DNA from: Pseudomonas bubulae
Lineage (GTDB): Bacteria > Pseudomonadota > Gammaproteobacteria > Pseudomonadales > Pseudomonadaceae
Assembly (NCBI RefSeq): GCF_900618535.1
Contig: NZ_UYJA01000001.1
Coordinates: 248,001-312,000 of the forward strand
Reading direction: 5' to 3'
Length of the DNA stretch: 64,000 nucleotides
Below are positions 1-64,000 of this stretch, piece after piece. Made by a program: the position numbers and the translations under genes. How positions within the stretch are numbered: the first letter of the stretch is position 1; each line of letters starts with the position of its first letter. Below the pieces are notes generated by a model. It was not told where the DNA came from, ran no database searches, and was given only the letters and a program-made list of their open reading frames with translations.

Positions 1-429
1 CGTATGCTCACGCACGGTGTACATGATACGGGTGCCGATGCGCAGGTTGGGGAAAGCGATCGATGTTTGCCGCGCTCGCTGAAAACCCTGGTCGGGGTTG
101 GGGGCCATGCGCGTATCGATTTGCGAGGGGGCCAGCGCGACCGGTTTGCCACCGGGTTGTGTCGACTGGGCGTCAATGATCTCCAGCCGATCTGTTTCGG
201 GGAAGCTGAAGTCGATGCGCGACAGCATCTCGCGGCCATTGTTGGTCAGGATGGTATAGCGGTACGTGGTAGTGCAGTCGGTGCTGGTGTCTTTGTTGAA
301 ATGGCAGTTTTTTGCTGTTTCGCCAGCCAGAGCAGCCTCTGACGCCGGTTGCAATGCCGCGTAAGACGGCAGGCTGACGATCCCCAGTGTTGCGCAAATC
401 AATGATTTGCTGAAAGTAAAGCGGTGCAT
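1..429 (-). CDS. DUF3857 domain protein, N-terminal part, cut by window edge
   Basis: The minus strand is open from an ATG at 429 to the left edge, so only the first 143 codons are present. The start is followed by a clear export signal (short basic start, hydrophobic stretch, PSYA then ALQ near residue 25). The mature part has the pattern of DUF3857 transglutaminase-associated proteins: a C-x-C-T-T-T-Y-R-Y strand, NNGRE, and a GTRIMYTVRE strand at the edge. These are periplasmic or surface proteins often linked to transglutaminase-like domains. Function is unknown, and the family call rests on pattern recognition only. Confidence 0.7.
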   Translation of the reverse strand, partial: MHRFTFSKSLICATLGIVSLPSYAALQPASEAALAGETAKNCHFNKDTSTDCTTTYRYTILTNNGREMLSRIDFSFPETDRLEIIDAQSTQPGGKPVALAPSQIDTRMAPNPDQGFQRARQTSIAFPNLRIGTRIMYTVREHT

Positions 430-602
430 GAGCGCCTCAGGTCGTTCCCTTGAAACAGCACCCTGCGACGTTTTAGTTATGTTGATAGACGGTTGCAGGA
501 TGCTGCGCGAACAGCGGATGATAATCGATCGCAACTGTATTTTCTACATTGTCAGACAATCAACCTCGCGCAGATGCCCGTTCCAGAGCCTTTTCCTGGA
601 AT

Positions 603-1076
603 TCAGGCGGCAGGTAGGGGCTGACACACATCGACCCATTGCGCGTTAACCAGATCCGCCATGCGTGTCGGGCAAATTTTCACCGCCGTATGCGTGGCCC
701 CGGCTGCAGGCATGACTTCGCTAAAGCTTTGCAGGGAAATATCGCAGTACACGGCAAGATCGGTGGCCAAGCCGAATGGGCAAACACCCCCCACCGGATG
801 GCTGGTCAAGGCAACGACGGTTTCGGCATCGAGCATTTTGGCTTTGCTGCCCAGGGCATCCTTGATTTTTTTGTTATCGATACGTGCATCGCCGCGGGCC
901 ACCAGCAGAACGTTGCGTTCGCCGACGCGAAAGGCCAGGGTTTTGGCGATTTGACCAGGTTCCACCCCATGGGCCTCGGCCGCCAGAGCGACCGTCGCGG
1001 TGCTGGTGGCCAATTCGATAATGTGCAGGTCAGGGGCGTTGGCGTGAAAAAATGCGCGTACGGATTCAAGGCTCAT
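603..1076 (-). CDS. YbaK/EbsC-family aminoacyl-tRNA deacylase
   Basis: The protein has 157 residues if started at the MSLES methionine; an in-frame ATG seven codons upstream (1097) is possible. The YbaK/ProX fold is recognisable from the GQIAKTLAFRVG segment with its conserved lysine, the DNKKIKDALG segment, and GGVCPFGLATDLAVYCD. Family members act in trans and hydrolyse mis-charged aminoacyl-tRNAs such as Cys-tRNA(Pro) or Ala-tRNA(Pro). The substrate here cannot be read from sequence. It lies alone, transcribed in the same direction as the oxidoreductase upstream. Confidence 0.85.
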   Translation of the reverse strand: MSLESVRAFFHANAPDLHIIELATSTATVALAAEAHGVEPGQIAKTLAFRVGERNVLLVARGDARIDNKKIKDALGSKAKMLDAETVVALTSHPVGGVCPFGLATDLAVYCDISLQSFSEVMPAAGATHTAVKICPTRMADLVNAQWVDVCQPLPAA

Positions 1077-1156
1077 CAGACTCGGCTCTCTGGGCAAAAG
1101 CCTGAATCTAGAGAAGCCGATGACGCACTGTCAATGCGCCATCGGCGATGTCGCGG

Positions 1157-2167
1157 TTAGATGTCCAGAATGATCTTGCCGAAATGCTGGTTGGTTTCCT
1201 GGTACTTGAAAGCCTCGACAATGTCCGTCAGGGGGAAGTGGCGATCTATTACAGGGCGCATGCCGTTGGCATTGATGGCGCGAATCATGTCTTGCTGCTG
1301 GCTGCGGCTACCGACCAGCACGCCTTGCAGGCGGGCTTGCTTGACCAGCATCGGGACAAAGTTCATTGCGCCGCTAACGCCGCTGAGGATGCCGATGATC
1401 GAGATATGCCCGGCCACACGGATGGCAATCATCGACTGTTCAAGTGTCGCAGGGCCGCCGACTTCAATAATGTGGTCAACACCGCGCCCGCCGGTGAGGG
1501 CCAGGGCGGTTTCACCCCAGTGGGTGTCCTTGCGGTAGTTGATCACGTGGTCTGCGCCCAGCGCTTTGAGGCGCTCCAGTTTTTCATCGCTGGAGGAGGT
1601 GGCAATGACCGTTGCACCGGCCATCTTGGCGAACTGCAGGGCGAAAATCGAAACACCGCCGGTGCCTTGCACCAATACCGTGTCGCCCGGCTTGAGCGAA
1701 TCGTCGGCCATCAATGCGCGCCATGCGGTCAGGCCGGCTGTAGTCAGGGTTGACGCTTCGGCATGGCTCCAGCGGGTGGGTGCCAGGGTGAAGGACGTGG
1801 CTTTGGCGGTTACCTGCTCGCGGGCATAACCGTCGATGCCATCACCGGGTACGGTAACAAAACCTTCCACCAGAGGGGTGCCGTCGATCCAGTCCGGGAA
1901 GAAGGTGCTGACCACCGAATCTCCCACCTTGAATTCGCTGACATCGGCGCCAACGGCAATTACTTCGCCTGCGCCATCGGCCATGGGGATGCGATTTTCG
2001 CTCGGACCCCACATGCCGCTTACGACAGCAAAATCATGGTAGTTCAGTGAGTTGGCGTGCAAACGTACAGTGATTTCGCCGTTCCCGGGGGCGCGCGCTT
2101 CACTGCTGCCAACCACTACATTGTCATAACCGCCGCCAGGTTGGACGAAAATTGCTTTGGTGCTCAT
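1157..2167 (-). CDS. MDR-family NAD(P)-dependent alcohol dehydrogenase / quinone reductase-like protein
   Basis: A 336-residue medium-chain dehydrogenase/reductase. The N-terminal GroES-like half carries NSLNYHDF where zinc alcohol dehydrogenases would have a catalytic cysteine. The Rossmann motif (VLVQGTGGVS followed by ALQFAKMAGA) sits near residues 165-185, and the GADHVINYR segment is typical. The missing zinc-ligand cysteine points to a zinc-independent quinone-oxidoreductase-like enzyme. The substrate is unknown. It lies 54 bp downstream of an ArsR-type regulator on the same strand, which probably controls it. Confidence 0.85.
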   Translation of the reverse strand: MSTKAIFVQPGGGYDNVVVGSSEARAPGNGEITVRLHANSLNYHDFAVVSGMWGPSENRIPMADGAGEVIAVGADVSEFKVGDSVVSTFFPDWIDGTPLVEGFVTVPGDGIDGYAREQVTAKATSFTLAPTRWSHAEASTLTTAGLTAWRALMADDSLKPGDTVLVQGTGGVSIFALQFAKMAGATVIATSSSDEKLERLKALGADHVINYRKDTHWGETALALTGGRGVDHIIEVGGPATLEQSMIAIRVAGHISIIGILSGVSGAMNFVPMLVKQARLQGVLVGSRSQQQDMIRAINANGMRPVIDRHFPLTDIVEAFKYQETNQHFGKIILDI

Positions 2168-2221
2168 GGGGCTTCCTCATATTTTTACATTGCGCGAAAT
2201 AACGAAATGTATAATTAAAAA

Positions 2222-2554
2222 TTACAACTCGATTTTCAGCCTAGCCGCAAAGTCATCGATCGCCTGTTCATTGCGTCGGTAGTAGGTCCACTTGCCGATG
2301 CGGGTGGTCAGGACGAAGCCGGCGCGCTGCAAGATAGCCAAATGCGCCGAAGCAGTAGAAGGCGACAACCCGGCCTTGTGCTGCAGATGGGTCACGCACA
2401 CGCCGATGGCAGGATCACCGTGATCCTGAGGCGGGAAATTGCTGAGCGGGTCTTTGAGCCACTCCATCATTTGCATGCGAGTGTCATTGCCCAGGGCTTT
2501 GAGCTGTTCGAGTATCATGGTCGGCAATGTTACGCTTTTTAACGAAATGTTCAA
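2222..2554 (-). CDS. ArsR-family winged-helix regulator
   Basis: A 110-residue protein with the ArsR layout: ALGNDTRMQMMEWL as helix 1, then an HTH segment (HLQHKAGLSPSTASAHLAILQRAGFV) and a winged GKWTYYRRNE. A later start at the methionine of MILEQLK (about 2518) is equally plausible. No metal-binding CVC motif is visible in the recognition helix, so it is probably not a classical metal sensor. It is transcribed toward the MDR oxidoreductase and is the likely local repressor. Confidence 0.85.
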   Translation of the reverse strand: MNISLKSVTLPTMILEQLKALGNDTRMQMMEWLKDPLSNFPPQDHGDPAIGVCVTHLQHKAGLSPSTASAHLAILQRAGFVLTTRIGKWTYYRRNEQAIDDFAARLKIEL

Positions 2555-2578
2555 GCATATGACCGATTGCCCTGGCCT

Positions 2579-2602
2579 GTGCGCGGGCTTGCTCGCGATA
2601 CA
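2579..2602. repeat. single REP-like half element
   Basis: The stretch GCGCGGGCTTGCTCGCGATA matches the conserved core of the REP palindromes seen elsewhere in this window (16.4, 33.3 and 47.2 kb). No partner arm ending in GCTCCCAC follows, so this looks like a degenerate or solitary copy. It lies between the ArsR gene and hemB. Confidence 0.4.
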
Positions 2603-2765
2603 GGTAATGAGGTGTAGCTGTCAGCCCCGGCATTTCCCTCAAGAAACACCCCGCGACCACCGGCCGCAGGCCGGGCGGATGTTTTGCAATTGCAGGATCA
2701 ATCCTGTATTTGTTGCGCCATTGAGCCAAGGCTCGTCTGTTTTTTGAATCTGCCCATCAGGAACC

Positions 2766-3743
2766 ATGATGCCTAACCAGTTCCCCGCTGTACGTCCGCG
2801 CCGCCTGCGCCGCTCCCAGACCCTTCGCGACATGTTTCAGGAAACCGAATTCAGCCTGAATGATCTGGTGCTGCCGATTTTTGTCGAAGAAGAAATCGAC
2901 GATTTTGTGCCGATCACCAGCATGCCCGGTGTAATGCGTATTCCCGAGTCAAAACTGGCCGGTGAAATCGAGCGTTACGCCCGTGCGGGTATCAAGTCGG
3001 TGATGCTGTTCGGTGTTTCCCATCATCTGGACGCAACCGGCAGCGATGCCATGCGTGAAGATGGCCTGGTGTCGCGCATGGTGCGTATCAGCAAGGATGC
3101 CGCGCCGGACATGGTGGTGATGAGCGACACCTGCTTTTGTGAATACACCTCCCACGGCCATTGCGGCGTGATGCATGACCACGGCGTCGACAATGACGCG
3201 ACCCTGATCAACCTGGGCAAGCAGGCAGTTGCCGCCGCAGCGGCCGGTGCCGACTTTATCTCGCCATCAGCGGCCATGGACGGCCAGGTGCAGGCCATCC
3301 GCAGCGCCCTGGACGGTGCAGGGTTTACCGACACCTCGATCATGGCGTACTCCACCAAGTTTGCCTCGGCCCTCTATGGCCCGTTCCGTGAAGCTGGGGG
3401 CAGCGCGCTCAAGGGCGACCGCAAGTCTTATCAGATGAACCCGATGAACCGCCGTGAAGCAATCCGTGAGTCATTGCTGGACGAGCAGGAAGGCGCAGAT
3501 GTGCTGATGGTCAAGCCTGCCGGTGCCTATCTGGACATTATTCGCGATATCCGCCAGGCCTCGCATCTGCCATTGGCGGCTTACCAGGTGAGCGGCGAAT
3601 ACGCGATGATCAAGTTTGGCGCCCAGGCCGGGGCCATCGACGAGGCCCGCGTCGTTCGCGAGAGCCTTGGGTCGATCAAGCGTGCCGGTGCCGACATGAT
3701 CCTGACTTATTTCGCGATGGATCTGGCCCTGCAGGGAATTTAA
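2766..3743 (+). CDS. hemB: Delta-aminolevulinic acid dehydratase (porphobilinogen synthase), zinc-type
   Basis: A 325-residue HemB that condenses two 5-aminolevulinate molecules to porphobilinogen in haem synthesis. The Schiff-base lysines fall in AYSTKFAS (K198) and MVKPAG (K250). The metal loop reads [14 protein letters not shown] with cysteines at 123, 125 and 133, which is the zinc triad known from human and yeast enzymes. The P. aeruginosa enzyme has aspartates there and uses magnesium. This suggests a second, zinc-dependent paralogue rather than the only hemB of the cell. Two adjacent ATGs make the start uncertain by one codon. Confidence 0.95.
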
Positions 3744-3747
3744 GGGA

Positions 3748-3801
3748 TAGTTGCAAGCTGCAAGCATCAAGCTAGTTTTATCTGATAGCTTGCAGCTGCT
3801 T
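3748..3801. repeat. imperfect inverted repeat (AAGCTGCAAGC / AGCTTGCAGCT)
   Basis: Between hemB and the surE-like gene lie GCAAGCTGCAAGC and, after an AT-rich loop, TAGCTTGCAGCTGC. They can pair imperfectly. Short repeats of this AAGCTGCAAGC type are common between Pseudomonas genes. It could weakly terminate hemB transcription, but no clean T-tract follows. Confidence 0.4.
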
Positions 3802-3824
3802 CATCCCACACAAGGAGCCCCCTC

Positions 3825-4601
3825 ATGCCAGACGCTCGACTCGAACGAATCTTGATCACCAACGACGACGGGATCGACGCTCCAGGCCTTGCAGTGCTGG
3901 AAGCGGTGGCCCGTGAGTTGGCGGACGAAGTGTGGGTCGTGGCGCCTGACCATGACCAGAGCGGTATATCCACGGCAATCAGTATTCACCACCCCTTGCG
4001 CGTCACAAAACGTGGCGAGCGGCGTTTTTCGGTTTCAGGAACACCGGCAGACTGTGTCGCGATGGCCTTGCAGCAGTTGTTGGATAAACCCCCGCAGCTG
4101 TTGCTCTCCGGCATCAACAAAGGGGCCAACCTTGGGGTTGAAACCCTGTTTTCAGGAACCGTGGGTGCTGCCATGACGGGCTTGTTGATGGGCGTTCCAT
4201 CCATCGCCTTGAGCCAGTACTTTACCCGCCGCAGCTCGGTACGCTGGGAAACGGCCCGTGCACTGGCTCCTGGTGTTATCCGGCAACTATTGGGCAAGGG
4301 CTGGGAGCAGTCGGCGTGCCTGAACATCAACTTCCCTGACGTGCCTGCCGATGAGGCCGGCCCGATCCAGATCACCCGCCAGGGCGCCGGTCGCATGGAC
4401 GGGGTGGAAGCCATCGAGCGTACCGACTTTCGCGAAGCCAAGTATTACTGGCTCAGCATCACTCGCCACCAGCACCCGGAAGCGCTGGATACCGAAACCC
4501 GCGTGGTCACCCAGGGTGGTATTTCAGTGACACCACTGGAGTTTGATCGCACCGCCATCGCCTTGCGCGAGCATCTGCGCACGGCGGTTCAAGTCGTCTA
4601 A
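3825..4601 (+). CDS. surE: SurE-family 5'/3'-nucleotidase paralogue
   Basis: A 258-residue SurE-like phosphatase. The metal site begins with ITNDDGIDAPG (D14 and D15), followed by VVAPDHDQSG, the SGINKGANLG segment with its metal-binding asparagine, and SGTVGAAM. All match SurE survival proteins, which remove phosphate from nucleoside monophosphates. The usual surE of Pseudomonas sits in a pcm-nlpD-rpoS cluster. This copy stands alone, so it is probably a paralogue. It overlaps the convergent LysR gene by 4 bp. Confidence 0.88.
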   Translation: MPDARLERILITNDDGIDAPGLAVLEAVARELADEVWVVAPDHDQSGISTAISIHHPLRVTKRGERRFSVSGTPADCVAMALQQLLDKPPQLLLSGINKGANLGVETLFSGTVGAAMTGLLMGVPSIALSQYFTRRSSVRWETARALAPGVIRQLLGKGWEQSACLNINFPDVPADEAGPIQITRQGAGRMDGVEAIERTDFREAKYYWLSITRHQHPEALDTETRVVTQGGISVTPLEFDRTAIALREHLRTAVQVV

Positions 4602-5533
4602 GCCCAGTGCGCCGGGTCATCGACGATGGCCTGGTGTCTTTCAAGCACTTTGGGTATCTCCTCTTTCAAAAACTCGACCCAGGTCTTGACCTTGGCATCC
4701 AGAAATCGCCGGGAAGGGTAGAGTGCATAGATGTTTTTTTCATGCAGCCGATAATGCGGCAGCAGGCGCACCAGTGAGCCGCGCTGGTAAGAACCCACCG
4801 CCACATAATCAGGCAGCAGGCAGATTCCAAGCCCGGCCTCGGCGGCCTTCGCCATGGCCTCGGCCACGTTGACCTGAAATACGTTACCAGGGCGGATGAC
4901 TTGCTCGCCCTCATCATCACGAAAGGTCCAGCTGTCGGTAAACAATGGGTCAACCAGATGCAGGCAGCGGTGTTGGTGCAGATCCTCAGGAACCTTCGGG
5001 ATGTTCCGACCCTCGAGGTAGGAAGGCGCAGCACTGATGACACTGAAGATGCTGCCCAGCGGTTGGCCGATCAATTCCGAGTCCGGCAGGTGGGCCGACA
5101 GGGTAATCACCAGATCATGGCCCTCCTCAAGCAGATCGGGCTGGCGTTGTGACAGTGTGAGATCGACATGGACTTGCGGATACAGCTCCGTGTAACGGGC
5201 TACCAGCGGTGCCAGTAGCTGGATCCCCAGGCCTGTAGTTGATTGCACACGCAAATGGCCACGGGGGATCAAGTGCGCCCCCGCTGCTTCAGCATTTGCA
5301 TCTTCAATCTCGCCCAGTATCAACCGGCAGCGTTCCAGGTAACGCGCACCCACTTCGGTCAAGGCCAGGCGCCGTGTGCTGCGCTGCAGCAACCGTGCTT
5401 GCAGCGAGGACTCAAGCTCTGACAGCAACCGTGAGGTTTGCGCCGTTGAATAACCCAGAGCCTGCGCCGCAGCGGTAAAGCTGCCGGTTTCGACTACGCG
5501 GACAAACACCCGCATCGCCTGAAAAATATCCAT
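4598..5533 (-). CDS. LysR-family transcriptional regulator
   Basis: About 311 residues when started at MDIFQAMRVFVRVVETGSF, the usual LysR N-terminus; an upstream in-frame ATG (5578) would add 15 atypical residues. The winged HTH (AAQALGYSTAQTSRLLSELE) is followed by a periplasmic-binding-like effector domain from about residue 90. The AxxLG-S-T-AQ-TSRLLSELE form is of the subgroup often linked to stress or efflux genes. No divergent target is adjacent, so its regulon is unknown. Confidence 0.85.
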   Translation of the reverse strand: MDIFQAMRVFVRVVETGSFTAAAQALGYSTAQTSRLLSELESSLQARLLQRSTRRLALTEVGARYLERCRLILGEIEDANAEAAGAHLIPRGHLRVQSTTGLGIQLLAPLVARYTELYPQVHVDLTLSQRQPDLLEEGHDLVITLSAHLPDSELIGQPLGSIFSVISAAPSYLEGRNIPKVPEDLHQHRCLHLVDPLFTDSWTFRDDEGEQVIRPGNVFQVNVAEAMAKAAEAGLGICLLPDYVAVGSYQRGSLVRLLPHYRLHEKNIYALYPSRRFLDAKVKTWVEFLKEEIPKVLERHQAIVDDPAHWA

Positions 5534-5579
5534 TCTGATTATTACCCCACACGTAAGCGTGCTTTCTTGTGGCGGCAAT

Positions 5580-5882
5580 AATTACACAGTCCAGGAAGCT
5601 GTGCCGTCCTGGCGTGGAGATTCGATGAAAACGGCACAGACACATTGTTATTTTGCCTTTATTTTTTGTGAGGCAATTCTCATTAGAAACTAGGGTGCAT
5701 CCTATTTTTAATAAAGATGTTGGATATCATTTTCTAATTACTTGCTTTTGTTGTTCTATGTGCTTGATTTATAAAGATGCGAATTTTTCTAGGAATTGCC
5801 TGTCAAACACATTGCGTCATCATGTGATCGATACGCCCTCAGTAGCCAGCTTGACTAAGCTTTATTTACAAGGTGCATTCAT
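5580..5882. other. AT-rich intergenic region upstream of wzz
   Basis: About 300 bp, strikingly AT-rich compared with the flanks, separating the LysR start from the wzz start. I see no convincing gene in it. The low GC is typical for DNA next to O-antigen genes and may hold the wzz promoter. Confidence 0.5.
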
Positions 5883-7181
5883 TTGACTATTCATCAGTAC
5901 CCACAAGGACGTAAAGTCGACGCTGAGATCGATTTTTTTGACTTGATCCATTCTTTTTGGCGACAAAAAAAACTGATTGGCGGCACCGTAGTCATTGCCG
6001 GATTGATGGCACTTGGCTATGTGTCGTTTGCGCAACAGGTCTATCAAACCAGCAGCCTGCTGCGCCCTGCAGCTATCAATGAGCTTGATGCCCTTAACCG
6101 CTCCCAGGTTTATACCCTGCCTGCTGCTGATGCCTTGCTTAAAGTTGGCCTGGCACTTGAGTCTTATGAAAACCGGTTGAGCTTTTTTCGCGACCACCAG
6201 GACTTGTTCAAACCTTTGGTTCAACCTGGCAGAAGTCTGGAGCAAAGCTTCGAAGTGTTTAACCGGGATGCATTCAATCTGGTTCAGCCTGCGCCCAATA
6301 AGGCCAGTTCAGATAATCCTTATCTCAAGCTGGAGCTAACATACCCGGCCTCCCTTGATGGGGTTGCGATTCTCAATGGTTTTGTTGACTACGCGATCAC
6401 CAAGCAGCGCGAGCAAATCAGTGCCGACCTCAAGGTTATTATTGGTAACCGGCTCAGAGAGCTGGACGCCCAGATAAATGCCGCACGTTCAAGCTATACA
6501 TCTGATAAAGAAGAAAAAATTGCCACATTCCTTGAAACTGACAGCCTTCAAAAGGCGCAGTTGGAGGATGAGCTGAAGGCCTTGCGCCTGCAGCTGAAAA
6601 TCGAGCGGGAAGCGCGCATACAGCAGCTTGACGAAGCTATCGCCATTGCCAAATCCCTGGGTATTACCCGTCCGACCACACCGTCGGCGATGGCTGATGC
6701 GGCGCAGGGCTCATCGGCCAGGCTGGTGCGCACCGAAATCACTTCGCAAAGTATCCCCTTGTACTTTATGGGGTCCCAGGCCTTGGAGGCCGAGCGTGCA
6801 GCCTTGCTCAAGCGAACCACGGACGATTTTACCGATAACCGTATCTCGCAGATCCGCAAAAAGATTCAATTGCTTGAGGTCAATCGCCAGGTCGAAATGC
6901 TTGGTAAACGCTCAAATGAGGATGTATTCCTCAATGACATCGAGCCCTTGCGTGCCGAAGCCGTGCGCCTTGGCCGCCTGAATACGGATATGAGCCAGCT
7001 TGGGTTGGTCAGTATTGATCGCAAGGCACAGATGCCGACTGATCCGATCAAGCCGAAAAAGGCCCTGATAGTCGCTCTGGCACTGGTTCTGGGCCTGTTG
7101 GCGGGGCTGACGATTGCGACCGTGCGCTTCCTGCTCCAGCGGCGCAAGCAAGGCATCAGGCCAGAACAGCCACCGATTTGA
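5883..7181 (+). CDS. wzz: Wzz-family LPS O-antigen chain-length regulator
   Basis: A 432-residue inner-membrane polysaccharide co-polymerase. It has an N-terminal transmembrane helix (about 32-50, [19 protein letters not shown]), a long periplasmic region with coiled coil (about 190-260), and a C-terminal [24 protein letters not shown] segment whose proline-rich lead into the second helix is the Wzz signature. It sets the modal length of O-antigen chains. The start is TTG, chosen because AAGGTG lies about 9 nt upstream. No other O-antigen gene is in view, so this is an orphan. The 3' end overlaps convergent modC by 26 bp. Confidence 0.9.
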
Positions 7182-8244
7182 TCTGCGCCCATAGTAATTG
7201 CCCGGGGTGCAGGCCCAATTGGTCCCGGGAGTAACGGGTTATCCGGGCGAGCAGGGGAGTGCCGTCGGCATCCAGGCGTATCAGCACATGAGCCTGGTTG
7301 TCGGCGGCCGTTTCGCTGACCACCCTTGCATGCAAGCTATTAAGGATGCTGCTGTGCTCCGACGGGGCCAGGGTCAGGCTGATATCCCGGGCTTGCACTT
7401 TGACGCGCAACGGCTGGCCGATGGCCATTGAGGCATGGGCAACCCTCAGCTGCTGGGCGCTGCCGGGCAGGTGCAGAGTCAACAGCTGGTAGTTTAGGTT
7501 GTAATCGCTGACCCGGCCCTCAATCACCACTGCGGCATCATTCCCGCGCGCCAGTGGCAGGTCGAGCCTGGCAAGGGTTTCACTGACAGGGCCGCTGGCC
7601 AGTACCTTACCCTCGCTGAGCAACACAATATGATCGGCCAGGCGCGCAACTTCGTCCAGAGAATGACTGACGTAGAGCACGGGGATATCCAGTTCGGCGT
7701 GCAGGCGCTCAAGGTAGGGCAGTATTTCGCCTTTGCGCTGGTTGTCCAGTGCGGCCAGGGGCTCGTCCATCAACAGCAGTTGCGGGCTGGTGAGCAAGGC
7801 CCGGGCGATACCGACCCGCTGGCGTTCGCCGCCGGACAAGTTGTGCGGCGCCCGTGTCAACAGGTGGGTGATGCCCAGTAGTTCGGTGGCATGGGCAAGA
7901 TCCACTCGACGTTCCTGATGGGCAATGCGCTTGAGGCCGAATTCAAGATTGGCCCGCACCGACAGGTGGGGGAACAGGCTCGCTTCTTGAAAGATATAGC
8001 CCAGCGCCCGCTGGTGCACCGGTACGAAGTGATTGCGCTGGCTGTCTTGCCAGATGTGATCATTGACCTGTACATAGGCCTGGCTGGCCCGTTCGAGACC
8101 GGCGATACAGCGCAGACAGGTGGTCTTGCCCGAGCCGGAGTGACCGTAGAGGGCGGTGACCCCCTTGCCCGGCAGTTGCAGGTCCAGGTCGAGAGCAAAA
8201 CCGGGGTAGCGGTGCTGCAACCGAAGGTTGATCTGCGACGTCAT
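7156..8244 (-). CDS. modC: Molybdate ABC transporter ATP-binding protein
   Basis: A 362-residue ATPase of the molybdate importer. Walker A is GHSGSGKTT, the ABC signature is [15 protein letters not shown], and Walker B is [12 protein letters not shown]. The C-terminal third holds the molybdate-binding (Mop/TOBE) domain typical of ModC. It is the last gene of modABC; its start lies 2 bp after the modB stop. The 3' end overlaps wzz on the other strand. Confidence 0.95.
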
Positions 8245-8246
8245 CT

Positions 8247-8927
8247 TCAGCTCCAGCTGGTTTGGGATTTGCGGCTTGAATACAACGCCAGCAGCACCAG
8301 AAAGGAAAACACCACCATTGCTCCCGCCAACCAGTGTGCCTGAGCATATTCCAGCGCTTCGACATGGTCGTAGATCTGCACCGACACCACACGGGTTTTT
8401 TCCGGGATATTGCCGCCGATCATCAGTACCACGCCAAACTCACCGACCGTATGGGCAAACCCTAAAATAGAGGCCGTTATAAAGCCGGGTCGGGCCAGAG
8501 GTACAATGACGCTGAAGAAGGTATCCCACGGGTTGGCCCGCAGAGTCGCGGCGACTTCAAGCGGTCTGGGGCCAATGGCCGTAAATGCATTCTGCAAAGG
8601 CTGCACGACAAAGGGCATGGAGTAGATCACCGAACCGATCACCAGCCCGGCGAAACTGAAAGTCAGTGTGCCCAGACCCAGGTACTGGGTGAGCTGGCCA
8701 ACATAACCATTGGGCCCCATCGCCAGCAGCAGATAGAAACCTATGACAGTGGGCGGTAAAACCAGTGGCAGGGCCACAATCGCCCCGATGGGGCCGCGCA
8801 ACCGCGAGCGGGTGTGCGCTAACCACAGGGCGATGGGAGTGCCGACCAGCAACAAAATGAGGGTGGTCAGCGACGCCAGTTGCAGAGTCAGCCAGATGGC
8901 TGCGAAGTCAGCACTCGTGAGCGGCAT
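8247..8927 (-). CDS. modB: Molybdate ABC transporter permease
   Basis: A 226-residue membrane permease with about five hydrophobic helices. The cytoplasmic EAA-type loop reads [25 protein letters not shown], where the ModC ATPase docks. Length matches the ModB family. It directly follows modA with no gap (modA stop ends at 8928, modB starts at 8927). Confidence 0.95.
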
Positions 8928-9710
<783 letters not shown>

Positions 9711-9743
9711 TTATTAGGCCGTGTCAGGCGTTGGCAAGATATC

Positions 9744-9767
9744 CGCTATATAGAAATATTTACAGCG
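9744..9767 (-). promoter_or_regulatory. ModE-like operator upstream of modA
   Basis: CGCTATATA, 6 nt, then TTTACAGCG form an imperfect dyad (7 of 9 positions paired), centred about 60 bp upstream of modA. ModE operators in proteobacteria have CGnTATAT-type arms, so molybdate-dependent repression of modABC is likely. No modE gene is in the window. Confidence 0.5.
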
Positions 9768-9819
9768 CTTTGTCAGCGTGCGTGCGAGGAAAGGGGGAAG
9801 TGAAGCAGGTAACTGCGGC

Positions 9820-10470
9820 TCAGCCTGCCTGACGCAGGGTGATATTGATCCGCTGTTCGCCCAACAGTGAGTGATGCCCGGGCTTGATGGGCATTACTCC
9901 GTGATACCGCAGGCGGTCAACGCCGCCCCAGACCATGATGTCGCCGTGAAACAATGCTATTCGTTGAGTCGGGTCACTTCGTTCGAAACCGCCAAACTGA
10001 AAAATCGCCGGCAGCCCCAGAGAAATGGAAACAATCGGTGCGGTATGGCAGCGCTCGTTTTTATCCTGATGCAGCGACATTTTTGCGCCTGGCGCATAGG
10101 CATTGATCAAGCAGGAATCAGGGACAAAACCGCTAAAGCCTGCGCTGCTGGCCGCCGCTGCAGCCAGCGCCAGGAAGACGCCGGGCATGGCTGGCCAGGG
10201 TCGGGCACTTAGCGGATCGAGCGGACTGTAATGGTAACCATCGCGGTCAGTGGTCCAGCCCAGAGCACCGCAACTGCTCAGTCGGGCGGACATGGTGTAG
10301 CCACCGGGCGTCTGCATCTGGCGCAAGGGTGCCTGCAGCAGAACGCTATCAAGGGCTGCCAGCAGCTCCTTGGCCTTGGGCAAGGCAAACCCGCGAAGCG
10401 CAAACGCCTGGTCGCTGATACGCTCGACACGGGCGGGCTGCTGCAGGTCCTGCTCGGCAAACAAGTCCAC
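9820..10470 (-). CDS. alkB: AlkB-type Fe(II)/2-oxoglutarate DNA repair dioxygenase
   Basis: A 216-residue AlkB. The iron ligands are H134 and D136 in MSLHQDKNE and H190 in RLRYHGV. The 2-oxoglutarate-binding arginines are R207 and R213 in RINITLR. The NAYAPGAKMSLHQD context matches E. coli AlkB closely. It removes alkyl groups from N1-methyladenine and N3-methylcytosine by oxidation. A very short gene ends 3 bp upstream on the same strand, so the two are probably co-transcribed. Confidence 0.93.
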   Translation of the reverse strand: MDLFAEQDLQQPARVERISDQAFALRGFALPKAKELLAALDSVLLQAPLRQMQTPGGYTMSARLSSCGALGWTTDRDGYHYSPLDPLSARPWPAMPGVFLALAAAAASSAGFSGFVPDSCLINAYAPGAKMSLHQDKNERCHTAPIVSISLGLPAIFQFGGFERSDPTQRIALFHGDIMVWGGVDRLRYHGVMPIKPGHHSLLGEQRINITLRQAG

Positions 10471-10473
10471 GGC

Positions 10474-10641
10474 TTAAAGTGCCTTGCTTGCCTTGATGTC
10501 GGTAATTACTTCGTCAGCATCGCCATGGATCTTTTCAAGTGCTGCGCGAGCTTCTTGTTCCGATCCCGACTGGAGCTGGGCAAACTCGAAACGACGCTCG
10601 CCGTTGAGCTTGTACTTGATCACGTACTTGGTGGTTTGCAC
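10474..10641 (-). CDS. small conserved-looking protein upstream of alkB
   Basis: A 55-residue ORF with a GTG start (10641), reading VQTTKYVIKYKLNGERR, and a stop just 3 bp before the alkB start. The sequence AGGAA precedes the GTG at good spacing. The product is highly charged, soluble and regular in codon use, so it looks real. I do not recognise a family. Tight spacing suggests a two-gene unit with alkB. Confidence 0.65.
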   Translation of the reverse strand: MQTTKYVIKYKLNGERRFEFAQLQSGSEQEARAALEKIHGDADEVITDIKASKAL

Positions 10642-10660
10642 GGTAATTCCTGCTTTGGGT

Positions 10661-10963
10661 TTAGCGAAGTTTGGAGCTTGAGCGACGCACGATTTTAATG
10701 GTCGGCTTGAAGCTTGGCTTGCGGGTTACGCTGATGGCACGGCTGGTCACGGTATCGATGGTGATGTTCCAGAAACCGGTGCTCGGCGCGGTGATGCGGG
10801 CCGGGAAGTCCTTGAAGGCGCCGCCATGGTAGGAGTGGCGGCCACCATTTTTAAAACTGCGGAAGTGCGCATCGCTCATCAGGCGGATGTTGCAAGGCTG
10901 GGAGCACTCAATGACGACGATGTCGTCTTCGTTGAGGTGCTCGCGCTGGTGAATAAATTTCAT
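10661..10963 (-). CDS. DUF1883 domain protein
   Basis: About 100 residues from the methionine of MKFIHQREHL; the longer frame to 11002 adds an unlikely N-terminus. It shows the DUF1883 pattern: VVIECSQPCNIRLMSDAHFRSFKNGGRHSYHGG, then a FPARITAP strand and GFWNITIDT. Function is unknown; some members are fused to TIR domains. It ends about 20 bp before the small gene that precedes alkB. Confidence 0.8.
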   Translation of the reverse strand: MKFIHQREHLNEDDIVVIECSQPCNIRLMSDAHFRSFKNGGRHSYHGGAFKDFPARITAPSTGFWNITIDTVTSRAISVTRKPSFKPTIKIVRRSSSKLR

Positions 10964-11166
10964 GGTGTCTCCAAAAACGTGAATCTGCTGAATAATCAGC
11001 ACGATAGCATGTGCTTCAGCCCTATCAGGGGGCTAAAGCCGAGTATTATGCCGTGATGCGGGTGAGTTTGACGTAAAACGTGGATAATCCGCCACTATTG
11101 AGTATTTATTCACTATGGCCCGGGAGAAATTCCGCATATCCATTGTCGTAGTGTCTTTAACGGAGA

Positions 11167-11526
11167 ATGTCTATGAAGTGGGGCGTATTAGCGGCGTTGC
11201 TGGCCTTGGGTGGCTGTGCATCCGTTACCGATATTGAGCAGACGCTGCCCACCATGAGTGTGATTTCGGGCAAGAAGCCCGACGCCTATGCTCAATGTGT
11301 GGTGCAACAACTGTCCAGCACACGCAGGGCACCTCAGATTGAACCGCATAAAGACGGTTTTCGGATTATCGTCCCGCAAAAGCTGACCTCCAATCCAACG
11401 GCGGTCATTGATATTGAAGAGCGCTCCGGCGGCAGCAGTATCAAGGTGTACGAAAGCATGTCCAATGTGCCGGTGCGCCCGGGCGATATTCGCAAAGCCG
11501 CCACACATTGCATTTCCGGTGACTGA
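11167..11526 (+). CDS. small predicted lipoprotein
   Basis: A 119-residue protein with a lipoprotein signal: MKWGVLAALLALGGC, where the lipobox LGGC gives a lipidated cysteine near residue 17. The rest is a compact mixed domain with two further cysteines (CVVQQL and HCISGD), perhaps disulphide-bonded. I do not recognise the family with confidence. A strong terminator follows. Confidence 0.8.
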   Translation: MSMKWGVLAALLALGGCASVTDIEQTLPTMSVISGKKPDAYAQCVVQQLSSTRRAPQIEPHKDGFRIIVPQKLTSNPTAVIDIEERSGGSSIKVYESMSNVPVRPGDIRKAATHCISGD

Positions 11527-11560
11527 CGCCTCAGCTCAGTCAAATGGCTGCAACACCCCG

Positions 11561-11597
11561 ACCTGACGTTTGCTTGCGCGACGTCAGGTTTTTTTTC
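11561..11597 (+). terminator. rho-independent terminator after the lipoprotein gene
   Basis: ACCTGACGT and ACGTCAGGT form a perfect 9-bp stem around an 11-nt loop, followed by a run of seven T residues. It lies 35 bp downstream of the lipoprotein stop. Confidence 0.85.
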
Positions 11598-11711
11598 GCC
11601 CCCGATTTGGCGATCGGATCCAAAGCTATGTTGTGACCGTGTAAGAATTCTCCTAGGATCTGTAGGCTTATATTTTATAGGCCTAAGCATATAACAATAA
11701 TGGAGCTGGTC

Positions 11712-12362
11712 ATGATTCCACTCAAGCGAACGCTATTGAGCAGCCTCATGCTGCTCGCCGTGAGCAATACCCAGGCACAACCGACCCCCAACATCTACCT
11801 GCAGGGCGGTGCCCAACCGGGTGCCACGGCCTGCGTGGCGTGCCACGGTGCGGATGGCATGGGGCTGGCACCTGCCGGGTTTCCGCGATTAGCCGGTCTT
11901 TCTGCCGATTACCTGAGCAAGCAACTGCACGACTTTCAAAGTGGCATACGGGTCAGCCCGGTGATGCAACCCTTGGCCAAGGCCCTGAGCGACCAGGAAA
12001 TTGCCGCAGTCACCGCCAGCATTGCAGCAATGCCGGCCCCTGCGGTGCCTGCCATCAACCGCAGCAACATGCCTTCAGGCCCTGGAGAAAAGTTGGCCTT
12101 GCGCGGCGCCTGGGAGCGTCAGATACCCGAGTGCGTCAGCTGTCATGGCCCGGGTGGGGTGGGGGTGGGAAGTGCCTTCCCGCCCCTGGCCAATCAACCG
12201 GCGCTGTACCTGACGGCGCAGCTCAATGCCTGGCGCGATGGCACCCGGCGCAACGATCCCAATGACCTGATGGGTCATATCGCCAAGGCCATGAGCGAAG
12301 ACGAAATCAAGGCGGTTGCCGACTATTTCAGCACTGTAGGGCACAAGGAGGTCAAACCATGA
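11712..12362 (+). CDS. tsdB: Dihaem cytochrome c4-type protein, TsdB-like
   Basis: About 216 residues from the ATG of MIPLKRTLL (an in-frame ATG four codons upstream is possible). A signal peptide ends near TQAQ, followed by two c-type haem sites, CVACH (41-45) and CVSCH (141-145), in the duplicated arrangement of cytochrome c4. Its stop overlaps the start of a TsdA-like gene in ATGA. In Pseudomonas stutzeri a c4-type TsdB accepts electrons from TsdA, so the same role is inferred. Confidence 0.8.
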   Translation: MIPLKRTLLSSLMLLAVSNTQAQPTPNIYLQGGAQPGATACVACHGADGMGLAPAGFPRLAGLSADYLSKQLHDFQSGIRVSPVMQPLAKALSDQEIAAVTASIAAMPAPAVPAINRSNMPSGPGEKLALRGAWERQIPECVSCHGPGGVGVGSAFPPLANQPALYLTAQLNAWRDGTRRNDPNDLMGHIAKAMSEDEIKAVADYFSTVGHKEVKP

Positions 12363-13282
12363 AGCGTCTGATATCAACCTGTGCGGCATCCTTCCTCCTT
12401 GGCAGCGCGGTCCATGCAGCGCCCATTGCGATGGAAGACCAGTCGCAGATCAAGGTGCCTGCACCTGCCGATAACATCACCTACTTTCAGCCGCCGCAAC
12501 AAAGCGATTTGCCCGACAACGCCTACGGCAAAATGGTCATGGACGGCTATGCCCTGTTTGTTGACACCAAACGCCAGGCCCCGAAGTTTGTCGGCAATGG
12601 CCTTAACTGTACGAACTGCCATCTTGACCAGGGTCGTCTGGCCAACTCAGCTCCGCTGTGGGGGGCGTACCCCATGTACCCGGCGTACCGCAAGAAAAAC
12701 GACAAGGTCAATACCTTTGCCGAACGCCTGCAGGGCTGCTTTCAGTTCAGCATGAATGGCGGTACGCCACCGGCTGCCGATAGCCGCGAGATCACGGCGC
12801 TCTCAACCTATGCCTATTGGTTGTCGACCAAGGCTCCTACGGGGGTTGAGTTGCCGGGACGAGGGTATCCCGATGTGCCCGAGCCCAAGGCTGGGTACAA
12901 CTTGAGCCGTGGTGCTGCGCTGTACAAGGACCAATGTGCCGTCTGTCATGGTGACAACGGGCAGGGGCAAAAGGTGGGGGAGGACTATGTGATGCCGCCA
13001 TTGTGGGGCAAAGATTCCTACAACTGGGGAGCCGGCATGCACCGGATCAATACCGCGGCATCGTTTATCAAGCACAACATGCCACTGGGCAAGGCCAACA
13101 GCTTGAGTGACGAGCAGGCCTGGGATGTGGCGGCGTACATCAACACCCACGAACGGCCACAGGACCCTCGACTGGTCGAAGGTTCAGTGGAAAAAACCCG
13201 GTTGAAGTTCCATGCCAATGACGGCGTCAACGTTTATGGGCAAACCGTGAATGGCGTTTTGGTCGGCCAGGGCACCCGGTAA
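12359..13282 (+). CDS. tsdA: Dihaem thiosulfate dehydrogenase (TsdA-like)
   Basis: A 307-residue periplasmic protein with a signal peptide ending near VHAA. Haem sites are CTNCH (84-88) and CAVCH (193-197). The segment PLWGAYPMYPAYRKKND followed by RLQGCFQFSMNG is the TsdA pattern; its C127 corresponds to the unusual cysteine haem ligand. TsdA couples two thiosulfates to tetrathionate. Its start overlaps the upstream c4 cytochrome by 4 bp. A stem-loop follows. Confidence 0.85.
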   Translation: MKRLISTCAASFLLGSAVHAAPIAMEDQSQIKVPAPADNITYFQPPQQSDLPDNAYGKMVMDGYALFVDTKRQAPKFVGNGLNCTNCHLDQGRLANSAPLWGAYPMYPAYRKKNDKVNTFAERLQGCFQFSMNGGTPPAADSREITALSTYAYWLSTKAPTGVELPGRGYPDVPEPKAGYNLSRGAALYKDQCAVCHGDNGQGQKVGEDYVMPPLWGKDSYNWGAGMHRINTAASFIKHNMPLGKANSLSDEQAWDVAAYINTHERPQDPRLVEGSVEKTRLKFHANDGVNVYGQTVNGVLVGQGTR

Positions 13283-13290
13283 TTGCAGTT

Positions 13291-13317
13291 ACCGCTAAAG
13301 TCATGCGCTTTAGCGGT
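13291..13317. terminator. stem-loop between convergent tsdA and a lipoprotein gene
   Basis: ACCGCTAAAG and CTTTAGCGGT form a perfect 10-bp stem with a 7-nt loop, placed in the 40-bp gap between two convergent stops. There is no T-tract, so it may act as a weak bidirectional terminator or as mRNA end protection. Confidence 0.5.
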
Positions 13318-13322
13318 ATCCC

Positions 13323-13604
13323 TTACTTGCAGGCCACTACGACAGTGCGACTTTTAAAATTACCTACATCTGCGCCCAGGGTTTTCTCGCTTTGCGCAAG
13401 CGCAGGCGAACCATCCGTGGCAATGATGGTATAGCCAGTACCGGCACATGAGGCCTCGGCTTTCTCATAGCACTTGGCCCAGGACATGGCCTCGCCAGAA
13501 CAGTCTATGCTCAACCCTTGTTTGCCATCGGCCAGGTAAGTGCTGGATGCCGTCGCGCACCCACCCAGAGTCACCAATGCGAGCAGTGTCAGAACTTTCT
13601 TCAT
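13323..13604 (-). CDS. small predicted lipoprotein
   Basis: The frame is open to 13874, but the convincing start is the methionine of MKKVLTLLALVTLGGCATA (13604), a classic lipoprotein signal with lipobox LGGC. The resulting 93-residue product has paired cysteines (IDCSGEAMSWAKCYEKAEASC). The region before this start contains another small gene in a different frame. Function is unknown. Confidence 0.8.
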   Translation of the reverse strand: MKKVLTLLALVTLGGCATASSTYLADGKQGLSIDCSGEAMSWAKCYEKAEASCAGTGYTIIATDGSPALAQSEKTLGADVGNFKSRTVVVACK

Positions 13605-13635
13605 CCGGGTAACCATCACATAAGTGGAGTTGCTG

Positions 13636-13818
13636 TTATTTTTTGCTGCGTCGGGCTGCTGGCTCAGGTTGGTCCTGAAATACCGAGGCGACTTCTGCTG
13701 CGGCCTGTTGCGAGCTGAATGGTCCGGCAACGTTTTCACCCGAGGCAGCAAACACGCACCATTGGCCCGATTCATCGGGTTTGATCTCATAACCGTTAAC
13801 GCTGATTGTTGCTGACAT
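13636..13818 (-). CDS. small hypothetical protein
   Basis: A 60-residue protein starting MSATISVNGYEIKP, with a hydrophilic basic tail (PAARRSKK). Codon use matches the surrounding genes, and it sits on the same strand just upstream of the small lipoprotein. I do not recognise a family. The pattern SATISVNGYEI-x-PDESGQW looks like a compact beta-rich domain. Confidence 0.6.
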   Translation of the reverse strand: MSATISVNGYEIKPDESGQWCVFAASGENVAGPFSSQQAAAEVASVFQDQPEPAARRSKK

Positions 13819-14043
13819 CGAAAAGCTGCCTGATTGGCTGGATTAATGGCGTGATAATAGCGCAAGGGCATCACGGGTAGTGGTAAACACGATGGGTGCC
13901 AATCAAATTCAATCGCAAAGGAACTAACGGGCTAAATATTTATCTAGGTTGGCATCAGTTTGCTATCGAGAAGCATTGTAACGTCGATGCTGCCTGATTA
14001 GACTGCGCCAAATTTGGAACGTACAGCCCTTTAAAGGACTCAT

Positions 14044-14883
14044 ATGATCAAGAAATGCTTGTTCCCAGCAGCCGGTTACGGCACTCGCTTTTTGCCAGCG
14101 ACCAAGGCCATGCCAAAAGAAATGCTGCCGGTGGTGAACAAGCCACTGATCCAGTACGGGGTTGAAGAAGCACTGGACGCTGGCTTGACTGAAATCTCCA
14201 TCGTGACGGGCCGCGGCAAGCGCGCCCTGGAAGACCACTTTGACATCAGCTACGAGCTGGAAAACCAGATCAAGGGTACTGATAAAGAGAAGTACCTGGT
14301 CGGTATCCGCCGCCTGCTGAGCGAGTGCTCGTTCTCGTACACCCGTCAAACCGAAATGAAGGGCCTGGGCCACGCAATTCTGACTGGCCGCCCGCTGATC
14401 GGCGACGAACCCTTTGCCGTGGTTCTGGCAGACGACCTGTGCGTCAACCTGGAAGGCGACGGCGTCCTGACACAAATGGTCAAGCTGTACAATCAGTACC
14501 GCTGCACCATTATCGCGATCCAGGAAGTCGATCCGGCAGAAACCAACAAGTACGGCGTGATCGCTGGCGACCTGATTGGTGACGACCTCTACCGCGTGCG
14601 CAACATGGTTGAAAAACCAGCTCCGGAAGATGCACCTTCCAACCTGGCCATCATCGGCCGTTACATCCTGACTCCGGATATCTTCGATCTGATCAAACAG
14701 ACCGAACCGGGCAAAGGCGGTGAAATCCAGATCACCGACGCGCTGATGAAGCAGGCGCAAAACGGTTGCGTGATTGCTTACAAGTTCAAGGGCAAGCGCT
14801 TTGACTGCGGTGGCGCCGAAGGCTACATCGAAGCAACCAACTTCTGCTTCGAAAACTTCTACAAAACCGGCAAAGCTTACTGA
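14044..14883 (+). CDS. galU: UTP-glucose-1-phosphate uridylyltransferase
   Basis: A 279-residue GalU. The nucleotide-binding start AAGYGTRFLPATKAMPKEMLPV is diagnostic, with VVLADDL and KYGVIAGD farther on. It makes UDP-glucose, the sugar donor for LPS core, exopolysaccharides and, in this cell, the cellulose synthase encoded 9 kb away. A good terminator follows. Confidence 0.97.
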   Translation: MIKKCLFPAAGYGTRFLPATKAMPKEMLPVVNKPLIQYGVEEALDAGLTEISIVTGRGKRALEDHFDISYELENQIKGTDKEKYLVGIRRLLSECSFSYTRQTEMKGLGHAILTGRPLIGDEPFAVVLADDLCVNLEGDGVLTQMVKLYNQYRCTIIAIQEVDPAETNKYGVIAGDLIGDDLYRVRNMVEKPAPEDAPSNLAIIGRYILTPDIFDLIKQTEPGKGGEIQITDALMKQAQNGCVIAYKFKGKRFDCGGAEGYIEATNFCFENFYKTGKAY

Positions 14884-14912
14884 TAGCGGCCCGTTGTAGA
14901 TCGCTTCAAGAG

Positions 14913-14936
14913 AAAGCCACCCTCGGGTGGCTTTTT
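14913..14936 (+). terminator. rho-independent terminator of galU
   Basis: AAAGCCACCC and GGGTGGCTTT pair as a 10-bp stem with a TC loop and continue into a T-rich tail. It lies 30 bp after the galU stop. Confidence 0.85.
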
Positions 14937-15017
14937 CGTTTTTTTGCTGTCGGCAACTTCCAGCGCTGGTCAATCGCGCAGGAGCGATTATGCTGATGGC
15001 CTGCCTAGGAGAGAGAA

Positions 15018-16376
15018 ATGGCCTACGAATTTGATCTATTTGTCATTGGTGCGGGTTCTGGTGGCGTGCGTGCTGCACGTTTTGCCGCAGGTTTTGGCGC
15101 AAAAGTGGCTGTAGCAGAAAGCCGCTATCTGGGCGGTACCTGCGTGAACGTTGGCTGCGTGCCGAAAAAGCTGCTGGTGTACGGCGCGCACTTTGCTGAA
15201 GACTTCGAGCAAGCCTCGGGGTTTGGCTGGAGCCTGGGTGAGGCCGACTTTGACTGGGCGACCCTGATCGCCAACAAAGACCGTGAGATTAATCGTCTCA
15301 ACGGTATTTATCGCAACTTGCTGGTCAACAGCGGTGTGACCCTGATCGAAGGTCACGCGAAAATAACCGGCCCCAATGAAGTTGAAATCAACGGTCAGCG
15401 TCATACCGCCAAACATATCCTGATCGCCACCGGCGGCTGGCCGCAGATTCCCGACATCCCGGGCCATGAACATGCAATCAGTTCCAACGAGGCATTCTTC
15501 CTCAAAGAGCTGCCCAAGCGTGTGCTGGTGGTGGGCGGTGGCTATATCTCCGTCGAGTTTGCGGGGATTTTCCACGGTTTGGGTGCGAAAACGTCCTTAC
15601 TCTATCGTGGCGAGATGTTCCTGCGCGGTTTTGATGGTGCAGTGCGCAAGCACTTGCACGAAGAACTGATCAAGCGCGGCATGGACGTACAGTTCAATGC
15701 CGATATCGAGCGGATCGACAAGCAGGCCGATGGCAGCCTCAAAGCCACACTCAAGGACGGTCGCGAGCTGATCGCCGATTGTGTGTTCTACGCCACGGGC
15801 CGTCGGCCGATGCTCGATAACCTGGGCCTGGAGAACACCGGGGTCAAACTCGACAAGCGCGGTTTTGTCGAAGTGGATGATCTGTACCAGAGTGCCGAGC
15901 CATCGATCCTGGCCATTGGCGATGTGATCGGTCGCGTGCAGTTGACGCCCGTGGCGCTGGCCGAAGGCATGGCCGTGGCGCGCCGCCTGTTCAAGCCCGA
16001 GCAATATCGGCCGGTGGATTACCAAATGATCCCGACGGCTGTGTTCAGCCTGCCTAACATCGGCACGGTGGGTTTGAGCGAAGAACAGGCCATTGAGGCG
16101 GGACACAAGGTGCAGATTTTCGAAAGCAGCTTTCGCCCGATGAAACTGACACTCACCGAGTGCCAGGAGCGTACGTTGATGAAGCTGGTGGTGGATGCCG
16201 ACACCGACAAGGTGCTCGGTTGCCATATGGTCGGGCCGGAGGCGGGGGAGATCGTGCAGGGACTGGCGATTGCCTTGAAGGCCGGGGCGACCAAACAGCA
16301 CTTTGACGAAACCATCGGCGTACACCCGACGGCTGCTGAAGAGTTTGTGACCATGCGCACGCCGGTAAAACGCTGA
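15018..16376 (+). CDS. gor: Glutathione-disulfide reductase
   Basis: A 452-residue flavoprotein. The FAD motif is [12 protein letters not shown]. The redox-active cysteines are C42 and C47 in [13 protein letters not shown]. The NADPH motif is [11 protein letters not shown]. The active-site histidine and glutamate are H436 and E441 in HPTAAEE. It reduces glutathione disulfide with NADPH. GAGAG-type ribosome-binding sequence lies just upstream of the ATG. A REP element follows. Confidence 0.95.
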
Positions 16377-16383
16377 TTTTCAC

Positions 16384-16470
16384 TGTGGGAGCGGTCTTGC
16401 TCGCGATGCAGACGGCGCGGTCTATCTGTTAAACCGCGTCGCTCCGATCGCGAGCAAGCCCGCTCCCACA
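16384..16470. repeat. REP/BIME-type palindrome pair
   Basis: CTGTGGGAGCGGTCTTGCTC and, in inverted form, GCGAGCAAGCCCGCTCCCAC flank a short spacer. Together they form a large imperfect hairpin between convergent gor and bcsC. This is the Pseudomonas REP class also seen at 33.3 and 47.2 kb. Confidence 0.85.
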
Positions 16471-16482
16471 CTGATTTGCCAA

Positions 16483-19400
16483 TTACCTGAAATCGGCATA
16501 CGGAATCAACGGTTGCACCGGCATCGGCAAGTTGCCCTGCCACACGTCGAAGGTATAACGCAGGTAGAGCATCGCCCGGCTCGGGGCATAGTCATCGCTG
16601 TGTTGATAGAGCACTCCGCCGCCCAGTACCAGATGATCCGACAGCCTGCGCTCTACCAGCCCCTGTACGCGGTAACCGATGCCAGTGCTGCTGCCGCCCG
16701 AGGTCTGCCCCAGACCGTCGGCAAGCTGGTAGCCAGCATCATCGAGCCGCTGCAGCAGTTTGCTGTTCAGTCCGTCCAGCGGGTAAAGGTCATTGGCATC
16801 GGTTTTCGCATACGACCAGCTCACCGAGCTTTCCAATGCCACCGACCAGTTGGCGGTACGGAAGGCGTAGTTCAGCGGCACACCAATCGAATAGTACTTC
16901 TGCGGGCTGTAGTAACCGCCCTGGCCGAGAGTGTATTCACTCGAGTCCTTGTCATACCCCCAATACATCAGTGTCAGACCGGTGCGTAAACGTTCGTCGG
17001 CGCGCTCCACCAGACGGTAGTAATAACCGGCCATGGCCGTGCTCTTGTGGTTGTCTTCGACGTTTTTGCCGCGCAACCAGTGCTGGCCGAAACTGGCCCA
17101 TACACCGTCTACGCCCCCTTCGTCGTGGCTCAGGCTCAAGGTCACACCGTTGGACGTGACGCCGCCCCAGGTCACACCGGTGTTGGGATCGGTAGCCCCG
17201 GCATAGGACAGGATCGAGTTGCTCAGGGGGCGACGTGAACCGGTCAGGGTCCAGCCCAGTGAGCCGATCTTGCTGCTGTAGGCCACGCCGCCCAGCCAGT
17301 TGGGTACCTTGAAGTTATCCGGTGTACGACCGATATCGATGTTCCACACCTCGTTTTTCCAGCCCGCCGCCATCATCGTGCCGTTGACCGATTGCGAGCG
17401 GTCATCGCAGCCAGAGAAGTCAGGGCCATTGGTACCCTTGCGATTGACCTCCACAGCACAGGTGCCGTAGTTCTCGCGCACGAGTCCGTCCGGGTCGGCA
17501 TCGAATTTTCCTGCATCCATATTCAACTGTTCTGCGCGCAGAAAACCGCTGCCATCGGCCACCGGCAGGTCCAGTTGCAGGATGGTGGTTCGGGTGTCGG
17601 TGTCCGAAGTGCCGGCGGAAGCATCGTCCGAACGCCAGCCATAGTCGGTATACAGATGAACTGTCGGATTTTGCCGCTGGTAGAGTTCGTCCACATCACT
17701 GCGCAAGCTACGGGCCAGCCACTCGTCATCGTCCTTTTCACGACTGGCCATGGTCATGGCGCGATTGTCCCGGGGGTTGCCTTGCTCAGGGGTAATCAGC
17801 CCTGCGGCGGCCATGCTTTTGGCATAGTAGTCCAGTGCCTTTTGCGGTTCCCTGGCCGACATCAGCCGCGCCGCGTCGCGATACATCAGCGGGTCAGCCT
17901 GCGGTGATTGCAACAATTGGGCATAGATGGCCTGGGCCTTTTCAGGCTCACCCACGGCGGCCCAGGCATTGGCTACCCGACGTTGCTGTGAAGGGGTCAA
18001 TGGCGTGCCGGGGGCAGGGGTAAACTGTGTCAGTTGCTGACGAGCCGAAGGCAGCTGTTTGCTGGCAATCAGGGTTTCGATCTGGCCCAGGCGCGCATCA
18101 GTGTTGCCCGGTTCTTTTTTCAGCACCTGGCTGTAGAGGTTTTGCGCCTGTTCATAGTCACCACGCTCCTGGGCCCAGCCAGCGATGGTCATCAGATCGT
18201 CGTTGTCCGAGTTCTGCATCAACAGGGCAATCGCTTGCGGCTCTTGCCCGGCGGCGCGCAGACTTTCAGCCCGGGCCACCAGTACATTGCGTTGCAGCCG
18301 CGTATCAAGCTCACGCATGGAGTCGCTCCATTGCGCCTTGGGCAGTTGTTCCAGAACGCTCAAGGCACTGGCATCGCGCTCGGTACTTGATAGGTACAAC
18401 GCGTAGGCATAAAGCGCTTCAGGGTTGCGACCCTGACGAGTCATCAGCTGTTTGAAGCTGTCATCAGCGGCGCCCGGCTGGTTGATTTCGCGCTGGGCGT
18501 TGGCCAGACGATAAGTGACCCAAGGCTCATCGGGGCTGAGGTTACGGATTTTGCTGAGCAAGGCGACCACTTGCGGCCAGTCCTTGCGCTCGGTAGCGGC
18601 ATCGGCCTGACGGTTCAGCTCGTCAAGTTCGATGCTCTGGCGCAGGCTGGCAAATTCCTTCTGGCTGGCAGGCGGCAGGCGATCAAGGAAAGCCTTGGCC
18701 TTTTGCGGGTCTTGCGCGCTGTACAGACGCATCAGCCCACGCACCGCACTGCCATTGCCGGGCTCAAGACGACGGGCCTGCAACAGCAAGGCTTCGGCCT
18801 GGATATCGTCGTGCTCGGCCTGGGCCACGCTGGCCAGGCCTATGAGTGGGTCGGCATCGCCGGGCTTGGCTTTGCGTGCCTGGGTAAAGGCCGTGCGCGC
18901 CGCTGCCGGGTTATTTTGTTCAAGGGCCTTGTCGCCCTGACTGAGCAGCATGCGGTAGCGGCTGGCGTCCATCAGGTCTTGCCACTTGCTGATATTGGAT
19001 GTGTCCTGTTCTTTGCTGCGAGCGGTGGCAAAGTTGCTGTTGGCTTCGGCATAGCGGCCCTGGCGAAACTGCGCCATGCCCAGGGCACCGTAAAGGGTCG
19101 GGTCGTCGGGGTATTGTTTTAGAGCGCGGCGCAGCAGGCCTTCGGCGGCTGCCGGGCTGCGCGACTGGTCGATCATTTGCTTGCCCTGGGCGCCGGCGGT
19201 CCATGCCGGGTCATTCAGCAGGCTTTGCTGCTTTTGCAGGTTTTTATTGGCCTCGCCAATCAGCGGCGAATTTGGATAGCGCGCAATAAAGCCCTGCCAG
19301 GCCTGTGCCGATGTGCGATCCACCGGCAATGTGCTGAGGTAGGTGTATTCACGCTCAGCCGCAGCATTACTGGCGACCGGGTCTTTGGCCAGTTGCTGCA

Positions 19401-20025
19401 GGACGATCAGGGCTTCTGGCGCACGGTCTTCGCGGAACAACAGGTCGGCCAGGGTCTGACGCAGGCCGGGGTTGCCCGGGTACTGTTTGTCCAGGCTGCG
19501 CAGTTGCTCGATGACCTGTGCACGCTGGCCCTGGATATTGCTGCGGATGCGCAGGTATTCCAGTGCCGTGGCAAAATCCGGCGGGGCATTGCCAAACAGT
19601 CGCTCGAAAATCGCCACGGCTTCTTCAGGACGACCGGCCGCAGCAAACAGGCGCGCCTGTTGCAGGTCTTTCTGGCTTTGTGGGTCTTGCAGCTTCATCA
19701 GGCTCTGGGCCTGACGCAGTGCCGCCGAATCAGGGGCAACATTTTGCAACTGGGCCAGACGCTGCCTGGCCAGCTCCGGGTTTTTCTCCAGCAATGCCTG
19801 GCGTATCGAAGCCACCAACGCTTGCGGGTTGTTGGGTGAGATCAATTGCAGCCGTGCCAGCGAGTCACGCACCAGGTCTTCGCGGTACATGGCTTCGCCG
19901 ATCCGAACCTGCTCCAGCAGCCATTGTTGCTGCTCCTGCACCGTGCTCGGCTGTGCAATGGCTGCAGTGGACAACCCACCGAGCAGGAACGCCCACGTTG
20001 TTATTTTTGGCATGTTTTGATCCAC
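16483..20025 (-). CDS. bcsC: Cellulose synthase outer-membrane export subunit BcsC
   Basis: A 1180-residue protein with a signal peptide (MPKITTWAFLLGGLSTAAIAQP; the true start may be the fifth residue, 20013). About 750 residues of tetratricopeptide repeats span the periplasm. A C-terminal BcsC beta-barrel (about 830-1180, ending in the aromatic LYLRYTFDVW strand and PYADFR) follows. It carries the glucan chain across the outer membrane. It is the last gene of the operon, overlapping bcsZ by 25 bp, and a REP element lies just downstream. Confidence 0.95.
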   Translation of the reverse strand: MDQNMPKITTWAFLLGGLSTAAIAQPSTVQEQQQWLLEQVRIGEAMYREDLVRDSLARLQLISPNNPQALVASIRQALLEKNPELARQRLAQLQNVAPDSAALRQAQSLMKLQDPQSQKDLQQARLFAAAGRPEEAVAIFERLFGNAPPDFATALEYLRIRSNIQGQRAQVIEQLRSLDKQYPGNPGLRQTLADLLFREDRAPEALIVLQQLAKDPVASNAAAEREYTYLSTLPVDRTSAQAWQGFIARYPNSPLIGEANKNLQKQQSLLNDPAWTAGAQGKQMIDQSRSPAAAEGLLRRALKQYPDDPTLYGALGMAQFRQGRYAEANSNFATARSKEQDTSNISKWQDLMDASRYRMLLSQGDKALEQNNPAAARTAFTQARKAKPGDADPLIGLASVAQAEHDDIQAEALLLQARRLEPGNGSAVRGLMRLYSAQDPQKAKAFLDRLPPASQKEFASLRQSIELDELNRQADAATERKDWPQVVALLSKIRNLSPDEPWVTYRLANAQREINQPGAADDSFKQLMTRQGRNPEALYAYALYLSSTERDASALSVLEQLPKAQWSDSMRELDTRLQRNVLVARAESLRAAGQEPQAIALLMQNSDNDDLMTIAGWAQERGDYEQAQNLYSQVLKKEPGNTDARLGQIETLIASKQLPSARQQLTQFTPAPGTPLTPSQQRRVANAWAAVGEPEKAQAIYAQLLQSPQADPLMYRDAARLMSAREPQKALDYYAKSMAAAGLITPEQGNPRDNRAMTMASREKDDDEWLARSLRSDVDELYQRQNPTVHLYTDYGWRSDDASAGTSDTDTRTTILQLDLPVADGSGFLRAEQLNMDAGKFDADPDGLVRENYGTCAVEVNRKGTNGPDFSGCDDRSQSVNGTMMAAGWKNEVWNIDIGRTPDNFKVPNWLGGVAYSSKIGSLGWTLTGSRRPLSNSILSYAGATDPNTGVTWGGVTSNGVTLSLSHDEGGVDGVWASFGQHWLRGKNVEDNHKSTAMAGYYYRLVERADERLRTGLTLMYWGYDKDSSEYTLGQGGYYSPQKYYSIGVPLNYAFRTANWSVALESSVSWSYAKTDANDLYPLDGLNSKLLQRLDDAGYQLADGLGQTSGGSSTGIGYRVQGLVERRLSDHLVLGGGVLYQHSDDYAPSRAMLYLRYTFDVWQGNLPMPVQPLIPYADFR

Positions 20026-21125
20026 GAAGGTAAAAGCTGCCCATCCTTGTCAAAGCGATAGCGTTGTTCATCCCAGCCCTGGCCGAACAGCAGCAGTGAC
20101 TGGTTGTAATAGGCATCGGCCGCAGGCGGCTGTTGCTTGATCCGTTCCTGTTGAACAGCCAGCGCGGGGGAGTCCAGGCTGGACAGTAACGGCAGCATGG
20201 CGGCGGAAAACCCTACCGGCCCCGTGCCGGTGTATTTGCCGGTAACGGCATTGACGCTTTCTGGCACATAGCTCAGGGTTTGGGTGAGGTTGGCCATGGG
20301 CGCAAAATGTTGTTGCAGTGGCTGGCGACCGGCCGCGTCCTGGGCCAGCATGCCAACCCACAGGTAGACGCGAATGGCATCGTAGTCCCCCAGCGAACCC
20401 TCCTTGCTGTCCGGTGCCCAACCGCCACCGGCTTTCCACTGCAGCCAGTCCGGGGCAAAGCCTTTGGGCGAAGTCTCTATCAGCATGCGTTGCTGGTTGC
20501 TCGCCAGTTCGGCCCAGATCGGTGATATACGCGCAAAACGGGCCAACAGTTGCGGTGGCAAATAGCTGGGGTTCAGGCGCCAACCCTTGGGGCTGTCAAA
20601 ACCCACATCCCCGGGCAACAGCATCAGGCCCAGCCCGGGCAGCTTGCGCAGGCTTTGCGCAGCGCTGCGCCAGAGCATGTTCTGCCCAAGCGCGACATAC
20701 TCGGGCCACTGCCACAGCCGGCCGGCTTCGAGCAGGCTGTAGGCGATCCACAGATCGGCATCGCTGGCATTGTTGCTGTCCAGGATCTGCCACTTGCCGT
20801 TTTTTGCCAGACCCCATTGCCAGGCTGGCAAATGAGCCTCAAGGCTGCCACCGGCGAGGTTATTGCGGGTCCACTCGAGAATCCTCGCAAAACTCTTTTT
20901 GTCGTTGCCCAGCAAGGCAAAAAACAACCCGTAGCTTTGACCTTCCGAGGTGGTGATCATTTGCGCCGACGAGCCATCGATAATGCGCCCGTCGCTGCTC
21001 ATCATGGCCTTCTTGTAACTGTCCCAGGCGGGCCAGTCACAGGATTGCGCACTCGCCACCTGAGGCAATAGCCCCAGGGTCGAGCTCAGGGTAAGTGCCG
21101 CCAGTCGCTTCATGGCGTTAGTCAT
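20001..21125 (-). CDS. bcsZ: Periplasmic endoglucanase BcsZ (GH8)
   Basis: A 374-residue family 8 glycoside hydrolase. The signal peptide ends near VASAQS. The catalytic acid lies in TTSEGQSYGLFFALL, and the conserved aspartate in NNASDADLWIAYSLLEAG. BcsZ trims cellulose in the periplasm during export and is needed for normal output. Overlaps with bcsB (8 bp) and bcsC (25 bp) indicate tight coupling. Confidence 0.95.
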   Translation of the reverse strand: MTNAMKRLAALTLSSTLGLLPQVASAQSCDWPAWDSYKKAMMSSDGRIIDGSSAQMITTSEGQSYGLFFALLGNDKKSFARILEWTRNNLAGGSLEAHLPAWQWGLAKNGKWQILDSNNASDADLWIAYSLLEAGRLWQWPEYVALGQNMLWRSAAQSLRKLPGLGLMLLPGDVGFDSPKGWRLNPSYLPPQLLARFARISPIWAELASNQQRMLIETSPKGFAPDWLQWKAGGGWAPDSKEGSLGDYDAIRVYLWVGMLAQDAAGRQPLQQHFAPMANLTQTLSYVPESVNAVTGKYTGTGPVGFSAAMLPLLSSLDSPALAVQQERIKQQPPAADAYYNQSLLLFGQGWDEQRYRFDKDGQLLPSWIKTCQK

Positions 21126-23445
21126 GCTTGTTCAGGCGACGGTTGGCCGCCCAGCTCAAGGCACGCCACAGCAGGAAGGCGCTGAGCAGAACGCTGATCA
21201 CGGCCAGCACGGTGAGCAGCACCGGGTGCTCGGAGAGCTGGTACCACAGCAACAGGTACCATGGCAGGTTGCCAACAAAGTACTGGTCACCCACCAGTTG
21301 GCTGTAAACACCGCTGCTGCGGATCAGTGCCGCGGAGCCCGCTACTGCGTCCAGCTTGCCGCTGTCACCGAGGACTTCGCGCAACAAGTTGTAGTCTGCA
21401 TCGTCATTGGCCAACATTGCCACGACACTGCGCTGGTTATGGGTCGGGGACTGCATGCCCAGGATAGCTGCAATCGGGGCCTGCGCTGTGACTTCCACCT
21501 TGTTGGCTGGCACGTTGCGTGCGTCGGTCGACGGCGTGCGACGAATGTTGGCATCAATACCGGTGGTGCCATGTGGCTGTACCAGCATGTCACGCTGGCG
21601 TTGCAGCAATACGCTCAAGTCCGGGTTATCGCGCAGGTCTGGTGCCATTTGTCCCAGTACCAGCAGGTCGGCATCTTCCTTGGAGGCGGATTGCCAGTCA
21701 TCGGTCAGGCGCAAGCCGAACGCCGGGTAGCCGGAACGCGCAGAAATGCTGGCCACGGTTTCAAGCAGGGTGCTGATTTGTGTCGGTGTGGTGTCTTTGG
21801 GTACGACAACGATGGATTCGGACATGTCGGCCATGCGGCTGAACGGGAAACCACTGCGGGCAAAGGCCTTGAGGTCCGGCATGCTGATGTAGTGGTAGTA
21901 GCCGGACATATCGATGGTGGAGTCCTCATCGATAATTGCCTGGGTGTTGGCCGGCAGGATGGTCTGGCAGCGATCTTTCTGTGAACTGCCCATGGTGCTG
22001 GCAAAGTTGAAGTCGAAACGCAGACGGTTACGGTCGCCAATTTTCAGCGAAGGCACGATCAGCTTGTCATTGACGTTGGCTGAGTCGTTGGACAGCACCG
22101 ACAGGCGCAGTTCTTCGAGGTTGCTGGTGTCTTTGCGCAGCAATGGCAGGCTGGTGAGGAACTGGTCATTGAGGCTGATATTCAAGCGCGAATCATCATT
22201 GGCCGACGGCGCGGTGTAGCGGTACTGGGTGCGTAGCGGGATACCCTGGTTGCGCCAGACAAACAGGTCAGGCGGCAGGTTGACGTCCAGGGTAATGGCG
22301 CGTGGCACCAGCCCGCTGACTTGCAGTTGTTGCGGGTAACTGACCAGTTCGGCAAAACGCACAGGGCGGTCGGTACGCATCCACGCCGGAGCATCGTAGG
22401 GTTTGCGCGGTTGCAGTTCCTGGACCTTGTCGATGGTCACGCGCGAACCGCGCATCAGGTTGCCGCCCAGGGCCAGGGCCTTGGCGGCTGTAGCCAGGTC
22501 TTCTTCGTTGCGACCCATGACCAGCAGGATTTTGCTGTAGGGCGCATCCGGGTGATTGATCATTTCGACCACAGGTGCGGTCACGGCCGGGAATTTCTCC
22601 AGATCGCTCATAAATGCAGGGCGGTGATCGTTGGTGGCAAACACCACGGTGGGCTGGACGGCATCCTTGTCCTGCACGCCGGGCAGGGTATCGAACACGA
22701 CCGGGAAATTGGCCCCGCGCCAGTTGGACTGGCTACCGAAGTAGGAGGCCAGGATCGCGGCGGCTTTCTGCTCGCCCAGGGTCGGGTTGGCCGCGAAGAC
22801 AAACGGCAGTTCGAGTTTGCCGCTGTTGCGCGGGTCGAAAAACGGTAGCGGGAAAAACGCCAGATCGTTTTGCAGGCTCAGCGCCTGTTCCTGCAGGGTA
22901 ATGCTGCTGCCACGGCTGATATTGACCCACAGGGTGCTGTTGGCCGGGTCTTCGCAGAATTCGGTGTAATGGCCGACAAACTCCAGGCGTACGCGGTTGA
23001 AGTCCGAAATCAGTCGCGGATCAAGGGCCATCTTTTGCGTGGTTTTACGCCCCAACTGGTCCTTCTCGATCGGCAGCACGCCCATCAGCACATCGTTGAG
23101 GTAAACCCGGATATGGGAAACCGTCGGGATCAGCGAAGGCGAGGGCGTGTATTCCAGCTGCAGGCTGGCGTCGCTGGCAATGCGGTCCCGGCGCATGCCG
23201 AATTCCACCTGGTCGGCGCTGTTGATACCCAGCAGCAGGGAGTCACCGGGGCGCCCCAGTTGCTCAAAGGTATAGGTCACCGGCCAGCTTGGCAGTACCT
23301 GATCGGTTTGTGCAAATGCAGGTTTTGGCAGCGTTTCGGCCACTGGTGAACTCCCCGGCAAAGGCAGGGGGGCCGACATCAGCTGTGAGGCGAAGGTCAT
23401 CAGCGCTAGGCTGGCGAAAATGGTTTTTTTGGTTATACGACTCAT
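21118..23445 (-). CDS. bcsB: Cellulose synthase periplasmic subunit BcsB
   Basis: About 775 residues from the ATG of MSRITKKTIFASLALMTFA, whose start overlaps the bcsA stop in ATGA; a longer upstream frame is spurious. A signal peptide leads into alternating carbohydrate-binding and flavodoxin-like domains. A C-terminal transmembrane anchor (about 735-760) ends in the basic tail RRLNKHD. BcsB binds BcsA and guides the nascent glucan through the periplasm. Confidence 0.95.
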   Translation of the reverse strand: MSRITKKTIFASLALMTFASQLMSAPLPLPGSSPVAETLPKPAFAQTDQVLPSWPVTYTFEQLGRPGDSLLLGINSADQVEFGMRRDRIASDASLQLEYTPSPSLIPTVSHIRVYLNDVLMGVLPIEKDQLGRKTTQKMALDPRLISDFNRVRLEFVGHYTEFCEDPANSTLWVNISRGSSITLQEQALSLQNDLAFFPLPFFDPRNSGKLELPFVFAANPTLGEQKAAAILASYFGSQSNWRGANFPVVFDTLPGVQDKDAVQPTVVFATNDHRPAFMSDLEKFPAVTAPVVEMINHPDAPYSKILLVMGRNEEDLATAAKALALGGNLMRGSRVTIDKVQELQPRKPYDAPAWMRTDRPVRFAELVSYPQQLQVSGLVPRAITLDVNLPPDLFVWRNQGIPLRTQYRYTAPSANDDSRLNISLNDQFLTSLPLLRKDTSNLEELRLSVLSNDSANVNDKLIVPSLKIGDRNRLRFDFNFASTMGSSQKDRCQTILPANTQAIIDEDSTIDMSGYYHYISMPDLKAFARSGFPFSRMADMSESIVVVPKDTTPTQISTLLETVASISARSGYPAFGLRLTDDWQSASKEDADLLVLGQMAPDLRDNPDLSVLLQRQRDMLVQPHGTTGIDANIRRTPSTDARNVPANKVEVTAQAPIAAILGMQSPTHNQRSVVAMLANDDADYNLLREVLGDSGKLDAVAGSAALIRSSGVYSQLVGDQYFVGNLPWYLLLWYQLSEHPVLLTVLAVISVLLSAFLLWRALSWAANRRLNKHD

Positions 23446-26042
23446 GATCTGCTCACTGGCCGGGAAATAAGAGGGGTGGAGGTGGGCATGCGCGGCAAAA
23501 AGCTGCCCAGCCACTGAAAGATGTGCAGGAAAGGTTTTGCCAACACGCGGACCCACGCCGGCAGGTATTCATACAGGCGGTAATAACCCTTGATGCCCAG
23601 GGCCAGGATCTCCTTGAGACTCTGGATCGGCTTGTCGGCTTCAAAACCGCTGTTGTGATCAAGCCAGGCATCGGCGCGGCCAAAGGTGCATTGCACGAAG
23701 GCAATTTTTTCTTCGGCCGGTAACCGGGCAAAGCTGAGACCAATAAAACGTTCGCTGGAACGGGTCAGGGTGCCGGTGAATACAAACTCGCGGTTGCCGC
23801 GTTGCAGAATCAGTGACACCGGCGTGCCGACGGGCAATTGCAGAGCCTGGCTTAGTTGCAGGCCGACGCCACCGTCGGAGTAGTCCACCAGCTCACAAGG
23901 GTAGCTGTGCCCGTCAGCCAGTTTCACCGCCCCCGGCAAGCGCGCGAGTACCCGGTGGGTGTTGCGCACCTGGCGTACTTCCGCGGCAACTGCAACCGCA
24001 GCCCCGATGATCAGCAGGTTGTAGATCACCCACAGGACGCTGACGATCACGGTGAAGATTTCATCCCTGGGGCCATAGAACAGGCGCCAGACGGCAAAGC
24101 CCAGGCCGAGGATGTTCAACACCGACAAAATCAGGTAGGGCTTGGCGGTCTGCCAGTCGAACTGGTTTTCCTCCATCATGCCGCCCTTGGCCGTGACGTT
24201 GAATTTGCCCCGTGACGGGCTGAACAAGGCCACCGTGGTCGGCCGTGCGATGTACCAGGCCAGCACGGTTTCATACACCTCGCCCCAGAATGTCTGGCGG
24301 TAGGCGCCTTGCATCCGCGAGTTGGTCAGGCTGGCGTGGATCATGTGCGGCAGCACGTACAACAGGATCATCGCCGCCGGGGCGTAGATGATGTAAGCGT
24401 GGAAGAACAGGAATGCCAGGGGCGCAGTGAGGAACACCAGCCGCGGCAGCCCCACCAGAAAGTGCATCATGGCGTTGGTGTAGCAGATGCGCTGGAAGAT
24501 CGTCAGGCCCTTGCCCAACAGCGGGTTGTCAGTGCGGAAAATCTGCACCATGCCCCGCGCCCAACGGATGCGCTGGCCGATATGCGCCGACAGGCTTTCG
24601 GTCGCCAGCCCCGCCGCCTGCGGAATACGCAGATAGGCCGAGGTCCAGCCATTGCGGTGCAGGCGCAAGGCGGTATGGGCATCTTCGGTCACGGTTTCGA
24701 CAGCAAAACCGCCGATGGAGTCAATTGCGGTACGCCGCAGTATGGCGCAGGAGCCGCAGAAGAACGCGGCGTTCCACATGTCGTTGCCGTCCTGGATCAG
24801 GCCGTAGAACAGTTCGCCTTCGTTGGGGCGGTTACGGAAAGTACCCAGGTTGCGCTCGAACGGATCCGGCGAGAGGAAGTGGTGCGGGGTTTGCACCAGC
24901 GCCAGTTTCGGATCGCGCAGAAACCAGCCAACCGTCAATTGCAGGAAGGAGCGGGCAGGCATGTGGTCGCAGTCGAAAATCGCCACCAGATCGCCGTCGA
25001 GCAATTTCAGGGCATGGTTGAGGTTACCCGCCTTGGCGTGACGGTTGTCGGTGCGGGCGATGTAGTTGATACCCACTTCCTCGGCGAAGGTCTTGAAACT
25101 TGGGCGGTTACCGTCATCGAGCAAATGGATGCGCAGCTTGTCTTTCGGCCAGTCGATACCCAGCGCCGCATACACCGTGCCACGGGTAACCGACAATTCT
25201 TCGTTGTAGGTGGGAATCAGCAGATCCACTACCGGCCACTGATCGGTGTCTGCCGGCAGCTGTGCCGGTTTGCGATTGAGCGGCCATGAGGTTTGTACAT
25301 AACCCAGCAACAGGATCAGCCAGGTATAGGTTTCGGCCACCAGCAAGGTCAGGCCGCAGACCAGATCGAAGGTGTCGTTCCAGTTCAGGGTCGAGGTATA
25401 GCGCCACCACAGATAACGGCACGACACGATGACCGAGAGCACGATCAGCAATAATGTAGGGAAGCGCCCCGGCATGCGCCGGACCAGCATGGCCAGCATC
25501 CACAGCAAGACGACAAACACCAGTTGCGCAAGGAAACCGAACGGTTCGGTAATGCACAGCACAATCAACGCAAGGGCCAGTACGCCCATGGCGATGTACA
25601 GGCCCTTGCGCAGCGGCCATTGAATGTTGTCCCACCAGTGCGAGCCTTTGGTGACTTGCGGGCTGAGGGTGGTGGGCAAGCGGGCAAAGGCATTGGACAG
25701 CAGGTTCCATGGCCGTTGCACGATCATCAGCAAGGCCGAGAAAAAGCTGGCCGTGCGCTGGCGGAAGCGTTGCCGGCCGATCTGGTCCTGGTTGGGCGTT
25801 CGCACCAGCAGTAGCCACAGGGTTTGCACCGTGTAGCGTAGCGGGTCACCGATGGTCGAGGGCTTGTCCGCCAGGTGCGGATACAGGCGCCGGTGCTGTT
25901 CGCGCAAGACTTGCCAGCGGGGTGATTCAAGGCGCAGGAAGATCCAGCCCAGCGCTTGAATCAGCGCCAGGGTGAAGGCGGTAAAACGGGTGCAGTTCTG
26001 CTCCCGCCGCAATCGTGTATAGGGGAACCAACGCCTGATCAT
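23442..26042 (-). CDS. bcsA: Cellulose synthase catalytic subunit BcsA (UDP-forming)
   Basis: An 866-residue GT2 synthase with several transmembrane helices. The catalytic motifs are intact: DDG (309-311), DCD (357-359), TED (452-454) and QRIRW (490-494). The C-terminal PilZ domain keeps the c-di-GMP motifs RNTHR (693-697) and DYSDGG (720-725). It polymerises UDP-glucose into beta-1,4-glucan when c-di-GMP is bound. Length is close to E. coli BcsA. It overlaps bcsQ and bcsB by 4 bp each. Confidence 0.97.
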   Translation of the reverse strand: MIRRWFPYTRLRREQNCTRFTAFTLALIQALGWIFLRLESPRWQVLREQHRRLYPHLADKPSTIGDPLRYTVQTLWLLLVRTPNQDQIGRQRFRQRTASFFSALLMIVQRPWNLLSNAFARLPTTLSPQVTKGSHWWDNIQWPLRKGLYIAMGVLALALIVLCITEPFGFLAQLVFVVLLWMLAMLVRRMPGRFPTLLLIVLSVIVSCRYLWWRYTSTLNWNDTFDLVCGLTLLVAETYTWLILLLGYVQTSWPLNRKPAQLPADTDQWPVVDLLIPTYNEELSVTRGTVYAALGIDWPKDKLRIHLLDDGNRPSFKTFAEEVGINYIARTDNRHAKAGNLNHALKLLDGDLVAIFDCDHMPARSFLQLTVGWFLRDPKLALVQTPHHFLSPDPFERNLGTFRNRPNEGELFYGLIQDGNDMWNAAFFCGSCAILRRTAIDSIGGFAVETVTEDAHTALRLHRNGWTSAYLRIPQAAGLATESLSAHIGQRIRWARGMVQIFRTDNPLLGKGLTIFQRICYTNAMMHFLVGLPRLVFLTAPLAFLFFHAYIIYAPAAMILLYVLPHMIHASLTNSRMQGAYRQTFWGEVYETVLAWYIARPTTVALFSPSRGKFNVTAKGGMMEENQFDWQTAKPYLILSVLNILGLGFAVWRLFYGPRDEIFTVIVSVLWVIYNLLIIGAAVAVAAEVRQVRNTHRVLARLPGAVKLADGHSYPCELVDYSDGGVGLQLSQALQLPVGTPVSLILQRGNREFVFTGTLTRSSERFIGLSFARLPAEEKIAFVQCTFGRADAWLDHNSGFEADKPIQSLKEILALGIKGYYRLYEYLPAWVRVLAKPFLHIFQWLGSFLPRMPTSTPLISRPVSRS

Positions 26043-26761
26043 TCAAGCCTCCTGCCGCGCAGCAGGCACCAACTGGCCAGGCTGATAATGTCCAGGGCAA
26101 TCAGGCTGGAGGGCGCATAGCGCCCGGCAGGCTCGCTTCTGGCCAGGGCCTCGGCCATGGCTTCATCGGCATGCAGGTTGACTGGCACCAGTGCATGGGC
26201 ATAACGCTGTTGCCAGATCAGCAGCAGATCGCGCTGCAACTGGCTGGCGGCATCGAAGCGATTGACCAGAAACAGCGGGGTCTGCGTCAGCTGCGGTTGC
26301 AACAGCACATGGCAGGCAGCATCGGCGTTGGTAACCATCATCGAGAGTGCGCAGTGCGGGTTGGTCATATGCCCAGGCAAGCGTTGCGGCAGGTCGAAGA
26401 GTATCCAGTCAAACGCGTTCGCCAGCGCAGCCTGGCGCTGGCTCCAGAGCTTTGGCTGTTCAATCAGCAGGGCATCGAGGGCAAAAAGCTCGCTCGGCTT
26501 CAATTGGCCATAGGGCAGCACGCACAGGCCTGGCTCTACCACCCAGGCGTGTTCGTGCCAGGGTTGCCGGTCAAGGGTCGCCCGCGCCCAGCCTTCACGG
26601 GGGGCAAGGTCCATATTGAAGTGCAGGCCCAGGGAGTTCTCCGGGCACATGTCCACCAGCAGCACTTTCTGCCCCAGGTCATGCAGCGCATGGCCAAGGG
26701 CCGCCAGGGTTGAGCTGGTGCCCACGCCACCCCGCACGCCACGCAAACTCATGCTGATCAT
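26039..26761 (-). CDS. bcsQ: Cellulose synthesis MinD/ParA-like protein BcsQ
   Basis: A 240-residue SIMIBI-class protein. The P-loop region reads SLRGVRGGVGTSSTLAALG, where the deviant-Walker lysine after GGVG is replaced by threonine, as in E. coli BcsQ (RGGVGTTT). A VDMCPENSLGLHF segment and LFDLPQRL follow. BcsQ helps assemble the synthase at the pole or cytoplasmic vestibule in E. coli. The start overlaps the bcsR stop by 4 bp. Confidence 0.92.
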   Translation of the reverse strand: MISMSLRGVRGGVGTSSTLAALGHALHDLGQKVLLVDMCPENSLGLHFNMDLAPREGWARATLDRQPWHEHAWVVEPGLCVLPYGQLKPSELFALDALLIEQPKLWSQRQAALANAFDWILFDLPQRLPGHMTNPHCALSMMVTNADAACHVLLQPQLTQTPLFLVNRFDAASQLQRDLLLIWQQRYAHALVPVNLHADEAMAEALARSEPAGRYAPSSLIALDIISLASWCLLRGRRLE

Positions 26762-26994
26762 GGGGTTTGCTCCGTGTCCTTGGCCAGCAACGGGGGCTGC
26801 TTGTACTGCGCCTCTAGATAGGCCAGCAACGGCCAGCGCTCAAAGGCCTGCAACAGCTCCATATGTGCCGACACATCGACATATTCCAGGGCATGCAGCT
26901 CCATCATGGATTTAAGCCGGGCAATATCATCGGCCCGTTCTTTGCGCGAAAGGATATCGGCGCTTATTTGAACCGCTGTGGGTAAGGCAGCCAT
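26758..26994 (-). CDS. bcsR: Small cellulose regulator BcsR-like
   Basis: A 78-residue protein ahead of bcsQ, at the position of E. coli bcsR (yhjR). The shared C-terminal pattern is LEYVDVSAHMELLQAFERWPLLAYLE, resembling the DYADISQREQL...RWPLLAE pattern of BcsR. BcsR partners with BcsQ and regulates the synthase. The start used here overlaps bcsG by 31 bp; a shorter start at MMELHALEY is possible. Confidence 0.8.
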   Translation of the reverse strand: MAALPTAVQISADILSRKERADDIARLKSMMELHALEYVDVSAHMELLQAFERWPLLAYLEAQYKQPPLLAKDTEQTP

Positions 26995-28610
26995 CCGCCG
27001 TTCTCCTTGATTCGCACATAAGGTTTGCCGTTGTAGTCGAGTACTACGGTCCCTGAGTTTTCCGATACTTTCGCGGTTTTCGGCAGATCGGTGAGCAGCC
27101 TGGACCAGTCCACGGTCTGGCCATTGCTCAGCGCCGGATCGGCGTACAGGCGAGCTATGATTTCTGCCACGGCCAGGTAGCTGCTGGGTTCACTGACGTG
27201 GATAGGCTGGGTTTGCGCGTTGTCGCCCATATTGATCAGCTTGATACCCACCGGTACATGGGTGATGGAGTCACTGGGGATTTCGCGCATGCCGGCTATC
27301 TGCATGCGGTCACCGTGCAGCGCTGCGCCATGCTCAGGGACGATGGCTACCACGACGCGACGGCCACTTTTTTCCAGCTCTTTAAGGAAGGCATTAAGAT
27401 CGTCGAGAAGGATCTGCGCCCGGCTGCGGTAGTCAGCGGCCTGGGTGCCGCCATCGGACTGCACCTGGCGGTTACCGTCGTGCAGGCTGGTGGTGTTGTA
27501 GAACAGCGCCATATTGGGTGAGTCTTCAGTCATGCGGTGCTGCCACCACTTGCTCAGCACATCACGGTCGCGCCAGATCGGCGAGCCATCAAAACCGACA
27601 TAGGTACGCGGCAGGCCTGCGGGTACAACACCCAGAGCCGGAGGAGGCAACTGGCCCTGTTCACGCACTTCCTGCAGGAAACCGTCGAATTCACCGGTGT
27701 GGTTAAGCATCAGCTCATTGGAAAAGCCCAGCTTGCGCAAGTCATCGAACAACAGGCACTGATCCGCCGGTTGTTTGTACAACTGCGCATGGGAGGTCTG
27801 GCCGCAACTGGCGCGCAGCAAGCGAATGGCTGCGGGGCCGCTGTAGGCGGTGGCCGAGTTGAAGTTGTCGAATATCACGTCCATCTGGCTGAACAACGGG
27901 TTGTCACGCAAGCCCACGGCATCCAGGTCGTCCCAGGCCATGGAACAAATATTGATCACCAGCAGATCGAACGGGGGCGGCTTGACTGCCGGTTCCTTGA
28001 ACTCGACCTTGCGCGTGGATTCGTTGAGATAGAACTTCTCCAGGTAGCCATTGAGCGTCGCGTCGTCGGGCTCGCCTGCGCTGACGGTCGGCGCGCCCGT
28101 GGCAGTCTGTGCGCCGGCCATTTGCGGTTGCACGGAAGGTGGCAACAACCACTGCAGATTGCCCATGCCCAACCAGGCAAAGCCCAGCAGGGTGAGGGTG
28201 GTCAGGCGCAGCCACTGGTTCAGGAACAGGTAGCCGACAAACAGCAACAGCAACAGGGCGCACACTTGCCAGTCGATAAAACGCCCCAGCAGCTCGACGA
28301 TATAGTCGAACGAAAAGTTCAACACCCCGGGTTGTGCCAGCAGGCGGCTGAAGGGCGGGAACCAGGTGTCCTGGTACAGAAGGGCCACGGCCACCGGAAT
28401 GGCAATCAGGGTGCGCAAACGGCGTAGCACCGGGTTGGCGATCGGAATCAGCAAAACGGCAGCAAAGATCAGGTTGGGCAAAATCTGGATGTTCAGATGC
28501 CCCGTCCAGGCCAGCAGGAACTTGGCCAGGAAATACAGGTTCCAGGCGCCCAGGCCGCTCCAGGATCCGGCAATTTTGTGCGCCGGTGCGTCAGACTTAA
28601 ACAGACTCAT
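26964..28610 (-). CDS. bcsG: Cellulose phosphoethanolamine transferase BcsG
   Basis: A 548-residue membrane enzyme: four to five N-terminal helices (about 25-160), then a periplasmic alkaline-phosphatase-fold domain. The catalytic serine is S268 in RLLRASCGQTSH, matching E. coli S278 context, and C222 in INICSMAWDD and the PEHGAAL segment fit the zinc site. BcsG transfers phosphoethanolamine from lipid to cellulose. Its presence predicts a modified, not plain, cellulose. Confidence 0.93.
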   Translation of the reverse strand: MSLFKSDAPAHKIAGSWSGLGAWNLYFLAKFLLAWTGHLNIQILPNLIFAAVLLIPIANPVLRRLRTLIAIPVAVALLYQDTWFPPFSRLLAQPGVLNFSFDYIVELLGRFIDWQVCALLLLLFVGYLFLNQWLRLTTLTLLGFAWLGMGNLQWLLPPSVQPQMAGAQTATGAPTVSAGEPDDATLNGYLEKFYLNESTRKVEFKEPAVKPPPFDLLVINICSMAWDDLDAVGLRDNPLFSQMDVIFDNFNSATAYSGPAAIRLLRASCGQTSHAQLYKQPADQCLLFDDLRKLGFSNELMLNHTGEFDGFLQEVREQGQLPPPALGVVPAGLPRTYVGFDGSPIWRDRDVLSKWWQHRMTEDSPNMALFYNTTSLHDGNRQVQSDGGTQAADYRSRAQILLDDLNAFLKELEKSGRRVVVAIVPEHGAALHGDRMQIAGMREIPSDSITHVPVGIKLINMGDNAQTQPIHVSEPSSYLAVAEIIARLYADPALSNGQTVDWSRLLTDLPKTAKVSENSGTVVLDYNGKPYVRIKENGGWLPYPQRFK

Positions 28611-28797
28611 CAGGCGTTCTCTGAGCAGGGCTGGCTGGCATGCGACGGCGAACGCCGCACGATTTCAAATAGCGGGGAGAGAGGTACTGCTCGAAATGAC
28701 TTTTCAAGTACATCCGCATGCGCTGCCAGAACAGCGTCAGCAGTACGGTCACCACACAGGTCAATGCAATGACATCGATTAGCTCAAGGAACGTCAT
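28597..28797 (-). CDS. bcsF: Small membrane protein BcsF
   Basis: A 66-residue protein with one N-terminal transmembrane helix (LIDVIALTCVVTVLLTLFW) and a basic cytoplasmic tail containing SPRYLKSCGVRRR, like the KPRYVKPAGTLRR of E. coli BcsF. It links BcsE and BcsG at the membrane in E. coli. It overlaps bcsE by 4 bp and bcsG by 14 bp. Confidence 0.9.
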   Translation of the reverse strand: MTFLELIDVIALTCVVTVLLTLFWQRMRMYLKSHFEQYLSPRYLKSCGVRRRMPASPAQRTPDESV

Positions 28798-30341
28798 GAC
28801 TGTGGCTCACTGATAGGCAGGGTGAATCTTTGCGGATTTAACGGCGCACGTTCACCCGTAGCAGATACCGCTTGCGTCGCATGGGTCTCGACGGGGATAT
28901 GCAAGTGTGCAGGCACGGCGCCAGCTTTCATAAAGGCGTCAGCCGGCAGATCGGACAACCCGCTGAGCATGCGGCGCTGGCTGAACATGTCGCGCCAGGG
29001 CAGGCGGCAAACATTGCCCAGTGCCGGTTCCAGTCCGTCAGCGCGGCAGGCAAACAGAAAGAGGTAAAGCTCGCCATCCAGCAGGCAGGCAAAGTCGCCG
29101 AATCGACGCAGGCACATCTGATTGAGGAACAGTTCCTCACCAATGCCGGGCACCGGTTCGAACTTCATCAACTGGTGGGTTACCTCACCCGAACTGTCCT
29201 GGTAGATCTGCGCAACGGCTTCGAAAAAATCACGGGGGCTCACCAGCCCGCGAATTTGCGGCGGGCGCTGACGTTCCAGAAGGGTCTTGAAATCAATGTT
29301 CTGCGTGTACTGCCAGCGCTGCCCCTGAATGCTTTCAATCATGCTCAGAAAACGTGAGAGCAGGGTGCCGTCGGGAACGATCAGGTTGGCCCCGCAGGCC
29401 AGCAACAGACGTTCATCGCGGTAGCGCACCGACGGTTCCATTTCGCGCACAACGATCTTCAACTGCGGCCCGCAATGTTCGCGCAAGTCGTGCAACTGCT
29501 GTGCAAGCTCAAGTAACTGGTAGCTGTTGTCGATGCCGACAATTACGGTCGCGGCGCTGGCTGACTGGGCTGCTTCGAGCAATGCATCACGGTTTTCGAA
29601 CAGGTACCAGTGCTTGGACATTGACGGCGCACCCTCCAGCACGGAGCGCTCGGCAAGATAAACGTGCTGATCGTCCGCTACCCGGGGCTGGGTATCGACC
29701 TCGGTTTGCGGGATCAGGCGCAAGGTCGCGTCCTGGTCCGACAACTTGAACTCCTGCCCGGCGCTAACGCCCAGATCGCTGTGCCAAAAGTGCAACTGAT
29801 AGCGCAGGTCGCCGTTGTAGCGGTACAAGCGACTTAAACCGGACAGGGTTTGATTGAGTTGCAGCAACTGCGCATGCAGCAGCGCTGCCTCGCCATGGGT
29901 AATCACCAGCAATGTGGCGTTGCGCTCCAGCAGCCAGGAACGCATGCGCTCGAACCAACGTTGCAATTGGACCGCTGTGGTGGTCTCAGCCCAACTGTTG
30001 GCAGGCAGCACCAGCAGGATCTGGCTTGAAGGGGCGGTACCGGCACGCGCAAGGTCGCGGTTCAACGTGGCCAGCCCAGGCACGATGACTCTTGGTGCGA
30101 TCTCGAACAGCTTGAGTTTTTCCGGCCCGCGATCGGGCGCCATGTCGTTGACCAGGCCTTGTGCGTAGCCGGTGCTGGCAATCAAGGTTGCCGGCACGCT
30201 TTCGGGTATGTTTTCAAGAAATTGCCGAGCAAGCAGTTTTGCGTCAGCGGAGTGATCGACCGTGACCCAATACAAGCCGCCTGCGCGCAACACAATGTGT
30301 TGATCCGGCAATCCGCCTATGGCCAAACTGATATGAACCAA
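28794..30341 (-). CDS. bcsE: c-di-GMP-binding cellulose regulator BcsE
   Basis: A 515-residue protein at the head of the operon. The degenerate GGDEF-like domain carries the c-di-GMP-binding RxGD motif as RFGD (413-416), almost the same position as R415 in E. coli BcsE. The start is TTG, supported by GGGGGA about 8 nt upstream. BcsE binds c-di-GMP and supports maximal cellulose synthesis with BcsF and BcsG. It is the first gene of bcsEFGRQABZC. Confidence 0.9.
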   Translation of the reverse strand: MVHISLAIGGLPDQHIVLRAGGLYWVTVDHSADAKLLARQFLENIPESVPATLIASTGYAQGLVNDMAPDRGPEKLKLFEIAPRVIVPGLATLNRDLARAGTAPSSQILLVLPANSWAETTTAVQLQRWFERMRSWLLERNATLLVITHGEAALLHAQLLQLNQTLSGLSRLYRYNGDLRYQLHFWHSDLGVSAGQEFKLSDQDATLRLIPQTEVDTQPRVADDQHVYLAERSVLEGAPSMSKHWYLFENRDALLEAAQSASAATVIVGIDNSYQLLELAQQLHDLREHCGPQLKIVVREMEPSVRYRDERLLLACGANLIVPDGTLLSRFLSMIESIQGQRWQYTQNIDFKTLLERQRPPQIRGLVSPRDFFEAVAQIYQDSSGEVTHQLMKFEPVPGIGEELFLNQMCLRRFGDFACLLDGELYLFLFACRADGLEPALGNVCRLPWRDMFSQRRMLSGLSDLPADAFMKAGAVPAHLHIPVETHATQAVSATGERAPLNPQRFTLPISEPQS

Positions 30342-30520
30342 GCGTAACGTCCCCCAAGGATGAACAGGTGTTAAGGCGTTCGGGTACTGCCAGCCATCAC
30401 CTGTCTATTTCTTTAGGTGTCAATAGAATGACTGTCAACATTTAACCCGTTACGTCTCAGTTGTTTCTTCTTGTACTGTGTGCTGTGCATCATTTATGAC
30501 AAGCGTAGTACTACACTCGA

Positions 30521-30715
30521 ATGAGTGTAAGAAAGCGCGTACTTTATCATCTGAAACATCTGGTTGAGTGGCTTGAGACTGAGGATCGTCAAAAAAATAA
30601 CGGCAATATGATTGTAGTCATTAAATTGGCTACTCGCCTGGAAAGGCTGATATTCGAGGGCTCGGCACCTCAGGCCAAGGTATTTGTAGGTAACGCTCGC
30701 GAGAAAACCGGCTAA
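30521..30715 (+). CDS. possible small protein upstream of the bcs operon
   Basis: A 64-residue ORF, divergent from bcsE, beginning MSVRKRVLYHLKHLVEWL. It is basic and helical-looking, with lower GC than its neighbours. No clear ribosome-binding site precedes the ATG, and I recognise no family. It could be a real small gene or chance; the space also must hold the bcs promoter. Confidence 0.4.
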   Translation: MSVRKRVLYHLKHLVEWLETEDRQKNNGNMIVVIKLATRLERLIFEGSAPQAKVFVGNAREKTG

Positions 30716-30858
30716 AGGGAGAGGAAAGTACGCGCCCGGCTTTCTGAGAGTCCCATTGCGTGCTATTGCTTACGCGGGTTCATTGTGAACAGAGCCATTG
30801 TGATCAGGTTCGCCCTCAGAACCTGAACCTGCCACTGAAATAGCCATGAGGTGCAGAT

Positions 30859-31095
30859 ATGCCAGTCAAGCACGACTTGTTACAGGACTTGGGGCTCACT
30901 AAAGAGGCCGTCAGCAAGTTTCGCAGCGAAAACCCGCATCTGAATCAGCTGTTTGTACAGTACGGCGAAAAAGATGCCGAGGTCGTTGAAGCTGAAGCCA
31001 ACGACGCCATAGGCGTCCCTGATGATGTACTGCGCACGCTCAAGGAGCAGCGCTTGCAGATCAAGGATAAAATCGCGCAGATCCTCAGCGCTTAA
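30859..31095 (+). CDS. DUF465/YdcH-like small coiled-coil protein
   Basis: A 78-residue soluble protein. Its pattern is that of DUF465 (YdcH): FRSENPHLNQLFVQYGEKDAEV, then a short linker, and LKEQRLQIKDKIAQIL, which forms an antiparallel helical pair. Function is unknown. It is followed 26 bp later by an antibiotic-biosynthesis monooxygenase-like gene on the same strand, probably one unit ended by the terminator at 31.45 kb. Confidence 0.82.
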   Translation: MPVKHDLLQDLGLTKEAVSKFRSENPHLNQLFVQYGEKDAEVVEAEANDAIGVPDDVLRTLKEQRLQIKDKIAQILSA

Positions 31096-31121
31096 GTCAC
31101 CGCAAGCTGCAGGAAGTAGAT

Positions 31122-31418
31122 ATGTCCCGAATCATCAAAATTGTTGCCACATTGCGTGCCAAGCCTGGTCATGGCAAAACTGTCGAGCAGGCACTGCGCG
31201 CCTGTGTCGAAGGCTCACGGGCCGAACCGGGCTGCCGTTTCTATGACTTGCACGTGGATCGTACCGACCCCGAGCGTTTTGTCTTTATTGAAGGTTGGGC
31301 GGACATGGAGGCGATCGAGCATCATAAAACCACCCCGCACTACCAGGCGATGGCCCATGCCGTGGGCGATCTATTGGCGCATCGCGAAGTGTTGTTGCTT
31401 GACGAACTGAGCGTTTAG
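31122..31418 (+). CDS. Antibiotic-biosynthesis-monooxygenase (ABM) domain protein
   Basis: A 98-residue ferredoxin-like dimer protein of the YgiN/ABM family. Typical segments are IVATLRAKPGHGKTVEQAL, EPGCRFYDLHVDRTDPERFVFIEGWADMEAIEHHKTTPHY. Members oxidise quinols or act in unknown small-molecule steps. No cofactor motif is needed in this family. A perfect terminator follows. Confidence 0.9.
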   Translation: MSRIIKIVATLRAKPGHGKTVEQALRACVEGSRAEPGCRFYDLHVDRTDPERFVFIEGWADMEAIEHHKTTPHYQAMAHAVGDLLAHREVLLLDELSV

Positions 31419-31444
31419 GCCCGGTTCAAGTGCGCAACAGCCTG

Positions 31445-31472
31445 CGGCGGCCCTGAACAGGCCGCCGTTTTT
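31445..31472 (+). terminator. rho-independent terminator after the ABM gene
   Basis: CGGCGGCC and GGCCGCCG form a perfect 8-bp GC-rich stem with a 7-nt loop, followed by five T residues. It ends the DUF465-ABM unit, just before the convergent acyl-CoA dehydrogenase stop. Confidence 0.88.
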
Positions 31473-31484
31473 ATTGGCGGGCGT

Positions 31485-33257
31485 TTAAAAATGTGCGGCA
31501 TCGATCTGGAACAGTGATTCGCTGCCAGCCCGTATTCCTTGCTCCAGGCTCAGTGTGCGAGGCAACAAGCGGGAGAAATAGAACTGTGCGGTCGCCAGCT
31601 TGGTGTCATAAAACCCGGGGTCGGTACTCCGCGAGCGCTGCGCCACATCGGCCATGCGTGCCCATAGCCAGGCATACGCCACATAACCGAACAGGTGCAG
31701 ATATTCGACGCAGGCGGCGCCTGTTTCATTGGGGTTGGCCCTGGCCCGTGCCTGCAGCCAGTCACTGACATCCTCAAGACGCTGCACTGCGTCCAGCAGT
31801 TCGCTGGCATAAGGCTTGCCGGGCCGGGTCGCGAAGTCACGGATGTGTGCGGTAAACAGGCGCAGGCTTGCACCGCCATTGGCGATCACTTTTCGGCCCA
31901 GCAAATCCAGCGCCTGGATGCCGTTGGTGCCTTCATAAATCTGCGCAATGCGCACATCGCGAACCAGCTGTTCCTGGCCCCATTCGCGGATATAGCCATG
32001 ACCACCAAAGACTTGCTGGCCCAGCACGCAACTGTCGAAACCGGTATCGGTAAAGAAGGCCTTGGCCACTGGGGTCAGCAAGGCTACAAGCGCAGTGGCT
32101 TGCTGCTGCTCCTGCGGCTCGGTAGAGAACTTGGCCAGATCCAGTAGTTGGCCCACATAGCTGGCAAATGCCCGTCCACCTTCGGTCATGGCCTTCATGC
32201 TCAGCAACATGCGTCGCACATCGGGGTGGACGATAATCGGGTCGGCAATCTTCTCCGGTGCCACGGCTCCGGTCGGGGCACGACTTTGCAGGCGCTCGCG
32301 GGCATAGGTGCGGGCATTCTGGTAGGAGGCCTCGGCGCAGCCAATGCCCTGGATGCCGATCGACAGACGCTCGTAGTTCATCATGGTAAACATCGCGGCC
32401 AGGCCCTTGTTGGCTTCACCGATCAACCATCCCTGTGCGCCGTCAAAGTTGATCACGCAGGTTGCCGAAGCCTTGATCCCCATCTTGTGCTCGATGGAGC
32501 CGCAGCTCACCGCATTGCCTTGTCCGAGTGAACCATCGTCATTTACCAGCACCTTGGGAACCAGAAACAACGAAATGCCCCTGGGCCCTGCTGGCGCATC
32601 CGGCAGCTTGGCCAGCACCAGATGGATGATGTTTGCGGTCAGGTCCTGATCGCCGCCGGTGATGAATATCTTGCTGCCGCTGAGGCTGAAACTGCCGTCA
32701 GACTGCGGTTCGGCGCGGGTGCGGATAATCCCCAGATCGGTGCCGGAATGGGCCTCGGTCAGGCACATGGAACCGGCCCAGCGGCCTTCGTACATCGGTG
32801 GCAGGTAACGGCTTTTGAGGGGTTCGCTGGCGTGGGCATCGATGGCAAGGCAAGCACCGCTGGTGAGCGCCGAATAAAGGGCAAAACTGGAGTTTGCGCC
32901 GTAGAGCATTTCTTCAAATTGCACGGCGAGCATTTTCGGCATGCCCAGGCCGCCAAATTCAGGATTGCCCGACAGGCCTACCCAGCCGCCTTCGATGTAG
33001 GTGTTGTAGGCTGACTTGAAGCCTTCAGGTGTGGTGACCTGGCCCGCCAGCCAGTGTGCGCCTTCTTCGTCGCCACTGCGGTTGAGCGGGGCGATCAGTT
33101 GGCCGGTGACCTTGGCGGCTTCCTCAAGTATGGCGTCGGCGGTATCGGCGTCGACGTGGTCGGCCAGGGCTGGCAGCCTGGCCCAGAGTGCGGGGGCTTC
33201 GAAGACTTCGTGCAGGACAAAGCGCATATCGCGCAGGGGGGCGTTGAATTCAGGCAT
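31485..33257 (-). CDS. Acyl-CoA dehydrogenase (FadE-like, about 590 residues)
   Basis: A 590-residue flavoprotein that introduces the first double bond into an acyl-CoA. The N-terminal and middle domains show LTEAHSGTDLGIIRTRAEP and ITGGDQDL. The catalytic glutamate lies in IAQIYEGTNGIQALDLLGRK. An extra C-terminal segment (about 460-590) marks the long bacterial class. A REP element separates it from the acyl-CoA synthetase upstream on the same strand; both probably serve fatty-acid use. Confidence 0.92.
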   Translation of the reverse strand: MPEFNAPLRDMRFVLHEVFEAPALWARLPALADHVDADTADAILEEAAKVTGQLIAPLNRSGDEEGAHWLAGQVTTPEGFKSAYNTYIEGGWVGLSGNPEFGGLGMPKMLAVQFEEMLYGANSSFALYSALTSGACLAIDAHASEPLKSRYLPPMYEGRWAGSMCLTEAHSGTDLGIIRTRAEPQSDGSFSLSGSKIFITGGDQDLTANIIHLVLAKLPDAPAGPRGISLFLVPKVLVNDDGSLGQGNAVSCGSIEHKMGIKASATCVINFDGAQGWLIGEANKGLAAMFTMMNYERLSIGIQGIGCAEASYQNARTYARERLQSRAPTGAVAPEKIADPIIVHPDVRRMLLSMKAMTEGGRAFASYVGQLLDLAKFSTEPQEQQQATALVALLTPVAKAFFTDTGFDSCVLGQQVFGGHGYIREWGQEQLVRDVRIAQIYEGTNGIQALDLLGRKVIANGGASLRLFTAHIRDFATRPGKPYASELLDAVQRLEDVSDWLQARARANPNETGAACVEYLHLFGYVAYAWLWARMADVAQRSRSTDPGFYDTKLATAQFYFSRLLPRTLSLEQGIRAGSESLFQIDAAHF

Positions 33258-33290
33258 GAAAAACCTCGTTTTTTGCAGCTGAAGGCATTC

Positions 33291-33378
33291 TGTGGGAGCG
33301 GGTTTGCTCGCGATTTGGGCGCCGCGGCCTGTCTGGGTAACCGAAGCGACACCTTCGCGAGCAAGCTCGCTCCCACAG
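33291..33378. repeat. REP/BIME-type palindrome pair
   Basis: TGTGGGAGCGGGTTTGCTCG and, inverted, CGAGCAAGCTCGCTCCCACA flank a 40-bp spacer. The element sits between the acyl-CoA synthetase and dehydrogenase genes and can form a large hairpin. It is the same class as those at 16.4 and 47.2 kb. Confidence 0.85.
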
Positions 33379-33396
33379 TGGGTCTATAGGGGGCAG

Positions 33397-35028
33397 TTAC
33401 AGTGCTTTGGCCATATCACGCAGCACGAACTTCTGGATCTTGCCCGTGGAGGTCTTGGGCAGCAGGGTGAACACCACCGTACGGGGCACTTTGAACCCGG
33501 CCAGGTGATCGCGGCAAAAAGCAATGATCTCGGCCTCGCGCACCTGCTGATGATCGGCCTTGAGAGTGATAAAGGCGCAAGGCGTTTCACCCCACTTTTC
33601 ACAGGGCCGCGCCACCACAGCCGCCTCCATGACGTCCGGGTGTCGGTAGAGCACACCCTCGACCTCGATGGTGGAAATGTTCTCGCCACCGGAAATGATA
33701 ATGTCCTTGAGCCGGTCGCGAATTTCGACGTAGCCGTCCGGGTGGCACACGGCAAGGTCACCGGTGTGGAACCAGCCGCCTTCGAAGGCTTCGGCCGTGG
33801 CGCTGGGATTCTTCAGATAGCCCTTCATTACCGTATTGCCGCGCATGAAAATCTCGCCCATGGTCTCGCCGTCACGGGGCGTCGGTACCAGGGTTTTCGG
33901 GTCGGCCACCATCACGCCTTCCAGCGTCGGGTAGCGCACGCCCTGGCGGGACTTGATCTGTGCGCGTTCGGCCAGAGGCTGCGCATCCCACTTTTCATGC
34001 CAGGCACAAATCGTCACCGGACCATACACCTCGGTCAGGCCATAGACGTGGGTGACCTTGATGCCCATTTCTTCCACGGCACCAATCACCTTGGCCGGTG
34101 GCGCAGCGCCTGCGACCATCGCATGCACCGGGTGGTCGATGGCAGCCTTGGCGGACTCGGGCATATTGACCAGGGCGTTGAGCACAATCGGTGCACCACA
34201 CAGATGGGTGACCTGATGCTCGCGAATCAACGTGAGGATCTTTTGCGGGTCAACCCGGCGCAGGAACACATGCACGCCAGCCAGCGCGGTGATGATCCAT
34301 GGGTAGCACCAGCCGTTACAGTGGAACATCGGCAAGGTCCACAAATACACCGGGTGATTGCCGATGGCCCAGACCATCTGGTTGCCCAGGGAATTGAGGT
34401 AAGCACCGCGATGGTGATACACCACGCCCTTGGGGTTGCCGGTGGTGCCGGAGGTGTAATTGAGGGCAATGGCCTGCCATTCATCTGCGGGCCATTGCCA
34501 ATCAAAGTCGGGATCGCCTTCGGCCAGTAGCGCTTCATAGTCCAACTGGCTGACCGGCTGGCCTTCACCGTATTCGGGGTCATCCACATCAATGATCAGC
34601 GGGGGGTGATCGAGCATGGCCACGGCCGCATGCACTACGTCATGGAACTCGCGATCGGCAATCAGCACCTTGGCTTCGCCGTGGGCGAGCATAAAGGCGA
34701 TGGCTTCAGCATCGAGGCGAACATTGAGGGCATTGAGCACCGCGCCGATCATGGGCACGGCAAAGTGCGCTTCAAGCATCGCCGGGATATTGGGCAGCAT
34801 CACCGCTACCGTATCGCCCTGGCCAATCCCGCGCCCGGCCAGGGCACAAGCCAGGCGGCGGCAACGACTGTAGGTCTGCGCCCAGGTGCGGCGGATGGCG
34901 CCGTGAATCACGGCAGGGTAATCGGGGTAGACGCTGGCTGTACGTTCGATAAAACTCAGCGGAGACAGGGCAATATGGTTTACGGCAGTCGGCTCAAGGC
35001 CGTGCTCAAAAATCGACATGAAGGTCAT
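33397..35028 (-). CDS. Acyl-CoA synthetase (AMP-binding)
   Basis: About 540 residues of the ANL adenylating family. The AMP-binding P-loop is YTSGTTGNPKGV. Further motifs are VYGLTEVYGP, FHTGDLA, DRLKDIIISGGENIS, and the catalytic lysine in PKTSTGKIQK. It activates a fatty or related acid as acyl-AMP, then acyl-CoA. A start three codons in (MSIFEHG) is also possible. It is divergent from a PAS kinase that may regulate it. Confidence 0.92.
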   Translation of the reverse strand: MTFMSIFEHGLEPTAVNHIALSPLSFIERTASVYPDYPAVIHGAIRRTWAQTYSRCRRLACALAGRGIGQGDTVAVMLPNIPAMLEAHFAVPMIGAVLNALNVRLDAEAIAFMLAHGEAKVLIADREFHDVVHAAVAMLDHPPLIIDVDDPEYGEGQPVSQLDYEALLAEGDPDFDWQWPADEWQAIALNYTSGTTGNPKGVVYHHRGAYLNSLGNQMVWAIGNHPVYLWTLPMFHCNGWCYPWIITALAGVHVFLRRVDPQKILTLIREHQVTHLCGAPIVLNALVNMPESAKAAIDHPVHAMVAGAAPPAKVIGAVEEMGIKVTHVYGLTEVYGPVTICAWHEKWDAQPLAERAQIKSRQGVRYPTLEGVMVADPKTLVPTPRDGETMGEIFMRGNTVMKGYLKNPSATAEAFEGGWFHTGDLAVCHPDGYVEIRDRLKDIIISGGENISTIEVEGVLYRHPDVMEAAVVARPCEKWGETPCAFITLKADHQQVREAEIIAFCRDHLAGFKVPRTVVFTLLPKTSTGKIQKFVLRDMAKAL

Positions 35029-35199
35029 TCCGGTGGCTGATTGTTAGCTCTATGGCTGCCTGCTCTGCCGATGGCGAGCGGGTCAGTTTTATGTCCGGTC
35101 TGACTTATAGCTCACTCCGGGTTTGATATGGAAGTAATACCTAAGCAATATAGTAGTTGTACTATATAAAGAAAAATTCGCTCAAGTCCTGGATGCCCA

Positions 35200-37005
35200 A
35201 TGCCGATCGCGCTGCTTCCCCATGACCCTCAACCCTCTGTAGTGCTTGATAGAGACGGCTTGGCGCTGGCAGCCAACGACGCACTGATCCGCCTGCTGGC
35301 GGGCAAGGGGTTGAGTCATGCGAGTGCTCTATTGCCGGGCAATCTGCCGGAGCTGGTACGCGCCTGCCTCAAGCAGGGCAGAGCCATCGAGCAGGTAGAG
35401 GCGCAAAGTGCTCAGCAGGTCTGGCTCTGGACGCTTATTCCCGACCCCGACAGCCAGTGTGTGCTGGCCCGCGGGCGTGAAGCGAGTACAGAACTGCTGG
35501 CCGGGCGAGAGGCGGCCAAAGCCCGACGCCTATACCGGCTGATTACCGAAAACACCACGGACCTTATCTCGCGCCATACGCCTGACGGGCGTTTTCTGGA
35601 TGCCTCGCCGGCGTCCTGGACCCTGCTTGGCTACTGGCCCGAAGCACTGCGTGGGACCCTGGCCCAGCGCCTGTTTCATGCTCACGATCTGAAGCTGGCG
35701 CTGCGTCAGGCCCGTGATGCCCTGCAACTCGACGGCTATCACACCATGACCTACCGCATTCGCCATCAGGCAGGGCATTACCTTTGGTTTGAAACAGCCA
35801 GCCGGGCAATTCGTGAAACCTACACCGGGGCGGTCGTCGAAGTGGTTAGTGTGTCGCGGGATATCACGGCCCGCGTCCAGGCTGAAGAGAACAAGCGGCG
35901 ACTGGCTGAAGTGGTGGAAGCCAACCCTGATCCGGTGCTGTTTATCGACCCGGCTGGCGGGGTGTCGTATCTCAACCCGGCAGCACGGCGTCTGCTGGGT
36001 CTGCTGCCCGCAGAAGGCATGCCCGCATTGGCTGATTTTTTGACCGCGCAAGTCTTGGCTACCCTGGAGAGCAACGGCTGGCACAGTGCAGAGGCGCAGG
36101 GTTTGTGGAGTCACGAGACCCGTTTGTTGCCCTTGAATGGCGAGCCTTCGGTGCCGGTGTCGTTACTGCTGCTGGCTCATCGCTCGACTGCCGGAGAGCG
36201 GTTTTTCTCGCTGGTGGCACGGGATATGCGCGAGCGTGAACTGCGCGAAGCCCAGCAGCGCCATCATCAGGATGAAATGGCCCATACCGCGCGCCTGGTC
36301 ACACTGGGCGAACTGGCATCGGGGATTGCCCACGAAATCAATCAACCGCTGGCGGCAGTGGTCAATTACGCCAATGCCAGCCAACGTTACCTGCAAAGCC
36401 TGGACAGTAATCCTGCCGCAGTCGAGCGTGTGGCCCAGGGACTGGAGCGGATCAACCTGCATGCCAATCACGCCTCGGAAGTGATCAAGCGCCTGCGCGG
36501 TTTTTTGCGCAAGGGGCGGCGTAACCTGCAAGCGCTGGATATCAGTGAGGTGGCGCGCCAGGCCGTCAGCCTGTGTGCCTGGGAGGCCGGGGAACGAAAT
36601 GTCACTATCGAGCTGCAGTTGCCGGAGTCCCTGCCATGGGTATACGCCGACCGGGTGTTGCTGGAGCAGGTGCTGCTCAACCTGTTGCGCAATGCCATAG
36701 ATGCCAACAACGAGCAATTACCGGGTCAGCTTTCGCGGATCATCCTGCAGGCTCAAACCCTTGATGGCGCCACCCTGCAAATCAGCGTGCAGGATCAGGG
36801 GCCGGGGGTCAGCGCCGGGGAGCTTGAGCAGTTGTTCACGCCGTTTTACACCAGCAAGGCAGATGGCCTCGGCCTGGGCTTGTCGATGAGCCGCAGCATC
36901 GTTGAGGGCTTTGGTGGTGAACTCAATGCCCGACCACAAACCAGCGGCTTGCTGATGTGCTGCTGCCTGCCATTGATGGCTTCACTCAACACGACAAGAG
37001 AGTAA
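35200..37005 (+). CDS. Soluble PAS-domain sensor histidine kinase
   Basis: A 601-residue kinase without a transmembrane segment. PAS-type domains occupy about 110-225 (TENTTDLISRHTPDGRFLDASP and VSVSRDITARVQAEE) and 230-345. The phosphorylated histidine is H378 in GIAHEINQPLA. The ATPase domain has NLLRNAIDAN and the G-box GLGLGLSMSRSIVEGFGG. It signals to the adjacent FixJ-like regulator, whose ATG follows 2 bp after its stop. It is divergent from the acyl-CoA synthetase, so it may sense a metabolite of that pathway. Confidence 0.92.
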   Translation: MPIALLPHDPQPSVVLDRDGLALAANDALIRLLAGKGLSHASALLPGNLPELVRACLKQGRAIEQVEAQSAQQVWLWTLIPDPDSQCVLARGREASTELLAGREAAKARRLYRLITENTTDLISRHTPDGRFLDASPASWTLLGYWPEALRGTLAQRLFHAHDLKLALRQARDALQLDGYHTMTYRIRHQAGHYLWFETASRAIRETYTGAVVEVVSVSRDITARVQAEENKRRLAEVVEANPDPVLFIDPAGGVSYLNPAARRLLGLLPAEGMPALADFLTAQVLATLESNGWHSAEAQGLWSHETRLLPLNGEPSVPVSLLLLAHRSTAGERFFSLVARDMRERELREAQQRHHQDEMAHTARLVTLGELASGIAHEINQPLAAVVNYANASQRYLQSLDSNPAAVERVAQGLERINLHANHASEVIKRLRGFLRKGRRNLQALDISEVARQAVSLCAWEAGERNVTIELQLPESLPWVYADRVLLEQVLLNLLRNAIDANNEQLPGQLSRIILQAQTLDGATLQISVQDQGPGVSAGELEQLFTPFYTSKADGLGLGLSMSRSIVEGFGGELNARPQTSGLLMCCCLPLMASLNTTRE

Positions 37006-37007
37006 CG

Positions 37008-37643
37008 ATGACAACCCAAACCCGGCCTGTGGTGTATGTGGTGGATGACGATCAGGGCATGCTCGACTCGACGGTCTGGTTGCTCGAGTCCGTGGGCCTC
37101 AATGCGCTGGCGTTTACAAGCGGGCAGGCCTTTCTTGACGCTTGCGACCCGACCCTGTGTGCCTGTGTGGTACTGGATATCCGCATGCCGGCCATGGGCG
37201 GCCTGAATGTTCAGCAGGCATTGCGTGAACGAGGGATTAGGATGCCGGTGATCTTTGTCAGCGGGCATGCCGATGTGCCCATTGTGGTACGGGCTTTCAA
37301 GGCCGGTGCCCATGATTTTATCGAGAAGCCCTATAACCAGCAGTTGTTGCTCGACAGCGTACAGCAGGCCCTGAGTGGCGATACCGCGCAGCAAAGCGCC
37401 AGCCAGGAACAGACCGAACTTGAGGCCCGTCTGCAAAGCCTGACACCGCGTGAGCAAGATGTATTCATGCCTTTGGTCAAGGGCTGCACCACCCGTGAAA
37501 TTGCCGCGCTGCTGGGGGTGAGTGCCAAGACTATCGACCTGTATCGCTCCCGGGTGATGAAGCGCATGCAGGCCCGGCATTTGCCCGATCTGGTGGGCAT
37601 GGCCATTGCTGCCGGGCTGGTTGATCCGCTCAGGTTGGGTTAG
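37008..37643 (+). CDS. FixJ/LuxR-family response regulator
   Basis: A 211-residue regulator. The receiver domain has the acid pocket DDD (13-15), phospho-acceptor D57 in VVLDIRMPAMGG, and a conserved lysine in FIEKPY. The C-terminal LuxR HTH is LTPREQDVFMPLVKGCTTREIAALLGVSAKTIDLYRSRVMKRM. The start is the ATG of MTTQTRPVVYVVDDD, 2 bp after the kinase stop; a longer frame overlaps the kinase. Confidence 0.93.
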   Translation: MTTQTRPVVYVVDDDQGMLDSTVWLLESVGLNALAFTSGQAFLDACDPTLCACVVLDIRMPAMGGLNVQQALRERGIRMPVIFVSGHADVPIVVRAFKAGAHDFIEKPYNQQLLLDSVQQALSGDTAQQSASQEQTELEARLQSLTPREQDVFMPLVKGCTTREIAALLGVSAKTIDLYRSRVMKRMQARHLPDLVGMAIAAGLVDPLRLG

Positions 37644-39033
37644 CCAGTAATGCCTCGACGCCAGCCATGACGGCAGGCGTGTCGGTGTGGGCGACGTTGA
37701 AGCGCATGCAGCGGCGCAGTTGCGGATCAAAACCGAACAGGATCCCGGGCGCGAGCACCAGGCCACGGGCAAGTGCCTGCTGGGCGAGGGTTTCGCCATC
37801 CAGCCCGGCAGGCAATGTGGCCCAGATAAACATGCCGCCGGCGTAGGGCACGCTCAACCTGAAGCCCAGGCCCTGCAACCAGCCCGAAACCCGTGCACCA
37901 CTGGCCTGCAGGCCTTGCACCACGCGCTTGCGGTGTTTGTGATAAGTGCCGTCATTGAGCATCGAGCACACCAGTTGCTCAAGCATTTCCGAAGTAATCC
38001 CGCCGCACATCAGTTTCATCTGGGTCAGCTCGGCGGCCATCTGCGCAGAGGCCACGACAAAGCTCACCCGCAGGTTGGCACTGAGGGTTTTCGAAAAACC
38101 GCTCAGGTAGGTCACTTGCTCCACGCCTGCCAGCGCCACCAGTCGGGGGGGCGGTTCTGGGTGCAGGTCGCCATAAAGATCATCTTCGATAATGGCGCAC
38201 TCATAACGCTTGGCCAGCTCGAGCAGTCCGTAGGCCTGCCCGGGTGTGAAGGAGTGCCCGGTGGGGTTATGCAGCAGCCCGGTGGTGAGGTAAAGCGTTG
38301 GCCGGTGCTGGCTGAACAGGGTTTGCAGCGCTTGCAGGTCCAGCCCTTGGGCAGTGCGCTCCACAGTGATCACGCGCACGCCATGCAAGGCCAGGTTGGC
38401 GTGAAAATTGAAATAACAGGGCATGTCCAACAGCACGGTATCGCCGGGGCGCACGCGCAAGCGCAGCAGCATGTCGAGCCCCAGCACGGTATTGGCCGTG
38501 GTGATAATCTGCTCGACCCCCACATTCAGGCCCTGGCTCAACAGTTTCTGCTGCAAGGCCTGACGCAGCGGCAAATAGCCCGCCGGGTCACCATAACCGG
38601 TCAGTCGCAGGGCTGGCGAGCGACTGAGCTGGCGCATGTTGCCACGCAGGGCGCTGGCTTCCAGCCAGCTTTCCGGTAAATGCCCGCTGCCGGGGCGCAG
38701 GGCACCGCTGGCACCGGTCAGGGAGCGGCGCAAGACGCTGTGCAAGTCTTGCGGCAGCAGGTCAAGGGCAGTGGCGCGTCCGCTTTGCAGCGTTTTCGTC
38801 GCAACAAAGTAGCCCAGGCCCTGACTGGATGTGATTCTGTCCTGCCCGCGCAAGCGATCCAGGGCTTCGATCAGGGTGAATTTGCTGACGCCCCAGTGAG
38901 CAGTCATCTCGCGCGCCGAAGGCAGTTTGCTGCCGGGGTTGAGCAGACCCTGATCAATGGCCTGGCTCAAGGCATCAACAATCTGCTGGACCTTGGACAG
39001 GCCGGGTTGAAACGCAACGGTAGGTAAGTGCAT
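37630..39033 (-). CDS. MocR-type GntR regulator with aminotransferase domain
   Basis: A 467-residue fusion. The N-terminal GntR winged helix (about 10-75) includes SKLPSAREMTAHWGVSKFTLIEALDRL. The rest is a fold-type I aminotransferase-like domain with the PLP lysine in TYLSGFSKTLSANLRVSF. MocR proteins use PLP or an amino compound as effector. It is divergent from a LysE exporter, which it likely controls. Its 3' end overlaps the convergent response regulator by 14 bp. Confidence 0.93.
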   Translation of the reverse strand: MHLPTVAFQPGLSKVQQIVDALSQAIDQGLLNPGSKLPSAREMTAHWGVSKFTLIEALDRLRGQDRITSSQGLGYFVATKTLQSGRATALDLLPQDLHSVLRRSLTGASGALRPGSGHLPESWLEASALRGNMRQLSRSPALRLTGYGDPAGYLPLRQALQQKLLSQGLNVGVEQIITTANTVLGLDMLLRLRVRPGDTVLLDMPCYFNFHANLALHGVRVITVERTAQGLDLQALQTLFSQHRPTLYLTTGLLHNPTGHSFTPGQAYGLLELAKRYECAIIEDDLYGDLHPEPPPRLVALAGVEQVTYLSGFSKTLSANLRVSFVVASAQMAAELTQMKLMCGGITSEMLEQLVCSMLNDGTYHKHRKRVVQGLQASGARVSGWLQGLGFRLSVPYAGGMFIWATLPAGLDGETLAQQALARGLVLAPGILFGFDPQLRRCMRFNVAHTDTPAVMAGVEALLANPT

Positions 39034-39162
39034 GCAGGGCCTCGTACTTTACCGGTCATGCTACCAGTAAAGGTCGGTAAAGTTTGTCAGCGCTTGATCT
39101 GCCAATAGCCGGCAGGGCCTGCCTAGACTGCGCGACCGTAACTTCTGGATTCAACCACCGTC

Positions 39163-39801
39163 ATGGCCACGCAACTGACACTCGCTTCATTTCTGTATTT
39201 TCTGATGTTTTGCGCCACCATGACCTTCAGCCCCGGGCCCATGACCCTGCTCTTGATGGGGTTCGGCATGCAGCAGGGGCTCAAGCGTTCCATGCCGGTA
39301 CAACTGGGAGCCAGCGCAGCGTATCTGGTGTCGATTCTTGTTTTTGCCGTAGGCTTCGCCGAACTGATCAAGGGCAACCCGTTAATCAGTCGCGGGATCC
39401 AGTACGTGGGGGTTACGTACTTGCTGTACCTGGCGTACCGGCAGTGGACCAGCACCGGGTTGAAACTGGACAGTCCCGACACACTGCACAACGATTTTAC
39501 AGGGCGCTTTGGCAAGGGCCTGCTCACCGGTTTCTCCAACCCGAAAACCATCGTCATGTTCAGCGCCGTATTCCCGCAGTTCGCCGGGCAGGGCAGTGAT
39601 TCCCGAATGCTGGATCTGGCGGTACTGGGGCTGGCTTTTTTGCTGCTGCAGTTTGCCAGTGGTTGCCTGTATTGTTACTTCGGTCAACGTATTCGCCGGG
39701 TGCTGCAAAGCCCGTCGCGACAAGTGTTGTTGCAACGGGCTACAGCCTGCATGTTGCTGGGGGTTGCAGTGATGCTGGCGCGAGGTTTTACCCAGGGCTG
39801 A
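39163..39801 (+). CDS. LysE/RhtB-family amino-acid exporter
   Basis: A 212-residue membrane protein of about six helices. The family signature is FSPGPMTLLLMGFGMQQGLKRSMPVQLGAS near residues 25-55, and GFSNPKTIVMFSAVFPQF in the middle. These exporters remove amino acids or related compounds. The divergent MocR regulator suggests induction by its substrate. The 3' end is 22 bp from the convergent hemerythrin gene. Confidence 0.92.
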   Translation: MATQLTLASFLYFLMFCATMTFSPGPMTLLLMGFGMQQGLKRSMPVQLGASAAYLVSILVFAVGFAELIKGNPLISRGIQYVGVTYLLYLAYRQWTSTGLKLDSPDTLHNDFTGRFGKGLLTGFSNPKTIVMFSAVFPQFAGQGSDSRMLDLAVLGLAFLLLQFASGCLYCYFGQRIRRVLQSPSRQVLLQRATACMLLGVAVMLARGFTQG

Positions 39802-39822
39802 ACCTGCCGGGCGCTGGTGCCA

Positions 39823-40305
39823 TCACGCCGCCAGGGGCTTGCTGTTCAGGGACTTTTTGTATTCGGCTTTCATCGTTTCCATCTGTTTTCCCAGCTCATC
39901 GAGCACCGCTTTACCGAGCAACTTGCGGGCCTGGGGAAACATCTCGGTTTCTTCTTCTTCGATATGGTGCTCGAGGAGTTCCTTGACCACCTTTGCACGA
40001 CCGGAGAATTCCAGAGAATCGGGGGCAGTTTTCTTGAGGTCAGGCAATACCAGGGAGTCCACAGTGCGGTGTTCTTCCTTCGCTTCGTGGTACATGACGG
40101 CTTGCTCTTTACCACCGGCTTTCTTGAAGACCGGGTAGAGGATTTCCTCTTCAAGGCGGGTGTGGATAGTAATTTCCATTTCCAGTTTGTTGAGCAGTTC
40201 AGTGCGTTTTTTCACGGCGCGCTCGGTGGAGTCGCTGAGCTGGCTCAAGATGGCCTTGACTCGTTTGTGGTCTTCCAACAGCAAATCGATGGCATTCATA
40301 TTCAC
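39823..40305 (-). CDS. Hemerythrin HHE-domain protein
   Basis: A 160-residue four-helix bundle. Candidate di-iron ligands are spread as expected: H14 (LLEDHKRV), H53/E57 (THTRLEEEILYP), the YHEAKEEHRTVD segment, and the LLEHHIEEEETEMFP segment. HHE proteins bind oxygen or nitric oxide or take part in iron and redox stress. The ATG is preceded by GAGACAGGTGAGTG on the minus strand. No partner gene is nearby. Confidence 0.9.
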   Translation of the reverse strand: MNMNAIDLLLEDHKRVKAILSQLSDSTERAVKKRTELLNKLEMEITIHTRLEEEILYPVFKKAGGKEQAVMYHEAKEEHRTVDSLVLPDLKKTAPDSLEFSGRAKVVKELLEHHIEEEETEMFPQARKLLGKAVLDELGKQMETMKAEYKKSLNSKPLAA

Positions 40306-40568
40306 TCACCTGTCTCTTTCACGGATAGGGATGGGCCTTTGTGCATACGACCCTCAGGGGTGAATATTGCATTAGCTGTACCAACTTGAACGGACGATAT
40401 AAAATTAATAAAAATCAATTAGTTAAGTTTTAAAGCTGACGTATCTATTCGTGCAGAATGCATGTATGCCGCGCCCAGGTCATGCAATTCGCGAGTAGGT
40501 TGGCGTTAATGCGCTAAACGCGGAAATCCCCGCCGCATGGGGTATATTGCGAACTGTTTCTGCCTGTA

Positions 40569-41537
40569 ATGAGATTGGTTTTGTCTACGATTGACTCCCC
40601 GCTACCGCCGCTTTCTTCCTTGGTGTTAAACCCGGTGCAAACGCCTGTGGCGCTTTATCTTCAGCGGCTGGCGCCGTCCAGCCGCCAGACCATGCGTTAT
40701 GTCTTGCAGGAAGCGGCAGACCGCCTGGGCGCTGAAGACGTGGCGATTGATGAATTCCCCTGGCATCAACTGCAACCGGGGCATATCACCGCACTGGTGG
40801 CGGCGTTGCGTGAAGACGGTTACGCGCCAAATACCTCATCGCTCTATGTCAACGCCATTCGCGGCGTGATGAATCAGGCCTGGCAACAAAACCTGATCAC
40901 TCAGGATCATTTGCTCAAGATACGCGCAGTCAAGGCGGGAGGCGGTTCGCGGCTGGTCAAGGGGCGTAACCTGCGGCGCAATCTGATTCGCGAGCTGATG
41001 GACGTCTGTGCCGCAGACCCCCGTCCGCAAGGGCTCAGGGACGCGGCGATCATCGCAATTCTGTATGGCTCGGGGATGCGCAAGTCCGAGTCGGTGAATA
41101 TGGACCTGTGGCAGGTCGATGTAGAACAGCGCAGCTTGCAGGTGCTGGGCAAGGGCAACAAGGAACTGATCAAGTTTGCACCGGCCTGGGCTTTCGAAAA
41201 ACTGGAAGAGTGGCTGGCATTCCGCCGGGCGAACCTGCCGGACGGGGTCAGTGATGACACCTTTTTGTTCAATCGCATCCGCCGCGGCAACCATATCACT
41301 CGTGATCGCCTGACCAAACATGCGATCTATTACATCGCCAAGCAGCGGGGCAGGCAGGTAGGGGTCGACATCATGCCCCATGATTTTCGTCGCTCGTTCA
41401 TTACCCGGGTGATTGAAGAGTACGACGTGTCGATCGCACAGAAGCTGGCGCACCACGCCAACATTGCCACCACCGTCAGCTATGACGTGCGCGATGACAA
41501 CGAGCGGCGCAATGTGACCGACCGCTTCCTGTTGTAA
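40569..41537 (+). CDS. Lone XerC/D-like tyrosine recombinase
   Basis: A 322-residue site-specific recombinase. The catalytic set is complete: R171 (GSGMRKSE), a lysine in GKGNKE, H271 and R274 (PHDFRRS), H296 (AHHAN) and the nucleophile Y305 (TVSYDVRD). An N-terminal SAM-like DNA-binding domain spans about 20-110. It lacks the usual neighbours of xerC or xerD, and no phage gene or att repeat is visible. It may be a dedicated resolvase-like enzyme or the remnant of an integrated element. Confidence 0.9.
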   Translation: MRLVLSTIDSPLPPLSSLVLNPVQTPVALYLQRLAPSSRQTMRYVLQEAADRLGAEDVAIDEFPWHQLQPGHITALVAALREDGYAPNTSSLYVNAIRGVMNQAWQQNLITQDHLLKIRAVKAGGGSRLVKGRNLRRNLIRELMDVCAADPRPQGLRDAAIIAILYGSGMRKSESVNMDLWQVDVEQRSLQVLGKGNKELIKFAPAWAFEKLEEWLAFRRANLPDGVSDDTFLFNRIRRGNHITRDRLTKHAIYYIAKQRGRQVGVDIMPHDFRRSFITRVIEEYDVSIAQKLAHHANIATTVSYDVRDDNERRNVTDRFLL

Positions 41538-41620
41538 GCGCAAGGGTTGGCGGTTTTAAGAATTAATGAACCCTCGCGCCATCTCCCCGCCTAACGTTTA
41601 ACAACCACAGGAGGTCGCGC

Positions 41621-41818
41621 ATGCAAATCGAAACCATATGGGTGGTACTGGCAATTATTCTGGTGCTGCTGGAGCTCTGGGCAATCCGCGGGGTGATGAA
41701 AAGCGGGGCACGGTCAAGCAGCCGGCTGATGTGGATTGCCATTATCATCTTCGCGCCGTTGCTGGGCATGCTGGCGTGGCTGGTTGCCGGGCCAAGGCAG
41801 CCGAGCACACACCATTGA
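41621..41818 (+). CDS. Small PLDc_N-type membrane protein
   Basis: A 65-residue protein with two hydrophobic helices (IWVVLAIILVLLELWAI and LMWIAIIIFAPLLGMLAWLVAGP). This is the phospholipase D nuclease N-terminal-type membrane domain found in many tiny bacterial proteins. AGGAGG lies just ahead of the ATG, giving a strong ribosome-binding site. Function is unknown. Confidence 0.82.
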   Translation: MQIETIWVVLAIILVLLELWAIRGVMKSGARSSSRLMWIAIIIFAPLLGMLAWLVAGPRQPSTHH

Positions 41819-41821
41819 ATA

Positions 41822-42916
41822 TCACGTATTGGTCTTGAGCTTGGTCCACAAACGGGTGCTCAGACGGGCGATTTTGGCCGGCAGGTCCTCCACGGTGAAC
41901 AGGGTGTCGATCACTTCACTGGACGGGTAGATCGCCGGGTCCTGTTTCACGTCCGGCGCCAGGTACGGGTCTGCCGCCTGGTTGGGGTTGGCGTAGTGGA
42001 TATGGTTGCTGATAGTGGCAATCACTTGCGGGGTCAGCAGGTAGTTCATGTAGGTGTAGGCATTTTTTTCATGGGGCGCGCTCTTGGGCATGACCACCAT
42101 GTCCAGCCATAACGTCGAACCTTCCTTTGGGATCGAATACGCAATGTCGATCCCGTTCCCGGCTTCCCGTGCACTTGCCGCAGCCTGTACCACATCACCG
42201 TTGAAGCCGATCACCGCACAGATATTGCCGTTGGCCAGATCACTGATGTATTTGGATGCATGAAAATACTGAACATAAGGTCGTATTTTCAGCAGCGCCG
42301 CTTCGGCTTTCTTGTAGTCCTCAGGCTCATGACTATGGTGCGGCAAGCCCAGGTAGTTGAGAGTGATCGGCAACACTTGCGTCGGATTGTCGATAATCGC
42401 CACACCGCACTGGCTCAGTTTTTTGATGTTGTTTTCATCGAAAAACAGGCTCCAGGAGCGGGTGACATCCGTGGTACCAAAAATCGCCTTGATCTTCTCG
42501 ACGTTGTAGCCGATCCCCGCCGTGCCCCACATGTAGGGGTAGCCGTACTGATTGCCGGGATCGTTGGCTTCCAGTTTGTTCATTAACACCGGGTCCAGGT
42601 TCTTCCAGTTTGGCAACTGGCTCCTGTCCAGTTTCTGGATGGCACCGGCCTTGATCAGGCGGGACATAAAGTGGTTCGAAGGGCTGACCACGTCATAGCC
42701 GGTATTACCGGTCATCAACTTGGATTCCAGCACTTCGTTGCTGTCGTGAATATCGTAGGTCGCCTTGATCCCTGTTTCCCTGGTGAAGGTGGTCAGGGTG
42801 TCGTCGGCAATATAGCCGTTCCAGTTGGAAATATTCACGCTTTCGTCGGCGTGGCTGACGGCCGAAAACGCTGCGAGCATGACCGCAAGGGAAACCGGGC
42901 TGATGTTCATGTTCAA
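41822..42916 (-). CDS. Polyamine ABC transporter substrate-binding protein (PotF/SpuD-like)
   Basis: A 364-residue periplasmic protein. The signal peptide ends near SHADES. The NISNWNGYIADDTLTTFTRETGIKATYDIHDSNEVLESKLMTGNTGYDVVSPS segment, starting VNISNWNGYI, is typical of PotF/SpuD binders of putrescine or spermidine. No permease or ATPase lies beside it. It is followed upstream by an oxidase of the putrescine-use type, transcribed in the same direction. Confidence 0.9.
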   Translation of the reverse strand: MNMNISPVSLAVMLAAFSAVSHADESVNISNWNGYIADDTLTTFTRETGIKATYDIHDSNEVLESKLMTGNTGYDVVSPSNHFMSRLIKAGAIQKLDRSQLPNWKNLDPVLMNKLEANDPGNQYGYPYMWGTAGIGYNVEKIKAIFGTTDVTRSWSLFFDENNIKKLSQCGVAIIDNPTQVLPITLNYLGLPHHSHEPEDYKKAEAALLKIRPYVQYFHASKYISDLANGNICAVIGFNGDVVQAAASAREAGNGIDIAYSIPKEGSTLWLDMVVMPKSAPHEKNAYTYMNYLLTPQVIATISNHIHYANPNQAADPYLAPDVKQDPAIYPSSEVIDTLFTVEDLPAKIARLSTRLWTKLKTNT

Positions 42917-42960
42917 TCACCTTTTCAAGGAGCTTTTATTCTTTTGTGGTGTGAGAGTGT

Positions 42961-44262
42961 TCAGATTTCTGTTTTGGCTCTGAGGGCTTCCATGCGCATG
43001 CGCAGCGCTGCACCGACGTCAAAAAATGGCCGTGGCGGTAACCAGCCCGGCTGCGCTCTGTCCATGACCGACTGCAGCAGGGGCGAGCTGGCGCCACAGG
43101 CCAGCTCTGCGAGCAGACGGCCCCACAGCGTGCCGCGGGCAACCCCGGAGCCATTGCAGCCCGCCACGGCATAGATGCCTTCCTCGACCTTGGCAAAGTA
43201 CGGCTGGCCACTGCGGGTAGCGCTCAGATGGCCGGTCCAGGTGTAGCGGATGTCTTGCTCACCGAGCCCGGGGAAGCGACGTTGCAGGCCCAGTGCATGG
43301 TGTTTTCGACGCAGTGACAAGTCACTGCCGGACAAATCGCGCGTACGGTATTCCGCGGTATTGCGGATCATTACCCGCCGATCCGGAGTCAGTCGCACCG
43401 TGGCGCCCAGCGGCCTCGTCGACAGCACGCCCCAGGGCTCGACACTGCCGATGGCCTGATACTCCTTGTCGCTCAGGGGGCGGGTGAGGCTGGCGCTGAG
43501 CTCCATCGGGAAGGTTGCGCTGTTGTCGATCCCGGCGCGGGGGATAAAGGCATTCAGGCATACCAGTACCTGTGTGGCTTCAATGCTGCCTTGGATACCC
43601 TTGGCCCGAATGCGTCCGCCACTCAGACGTTCAAGCCCGATGATGTCGGTGTTTTCAAAAAGGCTGACATTGGCCGGCAAGGCATCCAGCAGGCCCTTGA
43701 CGTATTTCGCCGGCTGCAACAACGCATTGCCATTGCCGCACCAGATGGCCGCCTGGTAATGGCGGGTGCCGAGTGTCTGCGCCAATTGCGCGCCTTCCAG
43801 AAAGTGTGCAGATGCGCCGACTGCATGCAGGGTCTTGAGCTTGGCCTCAACCTGGGTCAACTTGCCCGGGTCGTTGACGGCGAAGTAGTAACCCGAATCC
43901 CGGTACTCGCAGTCGATGCCGTGGCGCGCAATGCGCATGCGCACTTCATCACCGGCCGCCTGGCCGATTGTCGAGTCCACGGCATAGCCGGCAAATCCAC
44001 CCTTGCCGATCAGCTCGTCATCAGCCGGGTTTTCATGGGCCACCGCGTAACCGGAGTTGCGTGCCGATGCACCTTGGGCTGCACGTTGCCTGTCGACAAT
44101 CAGAATGCGAGCTTGCGGGTGCAATTGCGCCAGGGAATGGGCCGCACTGAGGCCGGTAATGCCCGCACCGATAATCAACCAGTCGGCTTTCTCGACGCCG
44201 TTGAGGTGATCACGGAGGGGGGAGCTTCCTGCCAGGGCAATCCAGCCACATTCATTCTTCAC
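42961..44262 (-). CDS. FAD-dependent oxidoreductase, PuuB-like
   Basis: A 433-residue DAO-family flavoprotein. The FAD motif near the start is WLIIGAGITGLSAAHSLA. The GASARNSGYAV segment and C-terminal GCNGSGVARGTLWGRLLAEL are typical of gamma-glutamylputrescine oxidoreductase and similar amine oxidases. With the adjacent polyamine-binding protein it suggests putrescine or related amine use. The exact substrate is inferred from context. Confidence 0.87.
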   Translation of the reverse strand: MKNECGWIALAGSSPLRDHLNGVEKADWLIIGAGITGLSAAHSLAQLHPQARILIVDRQRAAQGASARNSGYAVAHENPADDELIGKGGFAGYAVDSTIGQAAGDEVRMRIARHGIDCEYRDSGYYFAVNDPGKLTQVEAKLKTLHAVGASAHFLEGAQLAQTLGTRHYQAAIWCGNGNALLQPAKYVKGLLDALPANVSLFENTDIIGLERLSGGRIRAKGIQGSIEATQVLVCLNAFIPRAGIDNSATFPMELSASLTRPLSDKEYQAIGSVEPWGVLSTRPLGATVRLTPDRRVMIRNTAEYRTRDLSGSDLSLRRKHHALGLQRRFPGLGEQDIRYTWTGHLSATRSGQPYFAKVEEGIYAVAGCNGSGVARGTLWGRLLAELACGASSPLLQSVMDRAQPGWLPPRPFFDVGAALRMRMEALRAKTEI

Positions 44263-44418
44263 GTTTCACCTCATTTGCCGGTCAGGGTGCTGTCCGGCCT
44301 TTGAATACATGCGCTAATTGCATGGCTGGCCGTTGCTGGCGCTGGTTATGGATGGAATTTAGGCGGTACCAAGTGATATAACCAACGCTATTAATTCATT
44401 GATTGATGCAAAAAACAC

Positions 44419-45315
44419 ATGGATAAGGTTCGTCACGTACCGTCGTTGCAGGGTTTGCAGGCACTGGTAGAGGTGGCTGAATCGGGCAGCTTCACACAGG
44501 CGGCGCAAACGCTGTGTCTGACCCAAAGCGCTATTAGCCGGAAAATCCAGCAACTGGAAGCTCACTTTGGCGTGTCACTGTTTGTCAGAACCAGTCGCAG
44601 CGTGCGTATGACGGTCGAAGGTGAGCAGGTGCTGGCCAGTGCCCGCGGCATTCTTGAACAGTTAAAGCTGCTGGAAGATCGTTTGTCGCCGCAAAAGCGA
44701 CCGTTCCGTATCCGCATGCATGTATCGCTGGCCGTGCGCTGGTTACTGCCCAAACTCAGTGACTTTTACTTGCAGCACCCGGACATAGCCTTGTCGATTG
44801 AAACGGTCGCCACCGAGGTTGTCGAACCGGCCAGCGACAGCGATGCCTACATCCTGTACTTGCCCCGACCCTCCACTGACCCAGCCTGCATGGCTTTATT
44901 CGATGAGGCTCTGGTGCCAGTGTGTGCACCCAGCCTGGGGCCGCTGGCGTCGATGGAAGATCTGCTGCGCTTTGCGCTGTTGCATCGCTCGGCCGACCAG
45001 CAAGCCTGGCACGACTGGCTCGCCGCCAATGACGGCAAGCCACTGCACAGCTATCGGCATATCCCGTTCAATCTCGATGAGCTGGCCCTCGATGCTGCCG
45101 CGCGTGGCTTGGGGGTGGCGGTCACGGACATGACCCTGGCGGCGGAGTCCATTCAACGCGGGGCACTGGTGATTCCGTTTGGTGAACCGTTGAAAACCGG
45201 TGGTAACTATTCGTTGTGCCTGCAACCTGCTGCAGACTTGCATCCGGCGTGTCCGGCGGTGCTGCAATGGTTCACCAGTCAGGTCGAGCAAGGCGGAGGA
45301 GGGAGAACTTGTTAA
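44419..45315 (+). CDS. LysR-family (GcvA-like) regulator
   Basis: A 298-residue regulator with the winged HTH SFTQAAQTLCLTQSAISRKIQQLEAHFGVSLFVRTSRSVRMT near the N-terminus, of the GcvA-like group. The effector domain follows from about residue 95. It is divergent from the PuuB-like oxidase and polyamine-binding genes, which are its likely targets. Confidence 0.9.
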   Translation: MDKVRHVPSLQGLQALVEVAESGSFTQAAQTLCLTQSAISRKIQQLEAHFGVSLFVRTSRSVRMTVEGEQVLASARGILEQLKLLEDRLSPQKRPFRIRMHVSLAVRWLLPKLSDFYLQHPDIALSIETVATEVVEPASDSDAYILYLPRPSTDPACMALFDEALVPVCAPSLGPLASMEDLLRFALLHRSADQQAWHDWLAANDGKPLHSYRHIPFNLDELALDAAARGLGVAVTDMTLAAESIQRGALVIPFGEPLKTGGNYSLCLQPAADLHPACPAVLQWFTSQVEQGGGGRTC

Positions 45316-45391
45316 ATTTTGTAATAAGTCCGCTAGCAGGAAATGACTTTAATCGCTGTAGGATTGCATCCCCAATTCACTAAAGGCTTGT

Positions 45392-45571
45392 ATGAACACC
45401 CTTCAGGAACCACCCAGTCGCAGTTTTGAATCTGCGCTTGCCCCAGGCTTGATCCTCGCAATCGAGCACGCGTTACCCATTCCCCGCCCTCTGTTTAGCG
45501 CCAGCACCTCTGCTGCTGCGCTTGTCTGTGCGCGCTCGCCGTTAACCCAGCACCTTCGTGAGATTGACTGA
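45392..45571 (+). CDS. possible 59-residue leader ORF upstream of the TerC gene
   Basis: An ATG at 45392 opens 59 codons that stop at 45571, just 5 bp before the TerC-CBS start. The product ([16 protein letters not shown]...) has no recognised family. The position suggests a leader or translationally coupled upstream ORF, but it could be chance. Its codon use is not clearly different from neighbouring genes. Confidence 0.35.
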
Positions 45572-45576
45572 TACCT

Positions 45577-47142
45577 ATGGAATGGATTGCAGATCCCACG
45601 GCCTGGCTCGGCCTGTTGACCCTGATTGTGCTGGAACTGGTACTGGGTATTGATAACCTGGTGTTTATCGCCATCCTCGCCGACAAACTGCCGCCGGAGC
45701 AGCGCGACCGTGCCCGGGTCATCGGCCTGACGCTGGCCCTGGTCATGCGCCTGGGCCTGCTGGCCAGCATCTCGTGGATGGTCACGCTGACGCAGCCTTT
45801 GTTCGAAGTCTTCGACAAAGCGTTCTCGGGGCGCGACCTGATCATGCTGTTCGGCGGCTTGTTCCTGTTGTTCAAGGCCACGATGGAGTTGCATGAGCGC
45901 CTGGAAGGGCATGTGGCCGAGCGCTCATCGGCGCTGGGCTATGCCATGTTCTGGCCGATTGTGGCGCAGATTGTCGTGCTCGACGCGGTGTTTTCCCTGG
46001 ACGCGGTGATTACCGCGGTAGGCATGGTTGAGCATCTGTCGGTGATGATGATCGCCGTGGTGTTCTCGATCGGCCTGATGATCATCGCCAGCAAACCGTT
46101 GACCCACTTCGTCAACAGTCACCCTACGGTGATCATGCTGTGCCTGGGCTTCTTGATGATGATCGGCTTCAGCCTGACTGCCGAGGGCCTGGGCTTTCAT
46201 ATCCCGAAAGGTTATCTGTACGCCGCCATCGGCTTCTCGATCCTGATCGAAGTACTCAACCAGATTGCCCGTGCGCGCCGCAAGAAAAGCGTGCAGGGCC
46301 TGCGGCCCATGCGCGAGCGCACCGCCCATGCGGTGATGCGCTTGCTTGGCGGGCGCACCCTGAGTGCTGATGAAGTGGGCGAAGAGATTGCCGACATGCT
46401 TGACGGTGGCAGTCATCAGAACGTCTTCCATCGACGCGAGCGCGTGATGATCAGTGGCGTATTGCAACTGGCGGAACGGTCGATTCGCACGGTGATGACG
46501 CCCCGTGCCGAGATCGATCATATCGATCTGGCTGATTCGGCAGAGATCATTCGTACAAAGCTGATGCATTCATCGTATTCCCGACTGCCCCTGATCCGGG
46601 ATGGCCGGGTAGATGAACCCTTGGGCTTTGTGCATAAAAAAGAGCTGCTCAAGGAGCTTCTGGCGGGGCATGAACCGGATCTGGAGGCGATGGCGCGCAA
46701 GGCCATCAATCTGCTGGACAGCTTCACGATTCTCAACGCTCTGGAACAGATGCGTAAAGAGTCGACGCACATTGCGTTTGTCATCAACGAGTTCGGTGAC
46801 TTCATCGGCCTGCTGACCATGACTGACATTCTCGAGTCGATCGCTGGTGAACTGCCGGATGCCAGTGAGATAGAGGGGCCCAATATCGTTGCCCAGGAAG
46901 AGGGTTTTCTGGTTAGCGGCGCCTTGAACCTGAGCCAGATTCGCCAGCACATCGGCTTTGCAGCCAAGGCCACGGATGACTATCAGACACTTGCAGGTAT
47001 GGTCATGAGTTTACTGGATCGTCTGCCTATGATTGGCGACAAGCTGACGTGGGAAGGCTGGACCTTGACCGTAGTCGAGGTAGAAGAGCGGAGGGTGACG
47101 CGGGTGTTGCTGAGCAAATCCGCTCCCACAGTAAAAAGTTAG
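45577..47142 (+). CDS. TerC-family membrane protein with CBS and CorC domains
   Basis: A 521-residue YoaE-like protein. The TerC domain with seven hydrophobic helices spans about 1-235 ([19 protein letters not shown] and [18 protein letters not shown] hold conserved aspartates). A CBS pair (about 295-420) and a CorC/HlyC domain (about 435-515) follow. TerC proteins handle metals, in several cases manganese. The last ten codons lie inside a REP arm (SKSAPTVKS), so the tail was rewritten by repeat insertion. Confidence 0.92.
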
Positions 47143-47677
47143 CGCGGTCAGTGTGGGAGCCGGGCTTGCCCGCGATGCAGGCAACCCGGTTTGTCTGAAG
47201 AACCGAGGCGCTGCTATCGCGAGCAAGCCTGCTCCCACAGTAAAAAGTTAGCGCGGTCAGTGTGGGAGTCGGGCTTGCCCGCGATGCAGGCAACCCGGTC
47301 TGTCTGAAGGACCGAGGCGCTGCTATCGCGAGCAAGCCCGCTTCCACAGTAAAAAGTTAGCGCGGTCATTGTGGGAGCCGGGCTTGCCCGCGATGCAGGC
47401 AACCCGGTCTGTCTGAAGGACATAGGCGCTGCCATCGCGAGCAAGTCCGCTCCCACAGTAAAAAGTTAGCGCGGTCAGTGTGGGAGTCGGGCTTGCCCGC
47501 GATGCAGGCAACCCGGTTTGTCTGAAGGACATAGGCGCTGCTATCGCGAGCAAGCCCGCTCCCACAGTAAAAGGTTAGCGCGGTCATTGTGGGAGCCGGG
47601 CTTGCCCGCGATGCAGGCGACCCGGTCTGTCTGAAGGATCGAGGCGCTGCCATCGCGAGCAAGCCCGATCCCACAGG
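47120..47677. repeat. five tandem 109-bp REP units
   Basis: The sequence TGTGGGAG starts at 47152, 47261, 47370, 47479 and 47588, an exact 109-bp period. Each unit has a REP arm, about 45 bp of spacer with CAACCCGGT and GAGGCGCTG, the inverted arm GCGAGCAAGCCCGCTCCCAC, and a linker AGTAAAAAGTTAGCGCGGTCA. Units differ at only a few positions, so the expansion is recent. A partial arm begins inside the TerC gene. The array fills the gap between convergent TerC and gcd. Confidence 0.95.
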
Positions 47678-47689
47678 GGAGGGCAGTGC

Positions 47690-50110
47690 TTAGTTGCTGT
47701 CAGGCAGTGCGTAAGCGATCACGTAGTCACCGCGATCCGGCGACTGACGGGCACCACCAGCGGTGATCACGATGTATTGCTTGCCGGTTTTAGGCGAAAC
47801 AAAGGTCATCGGACCGCCCTGGCTGCCAACAGGCAAACGGGCTTTCCAGGCTTCTTCACCGTTGGCCGAGTTAAAAGCGCGCAGGTAGAAGTCTTGAGTG
47901 CCAGCGATGAACACCAGGCCACCTTGTGTCGACAGGGTACCGCCCAATGTCGGCATGCCGATCGGCAGTTGCAGACCCATCTTGATCCCCATCGGGCCGG
48001 TGTCCTGCACGGTACCGACCGGTACTTGCCAGGCGACCTTCTGAGTCTTCATGTCAATGGCGGTCAGCGTACCGAAAGGCGGGGCCTGGCACGGAATACC
48101 GGCTACCGACAGGAAGCGGTTTTTGTTCACCGCATAAGGCGTGCCCTTGAGCGGTACTGCACCCATGCCGGTGTTCAAGGCTTCACCGCCAGAAGAGGCC
48201 TTGGCGTCTTTTTGCTGCGGAACCATCTGCACCCACAAGCCCAGGCGCATGTCGTTGACGAAAATAAAGCCGTGAACCGGGTCAGTCGACAGGCTGCCCC
48301 AGTTCATGCCACCCAGCGAACCCGGGAAGCTCAACGACACATCAGTGCCCGGCGCGGTGTACAGACCTTCGTAACGCATCTTCTTGAAGGAAATACGGCA
48401 CAGCATCTGATCAAACGGGGTTGCACCCCACATGTCCGATTCAGTCAGGGTCTGCGCACCAATCTGTGGCATGCCCACGGATTTTGGCTGGGTCAGCGAG
48501 TAGGGCTCGTCCGGAATGTTCGAGGCCTTGACCGGTACTTCTTCAACCTTGGTCAGCGGCTGGCCGGTGTGGCGATCGAGGACAAAAATCTGCCCGGCCT
48601 TGGTGCCGATCACTACCGCCGGGACCTTGCTGCCGTCCGCTTTGGCGAAGTCGATCAGGCTTGGCTGCATCGGCAGATCGAAGTCCCACAAGTCATTGTG
48701 GACGGTCTGGTACACCCATTTTTCTTCACCAGTGGTGGCGTTCAGTGCCAGTACCGATGCACCGTACTTGTGGTTCAGCTCGGTACGTTCGACACCATAG
48801 ATGTCGGTGGACGAGCTGCCCATCGGCAAGAATACGGTGTTCATCAGCGGGTCATAGGACATCGGTGCCCAGCTGTTCGGCGTGCTGCGAACGTAGGTCT
48901 TGCCTTCTGCCGGTGCTTGCTTGTCCTGCGGGTTGCCCGGGTCGAAGGTCCAGCGCATGGCGCCGGTCACTACGTCGAAACCACGGATCACGCCACCTGG
49001 CATATCGGTCTGGACGTTGTCAGCCACGCGACCGCCAACCACCACCGTGGTACCTGCCATCAACGGTGCCGACGACAACTGGTAGTAGGAATCGGGCACA
49101 TTGCCCAGGCCGGCCTTGAGATCGACCTGGCCATTACTGCCGAAGTCCTGGCAGAACTTGCCGGTGTCCGCATCGACGGCAATCAAGCGGGCATCGATGG
49201 TGTTGGTCAGCAGGCGACGCTGGCACGCCGCGCCCGGGGCAACGGTGACAGTTGCGGCCGGGGTGCTGCCATCGGTGGGTGCTGCGACTGGGGCGCTGGC
49301 ATCAAAGTAGGCCAGGCCACGGCAACGCTGCCAGACGGCGGCCTTGGCATTGATGTTGTTCTTCCACAACTCTTTACCAGTATCGGCGTCCAGCGCGATC
49401 AGGTTGTTGTGTGGCGTACAGATAAACACTTTGTCGCCCACTTGCAGCGGGGTCATCTGGTCTTCTGCGCCATTGCCATCACTGATGGCCACATCGCCGG
49501 TCTGGTAGGTCCAGGCCGGTACCAGCTTGGACACGTTGCTACGGTTGATCTGATCCAGAGCAGCAAAGCGGCTGCCACCTTCGTCATTGCCGTAGTGTGC
49601 CCAGTCTTTCTGGGCTTTGGCCGGGTCAACCTTGGTCAGGCCCGGGCCGTCACCGGTCGGTGCGATCGAGGCGTGAGGCTGGAACATCCCCCAGAAGCCG
49701 GCGGCGATGGCCACGGCCAGCACTGCACCCAGCGCATAACCGGCGTTGCCGCTCAGGCCATTGGCCTTGCGCAGCGAAGGGTAAGCCAGCGCCACGACCA
49801 GGCTGAGCACAGCCAGGGCAAACAGACGTGAAACCAGCGGCCAGAACACCAGCCCGGCATCAGCCAGGGCCCAGATAACACTGGCGAGCATGATGGCAGC
49901 AAACAGCCAGGCACCAGCCAGGCGTCGCTTGAACAGCAACACGGACGAAGCGACCATGCCCAGGCCTGCAAGCAGGAAGTACAGGCTACCACCGAGCGTG
50001 GCCAGGTAGCCGCCACCGGCGACATAGAGCAAACCGAAAACCAGCACGCCTAAAGCGGCGACCCAGATGGGCCAACGGCTTGCGGCTGCCGAAGGTTGAG
50101 CGTTATTCAT
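47690..50110 (-). CDS. gcd: Membrane-bound PQQ-dependent glucose dehydrogenase
   Basis: About 806 residues from the ATG of MNNAQPSAAASRW; a longer frame to 50179 is less likely. Five N-terminal transmembrane helices (about 15-140) anchor the enzyme, followed by a PQQ beta-propeller with repeats such as ALDADTGKELWKNNINAKA and LNATTGEEKWVYQTVHNDLWDFD. It oxidises glucose to gluconolactone in the periplasm and passes electrons to ubiquinone. Length matches Pseudomonas Gcd. Confidence 0.95.
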   Translation of the reverse strand: MNNAQPSAAASRWPIWVAALGVLVFGLLYVAGGGYLATLGGSLYFLLAGLGMVASSVLLFKRRLAGAWLFAAIMLASVIWALADAGLVFWPLVSRLFALAVLSLVVALAYPSLRKANGLSGNAGYALGAVLAVAIAAGFWGMFQPHASIAPTGDGPGLTKVDPAKAQKDWAHYGNDEGGSRFAALDQINRSNVSKLVPAWTYQTGDVAISDGNGAEDQMTPLQVGDKVFICTPHNNLIALDADTGKELWKNNINAKAAVWQRCRGLAYFDASAPVAAPTDGSTPAATVTVAPGAACQRRLLTNTIDARLIAVDADTGKFCQDFGSNGQVDLKAGLGNVPDSYYQLSSAPLMAGTTVVVGGRVADNVQTDMPGGVIRGFDVVTGAMRWTFDPGNPQDKQAPAEGKTYVRSTPNSWAPMSYDPLMNTVFLPMGSSSTDIYGVERTELNHKYGASVLALNATTGEEKWVYQTVHNDLWDFDLPMQPSLIDFAKADGSKVPAVVIGTKAGQIFVLDRHTGQPLTKVEEVPVKASNIPDEPYSLTQPKSVGMPQIGAQTLTESDMWGATPFDQMLCRISFKKMRYEGLYTAPGTDVSLSFPGSLGGMNWGSLSTDPVHGFIFVNDMRLGLWVQMVPQQKDAKASSGGEALNTGMGAVPLKGTPYAVNKNRFLSVAGIPCQAPPFGTLTAIDMKTQKVAWQVPVGTVQDTGPMGIKMGLQLPIGMPTLGGTLSTQGGLVFIAGTQDFYLRAFNSANGEEAWKARLPVGSQGGPMTFVSPKTGKQYIVITAGGARQSPDRGDYVIAYALPDSN

Positions 50111-50271
50111 TGTGCATGACCCTATTGATGCATGAACGGTTGGGAGGAGGGCATAGCGTTTAACTGTAGCGGCTTGCAAGGCAGGCGCAGACGTGTCGGC
50201 GTTTCTGCACGTCGTCGAGACCTTGAACAGGCCAGGTCGACAGACCGGGAAACGTCCGAAACAGTTATGTA

Positions 50272-50285
50272 CTAAACGGTTAGTT
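50272..50285. promoter_or_regulatory. short palindrome ACTAAACGGTTAGT upstream of gcd
   Basis: ACTAA and TTAGT are perfect inverted arms around ACGG, about 160 bp upstream of the gcd start, in an AT-rich stretch. The shape resembles operators of TetR-type repressors. No regulator gene is adjacent, so this is only a candidate site. Confidence 0.3.
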
Positions 50286-50386
50286 TTATAACTTTAACAA
50301 AAACCCGGGCCTGCGACAAATTGTCAGTGTCGAGAGTCCGATAAGAGGGGATGTCAGGGGGAGGGCAAAGGGCGCTCAGATGCCCT

Positions 50387-50869
50387 TCAGCCATAGGGGC
50401 TGCCATCTTTATGGACGAAGTGCCATGTGCCGTCGACTGCCGTCACCGCCTGTATATCGTCTGACGGGTAAGTCACGCTATCTCCGACACTACGGTCGCC
50501 TACTTCAAGAACCACGCAGAGGGTGTCAGTTTTATTCTCCAGATGGTGGGCAAGCCCTTTGGCGGGGAAGCCCGCAATCATCCCCGGAGCCAGTTGCACG
50601 CTTTCATCACCTCTGAACAAGGTCGGATGACCCTCCAGGACATAGATAAATTCGTCCTGTAATGAGTGCGAGTGATGAAGGGCGGAGAGACTGCCTGGCG
50701 GCAGGTGTACAAGGTTGACGCCAAAATTCTTCAAGTTGAACAGATCACCCAGAGGCCGTTTGGTGCGGCCCTGCATCAGGGACGCGAAGGGCTCGGGGTA
50801 GTTGCTGGGGCGGGTTCTCTGCGCTGCATCGCAAGCATTGATCGGGCCTTGCTCAGTGGGGCGGATCAT
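50387..50869 (-). CDS. Cupin-domain protein
   Basis: A 160-residue protein from the ATG of MIRPTEQGPINACDAA; the longer frame to 50950 is less likely. The cupin motifs are HLPPGSLSALHHSHSLQDEFIYVLEGHPTLF, with histidines and glutamate in metal-ligand positions, and GMIAGFPAKGLAHHLEN. The substrate is unknown; related proteins are sugar or polyketide enzymes, or of unknown role. It is divergent from phoD and shares its promoter region. Confidence 0.85.
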   Translation of the reverse strand: MIRPTEQGPINACDAAQRTRPSNYPEPFASLMQGRTKRPLGDLFNLKNFGVNLVHLPPGSLSALHHSHSLQDEFIYVLEGHPTLFRGDESVQLAPGMIAGFPAKGLAHHLENKTDTLCVVLEVGDRSVGDSVTYPSDDIQAVTAVDGTWHFVHKDGSPYG

Positions 50870-50987
50870 GGTGCGTCCCTCAAGATCAACAGCCAAACAC
50901 AGAGGGGCAGTGCAACCGCCTTGGCAATCTGCACTGCCTGAAAGTGCCATCAGACATCCAGCATAGCCGGCACGTGGCTGTGCTGCT

Positions 50988-51005
50988 CTGAAACATGGCT
51001 GTCAT
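50988..51005 (+). promoter_or_regulatory. candidate PHO box upstream of phoD
   Basis: CTGAAAC, 4 nt, then CTGTCAT fits the two-half-site PHO box (consensus CTGTCAT twice, 4 nt apart). The second half is perfect and the first matches 4 of 7. An AT-rich TTAAATAGT lies about 10 bp downstream at the expected position for a -10 region. It is about 47 bp upstream of the phoD ATG, supporting phosphate-starvation control by PhoB. Confidence 0.45.
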
Positions 51006-51051
51006 TGGCAGGGGCTTAAATAGTGACTCCTTCCACTCGAGAAGATCATCC

Positions 51052-52617
51052 ATGTCACAGTTTCCAGTCCGCCGTCGCAGCCTGATCCAAACGCTTTCTG
51101 CGGGACTTGTGTTGCCCAGCCTCGCGCCGGCTATTCTGGCGAATGTCCAGGACAGGCCCCAGATGACAGATGGCGTGCAATCCGGGGATCTACTGGGTGA
51201 CCGCGCGATGGTCTGGAGCCGTAGTGACCGGCCAGCCAAACTGGTGGTTGAGTGGGACACCACCAGCACTTTTGCTCAGCCCCGGCGCGCCGCTTCGGCG
51301 CAGGCACATGCAGGCACTGACTACACCGCCCGGGTGGAACTCAGAGGGCTGCCCGCCGATCAATCCATCTTTTATCGCGCCTGGTTCGAGGACGCCCGCA
51401 CCGGAACAGCGGGCGAACCGTGGTTCGGGCACCTGCGCAGTGTGCCAGGGCAGCCGCGGGACATTCGTTTTGTATGGAGTGGTGATACGGTCGGTCAAGG
51501 GTTCGGCATCAACCCTGACATAGGCGGCATGCGCATCTACGACGCCATGCGTCGACGCTTGCCGGATTTTTTCTTGCACAGTGGCGACACTATCTACGCA
51601 GACGGCCCGGTTCCGGCCCAACAGGTCGTGGAAAATGGTCGCGTCTGGCGCAACCTGACCACTGAAGCCAAAAGCCATGTCGCGGTGACTGTCGACGACT
51701 TCCGGGGTAACTACCGATACAACCTGATGGACGAGAACGTACGACGCTTTAATGCCGAAGTGCCGCAGATCTGGCAGTGGGACGACCATGAAACGACCAA
51801 CAACTGGTCGTCTGGTAAACAGCTGGATTCACGCTATGGCAGTGCCGCCATCAGGGATCTGCTCGGTCCGGCACGGCAAGCCTGGCTCGAGTACTCCCCG
51901 ATGCGTCTTCAGCCTGGCGATAAGGGCGGTCGCATCTACCGGAGCCTCCCTTATGGACCTTTACTGGAGCTCTTTGTGCTGGACATGCGCAGTTACCGAG
52001 GGAGCAATGACGCCAACTTGTCCGCTGTCCCGGGCCCACAGACGGCGTTTCTGGGGCGTACGCAACTCGACTGGCTCAAGCAGGCGCTGGCACATTCAAC
52101 GGCCCAGTGGAAAGTGATCGCTGCCGATATGCCGCTTAGCCTGGCCGTGGCGGATGGCGAAATGTCGCCCGGAGTACCGCGCTGGGAGGCAATAGCCAAC
52201 GGCGACAATGGCAAACCGTTGGGACGAGAAATGGAGATTGGCGAGTTACTGGATTTCCTGCGCCAACGACAGGTCCGTGATGTTGTGTGGCTAACTGCCG
52301 ATGTGCACTACTGTGCAGCTCACCACTATCATCCTGATCGAGCAGCGTTCCAGCAATTTGAGCCGTTCTGGGAATTTGTCGCCGGACCTTTAAATGCGGG
52401 CAGTTTTCCGTCTTGTGCTCTGGACATGACCTTTGGCCCGCAGGTGGTCTTCGAGAAGGCACCGACTGAACCGAACATCTCGCCCCTGGCAGGGCTGCAG
52501 TTCTTCGGCGAGGTCAACATTGATGCTCGTGACAAGAGTCTCACGGTAACCCTTCGCGACCTGGACGGTGTAGCGGTGTTTGAGCAGCAGTTGAAGCCTT
52601 TCGGGCATGAGGTCTAG
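51052..52617 (+). CDS. phoD: PhoD-family alkaline phosphatase/phosphodiesterase
   Basis: About 521 residues from the ATG of MSQFPVRRRSLIQT. The twin-arginine signal RRRSLIQTLSAGLVLPSLAPAI directs it to the Tat pathway. The PhoD core follows: GVQSGDLLGDRAMVWSRSD, FFLHSGDTIYADGP, IWQWDDHETTNNWS, and WLTADVHYCAAHHYHPD, which carry the metal ligands. It releases phosphate from organic esters outside the cytoplasm. The candidate PHO box upstream fits this role. Confidence 0.93.
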   Translation: MSQFPVRRRSLIQTLSAGLVLPSLAPAILANVQDRPQMTDGVQSGDLLGDRAMVWSRSDRPAKLVVEWDTTSTFAQPRRAASAQAHAGTDYTARVELRGLPADQSIFYRAWFEDARTGTAGEPWFGHLRSVPGQPRDIRFVWSGDTVGQGFGINPDIGGMRIYDAMRRRLPDFFLHSGDTIYADGPVPAQQVVENGRVWRNLTTEAKSHVAVTVDDFRGNYRYNLMDENVRRFNAEVPQIWQWDDHETTNNWSSGKQLDSRYGSAAIRDLLGPARQAWLEYSPMRLQPGDKGGRIYRSLPYGPLLELFVLDMRSYRGSNDANLSAVPGPQTAFLGRTQLDWLKQALAHSTAQWKVIAADMPLSLAVADGEMSPGVPRWEAIANGDNGKPLGREMEIGELLDFLRQRQVRDVVWLTADVHYCAAHHYHPDRAAFQQFEPFWEFVAGPLNAGSFPSCALDMTFGPQVVFEKAPTEPNISPLAGLQFFGEVNIDARDKSLTVTLRDLDGVAVFEQQLKPFGHEV

Positions 52618-53077
52618 GCAGGCTTAAGAGTGGAGCCAGTCGTAAATCCGGGCGAGTGGAGGGTAGTCCTGATCCGCTGAGCCTGTCGGAGCGGGCATTT
52701 CACCATGCGGCAGTAGCAGTCCGGAGGGGTAAGCAGGGGGAGGATAAATGCTCGAACCGGCTTGATTCGCCGTTGTTCGGTCTGGGCATCAGGTCGATTT
52801 GCCAGCCAGGTTTCAGAGGGATACTTACCGGGCGGGACGGGCGTTTTGTTCGGATATTCAAAAACTCCTATTATAACTAAACTAAACAACCATTTAGTAT
52901 AGTTATAATTATTGGGTATATACGAGCACCCAGAGAGTCAACGCTGTACAAGTCTATGCCTATTCAGTAGAAATTATGAGCTAGATTCCTGCTGTCAAAT
53001 CGCTACTATTGAGTTCATTTTGCCGGATCTGTATGGCCAGCAAGGTGCAAATCAAGCCCTGACGCAAGGATAGTGCG
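52618..53077. other. intergenic region after phoD
   Basis: About 460 bp without a supportable gene. The first part has ordinary GC. The last 220 bp are AT-rich and contain a strong palindrome at 52.87 kb, a likely regulatory region for the DUF4177-yidD pair. Confidence 0.5.
52871..52908. promoter_or_regulatory. 16-bp AT-rich inverted repeat (operator-like)
   Basis: TTATAACTAAACTAAA and TTTAGTATAGTTATAA pair at 15 of 16 positions around CAACCA. The core ACTAAAC-n-TTTAGT shape is typical of TetR-family operators. It lies 170 bp ahead of the DUF4177 gene. No T-tract follows and the stem is AT-only, so it is less likely a terminator. Confidence 0.5.
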
Positions 53078-53320
53078 ATGTACGTGTATAAAATGGTCCA
53101 AGTTCCGCCGAACATTGAGGTTCAGGCGAACAAACACCGTGGTAATGAGGCCGCTGTCTACTTGGAAACGGTCGTCAATGAGTACGCTTCCGAGGGTTGG
53201 GAATTTTACCGAATTGACTCGATTGGTGTGTCAGTTAAGGCCGGTTGCTTTGATGCACTTAAAGGCAAAAAAGATTCTATGGCCAGCTATTACGTCATTT
53301 CTTTCCGAAAACCACGGTGA
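53078..53320 (+). CDS. DUF4177 domain protein
   Basis: An 80-residue protein beginning MYVYKMVQVPPNIEV, with LETVVNEYASEGWEFYRIDSIGV and a final YYVISFRKP strand. This is the DUF4177 pattern. Function is unknown. AAGGA lies before the ATG. Its stop overlaps the GTG start of the yidD-like gene (GTGA), so the two are translationally coupled. Confidence 0.85.
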   Translation: MYVYKMVQVPPNIEVQANKHRGNEAAVYLETVVNEYASEGWEFYRIDSIGVSVKAGCFDALKGKKDSMASYYVISFRKPR

Positions 53321-53523
53321 TTTCCTGGCTTTCCGTTCGCTCCATTAAGCTCTATCAGCATATCGGGCCTAGCCGACTTAGAGACGCCTGCAGGTTTGAG
53401 CCAAGCTGTTCAAATTACGCATTGTTAGCAATCGAAAAGCACGGTGCATTGCGCGGATGGAAGATGGCACTGAACCGTATTCACCGATGCCGTTTCCCAA
53501 ACGGTGGCAATGATTATCCTTGA
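53317..53523 (+). CDS. yidD: YidD-like membrane insertion efficiency factor, second copy
   Basis: A 68-residue protein with the YidD pattern: IKLYQHIGPSRLRDACRFEPSCSNYALLAIEKHG, then GWKMALNRIHRCRF, with three conserved cysteines. YidD supports membrane protein insertion and normally lies between rnpA and yidC. None of those genes is here, so this is a paralogue. The start is GTG overlapping the DUF4177 stop. Confidence 0.88.
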   Translation: MISWLSVRSIKLYQHIGPSRLRDACRFEPSCSNYALLAIEKHGALRGWKMALNRIHRCRFPNGGNDYP

Positions 53524-53584
53524 TGATTGTCTAGTATTCGCTGAGTGCTGGCTTTCCAGGTCATAGCAATAGCTTTGACCTGGT

Positions 53585-53800
53585 TCAAATTGGCGTTAGC
53601 GTTATTGTTCCGTCAGGCTGTTTTTTAACGGTCAGCGTGTCACCCATAACAATGTCGAGTTCGCTGAGCAAACCATCGGGCAACGGCACGATCTTGTCGC
53701 CAGTGCCAGTGCCAGTGCCAGTGCCAGTGCCAGTGCCATCGGCAGCGTCTTGGCAGATCACAGTTCAGCGTTGGTTTTCAGTACCTGGTACACGGTTCAT
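53585..53800 (-). pseudogene. AbrB/MazE-like domain protein with premature stop
   Basis: A 72-codon minus-strand frame from ATG 53800: MNRVPGTENQR, then TGA at codon 12 (53765-53767), then TVICQDAADG, a (TG)6 run, and GDKIVPLPDGLLSELDIVMGD with an ending TVKKQPDGTITLTPI. The last part is the AbrB/SpoVT swapped-hairpin pattern. The stop could have arisen from TGG (Trp). A GTG two codons after the stop (53761) could restart translation, so a shortened protein is not excluded. No toxin gene is adjacent. Confidence 0.65.
53701..53736. repeat. six tandem CAGTGC hexanucleotides
   Basis: Exactly six copies of CAGTGC lie inside the AbrB-like pseudogene and read as a Thr-Gly dipeptide run on the minus strand. 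Copy number can change by slipped-strand mispairing without shifting frame, since the unit is six bases. Confidence 0.95.
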
Positions 53801-53839
53801 GGTTTTGATCCCAAGATGGTCTGTGGCCCTCCTTTAAAA

Positions 53840-54798
53840 GTGGTTAAACGCTCAAACCCTTAGGATCCGTGGCTTCTAGCGATTCTGACTTTTGAAAATG
53901 GCTAAAAGCTTCAATGCATTAGTGAATTTGAACATTTTAAAAGGAGTGCAGTTTTAGCCCGTAAATGCAGGGGGGCTGAAATAACTTTCGCGCCCAGATT
54001 TTGGTAATGCAAACCAACCAGTTGATTTGTAACGGTTATTTATAAGAGTTTAAGCCCGTGTGGCCTTGTGAATGGTGCCAGTTCTAAAAGTCCAGAAAGA
54101 TCGCTTCCTGTTCCCTTCATAAAGCTGTTTCTCAAGGAGCGTTTGCTAACACGGGGCATCAGGGATGACTCCAAAGCCCCATAGGGTGTTGGAGGGCACA
54201 TTACGTCGACGTTTAACCTCTTCTGGCTACGAGAGGGGGAAGAGGCTAGATAACCCTTGATATGCCATTGAAAGAGGAGTGCGGCTCACAGGCTGAGATA
54301 ACAGGCGCCCTAATAGATCGACTTAGCTCGATGTCAATATAAGTAAAAGCAGATTTTTGACTCAATAGTTAGTCTTTTTTGGCTGTCGGATGCGGCATCT
54401 AAGACTCCTATTTACAGATAATGCGTCATTATCTTGGCGGTTATTTCGAGTCGCAAAATCCAAAAAGTGCTTTCAAATTTGTTAATTGACTTCGGGGCTG
54501 GCTCAGAAAATACGCTCTGGAGTGTGAGCGAGGCTCATGCATCAAGAGTTCCGGCTTGAATTTCAGTCACTTTAATTGAATGTATTGAATATATTGACAC
54601 TTCAGGCGGCGAGCAGAAAGTTATATCAAATAATAATCAATGAGTCGTGAATTCGGGGCTCGCAGGTACTGGGCTCGCTTATTGCTAAATGCGTGCTCGT
54701 CAATTGATTCAATATGTTTAAGCTTGGTGTCAATTAACACAATATTAGTTAAAGCCCTCCGTCAATACATGCAATTTAAGTCAGTACCTAACAAATAG
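53840..54798. other. gene-poor AT-rich region before the transposition operon
   Basis: Nearly 1 kb without a supportable gene on either strand, with GC clearly below the backbone. It includes an inverted pair GTTAATTGAC (54481) and GTCAATTAAC (54729) and several TGTCAAT-like words. The left end of the mobile element probably lies here, but I cannot fix the exact base. Confidence 0.5.
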
Positions 54799-54856
54799 TC
54801 TTTAATGCCTGACGAAAAATCTTTAATGCCGAACGCCAATTTTATGACCGTTGACA
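54799..54856. repeat. short direct repeats upstream of the transposase (candidate end-binding sites)
   Basis: TCTTTAATGCC occurs at 54799 and 54820, exactly 21 bp apart, followed by TGACG and GAACG. A weaker third copy, TTTATGACCGTTGAC, lies at about 54841. Tn7-like and Tn5053-like transposases bind repeats of about 20 bp near the element ends, so these are candidate binding sites. Confidence 0.45.
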
Positions 54857-54920
54857 AGTTCGGTAGTCATAGAGCTATGCTTGCGCACCTAGAGTTTAAA
54901 ACAGTCGGTGCCGAGTCCTT

Positions 54921-56750
54921 ATGTTGAAACCCATCGTCGAAGGAAACTTAGTTAGCTTTGAGGAAAAGGTATATCGTGTAATAGCTTGTCGAGCTGACGG
55001 TGCCATTACCCTAAAAAGCCTTGAAAGTGAGCACTCATTTGATGTGCTCTTTACTCAGGTAAATCTGGTTGAGGTCGATCAAGAAAAACATGAGCTATAC
55101 AATGATCGCCGTTTGATTTGGTTGGAACAAACAGAAGTCAATCCGAAAGAGTTAGCTATTGCTTCGGATCGGGCAAAAAAAATTAACGACTACTTTCAGG
55201 GAAAAGTTTCGCGGGCCGAGCTTATCGAAAAACTTGGCTCATCGGAAACAACGACTCGACGTCTATTGAAAAGATATGATCCAGAGCTTGGTGCTGTTTC
55301 TCTTGTTAGAAGTATCAGAGGGCGTAAAAAAAATTCGCGATTGCTTTCTGATATTCAAGAGAAAATCATGGAGAAAGCAATTTCGAAACGCCTTAATGAT
55401 AAAACCAAAAAATTAGAGGCGTTTGCTTCTCTTTGGGAATATGTCGACTCTCTATGTCACACCATGGGTGTTAAAACCCCGAGTCTTAATGCTCTGAAGC
55501 GAAGGCTTGAATCGTTCGGGCAGAAAGCCGTTTACTCACTGCTGCACGGCAGAGAGCCGATGCTTCAAAAGTTTGAGCTGAAACCAGGGATGATTCACGT
55601 AGATACCATACTTACTATGGTGCAAATCGACCACACACGGGTGGACGTAATTATCTGCGACGAGCATGGTCGACCACTCATGCGGCCTTGGCTGACGGTA
55701 GTTATCGATCTTAAGAGTCGCGTTATTCTTGGTTACTATCTTGCACTCCATCCGCCTAGCGCCCTCAGCGTTGCCATGGCGATGCTTTCGGCCTGTTTTC
55801 CTAAACAAGCCTTTCCAATCGCTCTCGGTGGTGGTCAGAATACTCGCCACAGGTTCTGGGGAGTGCCTGGTGCAATTGGTATGGATAACGCCGCGGAATT
55901 TACTAGCCCAGAACTTGAAGCCACCCTGCAATATTACAAAATCGTCCCCATGCTGCGGCCTATTGGGAAAAAGCATTACGGAGGGCACGTTGAGCGAATT
56001 ATTGGTACGCTGATGGGGAAGGTGCATCTTCTGCCAGGTACTACCTACTCGAATGTGTTGAAGAAAGCAGACTACGACTCTGCCAAGCATTCAGCTATGA
56101 CCTTTTCAGCATTTTGTGAGTGGTTCGCAAACGAAGTGGCGATCTATCATGGGCGTGCTCATGAAGGGTTGAACAGACTTGCGCCGTTCGAGGTTTGGGA
56201 TGCAGAGATGGCCAAGAAGGGGCTGGATTATGTACCTCCAATGCCGGGGAACTTTCAAACATTTGCTCTTGACTTCTTTCCAAGTGTGCTACGAACGGTG
56301 CAATCAAAAGGTGTCGAGTTTAGTAGGTCATTTTACTCTTCGGCAATACTCAGTAGGTTCGTTGGATCACGACTTTCGTTTAAGTACAATCCATTGAATC
56401 TTTCGAAAATATGGTTGCGCCAAGATGGCCGGTATCATGAAATTCCTTATTCTGATCTGACAAAAACACCTGTTTCGTACAGCGAGTACTGGGCGTTTTC
56501 GCGACCTCGCGCCCGTCGTCCGGGAACACTGGTGGACAAGGAGTTGCACCAAGTTCGCTTGGAGAACCATGAGTTAGTGGAAAATTCAAAGGCTACGACC
56601 AAGCGGCTCCGGCAAAACGTCGCCAAGAAAGCTACGGCCGCTGAAACTATGTCTTTTCTTTCCTACGGCGGGGAAGAGCTTTTGCTTCAGGGGAATACCA
56701 AAGAACCGAGCTCTGATCAAACTCGAAAAAAACTTAAGTGGGAAGACTGA
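54921..56750 (+). CDS. tniA: TniA/TnsB-like DDE transposase
   Basis: A 609-residue Mu/TnsB-type transposase. The catalytic triad reads D237 (QIDHTRVD), D322 (IGMDNAAEF) and E358 (GGHVERIIG), spaced D-x35-E as in TniA and TnsB. N-terminal helical DNA-binding domains (about 80-200) precede the RNase H core, and a Mu-type C-terminal beta-barrel (about 460-530) and basic tail follow. It cuts and joins the element ends. With no TnsA nearby, transposition is likely replicative. Confidence 0.92.
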   Translation: MLKPIVEGNLVSFEEKVYRVIACRADGAITLKSLESEHSFDVLFTQVNLVEVDQEKHELYNDRRLIWLEQTEVNPKELAIASDRAKKINDYFQGKVSRAELIEKLGSSETTTRRLLKRYDPELGAVSLVRSIRGRKKNSRLLSDIQEKIMEKAISKRLNDKTKKLEAFASLWEYVDSLCHTMGVKTPSLNALKRRLESFGQKAVYSLLHGREPMLQKFELKPGMIHVDTILTMVQIDHTRVDVIICDEHGRPLMRPWLTVVIDLKSRVILGYYLALHPPSALSVAMAMLSACFPKQAFPIALGGGQNTRHRFWGVPGAIGMDNAAEFTSPELEATLQYYKIVPMLRPIGKKHYGGHVERIIGTLMGKVHLLPGTTYSNVLKKADYDSAKHSAMTFSAFCEWFANEVAIYHGRAHEGLNRLAPFEVWDAEMAKKGLDYVPPMPGNFQTFALDFFPSVLRTVQSKGVEFSRSFYSSAILSRFVGSRLSFKYNPLNLSKIWLRQDGRYHEIPYSDLTKTPVSYSEYWAFSRPRARRPGTLVDKELHQVRLENHELVENSKATTKRLRQNVAKKATAAETMSFLSYGGEELLLQGNTKEPSSDQTRKKLKWED

Positions 56751-56752
56751 GA

Positions 56753-57625
56753 ATGGATGGGGAACATCTGCATGAGAGCCGGCGTCACGCTTTGATTCTG
56801 TCAAATGATGAACGCTGTAAGATTATTCGGCAGGATATTAAGGTCGATACCGAACACTTGCTCACCGTGTCCAACATTGTCGACAACATGCTTAGCATCG
56901 TACGCGGCAGTATGGAGGCTCCGTGTCTAGTCGTATCTGCCGGATCTAACCATGGAAAGACCACGATTTGCAATGCGGTCATGGGGATGGATGAATCATG
57001 GCGTCATAAAATCAGGTTTGTGACCTTTGTCAAGGATACTGGTAAGACAAAGCCAATGGTGAAGCTCTTGACGGCTTTGGGCATGGAACCTGGGAAAGCT
57101 GGGATACCCATTAGCATGGTAGCCGAATATTGTATCGCTAACGATATTCGCGGTGTGTTTATGGATGAGTTTCATGACTCTATCAAAGGACTTTCTAAGG
57201 GCGAGCAGGATACGTTTCTCTCCTTGCTGAGGGGTTTGTGCGGGGCGCCTACTTACCTAAGCTTTTTTGTTTTCGGTACCGATGAGGCCCTCAATGCTCT
57301 CGCAATTGACGCCCAGTACGTCCGCCGATTTGAGCTCTATGAGCTTACTCCTTGGTCGAGAAATGATGCAGAGTACCTTAACTTTTTGGATACATGGGAG
57401 GAGATTGTTCCGCTTTCAAAGAGGTCACATCTTTCTTCTAAGGCAATGTCTGACTATATTTATACTAGTACTTCTGGGGTGATTGGAAGTATTTGCACAT
57501 TACTTCGAGCGGCTGCTTGCCTAGCAGTGATATGGGGCGATGAGAAAATTACACTTCAAAGCTTGCAGGCTGCTACACGTTCGAAGTGGAATACCCGAGT
57601 AAGACCAAAGGGTACTGTCGAGTGA
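56753..57625 (+). CDS. tniB: TniB/TnsC-like AAA+ ATPase
   Basis: A 290-residue ATPase; the ATG at 56753 lies 2 bp after tniA, with GGGAAG at good spacing, and is preferred over an upstream GTG (56738). Walker A is AGSNHGKT (63-70), with alanine replacing the first glycine of the GPTNNGKT form of TniB. Walker B is VFMDEFHD (135-142). The FVFGTDEALNALAIDAQYVRRFELYELTPW segment follows TniB closely. It would link TniQ-bound target DNA to the transposase. Confidence 0.9.
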   Translation: MDGEHLHESRRHALILSNDERCKIIRQDIKVDTEHLLTVSNIVDNMLSIVRGSMEAPCLVVSAGSNHGKTTICNAVMGMDESWRHKIRFVTFVKDTGKTKPMVKLLTALGMEPGKAGIPISMVAEYCIANDIRGVFMDEFHDSIKGLSKGEQDTFLSLLRGLCGAPTYLSFFVFGTDEALNALAIDAQYVRRFELYELTPWSRNDAEYLNFLDTWEEIVPLSKRSHLSSKAMSDYIYTSTSGVIGSICTLLRAAACLAVIWGDEKITLQSLQAATRSKWNTRVRPKGTVE

Positions 57626-58353
57626 AGTATTTATTGTGTCCAAAACAGTATCTAGCTGAGCAGAACGTCTTGGGAGGTTTTTCCGCTAACGTACCAACTA
57701 TTCTAGGTGGGGAGACTTGGACAGGAAAAACCACTGTTGCCAAGCGGTTGGTTAAAAATTCCGATCGGGCACAAGTGTATGCTGCTTATGTGCCTGGAAG
57801 GTTTACTAAGGCATATGACAACGTCTACTCGGCATTCGCGGCAGCTCTGGGCCTTCCCTTGAACAGTCATTTTATGTCTTTTCGAAATGTTGAACATGCA
57901 CTTGAGGATTTGATCGGTGGTCGAGAGTTTCGTCTGGTGTTTGATGATGCAAGTGTTCACTTTGGCGGCGGTGCGGAGCAAAGAAATAATTCTATTGATT
58001 TAGTCGGGGCCTTGCTACAGCGATTTCAGAACTTAAAGATATTGGCTGTGTCTGGGCCCTATATTTTAGATGGAGATCTGAAAAAGATCGTTGCTAAGGA
58101 AGCTCGCTATGTCGACATCGGTTTGTGGCAGGATGACCAACAGTTCCGAACCTTCATTTCACGAGTTGGGGAGACATGTGGCTTCAAACGCTCTCAATTG
58201 CTCAATGACGATTTCATCAAGGGTCTTTTGGTTAGGTCTCATGGTGCCAGTGGAGCTCTCATTCAAATCCTCCAGACGCTAGCGCGTAACTCCAGCTACA
58301 AAGCTTGTCCGTCTTTACCAGTCCAGTGTCTGCGTAACACGTGGAATTTCTAA
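57622..58353 (+). CDS. second AAA+-type ATPase of the transposition operon
   Basis: A 243-residue protein whose GTG start (57622) overlaps the tniB stop in GTGA; an upstream GTG at 57586 is less likely. Walker A is GETWTGKT (30-37) and Walker B is LVFDDA (105-110), with aspartate where a catalytic glutamate is usual. A C-terminal helical lid (LWQDDQQFRTFISRVGETCG, then SHGASGALIQILQTLA) resembles TnsC/TniB. It is a distinct paralogue, not a duplicate. Its role is unknown; a heteromeric or regulatory partner of TniB is inferred. Confidence 0.8.
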   Translation: MKYLLCPKQYLAEQNVLGGFSANVPTILGGETWTGKTTVAKRLVKNSDRAQVYAAYVPGRFTKAYDNVYSAFAAALGLPLNSHFMSFRNVEHALEDLIGGREFRLVFDDASVHFGGGAEQRNNSIDLVGALLQRFQNLKILAVSGPYILDGDLKKIVAKEARYVDIGLWQDDQQFRTFISRVGETCGFKRSQLLNDDFIKGLLVRSHGASGALIQILQTLARNSSYKACPSLPVQCLRNTWNF

Positions 58354-58354
58354 A

Positions 58355-59416
58355 TTGCTCGACGAGTTCTCATCAGGGGCAGCGCCTCGTTTCGTTCTGG
58401 GAGAAACGCTTCTTTCCTGGGTGATGCGGGGGCTTGCCCACAACAAGCTTCGAAACCCTCACCTATTTCGCGAGGCAATCAATCGTGGCCTTTCTGTCCC
58501 CAAGCGCGTGCTTCCCGGGATAGTGGAATCGTGGCCTTTCCCCGCATTCGAGGACATTGAGTTTGATTGCACCACCGAGCTTTTCAGAGTAATGCGTGCA
58601 ACCTATGGTATCGATGGGGTTTTACTGCAGCAGCTATTTGCCGCCCGTCAGTCTCGTTTGATTCACATCCATTACCGACACGCCTACTGTTCTATATGTC
58701 TCAAAGAAAGTATGCGGAGAACAGGTTTTCCCATTTGGCGCCAACCATGGTGCTACACGACCACTGCATTTTGCGTTGATCACCGACGCATTTTAATCAG
58801 GCCTCGGAATACGTTTACCCCCGAAAGGCGGATCTGGGATGCTTACATCTATTCAAAAGGGGAGCGGTCAGTGAAGCATTCTTTATCTGATCGGCGGATT
58901 GCGGGAATCACAATACGCGTACAGCAGTGGATTGATTCTCTAGTAGCGGGACAAGCACTCAATGAAGGGGTGGAAACTCTGTATGGACTGCTGCTTGCGA
59001 AGAGGACGGCGTTTGCACCCGGTGGGATAGCCTCAGCAGGGTTTTCTCGCACTCAGCAACTCCTGTGCAAAGTAAACTTGGATCTGCATGAGCGCATCGA
59101 ATTCGGATTGAATGACAGCGATCCGTACCAGCGGATGGGAGCTTTGCTATTGATCGGATGGTTGAGCGGTATTGTTTCACCAGCAGAGATCGTTTACTTG
59201 GGGCGCCATTACCATTGCGTCCACAGAACGCTGCCACCCTCACCGCAGCAATTGGGACGGTTGGTAGCTCTAGCCCTAAGTGCAGAGGAGGTGATGGTTG
59301 TTCGAGAGAAACTGGTCAACCTGAGGGAGATATCATCCACCATGATGTCGAATTATTTGGAGGGTTTCGGTGAGGCCGCATCACGCTCCCTTCGTTCAAA
59401 CCGGCCAAAGCGTTAA
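58355..59416 (+). CDS. tniQ: TniQ-family target-selection protein
   Basis: A 353-residue TniQ protein, shorter than Tn7 TnsD (about 508). The N-terminal GETLLSWVMRGLAHNK is the family signature. A zinc-finger-like set C112-x2-C115 and C140-x2-H143 encloses GFPIWRQPWCYTTTAF. The start is TTG, 1 bp after the second ATPase stop. TniQ proteins recognise a target and recruit the ATPase. The target of this one is not evident from the flanks. Confidence 0.88.
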   Translation: MLDEFSSGAAPRFVLGETLLSWVMRGLAHNKLRNPHLFREAINRGLSVPKRVLPGIVESWPFPAFEDIEFDCTTELFRVMRATYGIDGVLLQQLFAARQSRLIHIHYRHAYCSICLKESMRRTGFPIWRQPWCYTTTAFCVDHRRILIRPRNTFTPERRIWDAYIYSKGERSVKHSLSDRRIAGITIRVQQWIDSLVAGQALNEGVETLYGLLLAKRTAFAPGGIASAGFSRTQQLLCKVNLDLHERIEFGLNDSDPYQRMGALLLIGWLSGIVSPAEIVYLGRHYHCVHRTLPPSPQQLGRLVALALSAEEVMVVREKLVNLREISSTMMSNYLEGFGEAASRSLRSNRPKR

Positions 59417-59816
59417 ATCGTCCACGCGTTAATGGGCTAAATCGTTCCGCAGGATATGAGATCTTCAAGACCAACATTGTCGAGCGCCGTAAAACTCAGT
59501 CAGCCTGGCAGCGGTGGAGTGAAGACTTCACGCGTCGTAGGCGACTGTTTTTGACTTCGATAAAATGTAGTAGATCTAGACACATTTGAGCCCCCACACA
59601 ACTGTTCAAGGCGGTTTTTTTGAAGCTTCAATACGGACACCTTACCGCGGTCTTAGAAGCTCCCAAGCTAACGAGTTACGGCTAGAGCGACCCACTCGGT
59701 TCGCATATATCGGTGACTTGAGGCAAGGCTAGCTCTAAGAACGAGGTCTCGATCTAAAGGGAATCGGTGATGGTTGCGAACAAGGCAGATAGCAAAGTGG
59801 AGTAATGTCGGCATGT
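59417..59816. other. gene-free region after tniQ
   Basis: About 400 bp with no supportable gene. Near its start TAAATCGT repeats at 59414 and 59438. A T-run at about 59615 follows a weak stem and might end the operon transcript. I see no clear right end of the element here. Confidence 0.4.
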
Positions 59817-59978
59817 TCAATCTGGATTAGGCCGATTACAAATTCGTTGTATTATCGACGTTGAAATCCCAAGCTGATTAGCCGTCTCCTTCTGAGTCAT
59901 GCCCTGAGCTCGACAAGCGAAAATCGCATCAATTTTCTCCGGTGGCGTCCGTCTTCCTGCCGGCCTCGCTAATAGCTT
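59817..59978 (-). pseudogene. C-terminal HTH remnant of a broken regulator
   Basis: A minus-strand stretch of 53 codons closed by stops and without a start, reading LLARPAGRRTPPEKIDAIF, then CRAQGMTQKETANQLGISTS and IIQRICNRP. It is a helix-turn-helix like the C-terminal part of the intact regulator at 60.5 kb (RKEVAEALGISKSSVQRFW). It lies about 60 bp downstream of the short XRE gene in another frame, so the two are probably pieces of one gene broken by a frameshift and stops. Confidence 0.55.
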
Positions 59979-60039
59979 TCAGTCCTTAAACTGTCCCTGC
60001 CAATCAGCTGAGATGCCTAAAGCGTTGAGTTGCGTAGTT

Positions 60040-60363
60040 TTAACGTCCTTCTAATCGGAACCTGTCTAGCTCTAAACGGGCTCGTTCCAAGGCCGCTTCG
60101 GGCGTCTCGTCATTGCCCAGGGGGATGCTAATGGCTAGAAGGGCCATAGGGTCAAGCTTCAGGGGCGTGGATAGCTCGATCAATTTATCAACAGTGATGT
60201 CGATCTTCTCGCGTTCGAGCGCACTGATGTTCGTGCGAGCGTTGATAGGCACCAAGTCTCCGTATGCCAGCCCGCGCACCAAGCGGACTACCCGGATCGT
60301 TGCGGCAATCTTACGCACGCATATATTAGTTGATATGCCCGTACTTTTAGTGTCGCCCTGCAT
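60040..60363 (-). CDS. XRE-like HTH protein, probably truncated
   Basis: A 107-residue protein. An N-terminal XRE-type domain includes RVVRLVRGLAYGDLVPINARTNISALEREKIDITVDKLIELSTPLKLDPMALL, followed by a short helix rich in Glu and Arg. Compared with the intact 152-residue regulator upstream, it lacks the second HTH, which appears as a remnant 60 bp downstream in another frame. It may still bind DNA. Confidence 0.65.
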   Translation of the reverse strand: MQGDTKSTGISTNICVRKIAATIRVVRLVRGLAYGDLVPINARTNISALEREKIDITVDKLIELSTPLKLDPMALLAISIPLGNDETPEAALERARLELDRFRLEGR

Positions 60364-60456
60364 CCCCCAGACAACTCGAGTTTTTGTCCGCTACTGGTTT
60401 CAACACAGCGGATCTAGCCACCGATGATTTAAGCCCAGGTGAATAGCTGGAAATAA

Positions 60457-60915
60457 TCAAACCCAGAATCTCTGGACAGAAGACTTTGATATACCTAGTG
60501 CTTCGGCGACTTCCTTTCTTGATTTGCCTTCCTCTTTGAGTCGCTTGACAGCGAGTCTCTTGCTGTCAGCGATTTCGCGAGCCTTGGCTTTTGATACGAG
60601 GCTGGAGCTTCGCTGCTCCTCGCGTATTTCCTCATCTAGGCCGATCGAGCGGAGTTGACGAAGCTCCTCCTTCAGCTTGCCTATGACATCCAGAGAGTCC
60701 TGTTCACTCTCGATAGACTCGCATAACACCATAAGCGCCAGGGGAGTGATCTCAAGGCTTTTTGAAAGCTCCCGTAGCTTCCCTAGCGATATATTTTTCG
60801 ATGTACCTGCCTCTAGGGCAAAGGCGTAGCTCCTACTAGAGGGGAGTCGTTCCTGAGTGAGCTCTCTAGTTTTTCGTAGCGCGCGAAGCACCACCGCGAG
60901 ACTCTGAGTCAGCAT
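60457..60915 (-). CDS. two-HTH XRE-family regulator
   Basis: A 152-residue regulator. The N-terminal XRE domain (about 5-65) includes LRALRKTRELTQERLPSSRSYAFALEAGTSKNISLGKLRELSKSLEI. A coiled linker (about 75-115) joins a C-terminal HTH (LKEEGKSRKEVAEALGISKSSVQRFW, about 120-151) of the resolvase or Hin type. The two DNA-binding units may bridge sites. It is transcribed toward the transposition operon end and may control the element. Confidence 0.75.
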   Translation of the reverse strand: MLTQSLAVVLRALRKTRELTQERLPSSRSYAFALEAGTSKNISLGKLRELSKSLEITPLALMVLCESIESEQDSLDVIGKLKEELRQLRSIGLDEEIREEQRSSSLVSKAKAREIADSKRLAVKRLKEEGKSRKEVAEALGISKSSVQRFWV

Positions 60916-61241
60916 GACGACTTGTCCTCAAAGCGGAGGATAAGGCCAGCAAATTAAAGACCCAGCTACTCTGTACATCGAGTATATGGGTCTGGTATCG
61001 TTATGCTCTTCTTATCTAAACCACACTTTCAAGAATGATGCAACAAAAAACATTAGGCATAAATTGACACCTGATGAGTGGACGCAAAAAGTCGGCAAGG
61101 ACTCATTCCTTTTCGTCCGAAAGCCACATTTCCAGGCTCGTTGAATGCAGAAGAAGCGCCGCAGAGCGTGTTATGGCGGGTGGTGTCACTCACACTTTAA
61201 GAGCTCTCAAACCGAAATATTGATGTACGGATATAACCATC
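60916..61241. other. gene-poor region between regulator and cargo genes
   Basis: About 325 bp, divergent spacing between the two-HTH regulator and the next plus-strand gene, so it likely holds their promoters. A short frame reading LTPDEWTQKVGKDSFLFVRK looks protein-like but is too short and lacks a start, so I call no gene. Confidence 0.4.
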
Positions 61242-61745
61242 ATGTTTATTTCAGATGAAATTTGTCTTGTCGGCCTACCGGGTTTTCCCGGGCCTGGCCG
61301 CTCGGCTTGGCGGATGGTCGAGCGAGACTCGGAAGATTTTTGGTATCACGTTCGCTTTCGAATTTGTGAAGGAGCAGGGGCTCGGTTCAAAAAATTGATG
61401 CCATCAGACCCTTCGATGCTGACACACCTACTCTCGCAGCGGAGCCCAGAGCACAAGATTGAGGTGGTTCAGGTTGTGACTTCCCCTTGGATGAATGGGA
61501 GTCCTTTAGAACGTATGGAAAAGTTGATCAGTGCAATCGTCGGCTACGACAGAAGCGGTGAGTGCGTACTGCTTCATAAAGTCGATAGCGGAGCAGTCTA
61601 CAGCAGCTCGCCCGGCGTGATCGACGCAGGCCTGCTCAGAAATATTCGAACGATCTACGACGCCATGACTGCCGCCGGGAAGCATTTCCATTGCACCAAC
61701 TATCAAACCCCGAATCGCTCTGCCACTACAACGGCAGCAGGTTAA
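61242..61745 (+). CDS. unknown protein coupled to a metallophosphoesterase
   Basis: A 167-residue soluble protein beginning MFISDEICLVGLPGFPGPGRS. It has no signal peptide or membrane segment. Regions such as RSAWRMVERDSEDFWYHVRFRICEG and AGLLRNIRTIYDAMTAAGKH are well formed, but I recognise no family. The stop lies 3 bp before the metallophosphoesterase start, so they form one operon. Function is unknown. Confidence 0.7.
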   Translation: MFISDEICLVGLPGFPGPGRSAWRMVERDSEDFWYHVRFRICEGAGARFKKLMPSDPSMLTHLLSQRSPEHKIEVVQVVTSPWMNGSPLERMEKLISAIVGYDRSGECVLLHKVDSGAVYSSSPGVIDAGLLRNIRTIYDAMTAAGKHFHCTNYQTPNRSATTTAAG

Positions 61746-61748
61746 TCC

Positions 61749-62477
61749 ATGAAACTACAAATCTATTCAGATCTGCACCTCGAGTTCGCTCGGTTCGATC
61801 CCGACCCAACCGACGCGGACGTACTGATTCTCGCCGGCGATATTGATATCAAATCGCGCGGAGTCTCATGGGCGAACGACACATTCCAGTGCCCTGTTAT
61901 CTATGTCTGCGGTAATCATGAGTACTACGGCGGGCACATAGGTCACACACTGTTAAAGATGAAAGACGCTGCATTGCCCCATGTGCATGTACTCGAAAAC
62001 GAGATGCTCATTCTCGATGGCACACGCTTTTTGGTCACAACTGCCTGGACGGATTATTCGGCTACGGGTGATGTGGTTGCGGCAAAGCGGGTTGCATGGG
62101 ATTCGATGAACGATTTCTTGGCTATTCGAGCCGATTTGGATTACAGGCGCTTGCGTCCAGACGACTTAGTCGCGAAATCGATGAGAGCTTACCGCTGGTT
62201 AACCCAAGAGCTTAATAGACCTTTCGATGGCAAAACAGTGGTGGTCACACACCATGCACCAGTGTTGGATCATCTGGGTGACGATCACCCCGGACACCTG
62301 GCTGCAGCCTATGCGAACGATTGGTCAGAGTTACTTACTAAGGCTGATCTTTGGATACATGGGCACACGCATTTTGCAGCAGACTTCCTCAAGAATGGGT
62401 GCCGAGTGGTTTCCAATCCGCGCGGTTATCCGGGTCAAAGCACAGGCTTCGATCCTGAGTACTTGGTAGTGGTTTGA
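61749..62477 (+). CDS. Calcineurin-like metallophosphoesterase
   Basis: A 242-residue phosphoesterase with the full metal-site motif set: SDLHLEF (7-13), GDID (30-33), GNHEYY (55-60), THHAP (167-171) and GHTH (205-208). Substrates of this superfamily range from nucleotides and nucleic acid ends to phosphoproteins; this one is not assignable. It is coupled to the unknown gene upstream, within the accessory region. Confidence 0.9.
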   Translation: MKLQIYSDLHLEFARFDPDPTDADVLILAGDIDIKSRGVSWANDTFQCPVIYVCGNHEYYGGHIGHTLLKMKDAALPHVHVLENEMLILDGTRFLVTTAWTDYSATGDVVAAKRVAWDSMNDFLAIRADLDYRRLRPDDLVAKSMRAYRWLTQELNRPFDGKTVVVTHHAPVLDHLGDDHPGHLAAAYANDWSELLTKADLWIHGHTHFAADFLKNGCRVVSNPRGYPGQSTGFDPEYLVVV

Positions 62478-62589
62478 TGGTGAATAGATCTCGTCAGTGT
62501 CCTCCATGAGCTCGGAGTTGATAGATCAAAACTAGCGGCTGCGAGTTTGCTCGAACGGTTGATATTTAGTGTGAATCTAAGGTTTTTGA

Positions 62590-62994
62590 ATGGTCACTTT
62601 GAATGAAATCTCGCAGTTACTTTACGGAACCGGAGATGAATCGCTTGGCTGGCAGGGCTCTGAAGAAGAATTGATCTCTTTGGCAGCAAAGATGTTTCCA
62701 GGCAAAGCATTCTGTGTAGTGAAAAAGTGGATCTTAATCGATCTCACCGTGACGCCGGTTGAAAGGGAAAAGCTTACGAGTCTCGGTCTACTTCCAGCGA
62801 CACTTTTCGCTCATGAAATCGTCCTAGACAGTAAAGGTCGTTTTCAATCTGGCATGTGGGTACGCAGTAACTTCGGAAAATCCTTCACTGAAGGCTGCAT
62901 GTTTGAAACCAAGAGTACCGTCTACCTTCTTTTAGGTTCAGGTCTGAGAAAAGAGGCAAGCATTGGCGCTGCTTTTTCCATGAAAGCCGGGTAA
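62590..62994 (+). CDS. small unknown protein (DUF6957-like)
   Basis: A 134-residue soluble protein: VTLNEISQLLYGTGDESLGW, KAFCVVKKWILIDLTVTPVERE, HEIVLDSKGRFQSGMWVRSNF, and a C-terminal FETKSTVYLLLGSGLRKEAS. The pattern resembles small Pseudomonas accessory proteins of the DUF6957 type; this is from memory and not firm. Function is unknown. Confidence 0.65.
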   Translation: MVTLNEISQLLYGTGDESLGWQGSEEELISLAAKMFPGKAFCVVKKWILIDLTVTPVEREKLTSLGLLPATLFAHEIVLDSKGRFQSGMWVRSNFGKSFTEGCMFETKSTVYLLLGSGLRKEASIGAAFSMKAG

Positions 62995-63043
62995 TCGACG
63001 GTCAGCACATATACATAATGTGTAATTTTGGAGCTTTGGCCGG

Positions 63044-63412
63044 ATGCCAGAAATCATTGAAATTGAATTTCATAGTAAGTATCTCAGTGACTTTCAGCTG
63101 AGTCGTCTTGTACAGGCGAGTTTTCGAAAATACACCGTGGCCATTACGGCTTTTATCAGCGATGCGGTGATCATAGAAGATAGGTGCCTTGGGGTGTTCT
63201 TCGATCAGCTTCAGGAAGATGACGCGTATCGAACAGCCAATGGCGGAATCATTTGCACGAAAAAAATTCAAAGGGCATGGAAAGAAGGACGCTTCTGGAT
63301 TTTGGACACGGGGGAGGGAAATTACCTCGTTGGTAGCTTTAAGCGTGGGGGAGGGCGACGTAGTTTTCTTGAGTTGCTTCGATCATGTGAACGTCTCAAA
63401 TCAGAAGATTGA
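63044..63412 (+). CDS. small unknown protein
   Basis: A 122-residue soluble protein starting MPEIIEIEFHSKYLSDFQLS, with FISDAVIIEDRCLGVFFDQL and a basic tail (FKRGGGRRSFLELLRSCERL). No signal or membrane segment is seen and no family is recognised. It may belong with the preceding small gene as cargo. A perfect stem-loop lies 80 bp downstream. Confidence 0.55.
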   Translation: MPEIIEIEFHSKYLSDFQLSRLVQASFRKYTVAITAFISDAVIIEDRCLGVFFDQLQEDDAYRTANGGIICTKKIQRAWKEGRFWILDTGEGNYLVGSFKRGGGRRSFLELLRSCERLKSED

Positions 63413-63492
63413 ATACTTGATCTCTGGCGTAGTGGCAGTATGACTGCATGGCAGTTGATGAACGCTGGATGGCTATTACGGTTTTGATCAGC

Positions 63493-63521
63493 AGCGCTCC
63501 GAGTTAGACGAGCGGAGCGCT
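63493..63521. terminator. stem-loop, candidate terminator
   Basis: AGCGCTCCG and CGGAGCGCT form a perfect 9-bp stem with an 11-nt loop, between the plus-strand unknown gene ending at 63412 and the minus-strand gene ending at 63644. No long T-tract follows, so termination strength is uncertain. Confidence 0.5.
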
Positions 63522-63643
63522 TCAAACTGTCGCTATCCAGTGAAGCTCATTTTTCCATCGGACGGATTCACAGTTAGCCCTTCTTCACTAACCGAACTCG
63601 TTCAGCAGTTTCTGCAAAAACTCACGCCTCCGTTGGACAATAT

Positions 63644-63883
63644 TCAAAATGAGGTTGCCACGGTCGGGGTCTCTCGTTGTAAGTGCCCTGCGTCCACAAG
63701 GCCATGAATGTAGCCTTCAGCTCTGCCTCTAGCTTGGAGCAACGTCTCTGTGGATGTGCTTTTGTAGATGTCTTCCGCGATGAGCTGCCACTGCTTCATT
63801 TGACGCCGACCAACCGGGTCGTCCGAAAATTTTGGTGCATTGATCAGTGTGTTGAAATCGTTGGGTGCGGTGGCTGTGCTCAA
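63644..63883 (-). CDS. small unknown protein
   Basis: A 79-residue soluble protein: MSTATAPNDFNTLINAPKF, QLIAEDIYKSTSTETLLQARGRAEGYIHGLVDAGHL. It is helical in appearance and ends RETPTVATSF. No family is firmly recognised. It is convergent with the preceding small genes. Nothing supportable lies from here to the right edge. Confidence 0.55.
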   Translation of the reverse strand: MSTATAPNDFNTLINAPKFSDDPVGRRQMKQWQLIAEDIYKSTSTETLLQARGRAEGYIHGLVDAGHLQRETPTVATSF

Positions 63884-64000
63884 GGTGTGCTCTCAGAACA
63901 GTGATGTATGTGCCGAGGCTATCAATCGCTTGTTGTAGGATGATTTTTTGTAGGCGCTAGCGCGAAGGCACGATTTCAATGATGGTGCACGCTATCGCTG

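Follow-up and report, generated by a model that had tools for sequence, protein, structure and literature searches.

Known targeted transposons and the Pseudomonas bubulae element

Transposons of the Tn5053/Tn402 group, known as 'res site hunters', encode a transposase, TniB and TniQ in this order between inverted ends with internal repeats, and they target the res sites of plasmids and transposons, at which dimers are resolved by a serine resolvase. Tn5053 makes 5-bp duplications. The element described here, located partly in a stretch of 64,000 nucleotides of Pseudomonas bubulae (the window), shares this gene order, the architecture of the ends, a dimer-resolution site as target and the 5-bp duplication. 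It differs by an extra ATPase between TniB and TniQ and by insertion 75-133 bp away from the target, and all six elements of its family lie beside chromosomal dif-like sites (XerCD). With Tn7 (TnsABCDE) and Tn6022 (TnsABC-TniQ-TnsF) it has a TnsB, TnsC and TniQ/TnsD core and site-specific insertion in common; however, neither TnsA nor TnsE is present among the four operon genes, and the extra protein, which is the tyrosine-recombinase-like TnsF in Tn6022, is an AAA+ protein here. The type V-K CAST (ShCAST: TnsB, TnsC, TniQ, Cas12k) is RNA-guided and has one TnsC, whereas we found two TnsC-like ATPases, no Cas gene among the operon genes and no Rfam match anywhere in the window.

The 'dif site hunters' of the IS1202 family, as far as described in the available excerpts of PMC10132070, resemble our element in their Tn7-type DDE transposase, TGT/ACA ends and 5-bp duplication, and in inserting with one constant orientation at dif or pdif, on the XerC side. 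According to the same excerpts, they are single-gene insertion sequences of Acinetobacter without ATPase or TniQ, inserted 5 bp from the XerC site. Unlike these, the P. bubulae element has four transposition genes and belongs to a set of dif-side multi-protein elements of 36-92 kb, with ends 75-133 bp from the dif core.

Organization of the operon and the element

The first-pass annotation had proposed four coupled genes comprising a transposase with a DDE triad, a TniB-like protein, a second ATPase and a TniQ with a zinc finger, all of which was confirmed by open reading frames, Pfam and motifs. The genes are co-directional on the forward strand and follow the Tn5053-type order tniA-tniB-tniQ, with one gene added between the latter two. 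TniA (54921..56750, 609 aa) is a TnsB-like DDE transposase (Pfam Mu-transpos_C, 35 bits) with the catalytic triad D237 (in QIDHT), D322 (in GMDNA) and E358 (in HVERI). For tniB (56753..57625; open reading frame 56738-57625), the ATG at 56753 yields a TnsC-like AAA+ ATPase of 290 aa, which is assigned to PF05621 (45.8 bits) and matches ShTnsC (E 3.2e-9) and VchTnsC (E 7.8e-7) in profile searches; its predicted structure reached a pLDDT of only 52. The added gene, at2 (57622..58353; longest open reading frame from 57586), encodes a second ATPase with a predicted AAA+ fold. Its GTG start at 57622 overlaps the tniB stop, and the resulting length of 243 aa is seen in 18 of 23 relatives. TniQ (58355..59416, TTG start, 353 aa; PF06527, 30.2 bits) is the target selector and carries a C2-CH finger (CSIC...C..H) beginning at residue 112. 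Collecting genomes with the same arrangement, as had been suggested, we found the four-gene order retained in 5/5 relatives (in G344, tniA and tniQ extend past the stretch examined). The open-licence literature, including the portion of Faure 2023 available to us, yielded no described element with a tniA-tniB-ATPase-tniQ order, nor did the order turn up there as an already described Tn7-like subfamily.

The transposon has a total length of 62.6 kb, of which the window contains one end together with the transposition operon. The tniA-side end, TGTGGCCCTCCTTTAAAA (53822..53839, forward strand), was delimited by a conserved block, an inverted partner and the target duplication: in five loci conservation starts exactly at base 53822, and the preceding DNA is unrelated. 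The opposite end at G000:C1:364445 corresponds to 116445 on the window scale and is thus past the window. The left copy of the duplication, TGGTC (53817..53821, no strand), is repeated by the identical five bases after the right end (G000:C1:364446-364450), again outside the window. Inverted ends and a 5-bp duplication are present in 6/6 elements. A subterminal repeat, TTTTGAAAATGGCTAAAAG (53890..53908, forward strand), is kept in relatives and is probably a second TniA binding site. Adjoining tniQ is a Cro/C1-type HTH gene (60457..60915, reverse strand) that recurs in the family, HTH-like genes being visible by eye in the open reading frame lists of the KU26590, GM79 and P. caspiana loci. A metallophosphoesterase cargo gene (61749..62477, forward strand) is shared with the KU26590 and P. 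caspiana elements. No serine resolvase TniR was detected among eight proteins compared with Pfam and ten cargo proteins scanned. Two tyrosine-recombinase-like genes are located near the right end.

Insertion beside dif

The P. bubulae element lies 75 bp from the single predicted dif site of its chromosome, dif being identified through sequence match only. Across the six family elements the distances are 75, 99, 107, 123, 126 and 133 bp. A dif-like core occurred once per genome in 6/6 cases and a reversed control gave none; among all 49 genomes searched, dif was found once in 45. All six elements lie on the same side of dif in one orientation, with six insertion points and six different duplications. 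For two of them an empty site could be reconstructed: the joined flanks align across the junction to the dif region of another genome over 630 bp (79%) for Au-Pse12 and 614 bp (84%) for GM79. Empty sites were not found for the other four, all matches being counted for five elements and the best 12 for G344.

Could proximity to dif merely reflect a general island hotspot at the terminus, or one old insertion, without any targeting? Our element and that of G344, which belong to the same species, do share a neighbourhood, their flanks being 97.8% identical up to about 0.9 kb from the end of our element. However, the two have different insertion points and duplications, at 75 and 123 bp from dif. 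The variety of duplications and distances among the six, the single side and orientation and the limit of 133 bp speak against this reading as well. The main right-end motif of the AT2 family was moreover absent within 300 bp of 30/30 other dif loci, although this motif also missed KU26590, whose end was located with a looser pattern. A hotspot or old insertion is thus already contradicted, and we consider it scarcely credible.

The second ATPase, AT2

The AT2 family comprises 23 proteins of 52-99% identity. Purifying selection on at2 is indicated by dN/dS values of 0.11-0.21 in five of ten pairs, the remaining five being saturated (in the selection comparison, the tniQ boundary of KU26590 was set by an assumed length from its end). 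Given the size of the family, this selection and the kept gene order, AT2 is a real protein and not a chance reading frame; a decayed duplicate is ruled out by selection and family size. The P-loop proposed in the first-pass annotation also stood: in Walker A (GETWTGKT with K36; 57709..57732, forward strand), G35, K36 and T37 are present in 20/20 members. Far from proving unrelated and unconserved, the second ATPase thus forms a family and is kept with the operon in 5/5 relatives.

Walker B of AT2 (LVFDD with D108 and D109; 57934..57948, forward strand) has DD in 20/20, whereas TniB has DE in 39/40 aligned sequences, so that AT2 is without the catalytic Glu. DD is also found in 5/5 other second ATPases outside the AT2 family, which all lack the P-loop lysine. 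An arginine, R162, occupies the likely finger position in 17/20 AT2 proteins; outright absence of the arginine finger was therefore rejected, and AT2 may still hydrolyse ATP.

Profile and structure comparisons gave a divided answer. The predicted model has a TnsC/MuB-type AAA+ fold along the entire protein, and AT2 is accordingly predicted to fold like TnsC. By sequence, no TnsC was retrieved when the AT2 profile was compared with solved-structure sequences, there was no match to PF05621, the TniB family, above cut-off, and the only Pfam hit was AAA_22 at 23.3 bits, below cut-off. The AT2-TniB profile comparison aligned a C-terminal stretch alone, at 0.8% probability. The top Foldseek match of the model was archaeal Orc2, and a second structural aligner placed Cdc6/Orc1 level with TnsC; therefore, the fold does not point to TnsC alone. 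A search of viral contigs with AT2 gave nothing.

Single-ATPase relatives and spacing

The first-pass annotation suggested that two ATPases might provide a different mechanism of target immunity or of target choice. The findings speak to target choice only, with which the location beside dif and the divergence of AT2 with TniQ (see below) agree. Yet 10/30 three-gene elements with a single ATPase are located at dif as well (the 30 including G042a, which could not be scored since a contig end cuts its upstream DNA). AT2 is therefore not required for finding dif and does not create the target choice.

What differs is the spacing, which is 75-133 bp in the AT2 family versus 27-66 bp in the three-gene relatives. 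On the same side of dif, dual-ATPase elements lie farther out than single ones in 48/48 comparisons (ends of score at least 16 plus the six AT2-family ends; stratified permutation p 6e-5), or in 54/56 if two borderline single elements are added. Only two dual-ATPase groups stand behind this contrast, one of them giving 6/8 values, and the p value therefore overstates independence. The other dual group (52 and 55 bp) also exceeds the score-16 singles on the same side (27, 27 and 40 bp), whereas on the XerD side the borderline single-ATPase element G067 lies at 66 bp, farther out than either of the two dual elements on that side. Right ends were not found for G278a and G157, and G202, G270a, G169, G085, G063 and G282 have similar right ends without a matching duplication; all eight remained uncounted. 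TniB relatives at 55-68% (P0043-P0056) were not met in 398 genus or 298 family genomes. The spacing is not a fixed ruler: our element and that of G344 lie at 75 and 123 bp with proteins that are 99.6-100% alike over the compared parts.

Between our element and that of GM79, synonymous differences amount to 0.12 in tniA and 0.19 in tniB, versus 0.45 in at2 and 0.46 in tniQ, and the divergence step falls inside at2, near 57,800. At the level of sequence, at2 and tniQ thus diverge together, and they appear to be exchanged as a block, and not with tniB.

A possible role of AT2

We propose, at about even chances, that AT2 is an adaptor between TniQ and TniB in this dif-side TniA-TniB-TniQ transposon. 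TniQ would recognise dif, or XerC/XerD bound to it, much as Tn5053 senses resolvase-bound res. AT2 would bind ATP but, its catalytic Glu being replaced by Asp, hydrolyse it poorly, and it could assemble on the DNA beside TniQ as a lasting AAA+ platform. In ShCAST, the TnsC turns beside Cas12k-TniQ withstand TnsB-stimulated hydrolysis, according to the accessible part of PMC9876797; AT2 may fill the role of such hydrolysis-resistant turns. The platform would then seed a TniB filament, which TniA trims and uses for insertion, and the added AAA+ segment would shift insertion outward from dif.

AAA+ subunits that have degenerated often act as regulators of an active partner. AT2 might likewise be a regulatory or immunity subunit that, in mixed rings with TniB, limits TniB filaments or removes them from DNA already bearing a transposon end, with no role in reaching dif. 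This general precedent, the missing P-loop lysine in the second ATPases outside the family and the fact that dif is reached without AT2 are all in its favour, whereas divergence and apparent exchange with TniQ, and not TniB, would not be expected; we regard it as unlikely. Somewhat less probable still is that AT2 merely supports TniQ in a chaperone-like manner and that this TniA-TniB lineage simply tends to insert at a longer distance. That a single clade provides 6/8 dual-ATPase spacings, and that our element and G344 differ by 48 bp, would fit; the wider spacing of the other dual group as well, however, does not, and the P-loop and DD in 20/20 argue for a nucleotide-dependent role. AT2 could also open a second route, TniB and TniQ leading to dif and AT2 to another target such as plasmids, in analogy to two-pathway Tn7-like elements, which are widespread according to the available part of PMC11406308. 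Yet all six elements with known ends are at dif, a search of 72,556 plasmid records gave no AT2 match at E 1e-5 and the operon has a single TniQ, which leaves this route quite improbable.

Extending the adaptor reading to the class is more tentative, and we would put it somewhat short of an even chance: a class of Pseudomonas TniABQ transposons would use dif as a landing beacon, and some lineages would have gained a second, catalytically altered TnsC, inherited with TniQ, as a hydrolysis-resistant platform reaching from TniQ-dif to TniB and determining the distance. Such a two-part AAA+ clutch would be unlike known Tn7-like systems.

If AT2 bridges TniQ and TniB, this would be a new design of a targeted transposon. 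What determines the insertion distance, and how ATPases of the TnsC type link the recognition of a target to the recruitment of the transposase, is an open question that is usually approached through mutations in a single protein. In this element the task is apparently divided between two natural ATPases, and each half could therefore be removed separately. A possible use is the site-specific delivery of large DNA free of guide RNAs. Insertion beside dif leaves dif intact, making it a natural safe landing site that may be linked to XerCD/FtsK.

The second ATPase and its operon

The first-pass annotation had described four coupled genes here, and these were borne out: tniA (54921-56750), tniB (56753-57625), at2 (57622-58353) and tniQ (58355-59416) were all called as ORFs on the plus strand, with the last four bases of tniB shared with at2 and a single base separating at2 from tniQ. 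TniA, TniB and TniQ all score above their Pfam cut-offs, and the second ATPase (AT2) matches AAA_22 alone, below the cut-off. The residues claimed for TniA (D237, D322, E358) are present, as is the TniQ finger (CSIC...C..H).

AT2 is a genuine conserved gene. A search among 5.8 billion proteins gave 23 relatives with 52-99% identity, and a profile search, in which the 7995 candidates sharing most words were scored, returned the identical 23 proteins. Strong matches among 298 genomes of the genus were confined to the window's genome and G182 (KU26590); six weak matches in the same search (20-25 bits) were TniB proteins on inspection. AT2 was additionally found in genome G344 and in three named genomes. 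The order TniA-TniB-AT2-TniQ is kept in 5/5 relatives, including G344, where TniA and TniQ extend beyond the inspected stretch. K36 and a DD Walker B are kept in 20/20 AT2 proteins, and position 162 is arginine in 17/20. TniB has its P-loop lysine in 40/40 and a DE Walker B in 39/40, and the aligned finger position reads R[FY] in 40/40; this arginine aligns to ShTnsC R189, which, with Q185, is described as recognising the nucleotide-bound state (PMC9876797).

Element ends and cargo

In an alignment of the DNA upstream of tniA from five loci, conservation begins at TGTGGCCCTCCTTTAAAA, the left end (window position 53822); the inverted partner ends were located by pattern and by shared duplication. 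Both ends and perfect 5-bp duplications were found in six elements, with lengths derived from the end coordinates: the window's own (C1:301822-364445, on the same contig; 62,624 bp; TGGTC), G344 (92,250 bp; GCATG), Au-Pse12 (35,983 bp; CCGGG), GM79 (split over two contigs; TCGGC), KU26590/G182 (~88.8 kb; CTGTG) and P. caspiana (~60.3 kb; TCAGC). In G344, the element sits at what is presumably an addiction-module antidote gene (left flank L104), and what we take to be an AbrB-like fragment, similar in this genome and the window's, lies just left of the element.

The hexamer GTGCCA is repeated six times in tandem immediately outside the left end (53703-53738). A near-palindromic 28-bp motif, ACTAAACAACCATTTAGTATAGTTATAA (52881-52908), is found in the window's genome, G344, GM79 and Au-Pse12, where it lies to the left of the left end at a distance of 0.5-0.9 kb, and a copy with 5 mismatches occurs within our element at 112549 (window scale). 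This copy is next to a pair of tyrosine-recombinase-like (integrase-like) genes close to the right end (L095:8627-11261, window scale 112627-115261), one with a Phage_integrase match below the cut-off and the other similar by eye and without a Pfam match; the pair is possibly a cointegrate resolution system. What looks like a fluoride/ion resistance block (locus L022:2628-10752) comprises an NhaA antiporter, a cation P-type ATPase, a pyrophosphatase, CrcB and a chromate transporter. Likely defence cargo (L023:11826-14410 and L095:5451-7924) includes a weak ZorA/ZorB-like pair and Shedu SduA-like and NucC/PD-DExK-like proteins.

Insertion beside dif

The right ends of our element, G344 and Au-Pse12 adjoin TCGCATAATGTATATTATGTTAAAT, with one base changed in the Au-Pse12 copy. 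E. coli dif is printed as GGTGCGCATAATGTATATTATGTTAAAT (PMC3025954; also PMC2731167), and judged by its sequence TCGCATAATGTATATTATGTTAAAT is the dif core. It occurs once per genome in 6/6 genomes (up to 3 mismatches), and the reversed core, used as a control, occurs in none of the six. The right ends lie 75, 99, 107, 123, 126 and 133 bp from the core, all on the XerC-arm side and in a single orientation. For Au-Pse12 and GM79, the flanks once joined align unbroken to the dif region of another genome; no unbroken alignment was obtained for the joined flanks of our element, KU26590 and P. caspiana among all hits to 38 dif loci, or for G344 among its 12 best hits. Our element and G344, from one species and with nearly identical machinery, occupy different points within one neighbourhood and thus represent separate insertion events. 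The main right-end motif of the family was absent within 300 bp of dif in 30/30 control dif loci, a motif that also missed the KU26590 end; a looser pattern recovered that end and gave a short look-alike at one control locus.

Proximity to dif as a trait specific to AT2 was ruled out, since 10/30 single-ATPase elements are also found there. TniB matches (E 1e-10 or better) occur in 45/298 genus genomes, and a dif core was found in 39 of the 43 other than the window's genome and G182. Ends were examined for 35 of the 49 TniB matches in other genomes. A pair consisted of an end beginning TG upstream of tniA and one closing in CA at most 1.4 kb from dif, both with the same 5-bp duplication, and it qualified when it scored 16 or more out of 24, a level that 1/300 mispaired trials reached. 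Qualifying elements lie on the XerC side at 62 (G022), 66 (G288), 32 (G051), 41 (G011), 34 (G100), 46 (G042b) and 42 bp (G229), and on the XerD side at 27 (G064), 27 (G293) and 40 bp (G032); G100 and G229 score exactly 16, and G163 (14) and G067 (15) are borderline. In eight elements (G057, G078, G194, G190, G101, G143, G263, G270b) an unrecognised ORF of 372-405 aa replaces TniQ, and none of these has a qualifying dif end pair (best scores 11-14). With 10/30 of the three-gene TniA-TniB-TniQ elements (L147-L171 and related loci in other genomes of the genus) beside dif, on one side or the other and flanked by 5-bp duplications, dif seems to be a landing site commonly used by this group.

Other second ATPases and insertion spacing

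A second ATPase (226-278 aa) between TniB and TniQ was also present in 5/35 of these elements (G282, G278a, G157, G241, G088). The genes of this kind are at L153:6839-7591, L016:8875-9705, L017:9670-10506 and L169:6913-7593 (all plus strand) and, for G241, in L158 (minus strand). In all five proteins Walker B reads DD and the P-loop lysine is lost. A profile built from those of G282 and G088 recovered, beyond these two, only the G157 protein, weakly (21 bits, E 4e-4; 3/398 genomes), and matched neither AT2 nor the G278 protein in these 398 genomes; the latter is close to that of G157. The TniA tree (37 rows, three partial rows omitted) separates dual-ATPase elements into two groups, which calls for two changes and leaves a single one conceivable. 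G088 and G241 lie at dif on the XerD side, at 55 and 52 bp, the G241 end starting with TGC instead of TGT.

Among ends scoring at least 16 plus the six family ends, every dual-ATPase element is farther from dif than all single-ATPase elements on the same side, in 42/42 and 6/6 comparisons (p 6e-5 by stratified permutation); once the borderline G163 and G067 are added, this holds for 54/56 (p 1.8e-4). The longer spacing is suggestive rather than proof, because one clade supplies six of the eight dual values.

Linkage of AT2 and TniQ, and a possible mechanism

In a comparison of five loci, identity is 80-96% for TniA and TniB and 47-75% for AT2 and TniQ, and the latter two diverge in step. Synonymous difference between our element and GM79 is 0.12 for tniA and 0.19 for tniB, versus 0.45 for at2 and 0.46 for tniQ, and base identity falls near 57,800, within at2. 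The simplest reading is that most of at2 and tniQ was exchanged as one block, with the tniA-tniB core kept.

No TniABQ element at dif, nor a TniB pair, was found in the open-licence literature searched. The available portions of PMC12893667, in which both TniQ and dif occur as words, and of PMC12907356, on Acinetobacter dif and naming Tn7-like elements, describe none at dif, and the term 'dif site' is absent from Benler 2021 (PMC8649781) and a 2024 review (PMC11406308). IS1202-family 'dif site hunters' are described in Harmer 2023 (PMC10132070). The TniQ-partner screen of Faure 2023 omitted TnsC-related proteins (PMC10293859), which may conceal AT2.

We propose that AT2 would be an ATP-binding, probably slow-hydrolysing relative of TnsC. 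Tn5053 reportedly senses resolvase-bound res (Minakhina 1999), so XerCD-bound dif would be a natural analogue as target. In the V-K CAST, TnsB stimulates hydrolysis and strips TnsC up to resistant turns beside Cas12k (PMC9876797). By analogy, a segment of this lasting kind would be contributed by AT2, a protein in its own right, with TniQ at dif on one side of it and TniB on the other; both the longer insertion spacing and the linkage to TniQ fit this role.
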